The notes under the pieces were generated by a model. The model saw only the letters and a program-made list of their open reading frames with translations. It did no database searches and had not been told where the DNA came from. Made by a program: the position numbers and the translations under genes. A stretch of DNA of 56,158 nucleotides from Gammaproteobacteria bacterium RBG_16_51_14 (GTDB lineage Bacteria; Pseudomonadota; Gammaproteobacteria; Eutrophobiales; Eutrophobiaceae), in NCBI GenBank assembly GCA_001802375.1, contig MGXK01000137.1, positions 417-56,574 of the forward strand. The letters run 5' to 3'. Of the stretch, positions 1 to 56,158 are shown one piece after another. Each line of letters opens with the position of its first letter. Within the stretch, counting starts at the first letter, position 1.

Positions 1-22
1 CGGTTAACAGGCAGATAAGACA

Positions 23-679
23 ATGACGATTGGAATTGTTGGACGGAAACGAGGGATGACAAGGATCTTCAACGATGAAGGCCAGTCCATTCCTGTCACC
101 GTAATAGAGGTTGATCCAAATCGGGTAACACACCTGACCTGCACGGAGGTGGATGGTTATCGGGCTGTGCAGGTTGCATGGGGCAGGAAAAAACCTGGAC
201 TTGTCAACAGGGCGGAGGCCGGAATATTCGCCAAGGCGAACATTGAGACGGGAGAGGGATTTGTTGAATTTCGTCTCAGTGATAATGAATGTGAGAACCT
301 GACCCCGGGAAGTGAAATCGGAGTGGGTATTTTCGAAGCGGGACAGAAGGTAGACGTAACCGGCACCACAATTGGTAAAGGCTTTGCAGGTGCTATCAAA
401 CGGCATAATTTTCGAATGGGTAATGCCACCCATGGTAATTCGCTGTCGCATCGTTCTGCGGGTGCAAATGGACAAAATCAGTCGCCTGGACGTGTCTTTA
501 AGGGCAAAAAAATGGCAGGACATATGGGTAATGTCAGGAGGACAACACAGAATCTTGAAGTGGTGAAAGTTGACAATGAACGTAATCTGTTGCTTATCAA
601 GGGTTCTGTCCCGGCAGCAAAGGGCGGGAGAGTAATGGTTAAACCCGCAATCAAGAATCATAAGAAAAAGGACGCATGA
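23..679 (+). CDS. rplC: 50S ribosomal protein L3
   Basis: Early-assembling 23S rRNA-binding protein near the peptidyl-transferase centre. The 218 residues are slightly longer than in E. coli. The conserved internal GQNQSPG segment, where PrmB methylates a glutamine in E. coli, lies near residue 151 and is followed by GKKMAGHMG. It is the first complete gene of the window; in the usual S10 operon rpsJ would lie just upstream, outside the window. Its stop overlaps the rplD start (ATGA), which suggests translational coupling. Confidence 0.98.
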
Positions 680-1296
680 TGGAACTGAAGCTGCATAAAT
701 CAGGCACACTAAAGGCAGGAACCATCATGGTTTCGGATAGTGTGTTTGCTGCTGATTTTAATGAACCGCTGATACACCAGGTGCTGACTTCATTTCTGGC
801 TGGATCCCGATCCGGAACGAAGGCACAAAAGAACCGTTCAGAGGTCAGGGGTGGTGGCAAGAAGCCCTGGCGTCAGAAAGGATTGGGACGTGCACGTGCG
901 GGTAGCATACGCAGTCCGATTTGGCGTGGTGGTGGAGTTACCTTTGCCGCAAAACCGCGTGATCACTCACAAAAGGTTAACAGGAAGATGTATCGTGGTG
1001 CCATGCGCTCTATTCTGTCTGAACTGGTACGGCAAGATCGTCTAGTATGTGTGGATGAATTTACGGTTGCAGAGGTGAAGACCAGGGCTGTGCTTGACAG
1101 GTTAAATGAACTTGGCCTGAGTGAAGTCCTGATCATTACCGCTGAAGTTTCCGAAGAACTTTATCTCGGCACAAGAAACATTCCACATGTTGATGTTATT
1201 GATACAGATGAAATTGAACCATATTCATTGATTGGATTTGATAAAGTCCTGATAACAAAAGGTGCACTTGGGAAAGTTGAGGCATGGTTATCATGA
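676..1296 (+). CDS. rplD: 50S ribosomal protein L4
   Basis: L4 lines the peptide exit tunnel and in E. coli also represses the S10 operon. The long basic tunnel loop is visible at about residues 45-95 ([18 protein letters not shown], then [17 protein letters not shown]). Two ATG codons lie in tandem at 676 and 679; the first overlaps the rplC stop. The gene ends overlapping the start of rplW. The length of 206 aa is normal for the family. Confidence 0.98.
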
Positions 1297-1589
1297 AACA
1301 GGAAAGATTAATGAATGTCTTGCTGGAACCACGGATTACAGAGAAATCAACACTGGTTGGTGAGAAATTCAGGCAGTTCGTTTTCAAGGTTGCCAGGAGT
1401 GCATCCAAACCAGATATTAAACAGGCTGTTGAATTGATGTTTGAAGTTGAAGTGGAGTCTGTACAGGTAAGCAATGTGAACGGCAAAAGAAAAACATTTG
1501 GTCGCAGACCAGGAAAACGTTCTGGCTGGAAAAAAGCATATGTAAAGCTGAAGTCAGGATTCGATATTGATTATCTGGGTCCACAATGA
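1293..1589 (+). CDS. rplW: 50S ribosomal protein L23
   Basis: L23 sits at the tunnel exit and docks trigger factor and SRP. The N-terminus [13 protein letters not shown] and the [17 protein letters not shown] segment are typical. I chose the ATG at 1293, which overlaps the rplD stop as ATGA and gives 98 residues. An in-frame ATG at 1284 would add three residues and deepen the overlap. Gene order L3-L4-L23-L2 is the standard S10 order. Confidence 0.97.
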
Positions 1590-1611
1590 ATATATAAGGT
1601 AGTACATCAAT

Positions 1612-2436
1612 ATGCCATTATTCAAACCAAAACCAACCTCCCCTGGCCTGCGCTCTATGGTCAAGGTCGTCAGTCCGGAATTACACAAGGGCGGACCCTA
1701 TGAACCCCTGCTGGAAAAACAGGGCAAAAATTCCGGTCGCAACAATCAGGGCAGGATTACGGTCAGGCATCGCGGTGGAGGCTCCAAACAGCGTTACCGT
1801 GTAATCGATTTCAAGCGTGACAAGGACGGAATCCGGGCAAGTGTGGAGAGAATTGAATACGATCCGAATCGCAGTGCGCATATTGCATTGCTGCTCTATG
1901 CAGATGGTGAACGCCGATATATCGTAGCTCCAAACGGGATTGTCAAGGGTGCAGATTTGATGTCAGGAACTGAAGCAGCTATCCAGTCCGGAAATTGTAT
2001 GCCGTTACGTAACATTCCATTGGGAACAACGGTGCATTGCATTGAAATGAAACCAGGCAAAGGTGCACAAATTGCACGTAGTGCAGGTGCAGGAGTACAA
2101 CTGGTCGCCAAGGAAGGTGCATATGCAACATTGCGCTTACGCTCAGGTGAAATGCGTAAGGTGTTGCTTGATTGCCGCGCCACGATCGGTGAAGTCAGCA
2201 ATGGTGAGCATTCATTACGTTCTTTAGGAAAGGCAGGTGCAAAGCGTTGGCGTGGTATCCGCCCAACTGTTCGGGGTGTCGCGATGAACCCGGTCGATCA
2301 TCCACATGGTGGAGGTGAAGGTCGCACATCAGGTGGCAGGCATCCTGTGTCACCCTGGGGTGTACCAACAAAAGGATACAAGACCAGAAAGAACAAGCGC
2401 ACAGATAGCCTGATTGTTCGTAATCGCGGGAAATAG
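1612..2436 (+). CDS. rplB: 50S ribosomal protein L2
   Basis: One of the most conserved large-subunit proteins, needed for subunit association and peptidyl-transferase activity. The 274 aa are the expected length. The diagnostic C-terminal segment [14 protein letters not shown] near residues 224-237 carries the histidine linked to peptidyl-transferase function in E. coli. The C-terminus is basic ([18 protein letters not shown]), as usual. It is 22 bases downstream of rplW and 11 bases before rpsS. Confidence 0.98.
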
Positions 2437-2447
2437 AGAGGTTTAAC

Positions 2448-2720
2448 GTGCCACGTTCAATAAAAAAAGGTCCGTTTATAGATCATCATCTGGATAAAAA
2501 GATCGAGACGGCTAGAGAAAAAAATGACAAACGACCGATCAAAACATGGTCCAGACGTTCAATGGTGATGCCTGAAATGGTCGGGTTGACGATCGCAGTC
2601 CATAACGGTCGTGTTCACATGCCAGTCTTTGTAACAGAAAATATGGTAGGTCATAAATTGGGTGAGTTTGCCCTGACCCGTACCTTCAGAGGTCATGCAG
2701 CGGATAAAAAGACCAAATAA
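2448..2720 (+). CDS. rpsS: 30S ribosomal protein S19
   Basis: Small-subunit head protein that forms a pair with S13 near the A site. It starts at GTG (2448) preceded by a GAGAGG ribosome-binding site, and the protein opens [14 protein letters not shown], the family signature. The 90 aa include [16 protein letters not shown] near the C-terminus. It lies between rplB and rplV as in most S10 operons. Confidence 0.97.
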
Positions 2721-2740
2721 CGATGAATCGATGAATTGAT

Positions 2741-3079
2741 ATGACGACTTCAGCGACACTGAAATTTACACATATAGCCCCACAAAAGATGCGGCTTGTT
2801 GCAGATCAGATACGGGGTCTGTCTGTTGATCGCGCGCTTGACGTTCTGACATTCAGTAACAAAAAAGCATCAGTAGTGGTCAAGAAGGTGCTGGAGTCAG
2901 CTATAGCAAACGCAGAACATAATGATGGTGCGGACGTTGATGAACTGAAAGTCAGTTCAGTTGTCGTTAACCCCGGACCAACAATGAAGCGTCTGCGTAC
3001 CCGGGCCAGAGGGCGTGCTGACAGAATATTGAAGAGGACGAGTCATTTGACAGTGACAGTCGCTGAGAATCAGGAGTGA
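2741..3079 (+). CDS. rplV: 50S ribosomal protein L22
   Basis: L22 contacts all six 23S rRNA domains and extends a beta-hairpin into the exit tunnel, where macrolide-resistance changes occur in other bacteria. The start ATG at 2741 gives 112 aa opening [20 protein letters not shown]. The hairpin lies around [20 protein letters not shown] (residues 79-98). The gene is eight bases upstream of rpsC. Confidence 0.97.
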
Positions 3080-3086
3080 GGACATA

Positions 3087-3770
3087 ATGGGTCAAAAGGT
3101 ACATCCAACGGGTATACGCCTGGGCATCATAAAGGACTGGACATCAACCTGGTATGCCAACAACAGGGATTATGCAGGTTTTTTACATACTGATCTGGAG
3201 GTGCGTGATCTGGTAAGAAAAAAACTGGCAAATGCCTCAGTCAGTCGTATTCAGATAGAGCGACCAGCAGGTACCGCCAGGGTCATTATTCACACTGCAA
3301 GGCCGGGTATTGTTATCGGCAAGAAGGGTGAAGATATCGATCAACTGCGGATGTTAATCTCAAAAATGATGGGCGTGCCAGTTCATGTCAGTGTAGAAGA
3401 AATTCGAAAACCGGAACTGGATGCCTATCTTGTTGCTGAAAGTGTTGCCCAGCAAATAGAACGTCGAATCATGTTCCGCCGGGCAATGAAACGCGCAGTG
3501 ACAAATACCATGCGACTTGGGGCTCAGGGAATAAAGATTACCGTCAGCGGCAGGTTGAATGGTGCGGAAATAGCACGTACCGAGTGGTATCGGGAAGGCA
3601 GGGTACCATTACATACACTGCGGGCAGATATTGATTATGGTACAGCCGAGGCAAAGACAACCTACGGCATTATTGGTGTCAAGGTTTGGATCTTCAAAGG
3701 CGAAGTATACGGCTACGGTAAAACTGGCGAAAAAGATACCGGAAAAGAAGAGGCTACAGTGGCAGCATAG
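3087..3770 (+). CDS. rpsC: 30S ribosomal protein S3
   Basis: S3 helps form the mRNA entry channel and its helicase activity. The N-terminal [14 protein letters not shown] is typical. A type II KH domain with [11 protein letters not shown] lies around residues 77-87, and the C-terminal domain carries [27 protein letters not shown] in two adjoining blocks. The length of 227 aa matches the proteobacterial range. It overlaps no neighbour; rplP begins 12 bases later. Confidence 0.97.
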
Positions 3771-3782
3771 TGGAGATTTGGC

Positions 3783-4196
3783 GTGTTACAACCGAAAAAA
3801 ACAAAATTCAGGAAGCAGAACAAAGGCAGGAATCGCGGGCTCGCAACAATCGGAAACAAGGTCAGTTTCGGAGAGTACGGGCTTAAAGCGGTTGGCCGCG
3901 GGCGTATTACCGCCAGGCAGATTGAGGCTGCACGCCGGGCTGTTACTCGCAGTGTAAAGCGAGGCGCAAAGGTCTGGATAAGGATATTCCCGGACAAGCC
4001 AATCACAAAAAAGCCACTCGAGGTTCGTCAGGGTAAAGGCAAGGGTAATGTTGAATACTGGGTAGCCCAGGTACAGCCGGGACGTATGTTATATGAAATG
4101 GAAGGAGTCCCGGAGGAAACTGCACGGGAAGCATTTAAACTGGCTGCGGCAAAATTACCTGTGAAAACTGTTTTCGTGATCAGAACGATAATGTAA
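3783..4196 (+). CDS. rplP: 50S ribosomal protein L16
   Basis: Component of the A-site tRNA-binding region of the large subunit. Translation begins at a GTG (3783) after a GGAGA motif, giving 137 aa opening [19 protein letters not shown]. The arginine and glycine segment hydroxylated or methylated in E. coli is present ([20 protein letters not shown] split over residues 41-65). Its stop shares one base with the ATG of rpmC. Confidence 0.97.
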
Positions 4197-4396
4197 TGAA
4201 TGCATCAGAATTAAGAGAAAAGACTCAGGCTGAGTTGAATAAGCTGGTGATGGATCTGCGTCGTGAGCAATTTAGCCTGCGAATGCAGAAAGGAACCGGA
4301 CAGTTGACCAAACCAGGCAAGATGAAGATAGTTCGACGTGATATCGCGCGAATAAAAACTCTTTTACAGGAGAAGGCAGCAGGTAAATCTGTATGA
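4196..4396 (+). CDS. rpmC: 50S ribosomal protein L29
   Basis: Small helical protein at the exit tunnel next to L23. The 66 aa open [16 protein letters not shown] and contain the family block [17 protein letters not shown]. It overlaps rplP by one base and rpsQ by four (ATGA), so translation of the three is probably coupled. Confidence 0.96.
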
Positions 4397-4659
4397 GTGA
4401 AGTGAAAAAACAGGTAAAGACGCTTACTGGCCGGGTCGTCAGCAACACGATGAATAAAACAATTGCTGTCATGATCCAGCGGACTGTGAAGCACCCGTTG
4501 TATGAAAAGCATATAAGACGGAGCACCAAACTGCTCGCGCACGATGAAAACAATGAATGCAAAGAAGGTGATGTAGTTGTGATCGAGGAATCCAGACCTA
4601 TTTCGAAGAACAAGTCGTGGCGTCTGCAGAAGGTTATCACCAGGGCACAGGAAATCTAG
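4393..4659 (+). CDS. rpsQ: 30S ribosomal protein S17
   Basis: Primary 16S rRNA-binding protein with an OB fold. The 88 aa include [18 protein letters not shown] near residues 10-27 and the late [13 protein letters not shown] block, both diagnostic. The start overlaps the rpmC stop. It is the last gene of the classical S10 operon; rplN, 20 bases later, begins the spc series, and no terminator is seen between them. Confidence 0.96.
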
Positions 4660-4679
4660 GGACCGGGGGAAGAGCGCAT

Positions 4680-5048
4680 ATGATACAAATGGAAACCATG
4701 CTTGATGCTGCTGATAACAGCGGTGCTCGGCGTCTGATGTGCGTCAAGGTACTCGGTGGATCCAAGCGTCGCTATGCCCATGTCGGTGATATCATCAAAG
4801 TCAGTATCAAAGAGGCAATCCCGCGAGGCAAGGTAAAAAAAGGTGAGATGTACAATGCTGTGGTTGTGCGGACCAGGAAAGGAGTGCGTCGTCCGGATGG
4901 ATCCCTGATTCGCTTTGACAGTAATGCTGCCGTGTTGCTGAACAATCAGTTTCAACCAATCGGCACCCGTATTTTTGGACCCGTCACACGTGAATTACGC
5001 AGTGAACGGTTTATGAAGATAATATCGCTTGCCCCTGAGGTTTTGTAA
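4680..5048 (+). CDS. rplN: 50S ribosomal protein L14
   Basis: L14 forms intersubunit bridges and is the first gene of the spc series. A longer frame is open from 4617 inside rpsQ, but ATG 4680 gives exactly 122 aa, the near-invariant family length, opening [31 protein letters not shown] stretch upstream can act as ribosome-binding site. Signature [20 protein letters not shown] lies near residues 71-90. Confidence 0.97.
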
Positions 5049-5051
5049 AAA

Positions 5052-5372
5052 ATGAACAGGATAAAAAAAGGTGATGAAGTCGTTGTTCTGACCGGTAAGG
5101 ACAGGGGAAAGCATGGTGTTGTATTAAATGTGCTGGCGGATGAATACAAGGTGATTGTCGAAAATGTGAATATGGTGAAACGACACACCAAAGGTAATCC
5201 AATGCAGGCGAAGCCGGGGGGTATAGTTGAGAAGGAAATGTCTATACATATTTCAAATGTTGCAATATGGAATTCGATAACAGGCAAGGGTGATCGCATT
5301 GGGTTCAGGACTCTGGAAGACGGGCAGAAGGTTCGTTATTTCAAATCCAATAACGAAGTAGTTGATGTATAA
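5052..5372 (+). CDS. rplX: 50S ribosomal protein L24
   Basis: Assembly-initiating protein for the large subunit with an N-terminal KOW motif: [19 protein letters not shown] at residues 4-22. The 106 aa are typical. It follows rplN after three bases and precedes rplE by 13. Confidence 0.97.
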
Positions 5373-5385
5373 CAGGTGGCGAACC

Positions 5386-5925
5386 ATGGCAAGATTGCAG
5401 GAATATTATAAAGAGACCGTCATCAGACAGTTAACCGAACAATTTGGTTACAAGACTGTAATGCAGGTACCAAAAATCACCAAGATTACCCTGAATATGG
5501 GGATTGGCGAGGCGGTAGCAGACAAAAAAATAATCGACCACGCGGTAGCTGATATGACCCTGATATCCGGGCAGAAACCTGTCGTGACCAACTCGCGTAA
5601 GTCGGTGGCCAATTTCAAGGTTCGTGAAGGATGGCCTATCGGCTGCAAGGTAACCCTGCGGCGACAGCGTATGTATGAATTTCTCGACAGGTTGATCTCG
5701 ATAGCTATACCACGCATACGTGATTTTCGCGGTCTCAGCCCGAAATCTTTTGATGGCCGTGGTAATTACAGTCTGGGAGTGAAGGAACAGATTATTTTCC
5801 CTGAGGTTGATTACGACAAGATCGACAGCATCAGGGGTCTGGATATCACAATTACGACGACTGCACGGACAGATGAAGAAGCCCGATCCCTGTTACTGGC
5901 ATTCAATTTTCCATTAAGGTCATGA
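5386..5925 (+). CDS. rplE: 50S ribosomal protein L5
   Basis: 5S rRNA-binding protein of the central protuberance. The frame is open from 5362, but ATG 5386 after a CAGGTGG ribosome-binding site gives 179 aa, the usual length, opening [20 protein letters not shown]. Conserved blocks include [13 protein letters not shown] and [18 protein letters not shown]. It is followed 13 bases later by rpsN. Confidence 0.97.
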
Positions 5926-5938
5926 GGAAGGGTTGGTA

Positions 5939-6244
5939 ATGGCAAAACGCTCTATGATAAACCGTGAGAAGAAGCGGATAAGGCTGGTAAAAAAGTTCAC
6001 GGCCAAGCGCAACGGATTAAAAGTCAGGATCAAGGACGCCTCTCTCAGTGGAGAAGAACGCAGGGCCGCGAGAGAAATGCTGAACAAGTTGCCACGGGAT
6101 TCAAGTCCATCACGTGTTCGAAATCGTTGCCATATTACGGGAAGGCCACATGGCTTTTATCGTAAGTTTGGATTAAGTCGCAATAAACTGCGTGAAGCAG
6201 CCATGCGCGGTGATATCCCGGGTCTGGTCAAGGCGAGTTGGTAA
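5939..6244 (+). CDS. rpsN: 30S ribosomal protein S14, zinc-free type
   Basis: Head protein of the small subunit. ATG 5939 gives 101 aa; a TTG two codons earlier is less likely. This is the long form without zinc ligands: only one cysteine occurs ([11 protein letters not shown] near residue 64), whereas zinc-binding S14 is about 61 aa with four cysteines. The C-terminal [17 protein letters not shown] block is typical. Confidence 0.97.
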
Positions 6245-6272
6245 CTGGTTAGGATAAAAGAGAAGATAAAGT

Positions 6273-6668
6273 ATGAGCATGCAAGACCCTATTGCTGATA
6301 TGTTTACGCGCATTCGTAATGCGCATGCACGAATGAAACACCAGGTAACTGTACCATCATCCAAGCTAAAGGTTGCTATTGCAACAATTCTGAAGGAAGA
6401 AGGTTTTATTACTGATTTCAAGCAGGTAGAAGATGGGTGCAAAAAATCACTCGTGATCGAACTCAAATATTTTGAAGGCAAACCTGTGATTGAAAAGCTT
6501 CAGCGTGTAAGTCGCCCGGGTTTACATAAATATAAATCCATGAACACCTTACCAAAGGTTATGGGTGGTTTTGGTACCGCAATTGTATCGACACCAAAAG
6601 GTGTAATGACAGACAAAAGCGCACGCAAACAGGGTATTGGTGGCGAAGTGCTTTGTATAGTCGCTTGA
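6273..6668 (+). CDS. rpsH: 30S ribosomal protein S8
   Basis: Central-domain 16S rRNA binder and, in E. coli, translational repressor of the spc operon at the L5 message. The 131 aa open [18 protein letters not shown] and close with [19 protein letters not shown], both diagnostic. It is 28 bases downstream of rpsN and 13 before rplF. Confidence 0.97.
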
Positions 6669-6681
6669 TGGTTTACAGAAT

Positions 6682-7215
6682 ATGTCTCGAATAGCAAATA
6701 ATCCGGTCGCAATCCCTGCTGGTGTTGAAGTGAACATCAATGGCTGTACCATTACGGTAAAGGGTAATAAAGGCGTATTAAATCATAACCTCCATCCGGC
6801 AATTACCGTAAAGCAGGAAGACAATATGCTGATAACGAGGACAAGTGAGGAATCCAGATCAGCAGAGGCCGTGGCGGGGACAACACGGGCTTTGTTACAG
6901 AATATTGTAACCGGTGTCAGTAAAGGATATGAACGCAGGCTTGAAATCATTGGTGTCGGTTACCGCGCACAGGTGCAGGGTAAGGTTTTAAACCTGACGC
7001 TGGGATTCTCCCATCCGGTTGATTTTTGTATTCCTGATGGGATCACGATAGAAACACCCAGTCAGACAGAAGTTGTAATCAAAGGTATCGACAAACAGCA
7101 AGTCGGGCAGGTCGCTGCAAATATCCGGGCCTATCGGCCACCGGAACCTTACAAGGGTAAAGGTGTACGTTATTCTGATGAACGGGTAATTCGTAAAGAA
7201 GCCAAGAAGGCATAG
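6682..7215 (+). CDS. rplF: 50S ribosomal protein L6
   Basis: Two-domain protein near the sarcin-ricin loop and factor-binding site. The 177 aa open MSRIANNPVAIPAGVEV and close with RAYRPPEPYKGKGVRYSDE, a strong family signature. Gene order S8-L6-L18-S5 matches the standard spc operon. rplR begins six bases later. Confidence 0.97.
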   Translation: MSRIANNPVAIPAGVEVNINGCTITVKGNKGVLNHNLHPAITVKQEDNMLITRTSEESRSAEAVAGTTRALLQNIVTGVSKGYERRLEIIGVGYRAQVQGKVLNLTLGFSHPVDFCIPDGITIETPSQTEVVIKGIDKQQVGQVAANIRAYRPPEPYKGKGVRYSDERVIRKEAKKA

Positions 7216-7221
7216 CTAGAT

Positions 7222-7578
7222 ATGAACAAGAAGAAAACGCATAGATTACGCCGTGCAAGAAAGTCCCGGGCAAGGATTAAACAGCAAGGGATACACCGCC
7301 TTTGTGTGCATAAGACACCAAGGCATGTCTACGCGCAGATTATTACCCCGAACGGATCCGAGGTGCTTGTCTGTGCATCCACGATCGATAAAGAGATAAA
7401 GGGGCAGGTTGAATACAGTGGTAATATCAAGGCAGCATCTCTTGTTGGCAAAGTGCTGGCTGAGCGAGCCAGAAAGGCTGGTATTTCCAAAGTTGCTTTT
7501 GATCGATCCGGTTTTAAATATCACGGGCGTGTCAAGGCACTGGCTGATGCAGCACGTGAACAGGGTATGGAATTCTAG
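7222..7578 (+). CDS. rplR: 50S ribosomal protein L18
   Basis: 5S rRNA-binding protein with L5 and L25. The 118 aa begin with the basic segment [19 protein letters not shown]. The C-terminus reads [26 protein letters not shown] in two conserved blocks. The spacing to rpsE is 12 bases. Confidence 0.97.
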
Positions 7579-7590
7579 AGGTACGGATTT

Positions 7591-8097
7591 ATGGCATTAA
7601 TTGATTCAATCACTGGAAATGAAGGGCTGCAGGAAAAACTGGTCGCGGTAAACCGTGTTGCCAAAGTGGTAAAAGGTGGTCGCCAGTTTAGATTTGCAGC
7701 CCTGACAGTTGTTGGTGATGGTAACGGGAAAGTTGGTATAGGACTTGGGAAAGCAAGGGAAGTCCCCATAGCCATACAAAAGGCAATGGAAGATGCCCGG
7801 CGTAATATGGTATCTGTCCCGTTAAAAGAAGGCACACTGCATTATGCCACGACAGCTGATTACGGTGCTGCCAGGGTTTACATGCAACCAGCTTCCGAAG
7901 GTACAGGCATCATCGCGGGCGGACCGATGCGTGCTGTTTTTGAAGTGGTCGGTGTGCATAATGTTCTTTCCAAGTCGATTGGGTCAACCAATCCGATCAA
8001 TGTTGTGCGTGCCACGATAAAGGGATTGCAGTCAATTGCATCGCCGGAATATATCGCAGCAAAACGTGGCAAAACGGTTGAGGAAATTACAGGTTAG
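7591..8097 (+). CDS. rpsE: 30S ribosomal protein S5
   Basis: Small-subunit protein at the mRNA entry channel, involved in decoding accuracy. The double-stranded RNA-binding S5 domain with [19 protein letters not shown] starts near residue 20 and the C-terminal domain contains [19 protein letters not shown]. The 168 aa are typical. rpmD begins three bases after its stop. Confidence 0.97.
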
Positions 8098-8099
8098 AC

Positions 8100-8291
8100 A
8101 TGGCCAGTAAAGATAACAAAATAAAGGTAACGTTGAAGCGCAGTATCAACAAACGACTCAAGGCGCATAAGGCATGTGTTGCCGGACTGGGTTTGAGACG
8201 GATCGGGCATACCGTGACGGTTGATGATACGCCGGAAAACCGGGGCATGATCAATAAGGTATCCTATTTGCTGGCGCTAGAAGAGGTATGA
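8100..8291 (+). CDS. rpmD: 50S ribosomal protein L30
   Basis: Short large-subunit protein of 63 aa with the single ferredoxin-like fold expected for bacterial L30. Recognisable by [18 protein letters not shown] and [20 protein letters not shown]. Tightly packed between rpsE (two-base gap) and rplO (one-base gap). Confidence 0.95.
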
Positions 8292-8292
8292 T

Positions 8293-8730
8293 ATGCGTCT
8301 AAATTTAATTAAACCTCATGCGGATTCAAAAAAAGAGGCCAAGCGTGTAGGGCGTGGTCTTGGCTCCGGTACCGGTGTGACATGCGGGCGCGGGACCAAG
8401 GGGCAGAAATCCCGTTCTGGAGGCTATCACAAGGTCGGTTTTGAAGGCGGCCAGATGCCATTACAACGTCGTCTCCCCAAGGTTGGTTTTCATTCGCGTA
8501 TTGGTAAATTGACGGCTGAGATCAGATTACATGAATTGGCTGGTATTGATGCAGAGACGATTGACCTCGACGCGCTGAAGCAAGCCAATCTGGTATCGAA
8601 AGATATTATCCGGGCCAGGATTATTGCCAAAGGTTCTCTGGGGAAAAAGGTAATAGTCAAGGGTCTGAAAGTCACCAAGGGTGCTCGTGCTGCAATAGAA
8701 GCTGCAGGCGGTAAGGTGATCGAGGAATAA
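8293..8730 (+). CDS. rplO: 50S ribosomal protein L15
   Basis: Late-assembly protein with an extended glycine-rich N-terminus: [20 protein letters not shown] near residues 16-35, then [20 protein letters not shown]. The C-terminal [19 protein letters not shown] block is typical. The 145 aa match the family. The ATG of secY follows the stop directly. Confidence 0.97.
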
Positions 8731-10077
8731 ATGGCTGCGTCTAAACCGGCAATACCCGGCGGTCTGGCCGGCTTGGGTCAGCTGAAAGAGCTGCGTCAGC
8801 GGCTTTTATTCTTGTTGATTGCACTGTTTGTGTTTCGTATTTGTACCCATGTTCCGGTACCGGGTATCAATCCGGTGGCGTTGGCGGATATGTTTAACCA
8901 GCAGAGTGGCACTATCCTGGATATGTTTAACATGTTTTCGGGTGGGGCTTTGAGACGTTTTTCTGTCGTTGCGCTGGGCATTATGCCGTATATTTCAGCC
9001 TCGATTATCATGCAATTGCTCACGGTGGTGGAACCCAGCCTGAAACAACTGCGCAAGGAAGGTGAATCCGGCAGACGCAAAATAACACAATACACGCGCT
9101 ATGGTACGGTTTTGCTGGCAACATTCCAGGCCCTGGGTGTTGCCATGGCACTGGAAGGTCAGCAGGCAGGCGGGCAGGCTGTTGTGATGGATCCTGGAAT
9201 AGGATTCAGAATTGCGGCCGTCACGACACTGGTGACCGGGACGATGTTTCTGATGTGGCTGGGTGAACAGATAACCGAACGTGGAGTGGGTAACGGGATA
9301 TCATTGATAATTTTTGCGGGGATAGTTGCAGGATTACCGCAGGCGATTGGTGGAACCCTGGAGTTATCGCGTACAGGCGAGATGCATTTATTCGCCGTTT
9401 TCGGACTGTTTGCCCTTGCAGTTGTTATTACCGGTTTTGTGGTTTTCGTAGAGCGCGGGCAGAGGCGGATTACCGTGAATTACGCAAAACGGCAGGTCGG
9501 GCGCAAGATGTATGCGGGGCAGTCCAGTCATCTGCCCCTGAAGCTGAATATGTCCGGTGTTATCCCGCCCATATTCGCATCAAGCCTGATTCTGTTTCCG
9601 GCGACCATAGCGAGCTGGTTTGGACAGAATGAAGGAATGCGCTGGTTGCAGGATGTTGCGTCAACCTTGTCACCCGGACAACCGATTTATGTCATATGTT
9701 ATGCAGCGGGGATAGTCTTTTTCTGTTTCTTCTATACGGCGATGGTTTTCGATCCGAGGGAAACAGCGGAAAACCTGAAAAAATCAGGTGCGTTTGTACC
9801 GGGTATGCGGCCAGGCGAACAGACAGCGGTTTTTCTGGATGGTGTTCTGACCAAGCTGACCCTGGCGGGGGCGATATATATCACTTTTGTCTGCTTGTTA
9901 CCGGAATTCCTTATTCTCAAGTTCAATGTTCCTTTCTATTTTGGCGGTACTTCCCTGTTAATCATCGTTGTTGTTGTCATGGATTTTATGTCACAGATAC
10001 AGGCTCATTTGATGTCCCATCAATATGAAGGACTCTTGAAAAAAGCCAATCTGAAAAGTTACGGGCGTCGACGATGA
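8731..10077 (+). CDS. secY: Protein translocase subunit SecY
   Basis: Central channel of the Sec translocon in the inner membrane. The 448 aa show ten hydrophobic segments. Conserved features include the plug region after TM1 ([20 protein letters not shown]), [20 protein letters not shown] near residues 180-199, and the last cytosolic loop and tail ending LKSYGRRR. It starts with no gap after rplO, as in most spc operons, and is followed by rpmJ. Confidence 0.98.
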
Positions 10078-10105
10078 GTCGAGGTTTACTGCACGGAGAA
10101 CAGCG

Positions 10106-10219
10106 ATGAAGGTGAGAGCATCAGTTAAAAAAATCTGCCGCAATTGCAGAATCATTCGCCGAAGGGGGACAGTACGGGTTATCTGTACAGACCCTCGCCA
10201 TAAGCAGCGTCAGGGTTAA
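10106..10219 (+). CDS. rpmJ: 50S ribosomal protein L36, zinc-ribbon form
   Basis: A 37-aa gene between secY and rpsM. The translation opens [20 protein letters not shown] and ends DPRHKQRQG. The zinc ligands C11, C14, C27 and H32 are all present, so this is the zinc-binding form. A GGAGAA ribosome-binding site lies about five bases before the ATG. Position between SecY and S13 is standard. Confidence 0.95.
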
Positions 10220-10249
10220 GGCACGCAAACGTAGTGGAGAAATAATTCA

Positions 10250-10606
10250 ATGGCTCGTATAGCAGGCGTAAACATACCGGACAACAAGCATCTGAATATT
10301 GCATTGACCCATATATTCGGGATCGGGCGATCACGAGCCTGGTTGATTTGTGATGCAACGGGTCTGCATAAACAAACGAAAGTACGTGATCTGAGCGAGG
10401 AAGACCTGGACAAAATACGTGCTGAAGTTGTCAAGTACAATCTGGAAGGTGATTTACGGCGTGAAATATCAATGAATATCAAGCGGTTGATGGATCTGGG
10501 TACCAATCGAGGCATACGGCATCGCCGCGGTCTGCCTGTCCGTGGACAGCGCACCCGTACCAATGCTCGAACCCGCAAGGGTCCAAGACGGATTGTAAAA
10601 AAGTAA
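10250..10606 (+). CDS. rpsM: 30S ribosomal protein S13
   Basis: Head protein contacting the P-site tRNA and forming bridges with L5. The 118 aa open [20 protein letters not shown] and end with the basic tail [16 protein letters not shown]. First gene of the alpha series, 30 bases after rpmJ. Confidence 0.97.
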
Positions 10607-10624
10607 TTTATACAGGTAAATCGA

Positions 10625-11014
10625 ATGGCAAAAGCAACTACTCGTACCCGCAAGCGTGTAAAAAAGACCGTCGTGGATGGCATAGCCCATATTCATGCCT
10701 CCTTTAATAACACGATTATTACTATCACTGATCGACAGGGGAATACCCTTTCCTGGGCAACGTCAGGGGGCAGCGGTTTCCGTGGTTCGCGGAAGAGTAC
10801 GCCATTTGCAGCACAGATAGCTTCGCAGAAAGCAGGTGAAGCGGTGCGGGAATTCGGAATGCAGAACCTGGAAGTCTTTATCAGGGGGCCGGGACCAGGG
10901 CGTGAGTCTGCAGTACGAGCATTGAATGCCGTCGGTTTGAAGATTACCAACATTACAGATGTTACCCCCGTTCCGCACAACGGGTGTCGTCCACCGAAAA
11001 GACGTCGGGTTTAA
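10625..11014 (+). CDS. rpsK: 30S ribosomal protein S11
   Basis: Platform protein near the E site and the anti-Shine-Dalgarno region. The 129 aa contain [17 protein letters not shown] and a C-terminus [15 protein letters not shown], both diagnostic. The [14 protein letters not shown] segment lies near residues 91-104. It is 18 bases after rpsM. Confidence 0.97.
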
Positions 11015-11031
11015 TATTCAGGAGAGGCAAG

Positions 11032-11652
11032 ATGGCACGATATCTGGGACCGAAATGCAAGCTTAGTCGACGTGAAGGGACGGATCTTTTATTAAAGAGC
11101 CGGGCACGCCCCCTGGAGTCAAAATGTCAGATCGACAAAATTCCGGGTGTTCATGCTGGAAGGCAGAAACGACTCTCCGACTATGCCCTGCAGCTTCGTG
11201 AAAAGCAGAAATTGCGCCGGATATATGGTGTGCTGGAAAGGCAGTTCCGCAAATATTACAAGGAAGCAGCACGCCATAAGGGATCCACCGGTGAAAACCT
11301 GTTAAAAATGCTTGAATGCAGACTTGATAATGTTGTCTACCGGATGGGTTTTGGCTGTACACGCAGCGAAGCACGGCAGCTGGTGAGTCACAAGGCGATT
11401 ACGGTTAATGGCAAGGCTGTGACCATTCCGTCGTATCAGGTCAGAGTTAGCGATACTGTAGCGATTCGTGAAAAATGCAAAACGCAACTGCGTATCAAGG
11501 AATCCCTGTCTGTGGCAGAGCAGTATGGTATACCCGAATGGGTTGAAGTAAATGTTAAGAAAATGGAAGGTGTCTTTATGTCGGTTCCGGAACGGAGTGA
11601 TTTGTCTGCCGATATTAATGAACAGCTCGTTGTAGAACTCTACTCCAAGTAA
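11032..11652 (+). CDS. rpsD: 30S ribosomal protein S4
   Basis: Primary 16S rRNA binder that nucleates assembly and in E. coli represses the alpha operon. ATG 11032 after an AGGAGAGG ribosome-binding site gives 206 aa, the standard length; an upstream in-frame extension overlapping rpsK is unlikely. The S4 RNA-binding domain starts near residue 95 ([20 protein letters not shown]). No zinc-ligand cysteine cluster is seen at the N-terminus. Confidence 0.97.
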
Positions 11653-11672
11653 GCCTACTGGAGGTTTAGCGC

Positions 11673-12677
11673 ATGACGTCTATTTTTGAAGAACTATTGA
11701 AGCCACGCCGGGTTGATGTTGAACCCATCAGTGCTACCTGTGCCAAGATCATCATTGAACCCTTGGACAGGGGGTTCGGTCATACCCTGGGAAATGCATT
11801 GCGCCGTGTATTGCTTTCTTCCATGTCCGGTTGTGCCGTGGTCGAAGTGGAGATCGATGGTGTATTACATGAATATACGGCCATTGAAGGTGTTCAGGAA
11901 GATGTCACCGATATTCTGTTGAATCTCAAGGGACTGGCAATCAAGATGCATGCCAAAGATGAAGCAACCCTGACACTCAAAAAAAGTGGTCCTGGCGAGG
12001 TTCGGGCAAGGGATATTACGGTTGACCATGATGTGGAAATTGCCAATCCCGATCATCTTATTGCCAACCTGACCAAGGCGGGTGAATTAAGCATGATCAT
12101 GAAAGTGGCTCGCGGTCGTGGTTACAGGCCGGTGGTTATCGGAGGAAGTGAAGAGGGCGATCAGGCGATAGGCAGGTTGAAACTGGATGCCTCATTCAGT
12201 CCAATCAGTCGTGTTTCCTATGAAGTACAGAATGCACGCGTCGACCAGCGGACCAATCTGGACAAGCTGGTTATGGTGATCGAAACCAATGGCACAATCG
12301 ATCCGGAAAACGCAGTTCGGGAATCGGCAAGTATCCTGCGCAGTCAGCTGGAGGTATTCGTTGATCTTGAAGCTGAAGAAGCTGTTGAAACGGCAGCCAG
12401 TAATGAACCGGAAATCGATCCAATCCTGCTGCGTCCGGTAGATGATCTGGAACTGACTGTGCGTTCAGCAAACTGCCTGAAGGCTGAAAGCATATATTAT
12501 ATCGGTGATTTGATTCAGCGTACCGAGGTTGAATTGCTAAAAACACCAAACCTTGGAAAAAAATCACTTACCGAAATCAAGGATGTCCTGGCTACACGTG
12601 GACTGTCTCTGGGTATGCGACTGGAGAATTGGCCGCCACCAGGATTATATGAAGACAGGGAATCAGCGTCCGCATGA
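11673..12677 (+). CDS. rpoA: DNA-directed RNA polymerase subunit alpha
   Basis: Alpha dimer scaffold of RNA polymerase. The N-terminal assembly domain covers about residues 1-235, including [20 protein letters not shown]. The C-terminal domain that binds UP elements and activators follows an acidic linker and keeps the DNA-contact segment RSANCLKAE and the [12 protein letters not shown] helix. The 334 aa are slightly longer than E. coli (329), mostly at the tail. It precedes rplQ by 18 bases. Confidence 0.98.
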
Positions 12678-12695
12678 TAACAAGAGAGAAGTAAA

Positions 12696-13091
12696 ATGCG
12701 TCATAGAGAGAGTGGTCGAAAACTGAATCGTAACAGTTCACATCGCAAGGCGATGTACAGGAACATGACCGTGTCGCTCATGCAACACGAGATAATCAAG
12801 ACGACCCTGCCCAAGGCGAAGGAATTACGTCGTGTGGCTGAGCCCTTGATTACCATGGCAAAAAACGATTCGGTAGCCAAGCGGCGTCTGGCATATTCAC
12901 GGCTACGTGATCGTGGCATTGTAACAAAGTTATTCAACGAATTGGGTCCACGCTACAAGGAGCGTCCGGGCGGCTATCTGCGAATCCTGAAATGCGGATA
13001 TCGTGCTGGTGACAAGGCCCCGATGGCCATTGTGGAATTGGTAGGCAGACCCGTCAGTATTGAAGGTGATGACAAAAACGCAGAAGTTTAA
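12696..13091 (+). CDS. rplQ: 50S ribosomal protein L17
   Basis: Last gene of the ribosomal block. The 131 aa open [20 protein letters not shown] and contain [20 protein letters not shown] and [20 protein letters not shown] factor-independent terminator follows within 35 bases, which marks the end of the long S10-spc-alpha transcription unit. Confidence 0.97.
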
Positions 13092-13122
13092 CAATAATAA
13101 CAACCGTCAATTCTGTAATATT

Positions 13123-13148
13123 AAACCGGGTAATGCCCGGTTTTTTAT
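13123..13148 (+). terminator. Rho-independent terminator after rplQ
   Basis: A GC-rich hairpin (AACCGGG, loop TAATG, CCCGGTT) is followed by TTTTTATTTT. The A-T pairs at the base of the stem make it partly bidirectional. It closes the ribosomal protein block and separates it from the structured repeat that starts only a few bases later. Confidence 0.9.
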
Positions 13149-13155
13149 TTTAAAA

Positions 13156-13397
13156 AAGTCTGAATAATTTCTTGCCCCACCAGGGGGTACCGCGGTCCTG
13201 GAATTTTCAGACCGCGACAAAATCGCCTGGAGCGATTTTGAACAGTGCGCAAGCACTGACCCGAAGGGCGTATACCATGGAGGGTATGCGTAAAAGTAAA
13301 AATGAGATTGGTTTTTCTCACATTATCAATGGCTTGACAGCTATTGAAAATGCCGGAACCTCCCTGTCCAGCGGAAACCATGAATAATCTGAGATTT
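13156..13397. repeat. Two-armed structured repeat, copy A, with four-hairpin cargo
   Basis: Non-coding element of about 242 bp. Its left arm (13156-13217) matches 34414-34475 at 53 of 62 positions, and its right arm (13306-13397) matches 34492-34583 at about 70 of 92. The left arm contains GCGGTC/GACCGC around CTGGAATTTTCA. Between the arms lies an 88-base cargo with four consecutive hairpins: AAAATCG/CGATTTT, GTGC/GCAC, CCC/GGG and TATACC/GGTATG. The ends read inward as weakly similar TCTGAATAAT-like sequences, as in a MITE. A 71-codon frame crossing it (13172-13387) is probably fortuitous. Confidence 0.75.
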
Positions 13398-13513
13398 CTT
13401 AAAAAATGTACTCGTTGGGCCTGTATTATGTTGTTATGTATCAACGATTGCTGCCTGTTAATTCGTTACCAGTATTTTAAAATAATGACTATAAATTTCT
13501 GGGAGAGGTTTGC

Positions 13514-14236
13514 ATGATTATTCTATTTACAGATTATGGGATTGAAGGTCCTTACATCGGTCAGGTACAGGCAGTCTTGCTTCAGCATGCGCCAAAAGAA
13601 AATGTCATCAACTTATTTGCAGATGCCCCGAAACAGAATCCAAAAGCCTGTGCCTATCTGCTTGATGCCTATACGAAAGATTTTCCTCCCGGGACGATCT
13701 TTTTTTGTGTGGTTGACCCTGGTGTAGGGAGTTTCAAAGACAAACCGGTTGTGCTGAGGATCGATAATCGCTGGTTTGTCGGGCCAGATAATGGTCTGTT
13801 TGATATTGTGGCACGTCACAAATCATCCATTGATTGCCTGGAAATTACCTGGTTGCCGGAAAAACTGTCTGCAAGTTTCCATGGTCGCGATCTTTATGCC
13901 CCTGTTTGTGCCATGCTTGCAAATGGTGATGGCGTGCCGGGCACAAGCTTCAAATGGAAGGACAGGAACCACTGGCCGGATGATCTTGCCGAGATAATCT
14001 ATATTGATAATTTTGGAAATTGTATAACCGGCATCCGTGCAGAGATTATAAGTGATGACAAAATCTTAAGGATTGCCAATCAGGAAATACTGTATGCAGA
14101 TACATTCTCTTGTGTACAGGCAGGACACATATTCTGGTATAAAAATTCCAGTGGTCTGATTGAAATCGCAATAAATCAGGGTGATTCAGCAAAGACTTTA
14201 TCACTAGGTGTTGGTGCCCGTATAGAGGTTATATAA
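13514..14236 (+). CDS. S-adenosyl-L-methionine hydrolase (adenosine-forming) family protein
   Basis: Member of the DUF62 / SAM hydroxide adenosyltransferase family, whose characterised members hydrolyse SAM to adenosine and methionine. Visible motifs are FTDYG near residue 6, VVDPGVGS near residue 71, FHGRDLYAP near residue 120 and YIDNFGNCITGI near residue 164. The 240 aa are close to family length. The aspartate and histidine of the described Asp-Arg-His triad are present, but the arginine seven residues after the VDPGVG aspartate is a lysine (DPGVGSFK). The start ATG follows GGGAGAGG. The gene stands alone between the repeat and the next gene. Confidence 0.82.
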   Translation: MIILFTDYGIEGPYIGQVQAVLLQHAPKENVINLFADAPKQNPKACAYLLDAYTKDFPPGTIFFCVVDPGVGSFKDKPVVLRIDNRWFVGPDNGLFDIVARHKSSIDCLEITWLPEKLSASFHGRDLYAPVCAMLANGDGVPGTSFKWKDRNHWPDDLAEIIYIDNFGNCITGIRAEIISDDKILRIANQEILYADTFSCVQAGHIFWYKNSSGLIEIAINQGDSAKTLSLGVGARIEVI

Positions 14237-14297
14237 ATGCGTTTCAGGCTAATTTCTTGCGCTGTTCCTTTCAAGAACCCTGGCTATGGTGGGTGGA

Positions 14298-14336
14298 CTG
14301 GAATTGGATACCCCTGTTTTCATGTTCCATTTCCAG
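14298..14336. other. Imperfect hairpin between two genes
   Basis: CTGGAATTGGA and TCCATTTCCAG form a stem with one T-T mismatch around a 17-base loop. It has no T-run on either strand, so it is not a classical terminator. It may stabilise the mRNA end of the upstream gene. The rest of 14237-14429 shows nothing I can name. Confidence 0.35.
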
Positions 14337-14429
14337 GTGCCTCACGCACGGGAAGAAGGTGATTGAATAGTTTCGCAAATACTTCGATAATCATTTTTTT
14401 AAAATCAGGTAACTATATGGGGAAGTCAG

Positions 14430-15458
14430 ATGACTGATACTGTGACTAAATATGCTGGTTTGACATTGAAAAATCCACTCATCGTATCCAGTTCAGGTTT
14501 GACCAAGGATATTGACGGGGTAAAAAGAGCCGATGATTCCGGGGCAGGTGCGGTTGTACTCAGGTCCGTATTTGAAGAGGAAATTCTTGCTGATATTGCA
14601 AAGCTACAGAGTGGTATTACCATCCACCATCCTGAAGAATATGATTATTTAAGGGGTTATGACCTGCATGAATATCTGAATTTAATAGATAAAGCCAAAC
14701 GTACCTGTAGTATTCCGATTATTGCGAGCATAAATTGTACAAGTTCATCCCTGTGGGTTGATTATGCCAGGAAAATACAGGCTGCAGGTGCAGATGCACT
14801 GGAACTGAATATCAGCATACTACCCCATAAGGAACACATATCACACCCGGAATTTGATCAGAAATATTACGATAAACTGGATAATTTCCCACCCATCAGG
14901 TTCCAGGATAGCAGTCAGGTTGAAAATGCTTATTATGAAATACTAAGGGAACTGAAAAAGCATATTACCATCCCGATCATGTTCAAGATTGGGCCCTATT
15001 TCACCTCATTGATTAATTTTGCAAAAACACTGGATGCTGACGGTGTGAATGCCCTCGTACTGTTCAACTGGTTTTTTACACCGGATTTTGATATCGACAC
15101 GAAAGAGGTGATCCATACAATGCGATTGAGTAATTCACAATATATTGGCAACACCTTGCGCTGGATAACCCTTTTACATAATGAAGTCAAGTGTGATCTG
15201 AGTGCGACCACTGGTGTGCATGATGCCAGGAGCTGCCTCAAATTATTGATGTCAGGGGCAAGTACCATTCAACTGTGTTCTGTTTTGTATAAGAACGGTT
15301 TTTCAGTTATCAAAGAATTACTTAAGGAGATCACAGACTGGATGGAAAAGAATAATTATTCTTCCATCAGGGAGATAAAAGGCTCTCTCAGGAAGCATAT
15401 GGATACAAATGTCTTTTCCAGGATGCAATACGTAAAAATGTATACCAGTGTTGAATGA
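14430..15458 (+). CDS. Dihydroorotate dehydrogenase-like flavoprotein
   Basis: FMN-binding TIM-barrel protein of the dihydroorotate dehydrogenase superfamily. It opens with YAGLTLKNPLIVSSSGLTKD and contains GAGAVVLRSVFEEEI, IIASINC near residue 99, ELNISILPH near residue 129 and a C-terminal phosphate-binding segment around LLMSGASTIQLCSVLYKNG. The 342 aa and these motifs fit the group usually annotated dihydroorotate dehydrogenase-like, not the PyrD that makes pyrimidines. The substrate is unknown. No pyrimidine gene is nearby, so a role in pyrimidine synthesis should not be assumed. Start ATG is preceded by GGGGAAG. Confidence 0.75.
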   Translation: MTDTVTKYAGLTLKNPLIVSSSGLTKDIDGVKRADDSGAGAVVLRSVFEEEILADIAKLQSGITIHHPEEYDYLRGYDLHEYLNLIDKAKRTCSIPIIASINCTSSSLWVDYARKIQAAGADALELNISILPHKEHISHPEFDQKYYDKLDNFPPIRFQDSSQVENAYYEILRELKKHITIPIMFKIGPYFTSLINFAKTLDADGVNALVLFNWFFTPDFDIDTKEVIHTMRLSNSQYIGNTLRWITLLHNEVKCDLSATTGVHDARSCLKLLMSGASTIQLCSVLYKNGFSVIKELLKEITDWMEKNNYSSIREIKGSLRKHMDTNVFSRMQYVKMYTSVE

Positions 15459-15645
15459 CAGACAGGTACGATAATAAAAAACAAGAGTGTTATCTATGAC
15501 TTGCCAGCATTACCGGGGTATAGACCTGCATGCATTGACGATGTGCGTATATATCCTCAATCAAGCAGGGTTATGTTCGTTCACAGCTACAGAACACTGT
15601 TAACCGCTACCGCAATCTGTCGTAATGATTTTGTGTTGGCAGTAA

Positions 15646-15981
15646 TCAGCCTAACGGATCCAGAACCAGAACGATCGGCAGCAAAAGGATGAGTGTCGAA
15701 GACAGCCACCAGCTCGATGAAGGATGGTTCTGCGCCTTCGCACGTAAACCAAGACCGGCTGTGACAAAGGCGGCCACAGTCGATATGAGCACGACCGTTA
15801 ACGCCATGAGTCCACGATTAACACACCCGAACAACAAGACAGGTGTGAAATACAGGCCGATTACAGCGATCGGGGCAACTGCCGGCTCGGCTATGTGCCT
15901 GATGAACAGGTCCATTGCAGGCATCTGACGAACCTGCAGTAAAGGCCGTTCTTGAAAGGGGCTCTCTGGAGTCATACTCAT
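15646..15981 (-). CDS. Hypothetical small membrane protein
   Basis: I do not recognise a family. The 111-aa product has a polar N-terminal 35 residues and three hydrophobic stretches: AVAPIAVIGLYFTPVLLFG (about 34-52), GLMALTVVLISTVAAFVTAG (about 57-76) and WWLSSTLILLLPIVLVL (about 91-107). That pattern suggests three inner-membrane helices. Overlapping frames on + (15501-15692, 15689-15928) look like shadows. It lies beside the IS element, so it may be a remnant of a larger accessory region. Confidence 0.5.
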   Translation of the reverse strand: MSMTPESPFQERPLLQVRQMPAMDLFIRHIAEPAVAPIAVIGLYFTPVLLFGCVNRGLMALTVVLISTVAAFVTAGLGLRAKAQNHPSSSWWLSSTLILLLPIVLVLDPLG

Positions 15982-16219
15982 CGAGGTTATACTGAAATGA
16001 TGATGGCCAGGTATAAAGGCTCGTGTGATTTGTAGTAGTTGTTCACAGAGTTTTTTGAGTTCCTTTTATCTCTGTCGTGCTTCCCCGTTTCATCTAGCGA
16101 ATCATTCCACCATAGGCATGGATTTTACTCATGGTATGGACTATTGAATTGAACAACTATCGTGTATTGACCCACTTACTGTCTGGATAGTTGAGACTTT
16201 GTTACCTATAGTGTTTAAA

Positions 16220-17601
16220 GGGTTCTGACCCTGAGTTATCCCCGCAGATATTTATTAAAAATCGATCTAAAACAATACGTTAGGTATTTATATTTTTGAA
16301 AATTGAACCTGCATGATGAATTTCGATCTGATCAAGATGCGAATCAAGGTCAAACCGGAGAAAGCCACCATGCAGGCACAAGCAGTGTTACACAAATTAC
16401 TGAGAAATACATGTGAATGGATGCATAAAGCCCGTCGTGAATCACTGGCGGCCAATGTAATGGCAGTATTAATCGGGCGGCGGCTGACGGTCACAGACAT
16501 GGGCCGGTCAATACGAAGCGGAACGAGTTATAAACATAATAGTAAACGCACGGACCGGTTGCTTTCCAATGTCCATCTTCACGGGGGAAGCATCGAAGTC
16601 TACCGGTCCTTGTGGCAGTTGCTGATTGGGTCACAAACGCGCCCGGTGGTCCTGATTGATTGGTCGGACATGGACGAGTACAAACAACATTTTGTGTTGC
16701 GGGCAGCGCTGGTGGCTGCGGGCCGTGCGCTCACCTTGTATGAAGAAGTACCTACGAATGCGACGAAAGAGAAACGGGTTACCCACCAACGGTTTCTTGA
16801 ACAACTCAAGGCGTTATTCCCAGCCCATTGCCGCCCCATTCTGGTGACGGATGCGGGCTTCAGGACAACGTGGTTTCGACTGGTTGAATCCATCGGCTGG
16901 GACTGGGTAGGACGTGTGCGGAACCGGCATTATCTGCGTTGGACGAGCGGGGGCCGTTGGTTTGATGCCGGACGTTGTTATGCATCGGCCTCCTCGCGGC
17001 CTCAATATCCGGGTGAAGGGATGTTAACCGTGCGACATCAGGTAAAGTGTCAATTGGTCATTTATAAAGACCCGCCAAAAGGGCGTAAACACAAGAATCG
17101 TTTGGATGAGATTGCGGCCAATGCCTACAGCCGGAAGAAAGCCCAATCACAACACGAACCCTGGTTACTGGCGACGTCATTACCCTCTTCAGCAATGCCG
17201 GCGAAGAAAGTGGTCAACCTCTACCGGCAACGCATGCAGGTGGAAGAAGGATTTCGTGATGTGAAGAGTCACCGCTTCGGACTGGGCCTCGACTATCACC
17301 GTACCAGTTCTGCAGCACGTTTGCAGATGCTATTGTTAATCGCGGATCTGGCCTTCATCGTATTGTGGTTATTAGGACTGGCCACCGTCTTCAGTGGTCA
17401 ACATTATCCATTTCAGGCCAACAGTATCCGTCACAAACGGGGGTTATCCACTATTTTTATTGGACTGCAGATGATTCATGAAACGAGAATACGATTAACC
17501 AGGAACAATATTGATGCCGCATGGATTCAGCTCAATGACTTGCTGCAAGAGCAGCAATGGCAAACATGATTATTCGTGGGGATAACTCAGACACTGACCC
17601 C
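16220..17601 (+). mobile_element. IS4-family insertion sequence, apparently intact
   Basis: Inverted repeats bracket a full-length transposase. The inner 13 bases CTGAGTTATCCCC (16231-16243) recur exactly, inverted, at 17578-17590. Extending outward to 16220 and 17601 keeps 19 of 24 positions paired, so the true ends are either these or the CTGA boundaries (a 1360-bp element). I find no perfect target-site duplication; the flanks share only CTGACC next to the inner ends. It sits between an accessory gene and the end of gatB, with no housekeeping gene interrupted. Confidence 0.85.
16313..17569 (+). CDS. IS4-family transposase
   Basis: DDE transposase of the IS10/IS4 group, 418 aa. The first aspartate lies in VVLIDWSDMD (near residue 115), the second in ILVTDAGFRTTW (near residue 180), and the glutamate in YRQRMQVEEGFRDVKS (near residue 303), which fits the Y-(2)-R-(3)-E-(6)-K signature of this family. 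No frameshift or stop interrupts it, so it may be active. The first two Met codons are adjacent (16313, 16316). The N-terminal IRSGTSYKHNSKRTDRLL region resembles the DNA-binding part of the group. Confidence 0.93.
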   Translation: MMNFDLIKMRIKVKPEKATMQAQAVLHKLLRNTCEWMHKARRESLAANVMAVLIGRRLTVTDMGRSIRSGTSYKHNSKRTDRLLSNVHLHGGSIEVYRSLWQLLIGSQTRPVVLIDWSDMDEYKQHFVLRAALVAAGRALTLYEEVPTNATKEKRVTHQRFLEQLKALFPAHCRPILVTDAGFRTTWFRLVESIGWDWVGRVRNRHYLRWTSGGRWFDAGRCYASASSRPQYPGEGMLTVRHQVKCQLVIYKDPPKGRKHKNRLDEIAANAYSRKKAQSQHEPWLLATSLPSSAMPAKKVVNLYRQRMQVEEGFRDVKSHRFGLGLDYHRTSSAARLQMLLLIADLAFIVLWLLGLATVFSGQHYPFQANSIRHKRGLSTIFIGLQMIHETRIRLTRNNIDAAWIQLNDLLQEQQWQT

Positions 17602-17693
17602 TTACCATGGAGAAGTATCCATATCACGTTGATATGGCAATATATTCGGTTGAATAATAAACAACACCCTGAACAAGTACCGGATGGACATAT

Positions 17694-19133
17694 TCAGACC
17701 TTCCCCAGTTTTTCCTTTATTAATTCATTGACCTGCTGTGGATTTGCCTTGCCCTGGGATTGTTTCATGATCTGGCCGACGAGGAAGCCCAGTACCTTGT
17801 CCTTGCCTGCGCGGAATTGTTCGACCTGTTCCGGGTGGGCGGCGATGACGTCATTGACCATTTTTTCTATAGCATCCGTATTGGTGACCTGTTTCAAACC
17901 CTTCTTTTCAATGATGGCATCGGCATTGCCCTCGCCATTCCACATGGCCTCAAAGACCTGTTTGGCGATCTTGCCTGAAATCGTATTGTCCCGGATGCGC
18001 CGGATCAGACCACCCAGCATTTCTGCCGAGACCGGACTCCTGCTGATGTCCCGGCTTTCACGATTGAGTGCCGCGGTGAATTCTCCCATGATCCAGTTAG
18101 CGCTCAATTTGGATTCTCCCGCCGCAGATTTTACGGTTGCTTCAAAATAATCAGCCAGTTCCGGGCTTGCGGTCAGGTTACTGCTGTCGTAATCGGACAG
18201 GCCATAGTCACGCATAAATCGTGCGCGTTTGGCGTCCGGTAATTCGGGTAGTAGCCGGCGGATCGCCTCGATGGTTTCCCTGTCGATTTGCACGGGCAGG
18301 AGATCCGGATCCGGGAAATAACGGTAATCATTCGCCTCCTCCTTGCTGCGCATGGGCCGGGTCTCATTTTTAACGGGATCATACAGGCGGGTCTCCTGCA
18401 TGATTTTACCGCCGGATTCAATGATGCTGATCTGGCGTTCGATCTCGTAATTGATCGCCTGTTCAACAAAGCGGAAGGAATTGAGGTTTTTAAGTTCGGC
18501 ACGTGTACCCAGTTTTTCCTGACCTTTGGGCCGGATCGAAACATTCGCATCACAACGGAAGGAGCCTTCCTGCATGTTGCCATCACAAATCTTCAGATAA
18601 CGCGTGAGAGAGTGGATTTTTTTCATGTAGGCGATGGCTTCATTGGCTGTGCGCATATCCGGTTCCGAGACGATCTCAAGCAGGGGTGTCCCTGCCCGGT
18701 TGAGGTCGATACCGGATCTGTCCATGAAACCTTCGTGTACTGATTTGCCGGCGTCTTCCTCCAGGTGGGCCCGGGTGATGCCAATGGTCTTGACACTGCC
18801 ATCCTCCAGCCGGATTTCAATCCGACCATGGCTGACAATGGGCAGTTCGTACTGGCTGATCTGGTATCCCTTGGGCAGGTCCGGGTAAAAATAATTCTTG
18901 CGGGCAAAAATGGAACGCCCCGGGATTCCGGCATCGATAGCGAGACCGAATGTGATCGCCATCCTGATGACTTCCTTGTTGATTACCGGCAGGACGCCAG
19001 GCAGCGCGAGGTCCACGGCGCAGGCCTGCACGTTTGGATCGGCGCCATAGGCCGTTGCCGCCCCGGAGAAGATCTTGCTCTTCGTTGCCAACTGGGCGTG
19101 GATCTCAAGTCCGATAACCGGCTCCCATTCCAT
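17694..19133 (-). CDS. gatB: Asp-tRNA(Asn)/Glu-tRNA(Gln) amidotransferase subunit B
   Basis: Kinase and tRNA-recognition subunit of GatCAB, which amidates Asp-tRNA(Asn) and/or Glu-tRNA(Gln). The 479 aa open [22 protein letters not shown], contain [18 protein letters not shown] and [10 protein letters not shown], and end with the YqeY-like helical tail ([19 protein letters not shown]). It is the last gene of gatC-gatA-gatB on the minus strand, three bases after gatA. Confidence 0.97.
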
Positions 19134-19136
19134 AAT

Positions 19137-20591
19137 CTATTGAAAACCTTCTGGTATTTGTTTATGCCAGTCGGTGACCAGCTGAAATTGATGAGCGATG
19201 TTTAATAGCTGCGATTCACTGAAATAATTACCAATCATCTGCATACCGACGGGAAGATGATTGACGAAGCCGGCCGGGACAGAAAGGGCGGGCAGGCCGG
19301 CCAGGTTGACCGACACGGTATAGATATCCGAGAGATACATGCTGATTGGATCATCCATCCGTTCATTCAGTTTAAACGCAGGGCCGGGCGCTGTCGGCCC
19401 AATGATGATATCGACCTCGTTGAAGGCATTCCGGAAATCATCACATATCAGATGCCGGATCTGTTGTGCCTTGAGATAATAGGCATCATAGTAGCCGGCC
19501 GAGAGTACATAGGTTCCGATCATGATCCGGCGTTTCACTTCCCGGCCAAAACCTTCGCCACGGGAACGGCAAAAGAGATCATTCAAATCTTTCGGATTTG
19601 TACATCGATAGCCATAACGCACTCCATCATAACGTGCCAGGTTTGAGGAACATTCTGCAGGTGCAACCACATAGTATGCCGGGATGGAAAGTTCCGAATT
19701 GGGCAGATCCACCTCACGGCAACAGGCGCCCAGTTTTCCCAGTTCCCTGATAGCAATATTGATGGCTTCAGCAACGGCAGTATCAAGGCCTTCATTGAAG
19801 TACTGCTTCGGTAAACCGATCCTGAGTCCATTGATATCATTACCAAGTGACGCCGTGTAATCATCGACAGGATATCCGGCAGAGGTCGAATCACGTTCGT
19901 CAAAACCGGCCATTACGCTCAACATCATGGCAGCATCTTCAGCGGTCCGTGTCATCGGTCCTCCCTGATCAAGGCTTGAGGCAAAGGCAATCATCCCATA
20001 GCGGGAAACCCTGCCGTAGGTGGGTTTGAGACCGGTTATACCACAAAGTGAGGCTGGCTGTCGGATAGAACCACCGGTGTCGGTACCGGTCGCTGCCGGA
20101 GCAAGCCGCGCAGCGACTGCGCTGGCGGAGCCTCCGGATGATCCCCCAGGAACATATTTAGTATCCCAGGGATTGAAAACCGCACCATAAAAGCTGGTTT
20201 CATTGGATGAACCCATGGCGAATTCGTCCATATTGGTCTTCCCCAGCGTTACCATCCCCGCTGCATTCAGCCGGGTCACGACGGTTGCATCATAAGGCGC
20301 AATGAAATTATCGAGCATCCTTGATCCGCAGGAAGTTTTGAGACCATTTGTACAAAAGATATCCTTGTGCGCAACCGGGATGCCAGTCAGTGGATCGGAA
20401 GTACCTGATTGTAAACGTTTATCTGCTTCCCTAGCCTGATTAATGGCATGTTCTTCATCAATCGTAATGAAGCAGTTCAGTGACGGATTGAATTTCCGGC
20501 AGCGATCAAGACAGGTGCGTGTAAGCTCTTCACTCGTAAAATCCTTTTTGTGAAGTGCACTGGATAGTTCAGCTAGTGTTTTTGTATGCAT
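19137..20591 (-). CDS. gatA: Asp-tRNA(Asn)/Glu-tRNA(Gln) amidotransferase subunit A
   Basis: Amidase subunit that releases ammonia from glutamine. The amidase-signature triad is visible: Lys in [12 protein letters not shown] (near residue 76), and the serines in GGSSGGSAS and [15 protein letters not shown] (about residues 150-185). I chose ATG 20591 ([13 protein letters not shown]), giving 484 aa; the frame also allows a TTG at 20606. It lies between gatC and gatB. Confidence 0.97.
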
Positions 20592-20660
20592 GCTTGTTAT
20601 TGCCAATCCATGACGACGGATAATTATTTGATTGTATACGGGTTATATTTCTGGTTGTGT

Positions 20661-20948
20661 TTATTCAATAACTTTAGGTACCAGATAGTAGCCACCTTGA
20701 ACAGCCGGGGCGTTCTTCTGAAAATGATCGCGCTGATTTGTCTCGATGACGTCATCGTTACGCAGGCGGGCCTGAAGATCCAGCGGGTGTGCCAATGGGG
20801 TTATATCCCTGGTATTGACGGAATTCATGCGATCTACCAGTGCCAGGATACTGGACAGGTTCTGGACATAGTCAGGGATATCCTGCTCTTCCAGAGACAA
20901 CCGGGCCAGCCAGGCAATTTTTTCTACATCTGTTCTATCGAGAGACAT
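20661..20948 (-). CDS. gatC: Asp-tRNA(Asn)/Glu-tRNA(Gln) amidotransferase subunit C
   Basis: Small subunit that wraps the GatA-GatB interface and stabilises GatA. The 95 aa contain [20 protein letters not shown] and the conserved [20 protein letters not shown] block. First gene of the gat operon, divergent from mreB with a 236-base spacer. Confidence 0.95.
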
Positions 20949-22231
<1,283 letters not shown>

Positions 22232-22267
22232 TTGATATCACGATTCTGGTATTAGAGGAGTACGGTT

Positions 22268-23134
22268 ATTACTACCCTGTTCCTGAAAAGCCCGTCAGCC
22301 AATGTACGCATATTGCTGTTTATAGCGACATCAATCATTTTAATGATTGTTGATCATCACTATAGTCATCTACAAGTTCTCCGTTCCTCGCTTTCTGCTG
22401 CTGTTTACCCGTTACAATATATCGTGAATTTACCCGTCGTTGCGTTTGAATGGGCATCGAATACGCTGGTAACCCGCAATAATCTGGTGGATGAAAATTC
22501 CCGTCTCAGGGAACAACAGTTGCTGTTAAGTTCAAAGTTGCAGCGTTTTTCAATTCTGGAGGCAGAGAATAAACGGTTGCGTGAGTTACTCGAATCATCA
22601 TTCAGGTTGAATGATCGTGTTCTTGTTGCTGAGCTACTCGCTGTTGATCAGCAGGTATTTCGACGCCAGATAGTCATCAACAAGGGTCAGCGTGAAGGTG
22701 CCTATGATGGGCAGCCCATCGTGGATGCATCGGGGATTATGGGCCAGATAATTCATGCAGGTCCATTTTCCAGTACCGTTCTCCTGATTACTGATCCAAC
22801 CCATGCCTTGCCGGTGCAGATAAATCGAAATGGGCTGCGGGCAATTGCGGTGGGTACCGGCGAGAGTGATTCCCTGCAACTTGAGAATCTTCCCAATAAT
22901 GCTGATATCAGGGAAGGCGACCTGATCATTTCATCCGGACTGGGACAGCGTTTCCCGCCGGGTTATCCTGTGGGTATTGTCTCCGCTATCAGCTTTGATC
23001 CCGGGGAACCATTTGCAACAGTGAAAGTGAAGCCCAGTGCCAGACTGGAACAGAGTCGTGAGGTATTAATGGTGTGGCCGAATGAACACCCTTCAATGAA
23101 ATCCGGGTCACCCGATTTGGCGATCAATCCATGA
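22268..23134 (+). CDS. mreC: Rod-shape-determining protein MreC, probable AUU start
   Basis: Bitopic protein linking MreB to PBP2 and RodA in the periplasm. The frame holds a TM helix (LLFIATSIILMIVDHHY), a coiled coil (DENSRLREQQLLLSSKLQ) and the beta-domain core with THALPVQINRNGLRAIAVG. An in-frame stop lies at 22253 and there is no ATG or GTG before the TM. The first ordinary start is TTG 22313, which would cut into the TM helix. The GAGGAG at 22255-22260 is seven bases before an ATT codon at 22268, and starting there gives TTLFLKSPSANVR, which aligns residue for residue with the E. coli MreC N-terminus. I therefore infer an AUU start. Confidence 0.9.
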   Translation: MTTLFLKSPSANVRILLFIATSIILMIVDHHYSHLQVLRSSLSAAVYPLQYIVNLPVVAFEWASNTLVTRNNLVDENSRLREQQLLLSSKLQRFSILEAENKRLRELLESSFRLNDRVLVAELLAVDQQVFRRQIVINKGQREGAYDGQPIVDASGIMGQIIHAGPFSSTVLLITDPTHALPVQINRNGLRAIAVGTGESDSLQLENLPNNADIREGDLIISSGLGQRFPPGYPVGIVSAISFDPGEPFATVKVKPSARLEQSREVLMVWPNEHPSMKSGSPDLAINP

Positions 23135-23619
23135 TCTTTGACAGGCATCAGGGAGGCTGGATCATTGTTTTAAGCTTTGTCATCGCAATGATGTTGATGG
23201 CAATGCCCTTGCCTGACTGGGCAATTTACTGGCGGCCCTCCTGGGTGGCAATCGTACTTATCTACTGGTGCATGGCATTGCCCGATAGAGTGGGGATCGG
23301 TATCGGCTGGGTACTGGGGTTGTTGCTGGATGTCCAGCAGGGAACTGTGTTGGGCCAAAATGCGCTGGGACTGGCCATTATTGCCTATCTTTGTTTGAAG
23401 TCCTATCAGCGCATGCGCGTATTTCCACTGACACAACAGGCAGTACTCGTCTGTATCTATTTATTATTGTATGAATTTATTTCCTTATGGATAAGGGGCA
23501 TGATGGGGGTGCCACCGAATAACTGGACTTACTGGATGCCTGCCTTTACCAGCATGTTGTTGTGGCCGTGGCTGTTTATCGTGCTCAGAGATATTCGTCG
23601 AAAATATCTCATATCCTGA
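23131..23619 (+). CDS. mreD: Rod-shape-determining protein MreD
   Basis: Polytopic inner-membrane partner of MreC, 162 aa with about five hydrophobic segments. Recognisable from position and from WRPSWVAIVLIYWCMALPDR and GWVLGLLLDVQQGTVLGQNA, the conserved MreD central block. The ATG overlaps the mreC stop by four bases. Its stop lies 17 bases before mrdA. Confidence 0.95.
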   Translation: MIFDRHQGGWIIVLSFVIAMMLMAMPLPDWAIYWRPSWVAIVLIYWCMALPDRVGIGIGWVLGLLLDVQQGTVLGQNALGLAIIAYLCLKSYQRMRVFPLTQQAVLVCIYLLLYEFISLWIRGMMGVPPNNWTYWMPAFTSMLLWPWLFIVLRDIRRKYLIS

Positions 23620-23636
23620 TTCAGACGAACGTTTCG

Positions 23637-25496
23637 ATGCCCAAGGAGTTTACTCTTAAAGATATTGGTGAAGAAGCGCAACTCATCCGACGGCGTATTT
23701 ACTTTGCCAGTTTTTTCATGCTGTTCCTGCTACTGTTGATTGTACTGCGTGTTTTTTATTTACAGGTAATTATGCATGATCATTTTACGACTCTTTCACA
23801 GCAAAACCGTGTCAAGATCCTGCCGATTCCACCAATCCGGGGTTTGATTTTCAGCCAGGATGGTATTCTGCTTGCTGAAAACCGGCCATCATTCAGCCTT
23901 GAACTTGTGCCTGAGCAGATCGACAGACTGGGGGATGTGGTAAACCGTCTGGGTAAAATGATCCTGATTGAAGAAACAGATATCAGTCGATTTCAGGGTC
24001 TTTTGAAAAAGAAACGCCGCTTTGAGAGTATCCCCCTGCGTTTTAACCTGAGTGAAGATGAAGTCGCACAGTTTGCAGTCAACCGGCATTTATTTCCCGG
24101 GGTTGATATCAGGGCTCGACTTAATCGCTATTATCCCCTGGGCGCTGGAGTTGTACATGCCGTCGGTTATGTCGGGCGGATCGATGAGAACGATCTCAAG
24201 TCACTTGATACCACTGACTACAGCGGGTCCACCCACACAGGTAAATCGGGGGTTGAAAAGGCGTATGAAGAAATCCTGCATGGCAAGGTGGGCTATCAGC
24301 AGGTTGAAGTAAATGCCCAGGGACGTATTATTCGCGTACTCGATAAAACCGCACCTAAACCGGGTCAAAACCTGCATTTAACACTTAATATTTCTCTTCA
24401 GCGCGTCGCTGTTGATGCGTTAAAGGGGAAACGCGGGGCAATCGTCGCTATTAATCCGGAAAATGGTGATGTTCTGGCCATGGTCAGTTCACCTGGCTAT
24501 GATCCAAATCCCTTCGTGAATGGCATTGATGAGAAATCATACAACCAGCTGTTACTGTCAAATGAGAATCCCTTAATCAACCGGGTGATGCAGGGGAAAT
24601 ACCCTCCCGGCTCAACAATAAAGCCATTTCTGGGATTGATTGCACTTAATTCCGGCATGCGGCACCTGGCGGATGAAACATGGTGTCCTGGCTGGTATTC
24701 ACTTCAGGGAAGCGAACATCGCTATCGTGACTGGAAAAAATATGGCCATGGATATACTGGTTTAAAAAAGGCAATTACACAGTCATGCGATGTCTATTTC
24801 TACAATTTGGCACATGATCTTGGTATCAATCGAATCCAGGCAGGATTAAGTGATTTTGGTTTTGGCAAGGAAACAGGTATTGATATTGGTGGTGAAACCG
24901 GCGCAGTACTGCCATCCAGGGACTGGAAACAGAAGACTTTCGGTCAACCCTGGTATCCGGGAGAAACGCTGATTATGGGGATTGGACAGGGCTATATGCT
25001 GGTAACGCCATTACAACTGGCAAAGGCGACAGCTGCCCTGGCCAGTCATGGGATGATGATGAAACCGCGTCTGATCGCAGAAATACGTGATGCGATAACA
25101 GATGAGGTCATCTCCGTCCCCGGGCTTGAAAAGCAACAGATCGTGATCCGTAACCCGGCTTTCTGGGGTGAAATAATCAGTGCCATGGAGGATGTGGTTC
25201 ATGGACCAGGGGGGACGGCAAGGCAGACAGGTCTGGATGCCAAATACCGTTTTGCCGGAAAAACGGGAACAGCCCAGGTGATTGGCATAGCCCAGGACGA
25301 AGAATATAAAAAAGAGGAAATCCCGGATGAATTTCAGGACCATGCATTATTTATCGCATTCGCACCGGTGGGAGCACCTAAAATCGCTGTTGCCATTATA
25401 GTCGAAAACGGAGGGGGTGGTTCCAGGACAGCGGCTCCAATTGCCAGGCGTTTGTTTGATCATTATCTTCTGGAACAGAACAACATCAATTCATGA
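23637..25496 (+). CDS. mrdA: Penicillin-binding protein 2 (peptidoglycan transpeptidase)
   Basis: Class B transpeptidase of the elongation machinery. ATG 23637 gives 619 aa opening MPKEFTLKDIGEEAQLIRRR; the frame is open from 23562 inside mreD. One TM helix lies near residues 22-45. The catalytic motifs are PPGSTIKPF (SxxK, near residue 322), QSCDVYFYN (SxD) and FAGKTGTAQV (KTG). PBP2 works with RodA, encoded directly downstream with an ATGA overlap. No truncation is apparent. Confidence 0.97.
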   Translation: MPKEFTLKDIGEEAQLIRRRIYFASFFMLFLLLLIVLRVFYLQVIMHDHFTTLSQQNRVKILPIPPIRGLIFSQDGILLAENRPSFSLELVPEQIDRLGDVVNRLGKMILIEETDISRFQGLLKKKRRFESIPLRFNLSEDEVAQFAVNRHLFPGVDIRARLNRYYPLGAGVVHAVGYVGRIDENDLKSLDTTDYSGSTHTGKSGVEKAYEEILHGKVGYQQVEVNAQGRIIRVLDKTAPKPGQNLHLTLNISLQRVAVDALKGKRGAIVAINPENGDVLAMVSSPGYDPNPFVNGIDEKSYNQLLLSNENPLINRVMQGKYPPGSTIKPFLGLIALNSGMRHLADETWCPGWYSLQGSEHRYRDWKKYGHGYTGLKKAITQSCDVYFYNLAHDLGINRIQAGLSDFGFGKETGIDIGGETGAVLPSRDWKQKTFGQPWYPGETLIMGIGQGYMLVTPLQLAKATAALASHGMMMKPRLIAEIRDAITDEVISVPGLEKQQIVIRNPAFWGEIISAMEDVVHGPGGTARQTGLDAKYRFAGKTGTAQVIGIAQDEEYKKEEIPDEFQDHALFIAFAPVGAPKIAVAIIVENGGGGSRTAAPIARRLFDHYLLEQNNINS

Positions 25497-26596
25497 AAAT
25501 GTCATTGGATGATCAGTCTATAACCGGACGTCTGCATATTGATTTGCCTCTGTTGACAGGCCTGTTCGTATTATGCGGTATTGGTCTGATGGTATTATAC
25601 AGCGCAAGCGGGCAGGATAATGAGGTCGTTATCAGACAGGCATCGAGAATGGTCATGGCATTACTATTTATGTTTGTTGTCGCCCAATTCTCTCCTGATC
25701 AGATTGCGCGTTGGTCATTATGGCTTTATCTGTTTGGGTTACTGCTCCTGGTTGCCGTGCTGGTTGTCGGAGAGATTGGCAAGGGTGCACAACGCTGGCT
25801 TGATATAGGCATCTTCCGTTTTCAGCCTTCCGAGATCATGAAACTGGCTGTGCCGATGGTAATTGCCTGGTATCTGTCGGATAAATCATTGCCACCGGCA
25901 ACCGGCAGGGTTATGGTTGCCTGTGGTTTGATCATTATCCCCGTGCTCCTAATCGCAAAACAACCTGACCTGGGAACATCACTACTGGTGACAGCCGCCG
26001 GTTTCTCTATATTGTTTATTGCGGGAATGCGCTGGCGTTTATTATTGACGCTGGCATTAATGGCAGCCATCTCGGCCCCCATTATCTGGTATTCGATGCA
26101 TGATTATCAAAAACAACGGGTGATTACCTTCCTTGACCCGGGGCAGGATCCACTGGGGGCAGGGTACCACATAATACAATCCAAGATCGCAATCGGCTCG
26201 GGTGGTATTTATGGAAAGGGCTGGTTAAACGGAACACAATCACATCTTGAATTCCTCCCTGAACGTTCGACGGATTTTATTTTTGCCGTTTTTTGTGAAG
26301 AATATGGTTTGATGGGGGTAATATTATTGATGTGTATTTATATGTTCATAATAATTCGCGGTGTGTACATCACGGTCAATGCACAGCAAACCTATGGACG
26401 ATTACTGGCAGGGGCGTTGATCCTCACTTTTTTTGTTTATATATTGGTCAATATGGGCATGGTGACAGGGCAGCTTCCCGTTGTTGGAGTCCCGTTGCCA
26501 CTGGTCAGCCTGGGGGGTACATCCATGGTAACACTGATGGTGGCATTCGGTATTTTGATGGCTATTCATACGCATCGTCGTTTCCTGTCATTCTAG
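25493..26596 (+). CDS. rodA: Peptidoglycan glycosyltransferase RodA
   Basis: SEDS-family polymerase that makes glycan strands from lipid II together with PBP2. The 367 aa carry about ten TM segments. Typical blocks are GEIGKGAQRWLDIGIFRFQP, SEIMKLAVPM, KQPDLGTSLLV and the C-terminal TGQLPVVGVPLPLVSLGGTS with the family PLPL(V)S motif. The first ATG overlaps the mrdA stop; a second lies at 25499. Confidence 0.97.
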   Translation: MKMSLDDQSITGRLHIDLPLLTGLFVLCGIGLMVLYSASGQDNEVVIRQASRMVMALLFMFVVAQFSPDQIARWSLWLYLFGLLLLVAVLVVGEIGKGAQRWLDIGIFRFQPSEIMKLAVPMVIAWYLSDKSLPPATGRVMVACGLIIIPVLLIAKQPDLGTSLLVTAAGFSILFIAGMRWRLLLTLALMAAISAPIIWYSMHDYQKQRVITFLDPGQDPLGAGYHIIQSKIAIGSGGIYGKGWLNGTQSHLEFLPERSTDFIFAVFCEEYGLMGVILLMCIYMFIIIRGVYITVNAQQTYGRLLAGALILTFFVYILVNMGMVTGQLPVVGVPLPLVSLGGTSMVTLMVAFGILMAIHTHRRFLSF

Positions 26597-26602
26597 CGAT
26601 AC

Positions 26603-27604
26603 ATGGTCAGGATATCCGGCATCTTTTTGCTGGCAATCAGTCTGCCGGGCAGTTTATGTCATGCGCAGATCCTTGAGCAAGGAAATGTGACTGATTTTAT
26701 CTCCAGAATGGAGATGGCCCACGGATTTGACAGGAATGGTTTACGCGAACTTTTCAGCAATATCAAGATTTCCAAAGCAGTGCTCGAGGCGATATCAAGG
26801 CCGGCAGAAAAGCTTCCCTGGTATAAGTATCGCCTGATATTTCTCCAGCCGGATCGGATTGAACAGGGGGTTAGTTTCTGGCAACGGTATGACCAGCAAA
26901 TACGTGATGCAGAAGATCGGTTCGGGGTGCCCCCTGAAATCATTATTGCAATTATTGGTGTAGAAACACAGTATGGCCGAAATACGGGTAAGTACAGGGT
27001 CATTGATTCTCTGGCAACTCTTGGTTTTAATTATCCGGAGCGGGGTGGTTTTTTTCAATCGGAACTCGAACAATACCTGCTCCTGACGCGAGAACAGGAA
27101 CTCGATCCACTATCTATCACGGGATCCTATGCGGGAGCCATGGGCATCCCGCAATTTATTTCCAGCAGCTATCGTAATTATGCTGTCGATTTTGATCATG
27201 ATGGACATACGGATATATGGAAAAACCCGGTAGACGCGATCGGGAGTGTTGGCAATTATTTCCAGCAACATGGCTGGCGGGCAGGAGAATTAATTGCCAT
27301 ACAAGCCATGGTTACCGGGGATCGCTACAAGGAACTAATTACAGAAGATCTGGAACCGAACATTGACAGGAAAATACTCAAACGATATGCAATTAATTGC
27401 AGGGAAGAGTTGTCACCTGATTCTATGGTTAAACTCATTGAACTGGAGACAGGTAACGGTTATGAATTCTGGCTGGGCATGCATAATTTTTATGTTATTA
27501 CACGATATAATCACAGCTCCCAATACGCAATGGCCGTATTTCAATTGGCAGAGAGGATTCGGGAAAGTTATGCAAAACAGAAAATGCTCATGTGGAATAG
27601 ATAA
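26603..27604 (+). CDS. mltB: Lytic murein transglycosylase B
   Basis: Cleaves glycan strands to 1,6-anhydromuropeptides. The 333 aa begin with a signal peptide (ISGIFLLAISLPGSLCHA, cleavage near residue 22). No lipobox cysteine of the classical type is obvious, so it may be soluble. The catalytic glutamate lies in IIAIIGVETQYGRNTG (near residue 119). The downstream SYAGAMGIPQFISSSYRNYA and DFDHDGHTDIW blocks are family hallmarks. It starts six bases after rodA. Confidence 0.95.
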   Translation: MVRISGIFLLAISLPGSLCHAQILEQGNVTDFISRMEMAHGFDRNGLRELFSNIKISKAVLEAISRPAEKLPWYKYRLIFLQPDRIEQGVSFWQRYDQQIRDAEDRFGVPPEIIIAIIGVETQYGRNTGKYRVIDSLATLGFNYPERGGFFQSELEQYLLLTREQELDPLSITGSYAGAMGIPQFISSSYRNYAVDFDHDGHTDIWKNPVDAIGSVGNYFQQHGWRAGELIAIQAMVTGDRYKELITEDLEPNIDRKILKRYAINCREELSPDSMVKLIELETGNGYEFWLGMHNFYVITRYNHSSQYAMAVFQLAERIRESYAKQKMLMWNR

Positions 27605-27636
27605 TTCATACAGTAAACCGTATTTTTACCTCCGGC

Positions 27637-28440
27637 ATGTTGTTCATTAAAACAGTATTCATAATCGGATTTACCCTGTTGATCGGAGCATGTGGCGTAA
27701 CAAGCGAACGTGATGATGGCCCACCTCAGGAAGGCGTTGATATTTCTTCAGTGCTTGACGCAGTGCCAAAAAATGAACCTCGGAGCCGTTACGGAAATCC
27801 GGATTCCTACGTCGTCATGGGGAAACAATACCATGTCATGCGGGACAGCAGGGGATTTGTACAAAAGGGCATTGCATCGTGGTATGGCAAGAAATTTCAC
27901 GGGCGCAGGACATCCAGTGGTGAGACCTATAATATGTATGCAATGACTGCAGCCCATAAAACGTTACCTTTACCTACCTATGTTCAGGTAACAAATATCG
28001 GGAATGGCCGCAGCGTTATCCTGAAGGTGAATGACAGAGGGCCTTTTCATGAAAACCGCATAATTGATTTATCCTATACTGCCGCAGCTAAACTCGATAT
28101 TCTGAAAAACGGGACTGGCCTGGTTGAGGTACAGGCAATTGATGCAACCCGTTTTGCACAGGAGGGTATGCCAGTACGTCCGGTAACAACTACCGTATCC
28201 AATTCAAGTGGTTTCTATATACAGGTTGGTTCGTTCGGGAAATTGCCTAATGCAGAACAACTGCGAACGAGATTGGGAATTTTAGGTGAAAATCTGGTGA
28301 AAATAAGTCAGGTAGTTGTTGAAGGAGAAACGGTATATCGTGTCAGAATCGGTCCATTAACAGATATTGATATGGCGGATTCGATTGTATCGAGACTTGA
28401 TCAGTTCGGAGTACTGGAACATCGTATTGTAGTAGACTGA
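27637..28440 (+). CDS. rlpA: Septal/rare lipoprotein A, RlpA
   Basis: Outer-membrane lipoprotein. A lipobox LIGAC lies near residue 19. The double-psi beta-barrel domain spans about residues 80-170: GIASWYGKKFHGRRTSSGET, MTAAHKTLPLPTYVQVTN and VNDRGPFHENRIIDLS, with the Glu and Asp used for lytic transglycosylase activity in Pseudomonas RlpA. A C-terminal SPOR domain (GFYIQVGSFGKLPNAEQLR onward) should direct it to denuded septal glycan. It follows mltB by 32 bases, a common arrangement. Confidence 0.95.
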   Translation: MLFIKTVFIIGFTLLIGACGVTSERDDGPPQEGVDISSVLDAVPKNEPRSRYGNPDSYVVMGKQYHVMRDSRGFVQKGIASWYGKKFHGRRTSSGETYNMYAMTAAHKTLPLPTYVQVTNIGNGRSVILKVNDRGPFHENRIIDLSYTAAAKLDILKNGTGLVEVQAIDATRFAQEGMPVRPVTTTVSNSSGFYIQVGSFGKLPNAEQLRTRLGILGENLVKISQVVVEGETVYRVRIGPLTDIDMADSIVSRLDQFGVLEHRIVVD

Positions 28441-28485
28441 TAAAATCACAAATCTTTTTCAGGAAAATTCAATTTTAAACATGAT

Positions 28486-29634
28486 ATGAATATTCGAAAT
28501 CATTTGTTGTTATTTGTTATTTTCACCAGGTGTTTCATTGCTGCATCAGTACATGCAGAGCCGCTGATCGTTCCTGCACCGCCTGAGATCAAGGCAACAT
28601 CCTATATAGTCATGGATTTCAACAGTGATCATATCCTGGTTGAAAAAAATATTGATGAAAGATTGCCCCCTGCCAGTTTGACAAAGATTATGACGGTCTA
28701 TGTTGTTTGCCATGAGTTGAAGTCGGGCAAAATCAGGCTTGATGACAGGGTGGTTGTCAGTGAAAGGGCCTGGCGAATGCAGGGTTCCAGAATGTTTATC
28801 GAGGTTAACAAGGAAGTTTCTGTTGAAGACTTATTAATGGGTGTCATTATTCAATCGGGTAATGATGCCAGTGTTGCGCTTGCTGAACACATTTCCGGCA
28901 GCGAGGATGTTTTTGCAAGCATGATGAATAATTACGCTAAGAAACTCGGTATGACCGGTACAAATTTTATGAACAGTACGGGCCTGCCTGATGAACAGAA
29001 CTATACAACAGCAAGGGACCTGGCAATCCTTGCCAAGGCGCTGATCAGGGATTTCCCCGATATTTACGGATGGCATTCGATCCGTGAATTTATTTTTAAC
29101 GGGATAAAGCAGCATAATCGCAACCGGTTGTTATGGAGTGACTCATCGGTTGATGGTATTAAAACAGGACATACCGAGGAAGCAGGATACTGTCTTGTTA
29201 CTTCTGCAAAGCGCGAGGATATGCGTCTGATCTCGGTCATCCTTGGTGCCGATGGCACAAATACCCGCACAGCAGCCAGCCAGTCACTTCTGAATTATGG
29301 CTATAGATTCTATGAAACACGCAAGTTGTATGGTGCGAACGAAATCATTTCCACAACAAAGATCTGGAAAGGTGAAACCGACGCCCTTGATCTTGGAATT
29401 GATCACGATTTATATGTCACTGTTGCACGCGGTCAGTTCAAGAACCTGAATACCTCCGTGGAAGTAGACCCGAAAATAACAGCGCCTGTAATGAAGGGGG
29501 AGAGATGTGGAACACTGAAAGTCAGTTACTCGGGCAAGCAGCTTGTTACTGATTCACTGGTTGCACTCCAGACTGTTACAGAAGGAAATATGTTCAATCG
29601 TCTGAAAGATGATGTGCGACTGCTGTTTCAATAA
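28486..29634 (+). CDS. dacA: D-alanyl-D-alanine carboxypeptidase (PBP5/6 type)
   Basis: Trims the terminal D-Ala of pentapeptides. The 382 aa have a signal peptide ending near SVHA (residue 24). The motifs are PPASLTKIM (SxxK, near residue 63), IQSGNDASVAL (SGN, near 124) and DGIKTGHTEEAGYC (KTG, near 225). The C-terminal PBP5 beta-domain and an amphipathic tail (FNRLKDDVRLLFQ) probably anchor it to the outer leaflet of the inner membrane. It precedes the aminotransferase by eight bases. Confidence 0.96.
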   Translation: MNIRNHLLLFVIFTRCFIAASVHAEPLIVPAPPEIKATSYIVMDFNSDHILVEKNIDERLPPASLTKIMTVYVVCHELKSGKIRLDDRVVVSERAWRMQGSRMFIEVNKEVSVEDLLMGVIIQSGNDASVALAEHISGSEDVFASMMNNYAKKLGMTGTNFMNSTGLPDEQNYTTARDLAILAKALIRDFPDIYGWHSIREFIFNGIKQHNRNRLLWSDSSVDGIKTGHTEEAGYCLVTSAKREDMRLISVILGADGTNTRTAASQSLLNYGYRFYETRKLYGANEIISTTKIWKGETDALDLGIDHDLYVTVARGQFKNLNTSVEVDPKITAPVMKGERCGTLKVSYSGKQLVTDSLVALQTVTEGNMFNRLKDDVRLLFQ

Positions 29635-29642
29635 TCATAAAT

Positions 29643-30482
29643 ATGGCAACTGTCTTTCTTAATGGGGAATATATCCCGCTTGAAAAAGCGTTTATCCATG
29701 TTATGGATCGAGGTTTTATCTTTGCTGATGGTGTTTACGAGGTGATCCCCGTGTTTAATCAACATATTTTCCGGCTGGAGGAACATTTGCAGCGTCTCAA
29801 TAATAGCCTGGATGCTGTTTATATGACAAATCCGTATGACAATCGTGCCTGGAGTAACATCCTGTATACACTGACTAAACAAGGAAATGTTCCAAATCAG
29901 TCACTCTACATACAGGTAACGCGTGGTATTTCCGAGCGGGATCATGATATTGATACAGGAAACAGACCAACTGTATTTGTGATGTGTAATCCGATAAAGA
30001 ACAAGGGTTATGATCGAGGTATCAGCGCTATTACACATGACGATATCCGCTGGCAATATTGCCATATCAAGGCAATTAACCTGCTTCCAAGTGTTTTGCT
30101 CCGGCACCGGGCTAAGGAGAAAGGTGCCAGGGAAACAATACTCATTCGGGGCGATCAGGTCACTGAAGGTGCTGCGAGTAATGTATTTATCGTGCAGGGA
30201 AGTACTGTAAAAACACCACCGAAAGATGGCAGTGTATTACCTGGTATAACAAGAGATCTTCTTGTCGAGCTTCTGAATAATGCGGATATGAAATGTGAAG
30301 AATCAATCATCACCTTGTCAGAATTGCGGACAGCCGATGAAATCTGGATAACCAGTTCAACATGGGAAGTGGTACCGGTAATTGAGCTGGACAGTCGGCA
30401 AGTGGGTGGGGGTGTGCCAGGCAAGATGTGGAACCGGGCAAACAGGATATATCAGGAATTCAAGTCCCGATTAAGTAATTAG
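29643..30482 (+). CDS. dat: D-amino acid / branched-chain class IV aminotransferase
   Basis: PLP-dependent fold-type IV enzyme of 279 aa. The N-terminal block VMDRGFIFADGVYEVIPVFN is shared by D-alanine transaminases. The PLP lysine is in HIKAINLLPSVLLRHRAKEK (near residue 143), followed by EGAASNVFIV and the phosphate-binding LPGITRDLLVELL. It lies directly after dacA, in an order seen in many Proteobacteria. Best read as a D-amino acid aminotransferase supplying D-Glu or D-Ala; substrate specificity cannot be told from sequence. Confidence 0.88.
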   Translation: MATVFLNGEYIPLEKAFIHVMDRGFIFADGVYEVIPVFNQHIFRLEEHLQRLNNSLDAVYMTNPYDNRAWSNILYTLTKQGNVPNQSLYIQVTRGISERDHDIDTGNRPTVFVMCNPIKNKGYDRGISAITHDDIRWQYCHIKAINLLPSVLLRHRAKEKGARETILIRGDQVTEGAASNVFIVQGSTVKTPPKDGSVLPGITRDLLVELLNNADMKCEESIITLSELRTADEIWITSSTWEVVPVIELDSRQVGGGVPGKMWNRANRIYQEFKSRLSN

Positions 30483-30498
30483 ATAACGGGAATCTGAA

Positions 30499-30855
30499 AT
30501 GGAGATCTATAAGGAATTTACCATCGAGGCGGCTCACCTGCTACCGAATTTACCAGAAGGGCATAAATGCAGACGTTTGCACGGACATTCATTCCATATT
30601 GAAGTACATATCACGGATAAGATTGACAGGGAAATGGGCTGGATTATGGATTTTTCCGAAATAACCAGGTTATTTGCACCTGTTTTTGAGGCACTGGATC
30701 ACCGGTTCTTGAATGATGTCGAAGGTCTGGATAATCCCACCAGTGAAAACCTTGCATCCTGGATATGGCGCCGGCTGCAGCCGGGGCTGCCTGCGCTGTC
30801 TTCCGTTATTGTCAGGGAAACCTGTACCGCGGGATGTATCTACAAGGGTGAATAG
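30499..30855 (+). CDS. queD: 6-carboxytetrahydropterin synthase family protein
   Basis: PTPS-fold enzyme of 118 aa. QueD makes 6-carboxy-tetrahydropterin in queuosine synthesis. The zinc ligands are seen in FTIEAAHLLP and the CRRLHGHSFHIEVH motif (CxxxHGH, with the catalytic cysteine), and the C-terminus has SVIVRETCTAGCIY. The length is typical for QueD. No other queuosine gene is in the window, so the pathway assignment is by family only. It ends the cluster beginning with mreB. Confidence 0.9.
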   Translation: MEIYKEFTIEAAHLLPNLPEGHKCRRLHGHSFHIEVHITDKIDREMGWIMDFSEITRLFAPVFEALDHRFLNDVEGLDNPTSENLASWIWRRLQPGLPALSSVIVRETCTAGCIYKGE

Positions 30856-30917
30856 TATTGTCCGTTCCCTGGTATCCGTCGCTGTTTCGAAAATCAATCC
30901 CGTAATTCAATATAACG

Positions 30918-30958
30918 GGTAAAGCTTTCCGGCGATATTTCAATGTGCCGGCTTTACC
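30918..30958. terminator. Hairpin between convergent queD and ABC permease
   Basis: GGTAAAG and CTTTACC, with inner CCGGC and GCCGG, form an interrupted stem around a 13-base loop. There is no clear T-run, so factor-independent termination is uncertain. The position between two convergent genes suggests a shared 3' end structure. Confidence 0.4.
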
Positions 30959-31009
30959 ATGACAAACACTTTGTATGACATCGGCATGCCGCCTGGATCG
31001 TTGTATTAT

Positions 31010-31783
31010 TCAGGTTTTTACCCCCGTCCCTTTTTGTAACAGATATAGGGCGAGTGTCGTGAGTGTTATGATAAACAGGATAATAATCACAAAGGCCAGT
31101 GTGATGTCGATATCTGAAATCCCGAGGATGCCATAGCGAAATGCATTAACCATATACAGGATTGGATTGAATGTGGAAATCATCAGCCAGAAATCAGGTA
31201 ATAATTTGATTGAGTAAAACACACCCCCAAGATAGATTAAAGGGGTCAGTATGAAGGCCGGAATAATGGATATATCGTCAAATTTTCTTGCATAGATGCC
31301 ATTGATTAACCCACCCAGTGAAAACAGGACGGATGTCAACAAAACGACAGCAAATGTTATAACTGGATGCTTAACATCAATATCTGTAAAAAACAGCGCA
31401 ACAATTGTGACTATGACCCCAACCATTAGTCCCCGTGCCACGCCACCAGTGATATATCCGGCCAGAATAACAAAATTCGGTACGGGGGCCACCATCATCT
31501 CCTCAATATGCCGCTGGAATTTTGCGCTGAAAAATGAGGCGACCACATTGGCATAGGAATTGTTTATTACTGCCATCATGATGATCCCGGGGGCAATGTA
31601 GTCCATATAGGTATAACCGCTCATCGTTCCTATACGGGGGCCGATAAGATTACCGAAGATGACAAAATAAAGTGTCATGCTGATGGCAGGGGGAAGAAGT
31701 GTTTGTATCCATATCCTGACAAAACGGCCCACTTCTTTATTGAGGATTGTGTTATAGGCAATAAGATTTATCTTCGCAGACAT
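31010..31783 (-). CDS. ABC-2 type transporter permease (YadH-like)
   Basis: Inner-membrane subunit of an exporter, 257 aa, with about six hydrophobic segments. I chose the ATG at 31783 (MSAKINLIAYNTILNKEVGR); the frame is open about 90 bases further upstream, which would overlap the ATPase gene. The GLINGIYARKFDDISIIPAF and ILTPLIYLGGVFYSIKLLP blocks match the ABC-2 family and resemble E. coli YadH. The substrate is unknown. Its gene follows that of its ATPase by ten bases. Confidence 0.88.
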   Translation of the reverse strand: MSAKINLIAYNTILNKEVGRFVRIWIQTLLPPAISMTLYFVIFGNLIGPRIGTMSGYTYMDYIAPGIIMMAVINNSYANVVASFFSAKFQRHIEEMMVAPVPNFVILAGYITGGVARGLMVGVIVTIVALFFTDIDVKHPVITFAVVLLTSVLFSLGGLINGIYARKFDDISIIPAFILTPLIYLGGVFYSIKLLPDFWLMISTFNPILYMVNAFRYGILGISDIDITLAFVIIILFIITLTTLALYLLQKGTGVKT

Positions 31784-31793
31784 TCGTTGTGTA

Positions 31794-32714
31794 TCAATCC
31801 CTGTTGTTGTTTTCAAGCAGGTTGATAAACAGTTCTTCGAGCCTGCTGGATTTATTTCGCATACTGCAGACACGGATGTTATTTTCTGTCAGCAGTTCAA
31901 ATAAGTGATTGATACCCTGTTGACGCGTTATATCAACCTCGATTGTATGGGGGTCTATCTTGCGGATGGGGTAACCATCGATTTCAGGAATCCCGTCAAT
32001 TGTTGTCGTCAAATCCAGTACCAGGGTTTCTCTGTTCAATTTGGATAACAACTGTTTCATTGTGGTGTTTTCGATAATCATACCACCGTCAATAATTGCT
32101 ATATTACGGCACAGGCACTCGGCTTCCTCCAGGTAATGCGTAGTCAATAAAATGGTTATCCCGCGGCTGTTGATCTCGGTCAGAAAATTCCACATGGATC
32201 GCCGTAATTCCACATCTACACCCGCTGTAGGCTCGTCCAGGATAAGCATCTTCGGTTCATGGATCATTGCCCGTGCGATCATTAATCTTCGTTTAAGTCC
32301 ACCTGATAAGGTTCTGGAAACGTCATTTCTTTTCTCCCAGAGACCGAGTTTGTTGAGATATTTTTCTGCACGCTCATGGGCAAGTTTCCTGTTAACACCA
32401 TAATATCCTCCCTGGTTAAGAACGATTTCCAGGCATGTCTCGAATTGAGAAAAATTGATTTCCTGGGGGACTATCCCGAGACTGGATTTTGCCTTGGCGG
32501 ACATGGTCACGATATCATTCCCGAATACTGAAACGCTGCCGCCGGATTTATTGACAAGTGAACAGATGATCCCGATGGTTGTTGATTTGCCTGCACCATT
32601 TGGCCCAAGCAGGGCAAAGAACTCCCCTTGGTTGATAGTAAGGTCAATACCCTTCAGTGCAACGTGCCCGTTTTTATAGGTTTTCTGGAGGTTCCTTATC
32701 TCGAGTGCTTTCAC
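31794..32714 (-). CDS. ABC transporter ATP-binding protein (YadG-like)
   Basis: Nucleotide-binding subunit of the exporter, 306 aa. Walker A is LLGPNGAGKSTT (near residue 36), the signature is SRTLSGGLKRRLMIARAM (near 134), Walker B is MLILDEPTAGVD (near 157) and the switch His is in LLTTHYLEEAE. The C-terminal region of about 70 residues resembles the DUF4162-type tail common in drug and lipid exporters. Transcribed with the permease. Confidence 0.93.
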   Translation of the reverse strand: MKALEIRNLQKTYKNGHVALKGIDLTINQGEFFALLGPNGAGKSTTIGIICSLVNKSGGSVSVFGNDIVTMSAKAKSSLGIVPQEINFSQFETCLEIVLNQGGYYGVNRKLAHERAEKYLNKLGLWEKRNDVSRTLSGGLKRRLMIARAMIHEPKMLILDEPTAGVDVELRRSMWNFLTEINSRGITILLTTHYLEEAECLCRNIAIIDGGMIIENTTMKQLLSKLNRETLVLDLTTTIDGIPEIDGYPIRKIDPHTIEVDITRQQGINHLFELLTENNIRVCSMRNKSSRLEELFINLLENNNRD

Positions 32715-32842
32715 GGAAGTACATATATGATTTGTCTATGGGAAAATAGCCAGGTATCACGACACCAGTCCAGGTGCCATCGCCATTCTGTCTTTTATCC
32801 TTATTGCACAAAAAGGGAATACTGCCGGGATCAATATTATGA

Positions 32843-33706
32843 TTATTCCTTGTATTTTGATATTTCTTCCTGTTGCGCATGCCCTATTTTGTTCAATGCC
32901 TCGTACAGGATACCATCCCGGTTCAATATCAGTCTGAAAAACTCTTTTCCAACTTTAATCAGACGTGTCTTTTTGTCTGTCCTGACATAGGCATTTCGTT
33001 CTCCTGAACTTCCCGGCATCAAGGCCTGTTCCCCAAAATAATTTCCCTGTTTAAGTTCGGCCAATACTGTGACCTTGCCATCGGGGTCCAGAATAAACAC
33101 CTCGACAGTACCGTCCAGAATCACATACAGATGCTCGCCCGGTTGTGATTCCTTGAGTACAAATTCGCCAGGGCCAACCGTGATTATTTCTGTCCAGTCA
33201 CGATAGGCATTAAGTTCGTTTTTTGTAGCAGACTGAAACAAGCGCATACTTTGAAGCAACTTGAGGACTTCTTGCTCCTCAGGTAAATAAGCGGGTACAG
33301 TTATGTCCTCAGATTCATCTATCCCGCTCTCAACTCCCAAAAGGACATATTTTTTATCAATACGGAACAATCTGGAAGGTTGCTGTGTCTTGACGCTGGC
33401 ATTGCGCCTGCCGGTTCCTCCGGGTAATAGTGATTGTTCACCAAAGAAATCACCAGCCCGAAGTGTTGCTATTGTAATCTCTCTGCCGCCTAAGCCACCA
33501 CCCCGTATGGACACCTCTACCGTACCTTCAAGTACTACATACATACAGTCCCCGATCTCAGCCTCGCGAATTATGGTTTCCTTTGCCCCATATGCCTTAA
33601 TCCCGTTTTCAGGGGATTGCAGTATCTGTTTGAGATCTTTATCAGACAGGGATTTGAATAACGGGATTTTTCTCAGAATTTTCGGATCATCAGGTATATT
33701 GATCAT
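32843..33706 (-). CDS. Tandem cyclic-nucleotide-binding domain protein
   Basis: The 287 aa contain two cNMP-binding folds and no recognisable DNA-binding or enzymatic domain. Domain 1 (about residues 12-125) has the phosphate-binding cassette FFGEQSLLPGGTGRRNASVK. Domain 2 (about 150-270) has YFGEQALMPGSSGERNAYVR. Both keep the Glu and Arg that contact the cyclic phosphate, so ligand binding is plausible. The short N-terminal helix (LRKIPLFKSLSDKDLKQIL) is typical. It could be a regulatory subunit acting on a partner encoded elsewhere. It is 128 bases upstream of the ABC ATPase on the same strand. Confidence 0.8.
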   Translation of the reverse strand: MINIPDDPKILRKIPLFKSLSDKDLKQILQSPENGIKAYGAKETIIREAEIGDCMYVVLEGTVEVSIRGGGLGGREITIATLRAGDFFGEQSLLPGGTGRRNASVKTQQPSRLFRIDKKYVLLGVESGIDESEDITVPAYLPEEQEVLKLLQSMRLFQSATKNELNAYRDWTEIITVGPGEFVLKESQPGEHLYVILDGTVEVFILDPDGKVTVLAELKQGNYFGEQALMPGSSGERNAYVRTDKKTRLIKVGKEFFRLILNRDGILYEALNKIGHAQQEEISKYKE

Positions 33707-33953
33707 TGTCTTGTCACTCTTGGATGTAACGCCTTGTTGTCACTTATTATATCGGCTGCCGCCGCTATTTACAGATTGTTATTGTGATATTACTGGCTTT
33801 TCAAAAACTAGCAAATCAATCCATCCAGGTAGTTCATTGCAGGGGTTAATGGCCTTTACCGGGATTGCATTATTATCATCACATCAGTAAACAGGACTCG
33901 TTTTACCTTGAGCCCCGGATTTATTCGACAAAAGTTTCAGATCTGCGTTCAGC

Positions 33954-34337
33954 TTACTCCCAGACAGGTTTTAGTACTGACATGTAGCCTCCTGTTGGTA
34001 GCCGTAATGTCCAGACGGACAACCCCGGATCCCAGCCCGCAACGAGTCTGAGAATACTGGCGCAACGCTCATCATCTGTGAATTCACCATGGTCGGCATG
34101 TCGGACAGGGATTGTGCCGCTGCCAGTATTCCAGCCTGGATTTGTGTCAAAATAGAGACGGGTTGTTGTAGCCAGTTACGGGGAAAGATAAGTAGTAACA
34201 AGGTCGTTATTTTTAATGTAATTACCATGGGTTCCAATAAATCTGGAAATATCTGGTAATGACCTGTCGAAGTGAGGATTGACAGGCGGCACAGACGCGG
34301 ATTGATGCGAATAGAACGGTACTGATATCAACCGCAT
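33954..34337 (-). pseudogene. Possible gene interrupted by one in-frame TAA
   Basis: Reading from ATG 34337 gives a 128-codon frame with a single TAA at 34176-34178. The first part opens MRLISVPFYSHQSASVPPVN and ends NNDLVTTYLSP. The second part continues in the same frame with TTTRLYFDTNPGWNTGSG and ends GGYMSVLKPVWE. Both halves have protein-like composition. I recognise no family. Another minus frame (33971-34237) overlaps it and looks less protein-like. It may be a decayed gene, a sequencing error or chance. Confidence 0.35.
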
Positions 34338-34413
34338 TGAGATGTTACCAATATTATTTATAACTAAAAGCGATAAAAAATCAGTATTTATTCAATTAAT
34401 GAATAATTAAGAA

Positions 34414-34583
34414 AGGTCTGAATAACTCCATACCCCACTAGGGGGTACCGAGTTCCTGGAATTTTCAAACCGCGAATCGCAACAATGCGATGATTGCTTT
34501 GTCTCCCATTTTCAATAGCTTAACAGCTATTGAAAATGGCGGTGTCCCCCTGTACCGCAGAAACCCTGAATTAATCAGGGTTT
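34414..34583. repeat. Two-armed structured repeat, copy B, with single-hairpin cargo
   Basis: Second copy of the element at 13156-13397. Arms of 62 and 92 bases match copy A without gaps, but the 88-base cargo is replaced by exactly 16 bases forming a perfect hairpin ATCGCA-ACAA-TGCGAT (34476-34491). The right arm contains two perfect palindromic stems: ATTTTCAATAGCT with AGCTATTGAAAAT, and AAACCCTGA with TCAGGGTTT. The ends are inverted: CTGAATAACTC at 34418 and, from the other side, CTGATTAATTC. No coding capacity. Confidence 0.75.
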
Positions 34584-34847
34584 CCGTTGTGTGTGGGCCA
34601 TACCACTCAATGGGATACCAAGGCACCCATGCCTGCGCACAGGGGTTTGTTCCACGATGAATTGTTACCGATGCATGGGTACCGTGCTAATGATCTACTG
34701 GTCCAACAGGGGCTATTTCCATCTGTTTCCCGGCGCATTGTCCATTTTGGGACCAGAATTTATAACCGCTCTCACTGTAACGTCCTTGTCTTTGTGTATC
34801 ATTTGCCCTGCTTTTTTCCACCCACAGCTTCCGGTGGTTCCTTGCCC
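34584..34847. other. Region without recognisable gene
   Basis: Two overlapping plus frames (34587-35015 and 34591-34908) cross this stretch. Both run on into the antisense of the DUF4389 gene and have the composition of shadows. On the minus strand a short lysine-rich frame after the DUF4389 stop (KGKEPPEAVGGKKQGK) would extend that protein if a frameshift were present. I see no RNA gene. Confidence 0.4.
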
Positions 34848-35120
34848 TTATCCTTGTGGCCAGGGACTGAACGGAAAGGGCCTTTCTTCCGACTGGAAGG
34901 TAATGTAGTTCAGGATCTGAAATGCATAGCGGGTCAGGCCTGTGCTGAATTGCATCAGTTGTTCATTGAGGTTACCGGTGATGACCTTCGTGATAAACTG
35001 AAACAAGACCAGTAGCAAAATGAGCCAGAACAAGAGGAAGTAGAATATAATTCCAAAGACCAGGATAAAAAGACCACGGATCCAGACATCAACCTTTATT
35101 GCGTTTTCTTTGATGTTCAT
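34848..35120 (-). CDS. DUF4389 membrane protein
   Basis: Short membrane protein of 90 aa from ATG 35120. The helix GLFILVFGIIFYFLLFWLIL with LLVLFQFITKVITG lies at about residues 15-48, and the C-terminal motif FQSEERPFPFSPWP is the DUF4389 hallmark. Function is unknown; the family occurs widely in Gammaproteobacteria. A further Met nine codons upstream is possible. The reading frame ends soon after the FSPWP motif; the adjacent frame continues with a charged tail, so a small frameshift is conceivable. Confidence 0.75.
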   Translation of the reverse strand: MNIKENAIKVDVWIRGLFILVFGIIFYFLLFWLILLLVLFQFITKVITGNLNEQLMQFSTGLTRYAFQILNYITFQSEERPFPFSPWPQG

Positions 35121-35474
35121 AATGTATTCCCCATGCGGATGAAACAAACTGAAAATTCATTCAAATAATGTTGTTGGCATAACAATAATAGTCATTCTAG
35201 CATGCGCTTTTGATATATCTTAATAATAATCGCTGTCCAGCGAAGATGTCACAACACCATCAGTCATACATGAAGCTGCGATGCAGCAATTCTATATTTA
35301 TCGCAAGGAGTCATGAAGTACCTTACCGGCAGGTGGGTATACCGCATACACAGGGATCGCGCATTGTGGGTAAATAAAATCCCTTTAAATATCAATTTGT
35401 TTGTTCATGAAAACAGAACCATTCCTGTGACCATTTCTTTGTTATGATTACCTCAAAGTATCAGGACAGCTACG
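35121..35474. other. 354-base spacer without gene
   Basis: AT-rich spacer between the divergent DUF4389 gene and ybeD. It should carry both promoters, but I find no convincing -35/-10 pair, RNA gene or repeat related to copies A and B. Confidence 0.4.
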
Positions 35475-35753
35475 ATGAAATCAGGGGCAGGCAATGAAAA
35501 CAGTTTTCTCGAATTTCCATGCGATTTTCCGATCAAGGTAATGGGAAAGGCGGGAGATGCTTTTGATATGCTGGTCATGTCCATTGTCCGGAAACATGTG
35601 CCTGATGTTCGTGAAGGGGCGTTGAGGAACCGGGTCAGCCGTAGAGGAAATTACATAGCGGTGACAATAACAATTGAGGCACAAACCCAGGAACAGATCG
35701 ATGCTATCTATCACGATCTGACGGCACACGAACGTGTGATTATGGCATTATAG
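35475..35753 (+). CDS. ybeD: DUF493 family protein YbeD
   Basis: Small ferredoxin-like fold protein of 92 aa, likened to ACT domains. Typical segments are LEFPCDFPIKVMGKAGDAF and RVSRRGNYIAVTITIEAQTQ. In many Gammaproteobacteria it precedes lipB, as here (eight-base gap), which suggests a role linked to lipoate metabolism, though its function is not established. Confidence 0.9.
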   Translation: MKSGAGNENSFLEFPCDFPIKVMGKAGDAFDMLVMSIVRKHVPDVREGALRNRVSRRGNYIAVTITIEAQTQEQIDAIYHDLTAHERVIMAL

Positions 35754-35761
35754 AGACAGGT

Positions 35762-36430
35762 ATGGACTTGATAGTTCGTCAATTCGGACTGTGTGATTAT
35801 CAGACGATCTATGATGCCATGCGCAGGTTCAGTAACCTTCGACAAGCCGGTACAAAAGACGAACTCTGGTGTCTGGAACATACACCGGTTTATACACTCG
35901 GATTGGGCGGCCAACTAAGGCATGTGATCAGTCCTGGTAATATTCCCGTTATAAAGGTAGACCGGGGAGGACAGGTTACCTACCATGGCCCCGGACAACT
36001 GATCGTGTACTGCCTGCTGGATCTGCACAGGCGATCACTTGGCACGAAAAGCTATGTCAGGCTGCTTGAACAGTCTGTCATTGGCATGCTGGCTGAGCAG
36101 GGTCTGGAGGCAGCGCGAAAGGATGGTGCCCCTGGTGTCTATATCGATGGCAGGAAAATAGCAGCCCTCGGGATCCGGGTACGCCGGGGTTGTTCCTATC
36201 ATGGTCTGGCACTCAATGTTGATGTGGATCTGTCCCCTTTCCATGGCATTAATCCCTGTGGCTATCCTGATCTGGAGATAACCCGACTGCAGGATGAAGG
36301 ACTTGAGATCAATGTTGTTCAGGCATCTGAATTATTGCTGCCGCATCTGTGTCGGCATCTGGATATCACCGAGGAAACCCTGTCCGGTGGGGTTGAGAAA
36401 ACATTCATGTCTTCCGGTATGGCCGCATAG
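35762..36430 (+). CDS. lipB: Octanoyl-[ACP]:protein N-octanoyltransferase
   Basis: First step of lipoate synthesis: moves octanoate from acyl carrier protein to lipoyl domains. The 222 aa contain [20 protein letters not shown] (near residues 67-86), the catalytic lysine in [14 protein letters not shown] (near 130) and the acyl-enzyme cysteine in [13 protein letters not shown]. The gene is ten bases before the chosen start of lipA. Confidence 0.96.
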
Positions 36431-36440
36431 AAAATCCATC

Positions 36441-37406
36441 ATGAATGAGGACAGGCAAGAGGCGAAGAAACCCGGAATCAGCCATCATCCAGTGAAGATG
36501 GTTCCCAGGGTGGGCAGGCAACCCAGGAAACCGGACTGGATAAGGGTAAAGGTACCGATAGCACCGGGAGTGGCAGGACTCAGGTCATTGATCAAAAAAC
36601 AGGGTTTGCATACCGTCTGTGAAGAGGCCTCCTGTCCCAACCTGGGGGAATGTTTTTCACAGGGGACGGCGACATTCATGATTATGGGAAATATCTGCAC
36701 GCGCTGCTGTCCTTTCTGTGATGTTGCACATGGACGGCCGCAGCCACTGGATGAGAAAGAGCCACAGAATCTGGCACGGGCTGTGGCAATGATGAAACTT
36801 GATTATGTTGTAATTACCTCGGTTGACCGGGATGATTTAAGCGATGGCGGGGCGGGGCATTTTACGACCTGCATCAAGGCTGTTCGCAAAGTGGCTCCGG
36901 GCATAAACATAGAAATTCTGGTACCTGATTTTCGTCGAAAGACGGAAATAGCCCTCGAAAAGCTGGGTACAGCACCACCGGATATATTCAATCACAATCT
37001 GGAAACAGTCCCGAGGTTGTACAAAAAGGTAAGACCTGGCGCAGATTACCAGGGGTCTCTGCAATTACTGCATCAGTTTAAACGGCGACATCAGGAGGTA
37101 CCTGTCAAAAGTGGACTGATGCTGGGTTTGGGCGAAAAAATCGGAGAGGTAAGGGCCGTATTGCAGGATCTGCGTCAACATGATTGCACTATGATTACAT
37201 TAGGCCAGTATCTTCAGCCCAGCCGCTACCATCTGCCCGTGGAACGATATGTTGAGCCAGATGAATTTTTTGCATTAGGTGAGTTTGCACGCGGACTGGG
37301 ATTCAAAAATGTGGCGAGCGCACCAATGGTACGCTCGTCCTATCATGCTGATCTACAGGCTTCCGGCAAGGGTTTCGAGTACACTGCTGTCAATACAAAA
37401 TGCTGA
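36441..37406 (+). CDS. lipA: Lipoyl synthase (radical SAM)
   Basis: Inserts two sulfurs into octanoyl-lipoyl domains. ATG 36441 gives 321 aa; the frame is open from 36294 inside lipB but that part is not LipA-like. The auxiliary cluster cysteines are in [12 protein letters not shown] (C-x4-C-x5-C, near residue 57) and the radical-SAM cluster in CTRCCPFC (C-x3-C-x2-C, near residue 83). The C-terminal PMVRSSYHA holds the conserved RSSY serine that binds the auxiliary cluster. Confidence 0.97.
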
Positions 37407-37537
37407 ATCCAACAGTCCTTACCGGTTTGCCGTCAATGATCTTTTATTACTGTATTGATTGATTCAGGACCATCGCAGGCGTTGAACCAGTCGTATGATT
37501 CCGGATGGATATGATGAACTGTTATTAGTGAGGGCGT

Positions 37538-38407
37538 TTAATGGGCCGGATCTTCTTCATCAACCGGTTCAGCATTTTGTTCTGCGCCACCAACAAACAG
37601 GGCCGGATCCACCATTGCCTTGTTTAAAATAACACTCCAGTGCAGATGCGCCCCGGTTGCACGCCCCGACTTCCCGACTTTACCAATGGGTTGACCCTGA
37701 CGAACGTTCTGATCCTTCTTCACCTCAATACTGCTCATATGGCAATACATGGTGATTATTCCCTGGCCGTGCTCAATAAATACCGTTTTCCCGTTAAAAA
37801 AATAATCACCGGTATTGACCACACGACCGTCCGCGGCTGCAGCAATGGGTGAACCTTCTGCTGCGGCGATATCAAGCCCGCTATGGGGCAGACGTGGTTG
37901 ATTGTTGAAATATCGCCTCAGACCAAATGGACTGCTGTAAGGACCCTTCGCCGGAATGATCAAATCAAGCTGAATCTGATCTGTTTCCGTCCATTCAGCT
38001 TTCGCCTCCTGGATCAGTTTCTTTTCCTGATTGATACGCTTCATATCATCCGGTGTTGGATTGACCTGCCGCTTGTTTTCAATGGTCAGATATTGTGTTT
38101 CATATTCTTTTTTGGTTATTTCAAAGGAGTAAAAAGACTCCCTGGATTTGTCCTTGACCCGCAGCTTATGATTGCCGGGTTGTGCACTGAGCGGGATTCC
38201 CACAATGGCCAGCCAGTTGTTTTTTTCTCCTGTTATCAGGACACGGTTGTCGTTGTAATAGGCTTCCGGTTTGTCAGCTGATTTTATCGGCACGATAACC
38301 ACACCACCGGGCACACTGGCATTGTCCGGCAATTCCAGTGGAAAACCAGGAACAGTAAAGCCTGAGAGCACTAACAAGATGATGCTATTGAGAGAATTTT
38401 TTATCAT
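37538..38407 (-). CDS. M23-family metallopeptidase (LytM domain), exported
   Basis: Periplasmic peptidoglycan endopeptidase or its non-catalytic relative. ATG 38407 gives 289 aa; a TTG at 38422 is less likely. A signal peptide (IILLVLSGFTVPGFP) opens the protein. The N-terminal beta-rich part covers about 25-150. The M23 domain shows HSGLDIAAAEGSPIAAAADG (Zn ligands His and Asp, near residue 178) and the HxH in GAHLHWSV (near 255). Both zinc motifs are intact, so catalysis is expected. The start overlaps the end of xseA by 23 bases. Confidence 0.9.
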   Translation of the reverse strand: MIKNSLNSIILLVLSGFTVPGFPLELPDNASVPGGVVIVPIKSADKPEAYYNDNRVLITGEKNNWLAIVGIPLSAQPGNHKLRVKDKSRESFYSFEITKKEYETQYLTIENKRQVNPTPDDMKRINQEKKLIQEAKAEWTETDQIQLDLIIPAKGPYSSPFGLRRYFNNQPRLPHSGLDIAAAEGSPIAAAADGRVVNTGDYFFNGKTVFIEHGQGIITMYCHMSSIEVKKDQNVRQGQPIGKVGKSGRATGAHLHWSVILNKAMVDPALFVGGAEQNAEPVDEEDPAH

Positions 38408-39749
38408 CCAGTATCGTATCAACGGTTGATTTGATCCGTCCTTTTGAGAATCGCGTTATAATTGACTCGCCTGCCTTTAACTGCCCGGATTCCTGTATAA
38501 CAGTTTTGTTCTCCATATCCGTAACGATGGCATAACCTCTTGCAAGCGTTGCAAGAGGGCTGACAGTGTCAAGTGTATGGGCAAGATTTGTGACCTGTGT
38601 ATGTGCATTATACAGGCTGTGTGAAATAGCCTGATGAAGCCGCTGTTGTAGGAATACTGATTTTTCAGAAAGGTTCTTCAGTCGATGTGCCGGATTAAGG
38701 TTATTGACCCTGTTTGTTAATTCCAGTAACTGCGTTTGTTTCCTTTCGTTGAGCAATTGTATCGAATGAAACTTGCGTAAGGAATATTCATCCAGACGTT
38801 GACTGACAGATTGTAATTGTCGCGCCGGATGCGGGAGGCGTTTCTCCAGGATCAGCAGTTTATGGTTAACAAGTAACAAGGCTTGTTTGATGAAACGCAT
38901 TATCCGGTCCTGCCGCGCCCTGATCGTGTGTGCAATCTGCTGCTGATCCGGACTGACAAGTTCCGCTGCCGCGGATGGCGTTGCAGCACGGCGGTCTGCT
39001 ACGAAATCGGCTATGGTGAAATCAATTTCATGACCTATGCCGCTGACGAGAGGTACTCTGCATTGATAGATTGCATGCGCAAGGATTTCTTCATTGAATG
39101 CCCGCAGATCTTCAAGTGAGCCGCCGCCACGGGCCAGAATCAGGACATCACATTCCTTACGCTCATCGGCGATGGAAACTGTTCTGCTTATCTGTTCTGC
39201 AGCCCCTTCGCCCTGTACAGGAACAGGATAGATAATCACCTGTGCGAGTGGATAGCGCCGCCGCAGGATACTGAGGATATCGCGGATGGCTGCACCTGTC
39301 GGTGAGGTAATAACGCCTATCCTGACAGGGAAATCCGGAAGTGCCTTCTTGTGGTCTTCATTGAATAGCCCCGCTTTGGCCAGTCGCTGCTTGAGTTCTT
39401 CAAACGCACGTTGCAGTGCACCGTCTCCTGCCGGGTCCATCGATTCAACCACAAGCTGGAATTCACCACGGCCCTCGTACAGGCTGACCGTGACCCTGGC
39501 CAGTATCTCATCGCCGTTTGCCGGTTTGAACCGCAGATACTGATTGCGATTACGGAACATGACACAGCGTACCTGTGAATCGGCATCTTTCAGGGTGAAA
39601 TAGACATGGCCGGAAGCCGGTCTTGCCAGATTGGAGATTTCGCCCTGAATCCATACCGGCGGGAAACTCCCTTCAAGCAAGGCACGAACTTCACGATTCA
39701 GGCGGGAAATTGAGTAGATATCCCGGACAGGATTTACCGTGTCACCCAT
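38385..39749 (-). CDS. xseA: Exodeoxyribonuclease VII large subunit
   Basis: Single-strand DNA exonuclease subunit, 454 aa. The N-terminal OB fold contains FPPVWIQGEISNLARPASGH, YFTLKDADSQVRCVMF and a following beta-strand region. The catalytic core has RIGVITSPTGAAIRDIL, ILARGGGSLEDLRAFNEE and VSGIGHEIDFTIADFVADRR, and the long C-terminal coiled coil follows. The xseB partner is not in the window. Confidence 0.96.
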   Translation of the reverse strand: MGDTVNPVRDIYSISRLNREVRALLEGSFPPVWIQGEISNLARPASGHVYFTLKDADSQVRCVMFRNRNQYLRFKPANGDEILARVTVSLYEGRGEFQLVVESMDPAGDGALQRAFEELKQRLAKAGLFNEDHKKALPDFPVRIGVITSPTGAAIRDILSILRRRYPLAQVIIYPVPVQGEGAAEQISRTVSIADERKECDVLILARGGGSLEDLRAFNEEILAHAIYQCRVPLVSGIGHEIDFTIADFVADRRAATPSAAAELVSPDQQQIAHTIRARQDRIMRFIKQALLLVNHKLLILEKRLPHPARQLQSVSQRLDEYSLRKFHSIQLLNERKQTQLLELTNRVNNLNPAHRLKNLSEKSVFLQQRLHQAISHSLYNAHTQVTNLAHTLDTVSPLATLARGYAIVTDMENKTVIQESGQLKAGESIITRFSKGRIKSTVDTILDDKKFSQ

Positions 39750-39859
39750 TATTAGTCGTCGTTCCGCATTGTTTCTGGAAATAGAAATCTATCTTCATTT
39801 ACCCCGTATGGTACAGTGTCTATAATCACCGGTTATTTTAAAGTTTACATCTGAACGAT

Positions 39860-41320
39860 ATGCGTATTAATGAAGAAGCCCTGACATTTGATGATGTCTT
39901 GCTGGTGCCGGCATTCTCCCAGATTTTACCCAGGGAAGTCAGCCTTGAAACGCGTCTCACACGCGATATTCTGCTCAAGGTCCCCATTATCTCGGCTGCC
40001 ATGGACACGGTCACAGAGGCCAGACTGGCGATAGCCATGGCCCAGGAGGGTGGCATTGGCATTATTCACAAGAATATGAGTGCGGAAGACCAGGCAGCAC
40101 AGGTCCGGGTTGTCAAAAAATACGAGAGCGGCGTCATCAAGGATCCGATTACAGTTGCACCAACGACAAGTATCAGTGATGTCCTCGAACTTACCCGGGC
40201 CAACAATATATCCGGCGTGCCGGTAGTTGAGGGTGAAAAACTGGTGGGTATCGTGACCAGCCGGGACCTGCGCTTTGAAACACGCTATGAAAATCCGGTA
40301 ATGACGGTCATGACCCCGAAAGACCGGTTGATAACGGTAAAGGAAGGGGCTGGCGATGAAGAGATCAAGGCATTGTTGCACAGGCACCGTATTGAGAAAG
40401 TGCTGGTGGTAAACGATGCCTTCCAATTGCGCGGGCTGGTGACGGTCAAGGATATCCAGAAGGCACACGAAAATCCAAATGCCTGTAAGGATAGTTATGA
40501 ACAGTTACGCGTTGGTGCGGCCGTCGGGGTTGGAGAAGGGACAAAAGAACGTGTTGCCTTGCTGATTGATGCCTGTGTGGATGTGATTGTTGTGGATACG
40601 GCACATGGCCATTCCGCAGGGGTATTGGGGATGGTGAGGTGGATCAAACAGGAGCATCCAGACTGCCAGATCATCGCTGGTAATGTGGCAACAGCGGAAG
40701 GTGCCGATGCCCTGGTAGAGGCAGGCGCCGATGCAGTCAAGGTCGGAATCGGTCCGGGCTCAATCTGTACCACACGGATTATTACCGGTGTCGGTATGCC
40801 GCAGATTTCAGCGGTGGCGAATGCTGCAAAGGCACTTGCAAAGAAAGGTGTGCCAATTATTTCTGACGGGGGTATCCGTTATTCAGGGGATATCGCCAAG
40901 GCGATCGCCGCAGGGGCCTATGCCGTCATGATTGGCGGGTTATTTGCGGGTACCGAGGAGGCCCCGGGCGAAATTGAGCTCTATCAGGGGCGATCCTACA
41001 AATCCTATCGTGGCATGGGGTCTCTTGGCGCCATGGCCCAGCAATACGGGTCTTCGGATCGCTACTTTCAGGAAAATGACGAGATTGAAAAACTGGTGCC
41101 TGAAGGTGTTGAGGGCAGGGTCCCTTATAAAGGTAATCTGGGTGCAGTTGTCTATCAGTTGCTGGGCGGGATTCGGGCGGCCATGGGCTATACCGGCTGT
41201 ATGACACTCGATGAAATGCGCACCAAGCCGACATTTGTTCGCCTTACGAGTGCAGGCATGCAAGAGAGTCATGTACATGATGTTACGATAACCAAGGAAC
41301 CACCGAATTATCGTGTCTGA
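39860..41320 (+). CDS. guaB: IMP dehydrogenase
   Basis: Oxidises IMP to XMP, the committed step to GMP. The 486 aa contain the TIM barrel ([20 protein letters not shown] at the N-terminus), two CBS domains at about 95-205, and the catalytic cysteine in [15 protein letters not shown] (near residue 304). The flap GMGSLGAM and C-terminal segments are intact. The guaA ATG follows the stop immediately, so the two steps are co-transcribed. Confidence 0.98.
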
Positions 41321-42892
41321 ATGACTGATATCCATTCTGAACGTATATTGATCCTTGATTTTGGATCACAATATACACAGCTTATCGCGCGTCGTGTCCG
41401 TGAGGCGCATGTCTACAGTGAAATCCATTCCTATGACATGGATAAGCAGGCCATCCGACGTTTCCGTCCCAACGCCATCATCCTGTCCGGTGGGCCGAAT
41501 TCAGTTACACAACTGAACGGGTTCAGGGCCCCCGATGTTGTCTTTGATCTGAACGTACCGGTTCTCGGCATCTGCTATGGCATGCAGACGATGGCGGAAC
41601 AGCTCGGTGGCAAGGTTGAAATAGCAAACCTGCGGGAATATGGCTATGCCCAGGTCAGGCTGCGGGGGCATTCTGTTCTGTTTGACAATATCCAGGATGA
41701 TACCAATACCGATGGACATGGTCTGCTCAATGTCTGGATGAGTCATGGCGACCGGGTTATTACCTTACCGGAAGGATTCAGGGTGATTGCCTCAAGCGAT
41801 AATGCAACCATTGCCGCTATGGCCGATGAGGAAAGGGGATTTTATGGGCTTCAGTTCCATCCGGAGGTGACTCATACCACGCAGGGAACACAGATTTTCA
41901 AACGCTTCCTGCATACCATTTCCGGATGCGGGGAATTATGGACCACTGAAAATATCGCCGGTGAGGCAATCAGGTCGATTCGTGAACAGCTTGGAACAGA
42001 TCAGGTCCTGCTGGCCCTGTCGGGGGGTGTCGATTCCTCCGTGGTCGCCACGCTTCTTCACGAAGCAATCGGAGACCAGCTCAGCTGTGTATTCGTTGAT
42101 AACGGTCTGTTACGGTTAAACGAAGGCGATCAGGTGATGGATACCTTTGCCAGGAACATGGGTATTCATGTTATCCGGATAGATGCCGAGGACCGGTTCT
42201 TGAGGGCGCTGGCAGGGATTAATAACCCCGAGGAAAAGCGCAAGGTCATCGGCCGGGAATTTATCCGGGTATTTGAAGAAGAGGCGACCCGACTCATGGA
42301 TATCCGGTGGCTGGCCCAGGGGACGATCTATCCGGATGTGATTGAATCCGCAGGGGCCAGCGCCGGCGCCCACGTCATCAAATCACACCACAACGTGGGC
42401 GGGTTGCCGGAGAACATGAAACTTTCATTAATCGAGCCACTGCGGGAATTATTCAAGGATGAAGTACGCGATCTGGGTATTCAACTGGGGCTGCCCAGGG
42501 AGATGGTTTTTCGCCATCCCTTTCCTGGTCCGGGTCTGGGTGTACGAATCCTTGGTGAGGTTCACAAGGAATATGCCGATATGCTGCGGCTGGCGGATAA
42601 TATTTTTATTGAAGCGCTCAGGCAACATGGCCTCTATGACAAGGTCAGCCAGGCCTTTGCAGTTTTTCTGCCGGTACGTAGCGTTGGTGTCATGGGGGAC
42701 TGCCGTAAATATGATTACGTGATCGCCCTGCGTGCCGTTGAGACCACTGATTTCATGACCGCGCACTGGGCGCAATTGCCCTATCCATTTCTGGAATCTG
42801 TTTCCAATCGTATTATTAACGAGATAGAAGGTATTTCACGTGTAACCTACGATATTTCCAGTAAACCACCGGCAACGATAGAGTGGGAATGA
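41321..42892 (+). CDS. guaA: GMP synthase (glutamine-hydrolysing)
   Basis: Converts XMP to GMP. The 523 aa begin with a class I glutamine amidotransferase domain: catalytic Cys in [15 protein letters not shown] (near residue 85), and His and Glu in [10 protein letters not shown] (near 179). The ATP-pyrophosphatase domain has the P-loop [10 protein letters not shown] (near 233), and the C-terminal dimerisation domain ends KPPATIEWE, the family terminus. It follows guaB directly. Confidence 0.98.
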
Positions 42893-43926
<1,034 letters not shown>

Positions 43927-43928
43927 GA

Positions 43929-44444
43929 ATGAAACGTCTATTCTTTGCCCTCTGGCCTGATACCGATACACGTGAGCGAATATACGCGATATCCAGGATG
44001 TTGCCCAGAAAATGCGGACGGCTGGTGCCGATAAATAATTTACATACTACCCTGGTCTTTCTTGGCGATATTGATGCGCATGTCTGCCAGGATGTGCAAG
44101 ATACAACCTCTGAAATCAGGTCCCCTGCATTTTCCCTGCAACTGGACACGATCGGTAAATGGCCCGGCGCCAAAGTAATCTGGCTGGCCCCTTCATCCAT
44201 CCCGGAAGGACTCGCATCACTCGTGACAGGTCTCAACAAGGTAGCCAGCAACTGTGGCGTTGTTATTGAGAACAGACCCTACAGCTCCCACATTACCCTG
44301 GCCCGAAAGGCACATGGTCCTGCCCCTTATCCGGTTTTCACACCCTTTGTATGGAAGGTACAAGGCTTTTCCCTCGTGCAGTCAACTACCTTACCGGAAG
44401 GTGGGCGTTATGAGGTGATCCGGAACTGGTCTTGTGGTCAATGA
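43929..44444 (+). CDS. thpR: RNA 2',3'-cyclic phosphodiesterase
   Basis: 2H phosphoesterase also described as 2'-5' RNA ligase. The 171 aa carry the two HxT motifs that define the family: NNLHTTLVFLGD (near residue 40) and SSHITLARKA (near residue 122). The N-terminal KRLFFALWPD is also typical. Starts two bases after pncC and ends 83 bases before recA. Confidence 0.93.
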   Translation: MKRLFFALWPDTDTRERIYAISRMLPRKCGRLVPINNLHTTLVFLGDIDAHVCQDVQDTTSEIRSPAFSLQLDTIGKWPGAKVIWLAPSSIPEGLASLVTGLNKVASNCGVVIENRPYSSHITLARKAHGPAPYPVFTPFVWKVQGFSLVQSTTLPEGGRYEVIRNWSCGQ

Positions 44445-44527
44445 AGGTGGTCCCGGGCTGTATCAGGTCAGGCCGGATTGTGGGATAATCATTACTCCTA
44501 ATAATCAGAATTTGGGTGGAAATATCA

Positions 44528-45556
44528 ATGGACGAGAAAAAGAAACAGGCACTGGGTATCGCCCTGAGTCAGATTGAAAAGCAGTTTGGCAAGGGAGCTG
44601 TCATGCGCATGGGTGATGCCGGTGTCGTCAGGGATGTTGAATCCGTTTCAACAGGTTCACTGGGACTGGATATTGCGCTTGGTGTAGGTGGATTGCCGCG
44701 TGGACGTGTTGTGGAGATTTATGGGCCGGAATCGTCGGGCAAGACCACCCTGGCGCTGCATGTGGCAGCCGAGATACAGAAGGCGGGTGGAACCGCCGCT
44801 TTTGTGGATGCCGAGCACGCAATGGATCCCAATTATGCTGAAAAACTGGGTGTACAGATCGATGACCTGCTGGTTTCACAGCCGGATACCGGTGAGCAGG
44901 CACTGGAGATTACGGATATGCTGGTACGTTCCAGTGCGGTGGATCTGGTCATCATTGATTCCGTCGCTGCCTTGACTCCCAAGGCTGAGATCGAAGGGGA
45001 GATGGGGGACAGTCACATGGGTTTGCAGGCGCGCCTGATGTCACAGGCACTGCGAAAACTGGCTGCCAATATCAAACGTTCAAATACACTGGTGATCTTT
45101 ATTAACCAGATCCGTATGAAGATCGGTGTGGTGTTCGGTAATCCGGAAACAACAACCGGTGGTAATGCCCTGAAATTCTATGCCTCAATCAGGCTTGATA
45201 TCCGGCGTATAGGTTCTATCAAGAAGGGAGAAGAGGTTATCGGCAACGAGACCCGTGTGAAGGTTGTGAAAAATAAAGTGGCACCGCCATTCAAGGAAGC
45301 GGTATTCGATATTCTGTATGGTGAAGGGATATCAAGAGAAGGTGAGATTATCAATCTTGGTGCCAAACATGATCTGATTGAGAAAACCGGTGCCTGGTAC
45401 AGTTACAAGGGGGATCGAATCGGCCAGGGTAAGGATAATGTCCGGATCTTCCTCAAGGAACATCCGGATATCGCGAAAGAAATAGAAACAGCTGTTCGTG
45501 GCAAGGTATTGCCCGTGCCAGCCAGTTCTGAGGAAATTGTGGAGGTTGAAGTCTGA
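44528..45556 (+). CDS. recA: Recombinase A
   Basis: Strand-exchange ATPase and SOS coprotease, 342 aa from ATG 44528 (a GTG at 44516 is in frame but less likely). Walker A is [17 protein letters not shown] (near residue 65), Walker B is [11 protein letters not shown], and the L2 loop region contains [20 protein letters not shown]. The 83-base upstream gap shows no CTGT-N8-ACAG LexA box that I can find. recX overlaps its stop. Confidence 0.98.
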
Positions 45557-46005
45557 GCAAGCGTATCGCGGCGATACGTAAGTGTATTATTACCTTGCTT
45601 GCCAGGCGGGAACACAGTATCGGGGAACTGGAACGGAAACTGAGCGCGCGTGGACTTGAAGGTGAGGATGTGCATGCGGTGATTGACAAGCTCAGATCAG
45701 AAGGACTGCAAAGTGATGAGCGTTTCACAGAAGCCTTTGTTCATAGCCGTATTGATCGTGGCTATGGTCCACTCCGGATATCGCAGGAACTCAAGCAGCG
45801 TGGTATTTGCAATAACCTGATCTCCCGGTATTTGTATGCTGAAGAAAATGATTGGTGGCAACGTGCCGGTAAAATCCGGGAAAAGCGATTTGGCAAAGCG
45901 ATACCGGAAGATATTAAAGACCGGGCAAAGCAATCCCGATTCCTGCAATCGCGTGGGTTTGGTGGTGAACATATAAGGCAATTATTCAGGGCAGGTGATG
46001 AGTGA
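45553..46005 (+). CDS. recX: Regulatory protein RecX, probable CUG start
   Basis: Inhibitor of RecA filament growth. The frame begins after an in-frame TGA at 45547; before the TTG at 45595 the only plausible start is CTG 45553, which overlaps the recA stop as CTGA and has GGAGG (45541-45545) seven bases upstream. It yields 150 aa opening with [20 protein letters not shown]. Conserved RecX repeats include [20 protein letters not shown] and [17 protein letters not shown]. The stop overlaps the GTG of alaS. Confidence 0.88.
45562..45578 (+). promoter_or_regulatory. Inverted repeat at recA-recX junction
   Basis: CGTATCG-CGG-CGATACG is a perfect 7-bp inverted repeat beginning six bases after the recA stop and lying in the first codons of recX. 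It has no T-run. In E. coli a terminator between recA and recX limits recX expression; this hairpin could attenuate or occlude recX translation in a similar way. Confidence 0.5.
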
Positions 46006-48608
46006 AATCAAGCAGTGAGATCCGTATATCCTTCCTTGATTATTTCCGGGACCGGGGACATGAAATTGTTCCCGGCAGCCCGCTGGTGCCGGCCAATGAT
46101 CCCACCCTCCTGTTTACCAATTCCGGTATGGTCCAGTTCAAGGAGGTTTTCCTGGGCCAGGATATACGTCCTTACAAACGCGCTGCATCATCACAGCGTT
46201 GTGTCCGGGCCGGTGGTAAACACAATGACCTGGAAAATGTCGGTTATACGGCGCGTCACCATACCTTTTTTGAGATGCTCGGAAATTTCAGTTTTGGTGA
46301 TTATTTCAAGAAGGAGGCGATTGGTTTTGCCTGGGAATACCTGACCGTTGTATTGCAGGTTCCCGTTTCACGATTATGGGTCACTGTCTATCAGGATGAT
46401 GATGAGGCGGCAGCTATCTGGCTTGATGAAATCGGTGTTCCTGCAGGGCGTTTCAGCCGGTGTGGGGACAAGGATAATTTCTGGTCCATGGGCGATATGG
46501 GGCCCTGTGGGCCATGCAGTGAAATTTTTTATGACCACGGTGATGAAATCGAAGGGGGTCCCCCGGGAAGTCCTGATCTGGCGGGTGATCGCTACATCGA
46601 AATCTGGAACCTGGTGTTTACACAATATAATCGTGATGCTGATGGCACGTTGCATCCCATTCCGCATCCATCGGTGGATACGGGCATGGGGCTGGAACGA
46701 ATTGCCGCTGTCCTGCAGGGGGTGCACAGCAATTACGAAATTGACATTTTCCGACACCTCATCGCCTCAATCCAGGAACTGGCAGGTACGGACGCTTCGG
46801 ACAAGATCTCCGCCAGGGTTGTGGCTGATCATATCCGTTCCTGTGCCTTTCTAATCGCCGATGGCGTTGTTCCATCCAATGAAGGACGGGGATATGTATT
46901 AAGGCGTATCGTTCGACGTGCCATCCGCCATGGCAATAAACTGGGATTCAGGGAACCTTTCTTCTACAAACTGGTTGATACCTTGATTGCTGAGATGGGG
47001 GCTGCCTATCCGGTATTGAGTCAGGCCAGGAACCATATCCAGAAGGTATTGCAGCGGGAAGAGGAACGTTTTGCAGAGACCCTGGAGCAGGGGTTGAAGG
47101 TGCTGGAGGGGGTCATTGCAGGGTTGACGGATACCCATATACCTGGACAGGAGGTATTCCGTCTTTATGATACCTACGGGTTCCCGGTTGATCTGACTGC
47201 CGATATTGCAAGGGAACGTAATCTGACCATGGACATGCATGGTTTTGACGATGCAATGTCAATACAGCGACAACGCGCTCGTGCTGCGGGTAAATTCGAT
47301 GCAAGTATCAGTGGTATAGCCAACATCGATCTGTGTACGGAGTTTAGCGGTTATGACAGTCTGGAGCAGATTTCCACCGTCATGGCGATTTATCAGGATG
47401 GTGAAAGCCGGCAGCGGCTCGAGACCGGTGAATCAGGGGGTATTCTCCTGGAGGCAACCCCATTTTACGCCGAATCCGGTGGCCAGGTGGGGGACCAGGG
47501 TACCCTGACAGGGGATGGTATCCTCTTTGAAGTCAGGGATACCCAGAAGCAGGGTAAGGCCTTTATCCACATCGGGGTGCTCAAGGAAGGGGCAATCACG
47601 GTCAATCAGGCGGTCACAGCCAGCGTCAACCATCATACCCGAAGCAATGCCATGCGCAATCATTCAGCTACGCACCTGCTGCATGCTGCCTTGCGTGAAA
47701 TACTTGGTAATCATGTGATACAAAAGGGTTCACTGGTGGCTCCGGATCGACTGCGTTTTGATTTTTCCCACTCCGAGCCTGTGTCAACAGATCAGATCCA
47801 GGAAATTGAACAACTGGTAAACAGCAAGATCATCGAAAACAGCAAGACACTGGTACGTGTCATGCCTCTGGAAGAGGCCATGCAGTCAGGAGCCATGTCA
47901 CTTTTTGGTGAAAAGTACGGCAAAATGGTCAGGGTATTGAGCATCGGGGATGATTTTTCAACCGAATTATGTGGCGGTACCCATGTCAGACGGACCGGTG
48001 ATATCGGTTTTTTCAAGATCATTGGCGAGACAGGGATAGCCGCCGGCGTGCGCCGGATAGAGGCGGTTACCGGTGCGAGTGCCTATGCCTGGGTCAGGGA
48101 GAACGACGAAAAACTGACACGTATTGTTCAGATGCTAAAGGCTGATCGGGATTCTGTCGATGACAAGTTGAGTCAACAGTTGGATAAATTGCGCAGGCTT
48201 GAGAAAGAGGTTGAACAACTCAAGGCAAAACTGGCCAGTCAGGCCGGCAGTGACATCGCCGGGCAGGCTACAGAAATCAATGGAATCAAGGTCATTGCAT
48301 GCATTCTGGATGGGGCTGACACAAAGGCATTGCGGGATACGGTTGATCAGTTGAAAAACAAGCTTGGAACCGCCGCCCTTGTCCTGGCCTCTGTGTCTGA
48401 TTCCAAAGTGAGTCTGGTGGCGGGAGTGACCAAAGACTGTACTGACAGGATCAAGGCGGGTGATCTGGTCAATTTCGTCGCCGGGCAGGTAGGGGGCAAA
48501 GGGGGGGGCAGGGCGGATATGGCACAGGCCGGGGGCAATGACCCTTCCGGACTGGAGTCAGCACTAGCCAGTGTGCCTGACTGGGTGCGCCGGCAATTGG
48601 CTGACTGA
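46002..48608 (+). CDS. alaS: Alanyl-tRNA synthetase
   Basis: Charges tRNA-Ala. GTG start at 46002 overlaps the recX stop as GTGA. The 868 aa contain the class II core ([33 protein letters not shown]), the editing domain zinc motifs [12 protein letters not shown] and [15 protein letters not shown] (near residues 550-670), and the C-Ala domain with [15 protein letters not shown]. Full length. Confidence 0.98.
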
Positions 48609-48673
48609 CACAAGACATTCCTATCTGCACAGGTTTCCGTTACAATCCTCCGCTTTTTACAGGGTTTAGGGCA

Positions 48674-49912
48674 ATGTCACTAATCGTGCAGAAATACGGT
48701 GGTACTTCGGTCGGCAGTATTGATCGCATTATGAATGTTGCCGACAGGGTCATAGCCACCCGTAAAGAAGGGCATGATATCGTCGTCGTCGTATCTGCGA
48801 TGAGTGGCGAGACTGACCGGTTACTGGATCTGGCGAAAGAAATTTCAGATCGACCATCTGGCAGGGAACTGGATGTGCTTTTATCCACTGGTGAACAAGT
48901 AACCATTGCCCTGCTGAGTATGGCCCTGGAAAAAAAAGGATTTTCAGCACTTTCCTATACAGGTGCCCAGGTATATATACGGACTGACAGTGTCTACAAT
49001 AAGGCACGGATTATCGATATTGATGGGGCCCGGGTGAACAAGGCGCTGCATGAGGGCAAGATTGTGGTTGTCGCCGGATTTCAGGGTAGTGATGAACATG
49101 GAAATATCACTACGCTGGGGCGCGGTGGTTCTGATACAACGGCAGTGGCCATGGCAGCGGCCCTGAAGGCGGATGAATGCCAGATTTATACCGATGTCGA
49201 TGGCGTCTATACGGCTGATCCGCGCATTGTTCCAGAGGCAAGATTGCTCACACGCATGACCTTTGAGGAAATGCTGGAACTGGCAAGTCTTGGCTCCAAA
49301 GTTTTGCAAATCCGGTCTGTGGAATTTGCCAGAAAATACAATGTTAAATTGCGTGTATTATCAGCTTTCACAAACAATCCGGGGACATTAATCACCGCTG
49401 AGGACGAAGAAAATATGGAACAGGCTTTAATTTCGGGGGTTACCTATAACCGTAATGAGGCAAAACTCACCATCGTCGGTGTCCCCGATAAACCGGGGAT
49501 CGCTTTTAAGATACTGGGGCCAATTGCAGATGCCAATATTGAAGTTGACATGATCGTCCAGAATGTAGGTGAGGATAACACGACGGATTTAACCTTTACG
49601 GTCAACCGCAATGATTTTGAAAATGCCCTGGATATTTTGAAAAATACCGCTGTCGAAATGGATGCAAGGGATGTTAAGGGTGATAAACGGATAGTCAAGA
49701 TTTCTGTTGTGGGAGTTGGTATGCGCTCACATGCAGGGATAGCGAGTGAGATGTTCAAGGCGTTGGCTGATGAAGGTATCAATATACAAATGATATCGAC
49801 CTCGGAAATCAAGATTTCGGTCGTTGTTGACGAAAAGTATCTTGAATTAGGCGTAAGAACATTACATTCGGCATTCGGGTTGGAGAATAATACATCCCCT
49901 GGCGGAGAGTAA
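48674..49912 (+). CDS. lysC: Aspartate kinase
   Basis: First step of the aspartate family pathway. The 412 aa have the kinase domain opening VQKYGGTSVGSIDRI, then GRGGSDTTAVAMAAAL near residue 155, and two C-terminal ACT domains (about 265-410: GVPDKPGIAFKILGPI and GMRSHAGIASEMFKALADEG), as in monofunctional feedback-regulated enzymes. The 65-base upstream gap is too short for a lysine riboswitch. Confidence 0.96.
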   Translation: MSLIVQKYGGTSVGSIDRIMNVADRVIATRKEGHDIVVVVSAMSGETDRLLDLAKEISDRPSGRELDVLLSTGEQVTIALLSMALEKKGFSALSYTGAQVYIRTDSVYNKARIIDIDGARVNKALHEGKIVVVAGFQGSDEHGNITTLGRGGSDTTAVAMAAALKADECQIYTDVDGVYTADPRIVPEARLLTRMTFEEMLELASLGSKVLQIRSVEFARKYNVKLRVLSAFTNNPGTLITAEDEENMEQALISGVTYNRNEAKLTIVGVPDKPGIAFKILGPIADANIEVDMIVQNVGEDNTTDLTFTVNRNDFENALDILKNTAVEMDARDVKGDKRIVKISVVGVGMRSHAGIASEMFKALADEGINIQMISTSEIKISVVVDEKYLELGVRTLHSAFGLENNTSPGGE

Positions 49913-49972
49913 TTACTGGCTGGATTCGTTCTTTTCTGGATTATAATTACAAATTACCGGGTCCGTTAAATC

Positions 49973-49999
49973 GGATGGACGGTAAGGAAGCATATAGGA
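49973..49999 (+). promoter_or_regulatory. GGA-rich csrA leader, probable CsrA autoregulatory sites
   Basis: Four GGA motifs lie within 27 bases before csrA (49973, 49977, 49986 and 49997), the last inside the AGGAG ribosome-binding site. The first overlaps a small stem TCCG-TTAAAT-CGGA. CsrA binds GGA in loops and represses its own translation in E. coli, so the arrangement suggests autoregulation. Confidence 0.55.
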
Positions 50000-50008
50000 G
50001 ATATTGAG

Positions 50009-50221
50009 ATGTTGATATTAACACGCAGGGTTGGCGAATCGTTGATGATTGGCGATGACGTTAATGTAACTGTTTTGGGGATCCGGGGGAACCAGGTACG
50101 GATCGGGGTAAATGCTCCCAGAGATATCGCTGTACACCGGGAGGAAATTTATGATCGCATCCAGCAGGAGAAAGGTGGCGGGAACGCGCCTGATGAGGAT
50201 CCTATCGAGACCGACGACTGA
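50009..50221 (+). CDS. csrA: Carbon storage regulator CsrA
   Basis: Small RNA-binding post-transcriptional regulator, 70 aa. Opens [20 protein letters not shown] and contains [19 protein letters not shown] with the conserved RNA-contacting Arg in the second strand. The extra C-terminal acidic tail ([12 protein letters not shown]) is longer than the E. coli version. Placed after alaS and lysC and before tRNA-Ser, as in related genomes. Confidence 0.97.
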
Positions 50222-50249
50222 GAAATATTCAATCGAAACAAGTCTAAGG

Positions 50250-50271
50250 TATCTTATTATTCAATAAGATA
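50250..50271 (+). other. AT-rich hairpin downstream of csrA
   Basis: TATCTTATT-ATTC-AATAAGATA is a perfect 9-bp inverted repeat 29 bases after the csrA stop. No T-run follows and the stem is AT-only apart from one pair, so it is a weak terminator at best. The remaining spacer to the tRNA (50272-50441) shows nothing definite. Confidence 0.35.
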
Positions 50272-50441
50272 GAAAATTATAGCATGTGCATTTAATCACC
50301 AATGGGGATGATTTCAAACTTGTGCACCCTTGAAATAAGAGGGAAGCTGGCAGATCGCCTGTAACAGGGCATAGGGATGCCTGTGTGGATACCCAATAAC
50401 AAGCAAAATATCAGTTGCCAGTCAGCTATTGTCAGCATATC

Positions 50442-50532
50442 GGAGAGATGGCCGAGTGGTCGAAGGCGCTCCCCTGCTAAGGGAGTATGGGTTAAAAGCC
50501 CATCGAGGGTTCGAATCCCTCTCTCTCCGCCA
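50442..50532 (+). tRNA. tRNA-Ser (anticodon GCU)
   Basis: 91-base tRNA with encoded CCA. Acceptor stem GGAGAGA pairs with TCTCTCC, discriminator G. The anticodon loop CTGCTAA gives GCU. The long variable arm expected of tRNA-Ser lies around TATGGGTTAAAAGCCCATC. The T-loop is GGTTCGAATCC. It reads AGC/AGU codons. Gene order csrA, tRNA-Ser(GCU), tRNA-Arg(ACG) matches E. coli. Confidence 0.96.
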
Positions 50533-50571
50533 AATTTATCAGGACAGGTCGATGACCCGTCCTGATAAATT
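50533..50571 (+). terminator. Strong hairpin at the 3' end of tRNA-Ser
   Basis: AATTTATCAGGAC and GTCCTGATAAATT form a perfect 13-bp stem, enclosing a second stem GGTC-GAT-GACC after one mismatch. It starts one base after the CCA. There is no T-run, so it could guide tRNA 3' processing, terminate weakly or be part of the adjoining element. Confidence 0.5.
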
Positions 50572-50610
50572 GGACTTAGAAATCAGAAATCGAACCCGAG
50601 AAGAGGGTTT

Positions 50611-50697
50611 GACAAATTTGCCGGGAGCAAATTTGAACAGCCGTAGGCTGGCCCGTAAGGGCAAAATACAGGGATGTATTTTGTAATCCCTCTCTCT
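50611..50697. repeat. Four-hairpin module beside a tRNA 3'-end duplication
   Basis: Same order of hairpins as the cargo of the repeat at 13216-13292, with different stem sequences: AAATTTG/CAAATTT around CCGGGAG, then GAACA, CAGCC/GGCTG, CCC/GGG and AAAATAC/GTATTTT, ending GTAA. It is followed by AATCCCTCTCTCT (50685-50697), an exact copy of 13 bases of the tRNA-Ser 3' end (50514-50526). The module therefore lies between the tRNA end and its duplicate. Confidence 0.7.
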
Positions 50698-50715
50698 GCT
50701 ACATGATCAGACTTA

Positions 50716-50792
50716 GCGCCCGTAGCTCAGTTGGATAGAGTACCTGGCTACGAACCAGGGGGTCGGCGGTTCGAATCCGTCCGGGCGCGCCA
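50716..50792 (+). tRNA. tRNA-Arg (anticodon ACG)
   Basis: 77-base tRNA with encoded CCA. Acceptor stem GCGCCCG pairs with CGGGCGC, discriminator G. Anticodon stem CCTGG/CCAGG with loop CTACGAA gives ACG, the substrate for TadA (encoded at 42941). T-arm GGCGGTTCGAATCCGTC. It is the likely att target of the integrase remnant downstream. Confidence 0.96.
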
Positions 50793-50823
50793 TATTCCAC
50801 AAGGGATTAAGCGCATTCGACCT

Positions 50824-51081
50824 CTAATTCGCATAAGACACTGTAGCGTTTTTGTAGCCCGTTCGGTGTCCACTTCTGTACAATTCCTTTCCTTTGGACA
50901 TCTTCTCCGCATAAGCTGCTAGATGCTCGCTGGAGAGGTGTGCGTATCGTCTCACCATATCTGCACAACTCCAGCCACCGAGCTCTTGTAGCGCATGCAA
51001 GGGCGTCCCATTCTGTACATGCCAGCTTGCCCAAGTATGGCGGAGGTCATTTCTGCAGAGTCTTGATTCATGTCAATTCAT
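50824..51081 (-). pseudogene. Truncated tyrosine recombinase (phage-type integrase) C-terminus
   Basis: The minus strand encodes [20 protein letters not shown], then [20 protein letters not shown] and [19 protein letters not shown], ending SYAN. This is the C-terminal catalytic part of a tyrosine recombinase, with the HxxR-motif Arg in DLRHTW, the GGWS tryptophan and the nucleophile Tyr in RRYAHLS. The motif's first residue is Asn instead of His. Upstream of this the frame hits a TGA and no integrase-like sequence follows, so the N-terminal two thirds are missing. Its 3' end is 31 bases from tRNA-Arg, as expected for an integrated element. Confidence 0.85.
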
Positions 51082-51152
51082 CACAAACCGGATTTACTTA
51101 TCTTGCAATTGAATTATGTTCTATAGAAACAGGGTTCTATCAGGAAAGTAAG

Positions 51153-51338
51153 ATGGATTTACTAACAGTTCTTGTCATTCTCGCCTTATTTGTAACAATA
51201 GTCGTTGCGGGCATGGGTGTGTACTCAATGACTCAAGGTGTCGATAAGGCGGATAGACAGGTTAATCTCGCGCGAACTGGGACAGTGATTATTTCACTCT
51301 GGATTTTGGTTTTTACCTGCTATCTGCTTTACAAATAA
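51153..51338 (+). CDS. Small two-helix membrane protein, possibly HIG1-like
   Basis: 61 aa from ATG 51153, preceded by AGGAAAG. Two TM helices are clear: LTVLVILALFVTIVVAGMGV and TGTVIISLWILVFTCYLLY, joined by a short polar loop with YSMTQGVDKADRQVNLAR. This layout resembles the twin-TM HIG1_N-type proteins of Proteobacteria, where a GxxxMxxG element and R/N/R loop occur, but the match is by eye only. It stands between an integrase remnant and other small exported-protein genes. Confidence 0.65.
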   Translation: MDLLTVLVILALFVTIVVAGMGVYSMTQGVDKADRQVNLARTGTVIISLWILVFTCYLLYK

Positions 51339-51490
51339 CACTGAGAAAGGCATTTAACATTGCCCAGATAACTTTATGATGCACAAAGCAATAAAGACAT
51401 TCTGAGTAATCAATAGCTTGTCCTTACTATTGGTTAGATTATGCTCTATTCCTAGTGGGTTTTATTTTAACCAGAGGGTAATTTATAGAA

Positions 51491-51506
51491 TGTGATTGGT
51501 TTCACG
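51491..51506 (+). promoter_or_regulatory. CRP-like operator upstream of the lysine-rich protein gene
   Basis: TGTGA-TTGGTT-TCACG matches the CRP consensus TGTGA-N6-TCACA at nine of ten defined positions. It overlaps a second dyad, TTCAC-GTTATTT-GTGAA (51501-51517). It lies 82 bases before the ATG at 51588. No reliable -10 element was found. Confidence 0.4.
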
Positions 51507-51587
51507 TTATTTGTGAACATGAGATGATTGGCTTTGATTATACAATTCATGATCGAAGTTCAGGTTAAAACATTTGGAGTAAATAAC

Positions 51588-51941
51588 ATGCGAAAATTAA
51601 CAGTTTTGAGCATTCTGATATTGTCATTTGGCCTGTCATCGAGCCTGTTAGCTAAAGAGGAGAATAGACAGAGTGGTATTGAAACCTCTGAAGAACATAA
51701 AAGTGAACAGGGCCTGGAGAAAGGGAAGGCATATGCGGGCACTAAAGAGGTAACAGAAAAGGAGGGGAAGGATGAGAAAGAAAAAAAAGTGAAGAATAAA
51801 GACAAGAATAGTGAAGACGAGGACAGTGAAGACGTAAGCAGTGAAGACGTAAGCAGTGAAGACGAGGACAGTGAAGATGATGGTGTAGACAAGAAGGAAA
51901 AGAAATCCAAAAAAGATAAAAAATCCAAGAAAGAAAAATAG
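51588..51941 (+). CDS. Exported low-complexity protein with SED repeats and lysine-rich tail
   Basis: I recognise no family. ATG 51588 (after TTGGAG) gives 117 aa with a clear signal peptide (LTVLSILILSFGLSSSLLA, cleavage near residue 22). The mature part is almost only K, E, D, S, G, V and N. Five tandem five-residue units (KNSED, EDSED, VSSED, VSSED, EDSED) precede a basic tail KKEKKSKKDKKSKKEK. The repeats are exact at DNA level, and the tail is shared with the protein at 52702-53253. Upstream frame extension to 51528 is unlikely. Confidence 0.65.
   Translation: MRKLTVLSILILSFGLSSSLLAKEENRQSGIETSEEHKSEQGLEKGKAYAGTKEVTEKEGKDEKEKKVKNKDKNSEDEDSEDVSSEDVSSEDEDSEDDGVDKKEKKSKKDKKSKKEK
51804..51878 (+). 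repeat. Five tandem 15-bp units
   Basis: Units of 15 bp with core AGTGAAGA(C/T): AAGAATAGTGAAGAC, GAGGACAGTGAAGAC, GTAAGCAGTGAAGAC twice, and GAGGACAGTGAAGAT. Being a multiple of three, gain or loss of a unit would change protein length without a frameshift. Confidence 0.85.
51873..51940. repeat. Lysine-rich tail repeat, inverted pair, copy 1
   Basis: About 65 bp nearly identical, in inverted orientation, to 53013-53076. Identical runs include GAAGATGATGGTGTAG and, split here, AAGGAAAAGAAATCC then AAAAAAGATAAAAA. It encodes the KKEKKSKKDKK tail. Confidence 0.8.
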
Positions 51942-52089
51942 CGTTAAGTGGGTACTATAAAAATGAACCAGGCAAAGATTGTCTGGCTCAACAGGTTTGT
52001 ACTGAAATCAGTTGTATAAGCTCAGACTTGATCTAACAGTTGCCGGTGATGACGCGTTGACTGTCAGGTAAAGTTCACTGAAATCAGTC

Positions 52090-52650
52090 TTATTTGGCAA
52101 GTCTGGTTATTTTCGAGCCTTCTAAAGTCAGGTTATACATCAATCCTTTATTGCTGAAGACAAAACCCACAATGGGATCCTCCATATTGATTGTATTAAT
52201 ATCCTTGCCAACGCCCAATTCAATCAAGGCAACTGAACCATCAACACCTGCTTCCCATCCACTGCTATTACGAAACTTTTCAAGTGAATCCTTGTTCAGG
52301 AACACAAGAATGATTGTCTTTAACTGGGCCCCAAACTGGAAACCGATAGAGGCAGAGGCAGTGCTGTAATAATCAACAGTTTTCCCCTTGATGAGTAGTG
52401 CTCCTTCACCATATTCACCACCAACGCCAAAGCCAGCCTTAACGACGCCCGGGAAGACTAGAACGCCATCTGCTTTTGCAAGAAATTTCTCACTTCCAGT
52501 TACTTCTTTCTTGAAATTCTCTATTGCGCCTTCAACTTCAATGTCTATTTCTGCTTTTGACGCAGCATTGACTGATCCTGCCAATCCGATACTGAAAAAG
52601 ATCAAAATGGCGGGTTTGATTGAATTGATTAACCATGTTTTCAATAGCAT
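52090..52650 (-). CDS. Lipid-binding SYLF-domain (YSC84-like) protein, exported
   Basis: 186 aa with a signal peptide (AILIFFSIGLAGSVNA, cleavage near residue 29). The SYLF/DUF500 domain shows the usual order: KADGVLVFPGVVKAGFGVGG near residue 59, YGEGALLIKG, YYSTASASIGFQFGAQLKTI near residue 93 and GWEAGVDGSVALIELGVGKD near residue 131. SYLF domains bind phosphoinositides in eukaryotes; the bacterial role is unclear, likely membrane- or stress-related. It lies between the two inverted tail repeats, on the opposite strand to the lysine-rich gene. Confidence 0.88.
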   Translation of the reverse strand: MLLKTWLINSIKPAILIFFSIGLAGSVNAASKAEIDIEVEGAIENFKKEVTGSEKFLAKADGVLVFPGVVKAGFGVGGEYGEGALLIKGKTVDYYSTASASIGFQFGAQLKTIILVFLNKDSLEKFRNSSGWEAGVDGSVALIELGVGKDINTINMEDPIVGFVFSNKGLMYNLTLEGSKITRLAK

Positions 52651-52701
52651 GAGTATTCTCCATTGCCTATAGCCGTATACAAAAATGGGTAGAACAAGGA
52701 T

Positions 52702-53253
52702 TTATTTCCAGAATTGCCACCATTTTTTTTCGGGCTCTCCTGTTTCTACCAATGTCCCGGATGCTTTACGTTTGGTTTCTGCAACTTCATCACTAACTGA
52801 TTTTTTCGGTTTACTCATGGTATCGATCATATCAACTATTATGCCTGTTGCTGTCTCTACCAGAAGAACCTTGCCATCACTTTTGACACGCTCTAACCCT
52901 CCTACTGCTTGTGGAAGCTTGCTTTCCAGATCATCAGGAAGTGATCGCTTGGCGATGCCAGGGGGTAATTGACCACCGCGTTCCAGTTTTTTTGCGATTC
53001 CTGGAGGCAATCCTTTCTTCTTGGCCTTTTTATCTTTTTTGGATTTCTTTTCCTTTTTGGCTACACCATCATCTTCATCCCGGTCAGCTTTTTTTTCTCC
53101 ATAATAGCCTTCGATTATCTGTCGTTCGAGTTCAGAGAACGCGGCGTCCATAGCTTTTTCTGCAATATCACCAACCGTTTCATCCCCACTGAACGCTGAT
53201 GTTGGGATAAAGAAAAGGATCGACAGTAATATTCTGTACAGTATCGGTTTCAT
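52702..53253 (-). CDS. Exported CigR/RcnB-like protein with lysine-rich segment
   Basis: 183 aa with a signal peptide (ILLSILFFIPTSAFS, cleavage near 22). A basic low-complexity block (DGVAKKEKKSKKDKKAKKKG, residues about 61-80) matches the tail of the protein at 51588-51941. It leads into LPPGIAKKLERGGQ, then LPPGIAKRSLPDDLESKLP, which resembles the CigR group. The segment LLVETATGIIVDMIDTM and a terminal KKWWQFWK follow. Function is unknown; envelope location is expected. It is 51 bases upstream of the SYLF gene, on the same strand. Confidence 0.75.
   Translation of the reverse strand: MKPILYRILLSILFFIPTSAFSGDETVGDIAEKAMDAAFSELERQIIEGYYGEKKADRDEDDGVAKKEKKSKKDKKAKKKGLPPGIAKKLERGGQLPPGIAKRSLPDDLESKLPQAVGGLERVKSDGKVLLVETATGIIVDMIDTMSKPKKSVSDEVAETKRKASGTLVETGEPEKKWWQFWK
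53013..53076. repeat. Lysine-rich tail repeat, inverted pair, copy 2
   Basis: Complement of this segment matches 51873-51940 at most positions and encodes the KKEKKSKKDKKAKKK block in the CigR-like protein. The two copies lie about 1.07 kb apart in opposite orientation and flank the SYLF gene. Confidence 0.8.
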
Positions 53254-53423
53254 AAATCATTTTCTCCTGGTGCTGATTACACGGGAGTATCTTCACGGCA
53301 CATTTTAAATTGTATCACTCAATGCAGATCTCGCCACTAGGAATGATTACTCCGGGGGAAGATAATTCTTTTAGATGTGTGGATTTTTATATAGAAATCA
53401 TAAATATATGACAGGCAGCACAC

Positions 53424-54515
53424 TTAGTAGCCAACTATCCCGGCACGGCACTCGTACCATGCACGGGTACGGTTGACTGTGCCTACAGCGAACAACATAA
53501 CGGGTACTTCGATTAGTACACCCACTACCGTTGCCAATGCTGCCCCGGATTCAAATCCGAACAGGGAAATTGCCGTTGCTACCGCCAGTTCAAAGAAATT
53601 ACTGGCGCCGATCAAGGCCGAAGGACCAGCCACGCAATGGGGTGAACGTACAGCCCAGTTCAGGAGATATGCCAGTCCTGAGTTGAATAGCACTTGTACC
53701 AGAATAGGGATTGCCAGCAAAAGGATAACAAGTGGCTGGGCAATAATCTGTTCGCCCTGAAATCCGAATAATAATACCAGGGTGACGAGCAGTGCCAACA
53801 GGGAAAAGGGATGAAGTTGTTTAATGATCTGCGCAAGACGGGCATAGCCGTGTTCGTAGTTAAGTATAAATTTTTGTAAAGTATTGGCAATGATGAGTGG
53901 TACTACGATATAAAGCACAACAGACAGCAGCAAGGTGTCCCAGGGCACGCTGATTGATGATAATCCCAGGAGCAGCCCTACAATCGGGGCAAAGGCAAAC
54001 ACCATTATGATGTCGTTGAGTGCTACTTGGGATAAGGTGAAATGAGGTTCACCCCGGCAAAGGTGGCTCCACACAAATACCATTGCCGTACATGGTGCTG
54101 CGGCAAGGATAATCAGACCGGCAATGTAGGAATCAATCTGTGCCTCTGGAAGTAAGGGACGAAACAGGTAGCCGATGAACAACCAGCCGAGCAAGGCCAT
54201 GGAAAATGGTTTGACACCCCAATTTACAATTAATGTTATCCCTACACCACGCCAGTGCTGTGTTACCCCTTTTAATTCTTTGAGGTTGATCTTGAGTAAC
54301 ATGGGGATAATCATCAACCAGATAAGCACAGCCACCGGCAGATTGATTTTGGCAATCTCTAATTTCCCTATTGCCTGGAAGACATCGGGGGAAATATGCC
54401 CAAGACCAATGCCGACCAGGATGCACAGAAAAACCCAGAGGGTAAGATAACGTTCGAAGAAACCCATGTCGGCACCGGCGGATTGTGTTTCAATGGTATT
54501 ATTCAACTTGTTCAT
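53424..54515 (-). CDS. acr3: Arsenite efflux permease ACR3
   Basis: Exports arsenite across the inner membrane. The 363 aa carry about ten TM helices. The conserved TM4 cysteine lies in AAPCTAMVFVWSHLCRG (near residue 139) and the TM9 FELAVATAISLFG block near residue 313 holds the conserved Glu. This is the ACR3 (BART) type, not the ArsB type. It overlaps arsC by four bases, as the last gene of arsR-arsC-acr3. Confidence 0.95.
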   Translation of the reverse strand: MNKLNNTIETQSAGADMGFFERYLTLWVFLCILVGIGLGHISPDVFQAIGKLEIAKINLPVAVLIWLMIIPMLLKINLKELKGVTQHWRGVGITLIVNWGVKPFSMALLGWLFIGYLFRPLLPEAQIDSYIAGLIILAAAPCTAMVFVWSHLCRGEPHFTLSQVALNDIIMVFAFAPIVGLLLGLSSISVPWDTLLLSVVLYIVVPLIIANTLQKFILNYEHGYARLAQIIKQLHPFSLLALLVTLVLLFGFQGEQIIAQPLVILLLAIPILVQVLFNSGLAYLLNWAVRSPHCVAGPSALIGASNFFELAVATAISLFGFESGAALATVVGVLIEVPVMLFAVGTVNRTRAWYECRAGIVGY

Positions 54516-54955
54516 GATTCTTTGTTCCCTTTCCGTTCCAGTTGTTTTATCAAACCGCGTATCCTGTACTCAATGTCATCACGGACACTGCGAAATTTTT
54601 CCATAATTTCAGATTCTGTCCCGGTTGCCTTTGCAGGATCATCCAAAGGCCAGTGTTCCCTTGTTTTGCCTGTCGGTAATGCCGGGCATTGTTCATCGGC
54701 ATGACCGCAAACCGTCACAACAATGTCCGCCCAGTTCAGCATCTCCGGGGTCCATTGCGTTGATTCCTGTCCCGATATATCCACGCCCACCTCAGCCATA
54801 ATTGCAACCGCCCGTGGATTCTTGCCGTGAGCCTCTATGCCTGCGGATTTTATCTCTACCCCTTCACTGGCAAGGTGACGTACCCAGCCTTCGGCCATCT
54901 GTGACCGGCAGGCATTGCCGGTGCACAGGAAAAGAATGTGTTTATTCCGGCTCAT
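54512..54955 (-). CDS. arsC: Thioredoxin-coupled arsenate reductase
   Basis: Reduces arsenate to arsenite. The low-molecular-weight phosphatase-fold P-loop is CTGNACRSQMAEG (near residue 11). The two further redox cysteines of the thioredoxin-linked type are present with the right spacing in VCGHADEQCPALP (C-x6-C, near residue 83). The 147 aa are typical. It lies between arsR (21-base gap) and acr3. Confidence 0.95.
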   Translation of the reverse strand: MSRNKHILFLCTGNACRSQMAEGWVRHLASEGVEIKSAGIEAHGKNPRAVAIMAEVGVDISGQESTQWTPEMLNWADIVVTVCGHADEQCPALPTGKTREHWPLDDPAKATGTESEIMEKFRSVRDDIEYRIRGLIKQLERKGNKES

Positions 54956-54976
54956 AACGGTTGCTATGTGCAGAGA

Positions 54977-55330
54977 TCAGGCACAGCATCTGTCTTCAGG
55001 CCGGTTTGGCATCGTCTTCAGATTTGTACGATCCGTGATGAACGGTTCAGTATCAGCACTACCTTCAAAGGCAGCAGTCAGTACGGCAAGGGCCCATTCC
55101 GGTAAATCCGGATGCAGTCTGTAGTAAATCCACTGTCCCATGCGTCGATCAGAAACAATGCTTGATTCGCGCAGCATCGCCAAATGACGGGATACCTTTG
55201 GCTGTATCAGGGAGAGGGCATGTGTGAACTCACAGACACACAGCTCGGTTTCCTGTTTGAGTAACAGGAGACACCGCAGACGGGTTGTATCAGAGAGTGC
55301 CTGAAAAAAAGTATCGGGGGGCAGTTGCAT
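54977..55330 (-). CDS. arsR: Arsenical resistance repressor ArsR
   Basis: ArsR/SmtB winged-helix repressor, 117 aa. The arsenite-sensing motif ELCVCEFTHAL is near residue 31 and the recognition helix LIQPKVSRHLAMLRESSIVS near residue 42. It is first in the operon. No Shine-Dalgarno sequence precedes the ATG and the predicted -10 element ends seven bases upstream, so the message may be leaderless. Confidence 0.93.
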   Translation of the reverse strand: MQLPPDTFFQALSDTTRLRCLLLLKQETELCVCEFTHALSLIQPKVSRHLAMLRESSIVSDRRMGQWIYYRLHPDLPEWALAVLTAAFEGSADTEPFITDRTNLKTMPNRPEDRCCA

Positions 55331-55336
55331 GCATTA

Positions 55337-55365
55337 AATATACGTATAAACGTATATATGGTCAA
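55337..55365 (-). promoter_or_regulatory. arsR promoter with overlapping operator
   Basis: On the minus strand TTGACC (55360-55365) and TATATT (55337-55342) are 17 bases apart. A perfect dyad ATATACG-TATAAA-CGTATAT (55338-55357) covers the -10 and spacer, the expected place for ArsR binding. A second TTGACA and AT-rich dyad lie just upstream (to about 55390). Confidence 0.7.
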
Positions 55366-55385
55366 TCATATATTTGTATATATGT

Positions 55386-55706
55386 GTCAACCCTTCTGGA
55401 TTACGGTGGTTTAAGTATTCTAACAATAGAGAGATTCGGCGATATTTATGCACTCCATCAAGCTCCGGATTTATTGTTGTCATGAAACGACAATAGTCAT
55501 GCTTAATAGGAATGTCTGGCTAATTAAATCATTATCTTCTGCGGTCAAGGGCTCAAGCATCAAGCTGAAAGTATCTCTATTCCATTGATAGCTATATATA
55601 TTCTACTCAATCATTTGTGCAACCGCATAAACTGTGGCAACTGGCATAATCCTTGTCGCTTTTTACTCAACATTTACTCGAAGCATTGATCAGGTGGTAT
55701 TAACAA
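55386..55706. other. Spacer between ars operon and PilZ gene
   Basis: No gene recognised in about 320 bases. A hairpin ATTGTTGT-CATGAA-ACGACAAT lies at 55473-55494. The rest is AT-rich and would hold the PilZ gene promoter, which I cannot place. Confidence 0.4.
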
Positions 55707-56075
55707 ATGGAAGAAAGACGCAAACTTGGACGTTCACTCTGCTATCTCGATATTATTGATCCGGCAACGGGAAAATTATTGGGCAATGCAAATGATATCA
55801 ATCATGGTGGACTCATGCTCATCAGTAAGGATGAGATACCATTGCAGACAGATATTCCGGTTTGTGTGGATATCCCGAATAATGATGTAAGAATCCAGCT
55901 TGTAATCAATGGCGTCTGGAACCAGATCAACAGGAACCCTGATTTTTACAATACCGGATGCCGGATAGTAAGTGCTTCAACAGAGTCCATAAATGCAATT
56001 ATCTCATTTTATGAGACCCTTAAGAAAAGGATCAGGAACGCTTATAAATTTATGTGTCATTCAGCCTCTGCGTAG
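55707..56075 (+). CDS. PilZ-domain protein
   Basis: 122 aa, probable cyclic-di-GMP effector. It opens MEERRKLGR, with the arginine cluster that forms the RxxxR element, followed by a beta-barrel with NDINHGGLMLIS (near residue 30), where the usual D/NxSxxG motif has His in place of Ser. A C-terminal helix follows (INAIISFYETLKKRIR). With this deviation ligand binding is plausible but not certain. It stands alone at the window end; an AGGTGG ribosome-binding site lies upstream. Confidence 0.8.
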   Translation: MEERRKLGRSLCYLDIIDPATGKLLGNANDINHGGLMLISKDEIPLQTDIPVCVDIPNNDVRIQLVINGVWNQINRNPDFYNTGCRIVSASTESINAIISFYETLKKRIRNAYKFMCHSASA

Positions 56076-56158
56076 TAACCTGATTTTCAAATAGTTCAAT
56101 CATCAGAAAACCAGATACCCTTATTCAGGACGCGATGTTATCGTATTGTTCCTTTACT

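Follow-up and report, generated by a model that had tools for sequence, protein, structure and literature searches.

Two places in the 56,158-nucleotide stretch of DNA analyzed here (the window), from Gammaproteobacteria bacterium RBG_16_51_14, carry a similar run of hairpins. This raises the question of what the module is, how it came to lie at both places, and whether its fold matters as DNA or as RNA.

Two copies in the window

The module is a gene-less element of about 70-90 nt with four hairpins in a row (HP1 to HP4). A sequence-only reading of the window had proposed such a module at both sites; when we read and folded the sequences, each proved to contain four consecutive hairpins, with exact limits at 13218-13292 (copy 1) and 50613-50685 (copy 2), both on the forward strand. 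Copy 1 consists of HP1 (13218-13240), HP2 (13243-13258), HP3 (13260-13268), and HP4 (13269-13290) and ends in TA; its ends were set by an empty paralogous site, and it matched our covariance model with 70.6 bits. Copy 2 (86.3 bits) consists of HP1 (50613-50635), HP2 (50638-50650), HP3 (50651-50662), and HP4 (50663-50682, AUACAGGGAUGU) and ends in GTA. The fold energies corresponded to z-scores of -5.2 for copy 1 and -4.3 for copy 2 against dinucleotide shuffles, and none of 200 shuffles matched the folding of the real copies. The loops and the GAAC linker are common to both copies, and the stem letters differ. The leading GA and the trailing A around each copy are supplied by the insertion site and not by the element.

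Copy 1 lies in a larger host repeat (13150-13389, forward strand), recognized from its other copies in this genome by blastn and alignment, which it splits into a 5' part (13150-13217) and a 3' part starting at about 13293. Genes for ribosomal protein L17 and SAM hydroxide adenosyltransferase (12696-13088 and 13514-14233) flank this host repeat. An intact tRNA-Ser(GCT) gene (50442-50532, forward strand; ARAGORN and Rfam tRNA) precedes copy 2, and part of its 3' end recurs around the element as a tRNA-Ser remnant that copy 2 interrupts. On the same strand, the T-arm-like 5' flank (GAGGGTTTGA^, 50603-50612; ^ marks the junction) was recognized as part of this remnant by reading it against the tRNA-Ser sequence GAGGGTTCGAATCCCTCTCTCTCC, and the 3' flank (^ATCCCTCTCTCTG, 50686-50698), read directly, is nearly identical to the tRNA-Ser 3' end. 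A csrA coding region (PF02599, E = 1.2e-26), also on the forward strand, runs from 50009 to at least 50200, some 400 bp upstream of the element.

Architecture and covariation of the stems

The element begins with C and follows a constant plan: HP1 with a CNGGA loop, a variable HP2, a short HP3 with a CCC/GGG stem, and HP4 with an A(N)GGAN loop. In 137 of 138 distinct copies, it ends on the right in TA, CA, or TC.

The covariance model was built from 36 diverse copies. In 71 distinct matches to it, 98.1% of the cells pair, two-sided changes occur at all 16 model pairs, and the covariation score was 0.581, where shuffled controls gave 0.167 and slid ones did not exceed 0.117. Since the seed sequences had partly been chosen by pairing in HP1 and HP4, we did a separate test on 106 copies selected by HP1 sequence alone, which removes the seed bias for HP4. 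Three HP4 pairs (2-4) were Watson-Crick in 300 of the 318 cases, while permutation gave 96 +/- 9 with a maximum of 129; pairs 2 and 3 showed all four Watson-Crick types, each in quantity. In 91 of 104 copies, HP1 was followed by an HP4-like hairpin (GGA loop, stem of 4 bp or more), and the controls gave 4/104 downstream and 0/104 after shuffling. The earlier claim that the stems covary therefore holds far above chance, both in the 71 matches and in the independent HP4 test, and this strong covariation supports the selection on a folded strand that had been deduced from the two copies. G-T pairs and A-C mismatches are about equally rare (6 vs. 5 in HP1 and 8 vs. 8 in HP4); such a scarcity is uncommon in the stem of a functional RNA, and it slightly favours, and does not prove, a DNA stem over an RNA stem. 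The sequence-only reading could not name a family for the module; likewise, no Rfam 15 family, TwoAYGGAY (RF01731) included, matched at the gathering score or at E values up to 5.

Empty and filled sites

Both units in the window are mobile insertions with exact ends, a point absent from the earlier reading. The window itself has an empty site: a paralogous host repeat without the element (34407-34576, forward strand; blastn pieces 34407-34475 and 34492-34576, and alignment) shares its flanks with the host repeat of copy 1, and its junction after 34475 is ACCGCGA^ATCGCAAC, which reads ACCGCGA^ATCG. Other copies of the host repeat in this genome carry the element, and two of them have a second element nested in the HP1 loop of the first; nesting in HP1 is seen at locus L298.

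The same comparison can be made in Escherichia coli. At queA-acpH, 807 genomes matched, of which 133 had an ERIC sequence with the element and about 674 had the ERIC sequence alone; in the one pair compared, the length difference was 77 bp and the left break was GTGA^. The copies of E. coli, Salmonella, Pectobacterium, and Serratia found inside ERIC sequences at GTGA^ or GAGYGA^ fold well. In Serratia, an ERIC may contain as many as two elements, the sites being GAATGA^ATCCCG and GGGTGA^, and the insertion GAATGA^..^ATCCCG retains both flanks. Further hosts were found in Salmonella, in Pectobacterium, and in a Proteus gene that reads as rhs from its sequence.

No target duplication was seen in the comparisons of empty and filled sites, and the element ends have no terminal inverted repeats. 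Immediately 3' of the element an A is usual, also at sites whose empty relative has G, and one or two additional bases stand at the right junction of some ERIC copies; this junction may thus be less than fully precise or carry one extra step. Element copies stand head-to-tail in three loci (L328, 480-850; L333; L334), and the L328 set overlaps the 3' end of a reading frame. A separate MITE-like repeat with ends TAGAACCTATCTCAAAATT.. that recurs in the genome also hosts copies of the element (L003, about 1392-1602; L008, 6845-6990; L293, 1430-1725).

Target preference and tRNA genes

The left flank ended in A in 137 of 138 distinct copies and in GA in 98. The element inserts as a unit 3' of (T/C)GA, and its preferred target is GTTCGA^ATC in the tRNA T-loop (target string, GTTCGAATC). 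Of 222 distinct sites, GTTYRA^ stands at 51 and GTTCGA^ATC at 33, and rejoining the flanks restored complete tRNA genes at six. Copies also occur in tRNA-Ser D-loops and in an anticodon loop, the latter in three partial tRNA-Ser(CGA) copies beside an intact gene. An intact tRNA gene is often found near a tRNA-borne copy. Besides tRNA genes, the insertion hosts are ERIC sequences, rhs, and the element's own hairpins, and outside tRNA genes GA is the sole strongly fixed part of the target. That tRNA loops and other repeats house much of the family is a further point absent from the sequence-only reading. A rule by which all sites would be hairpin loops found no support in folding, as the share in hairpin loops was 0.27 for rejoined non-tRNA targets and 0.22 for other GA sites within the same flanks.

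Several arrangements around tRNA-borne copies recur. A tandem of three tRNA-Gln(TTG) genes (L008, G000:C81:30000-42000, 6325-6730) consists of a broken gene, one with the element in its T-loop, and an intact one. A short GATGAGAACC-type motif, which pairs with GGTTC, precedes the T-loop copies in eight loci (L053, L057, L061, L091, L115, L124, L146, and L331); it resembles a mutated inverted T-arm and stands before many T-loop copies. In L033, L037, L015, and L020, the tRNA genes and terminators are followed by an inverted T-arm piece and then by a repeated tRNA 3' end with the element, an arrangement that brings to mind the rtT repeats of E. coli tyrT.

Distribution

The sequence-only reading had regarded a failure to find further copies as telling against the module; blastn gave 7 matches in its own genome and the covariance model gave 33. 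Among 58 genomes of relatives, a first search found the element in 21 and the covariance model in 37, with up to 44 matches each, and a pattern search of species genomes returned at least 120 stretches. The matches listed include Serratia, Pectobacterium, Atlantibacter, Rheinheimera, Alishewanella, Methylomonas, Methylobacter, Halomonas, Salinicola, Microbulbifer, Thiohalophilus, and other genera. In a Pseudomonadota sample, 83 of 398 genomes had matches, with per-genome copy counts that are lower bounds; 44 of these 83 are listed as sharing the phylum but not the class. The query sequence itself was present in 1 of 5426 E. coli genomes, and the ERIC-borne copy in 133. Copy number spans 0-141 between genomes, the highest value being the covariance-model matches of one Serratia marcescens genome. 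The family thus spans many Gammaproteobacteria and some relatives beyond the class. Two Proteus mirabilis records of about 4.1 Mb (NZ_OL790812.1 and NZ_OL790811.1) are filed as plasmids and are chromosome-like.

How the element may move

We are highly confident that the element is mobile: its copies are dispersed, in places tandem or nested, their ends are constant, their stems covary, and the sites occur both empty and filled. The lack of a gene, of terminal inverted repeats, and of target duplication makes a MITE of the DDE type unlikely. As a whole explanation, we favour a non-autonomous mobile DNA element that moves as a single strand through an enzyme acting in trans, and we see the case for it as evenly balanced. 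The element would move through folded single-stranded DNA, and the trans-acting enzyme would recognize the hairpins and the GA target and would cut and rejoin the strand, much as HUH/Y1 enzymes do for IS200/IS605 and REP elements. A single-strand, HUH-like step in the movement is plausible, and we place it slightly short of an even balance.

The strand on which the copies lie points to a single-strand route. In a tally of four genomes with a located origin, which assumes a terminus opposite dnaA, orientation was biased 28 vs. 13 towards the lagging-strand template (p = 0.03); the orientation of tRNA genes could cause the same bias.

No autonomous, gene-bearing version turned up among 31 HP1 matches that had no strict HP4 nearby; the majority of these matches are complete copies whose HP4 is mismatched. 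A resident Y1 transposase was rejected as the partner. The rank correlation between element copies and Y1 genes is weak (0.28-0.36), and there are clear exceptions: four genomes at least 90% complete (G005, G026, G032, and G047) gave no Y1_Tnp match and hold 34, 11, 9, and 6 element copies, where past loss of the enzyme is possible. Y1 genes of subclass 2.1/2.3, suggested as parents by their host range, were also discarded, as the flanks examined carry GGGGTCAGGTC-type repeats and not the element. There is no space 5' of HP1 for an IS608-type guide sequence, and no guide stretch was identified. Some Y1 genes of the TIRYT type start just behind a small hairpin that looks like HP4 (L184, minus strand, 1444; L169, 1446; L174, minus strand, 1437); its loop contains GGAG, likely the ribosome site of these genes.

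The insertions in T-, D-, and anticodon loops of tRNA and the copies in the element's own hairpin loops would also suit movement via an RNA copy, in which reverse splicing or ligation into RNA loops would be followed by reverse transcription. However, the GA target sequence alone also explains the tRNA-loop insertions, the rejoined non-tRNA targets have no clear excess of hairpin loops (0.27 vs. 0.22), and the copies are nearly all full length, without 5' truncation; we consider this route very improbable. Strong covariation and a wide distribution are what a vertically inherited, non-mobile structured RNA gene or cis-regulator would give as well. We give this reading almost no credence: it is contradicted by empty and filled sites in one window and in E. 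coli, by copy numbers that range from 0 to 141 between genomes, and by nesting and tandems.

A CsrA-like hairpin

The main rival to the single-strand explanation takes the element as a mobile or dispersed RNA that binds CsrA/RsmA. The copies would be transcribed, and HP4, perhaps also HP1, would bind CsrA, so that the element might serve as a decoy, act in cis on transcripts nearby, or rely on CsrA to protect its own RNA. The loop of HP4 corresponds to the ANGGAN hexaloop of RsmE/CsrA. Of the 106 copies selected by HP1, 101 had A(N)GGA in an HP4 loop closed by C-G, with a truly variable N, in a search that permitted A or G as the first base. The CsrA SELEX consensus is RUACARGGAUGU (PMC7652899), and HP4 of copy 2 fits it at 12 of 12 positions. 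The pair of GGA hairpins in each element would suit the CsrA dimer, and similar loops in TwoAYGGAY were predicted to bind CsrA by independent work on RNA motifs (PMC4333381).

The csrA gene was present in every genome with at least five copies and at least 90% completeness, but it is near-universal here and its presence is therefore uninformative. It lies just upstream of copy 2 (50009, before tRNA-Ser) and similarly in several other genomes; since tRNA-Ser is among the targets, synteny of csrA and tRNA-Ser(GCT) can account for this neighbourhood. Against the CsrA reading, the HP1 loop has C and not A ahead of NGGA, the HP4 stems, at 7-8 bp, are stronger than those of typical SELEX ligands (4 bp or less), and G-T pairs are scarce in the stems. 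Sense orientation relative to co-directional genes was not biased (28 vs. 22, from crude ORF calls), and a cis-regulatory RNA with an orientation bias was rejected on the same count. We think it unlikely that CsrA binding is the main explanation, and we keep it as a live rival or as a possible side effect of a mobile DNA element. Both could be joined in a very widespread, gene-less four-hairpin class that would be spread single-stranded by an enzyme distinct from the IS200/REP transposases known so far, would home to tRNA loops, and would rewire or titrate the CsrA regulon through a CsrA-binding hairpin, a combination that we regard as improbable.

Comparison with known repeats

Like IS200/IS605-derived MITEs and their HUH/Y1 systems, the element has hairpins at both ends on one strand (HP1 and HP4), no inverted repeats or target duplication, a 5' target that is fixed in part (GA), and head-to-tail joints. 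Unlike them, its HP1 begins at the first base with no guide stretch ahead of it, no parent IS was found for it, and some of its hosts lack Y1_Tnp. MITEs of DDE transposases have terminal inverted repeats and target duplication, and the element has neither. REP/REPIN sequences are also short palindromes in high copy number, with conserved short motifs and mostly extragenic. They are defined by a 5' GTAG/GTRG tetranucleotide at the foot and by a RAYT neighbour (PMC6006769), whereas our element has four different hairpins without such a foot, and it flanked no RAYT gene in the Y1 neighbourhoods examined.

AYGGAY-like hairpin loops in small dispersed repeats are also found in YPAL/RU-2 of Yersinia (PMC2759123 for RU-2) and in TwoAYGGAY, but the architecture of the element differs, and RF01731 did not match it even at E values up to 5. 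In Rheinheimera, a repeat that resembles these appears to host the element. CsrA decoys of the CsrB/RsmZ type share the ANGGA hairpin loops; in contrast, the element is dispersed and mobile and showed no promoter-terminator sRNA unit.

The closest precedent comes from two 1997 papers, Mol Microbiol 24:1314-1315 (Sharp) and 24:1311-1314 (Cromie, Collins and Leach), whose ERIC insertions were reportedly about 70 bp in size. Both are listed for insertions within ERIC sequences in the references of PMC3696847. These insertions are very probably the same element as the enterobacterial copies found here, which are well-folded inserts of about 70-80 bp inside ERIC, including the 77-bp difference of E. 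coli. The enterobacterial copies were thus apparently noted in 1997 as ERIC insertions of gut bacteria, without an explanation, a point absent from the sequence-only reading. Those papers appear to concern enterobacterial ERIC, whereas the element described here is independent of ERIC, has both ends defined, occurs across Gammaproteobacteria and beyond, and is often in tRNA loops. Its core strings were absent from 5.39 million searchable papers, a body that omits most subscription journals; as far as that literature reaches, the broader family appears undescribed, as do its ends, its liking for tRNA genes, and its CsrA-like loop.

These results turn a near-forgotten curiosity of ERIC insertions into one sharply defined mobile family, which reaches dozens of gammaproteobacterial genera and beyond the class, with up to about 140 copies per genome. 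Genome annotation pipelines will encounter the element within tRNA genes. Its well-defined ends, target, and empty sites make the question of transposition testable, and the hairpin that fits the CsrA consensus makes a possible regulatory side effect directly testable.
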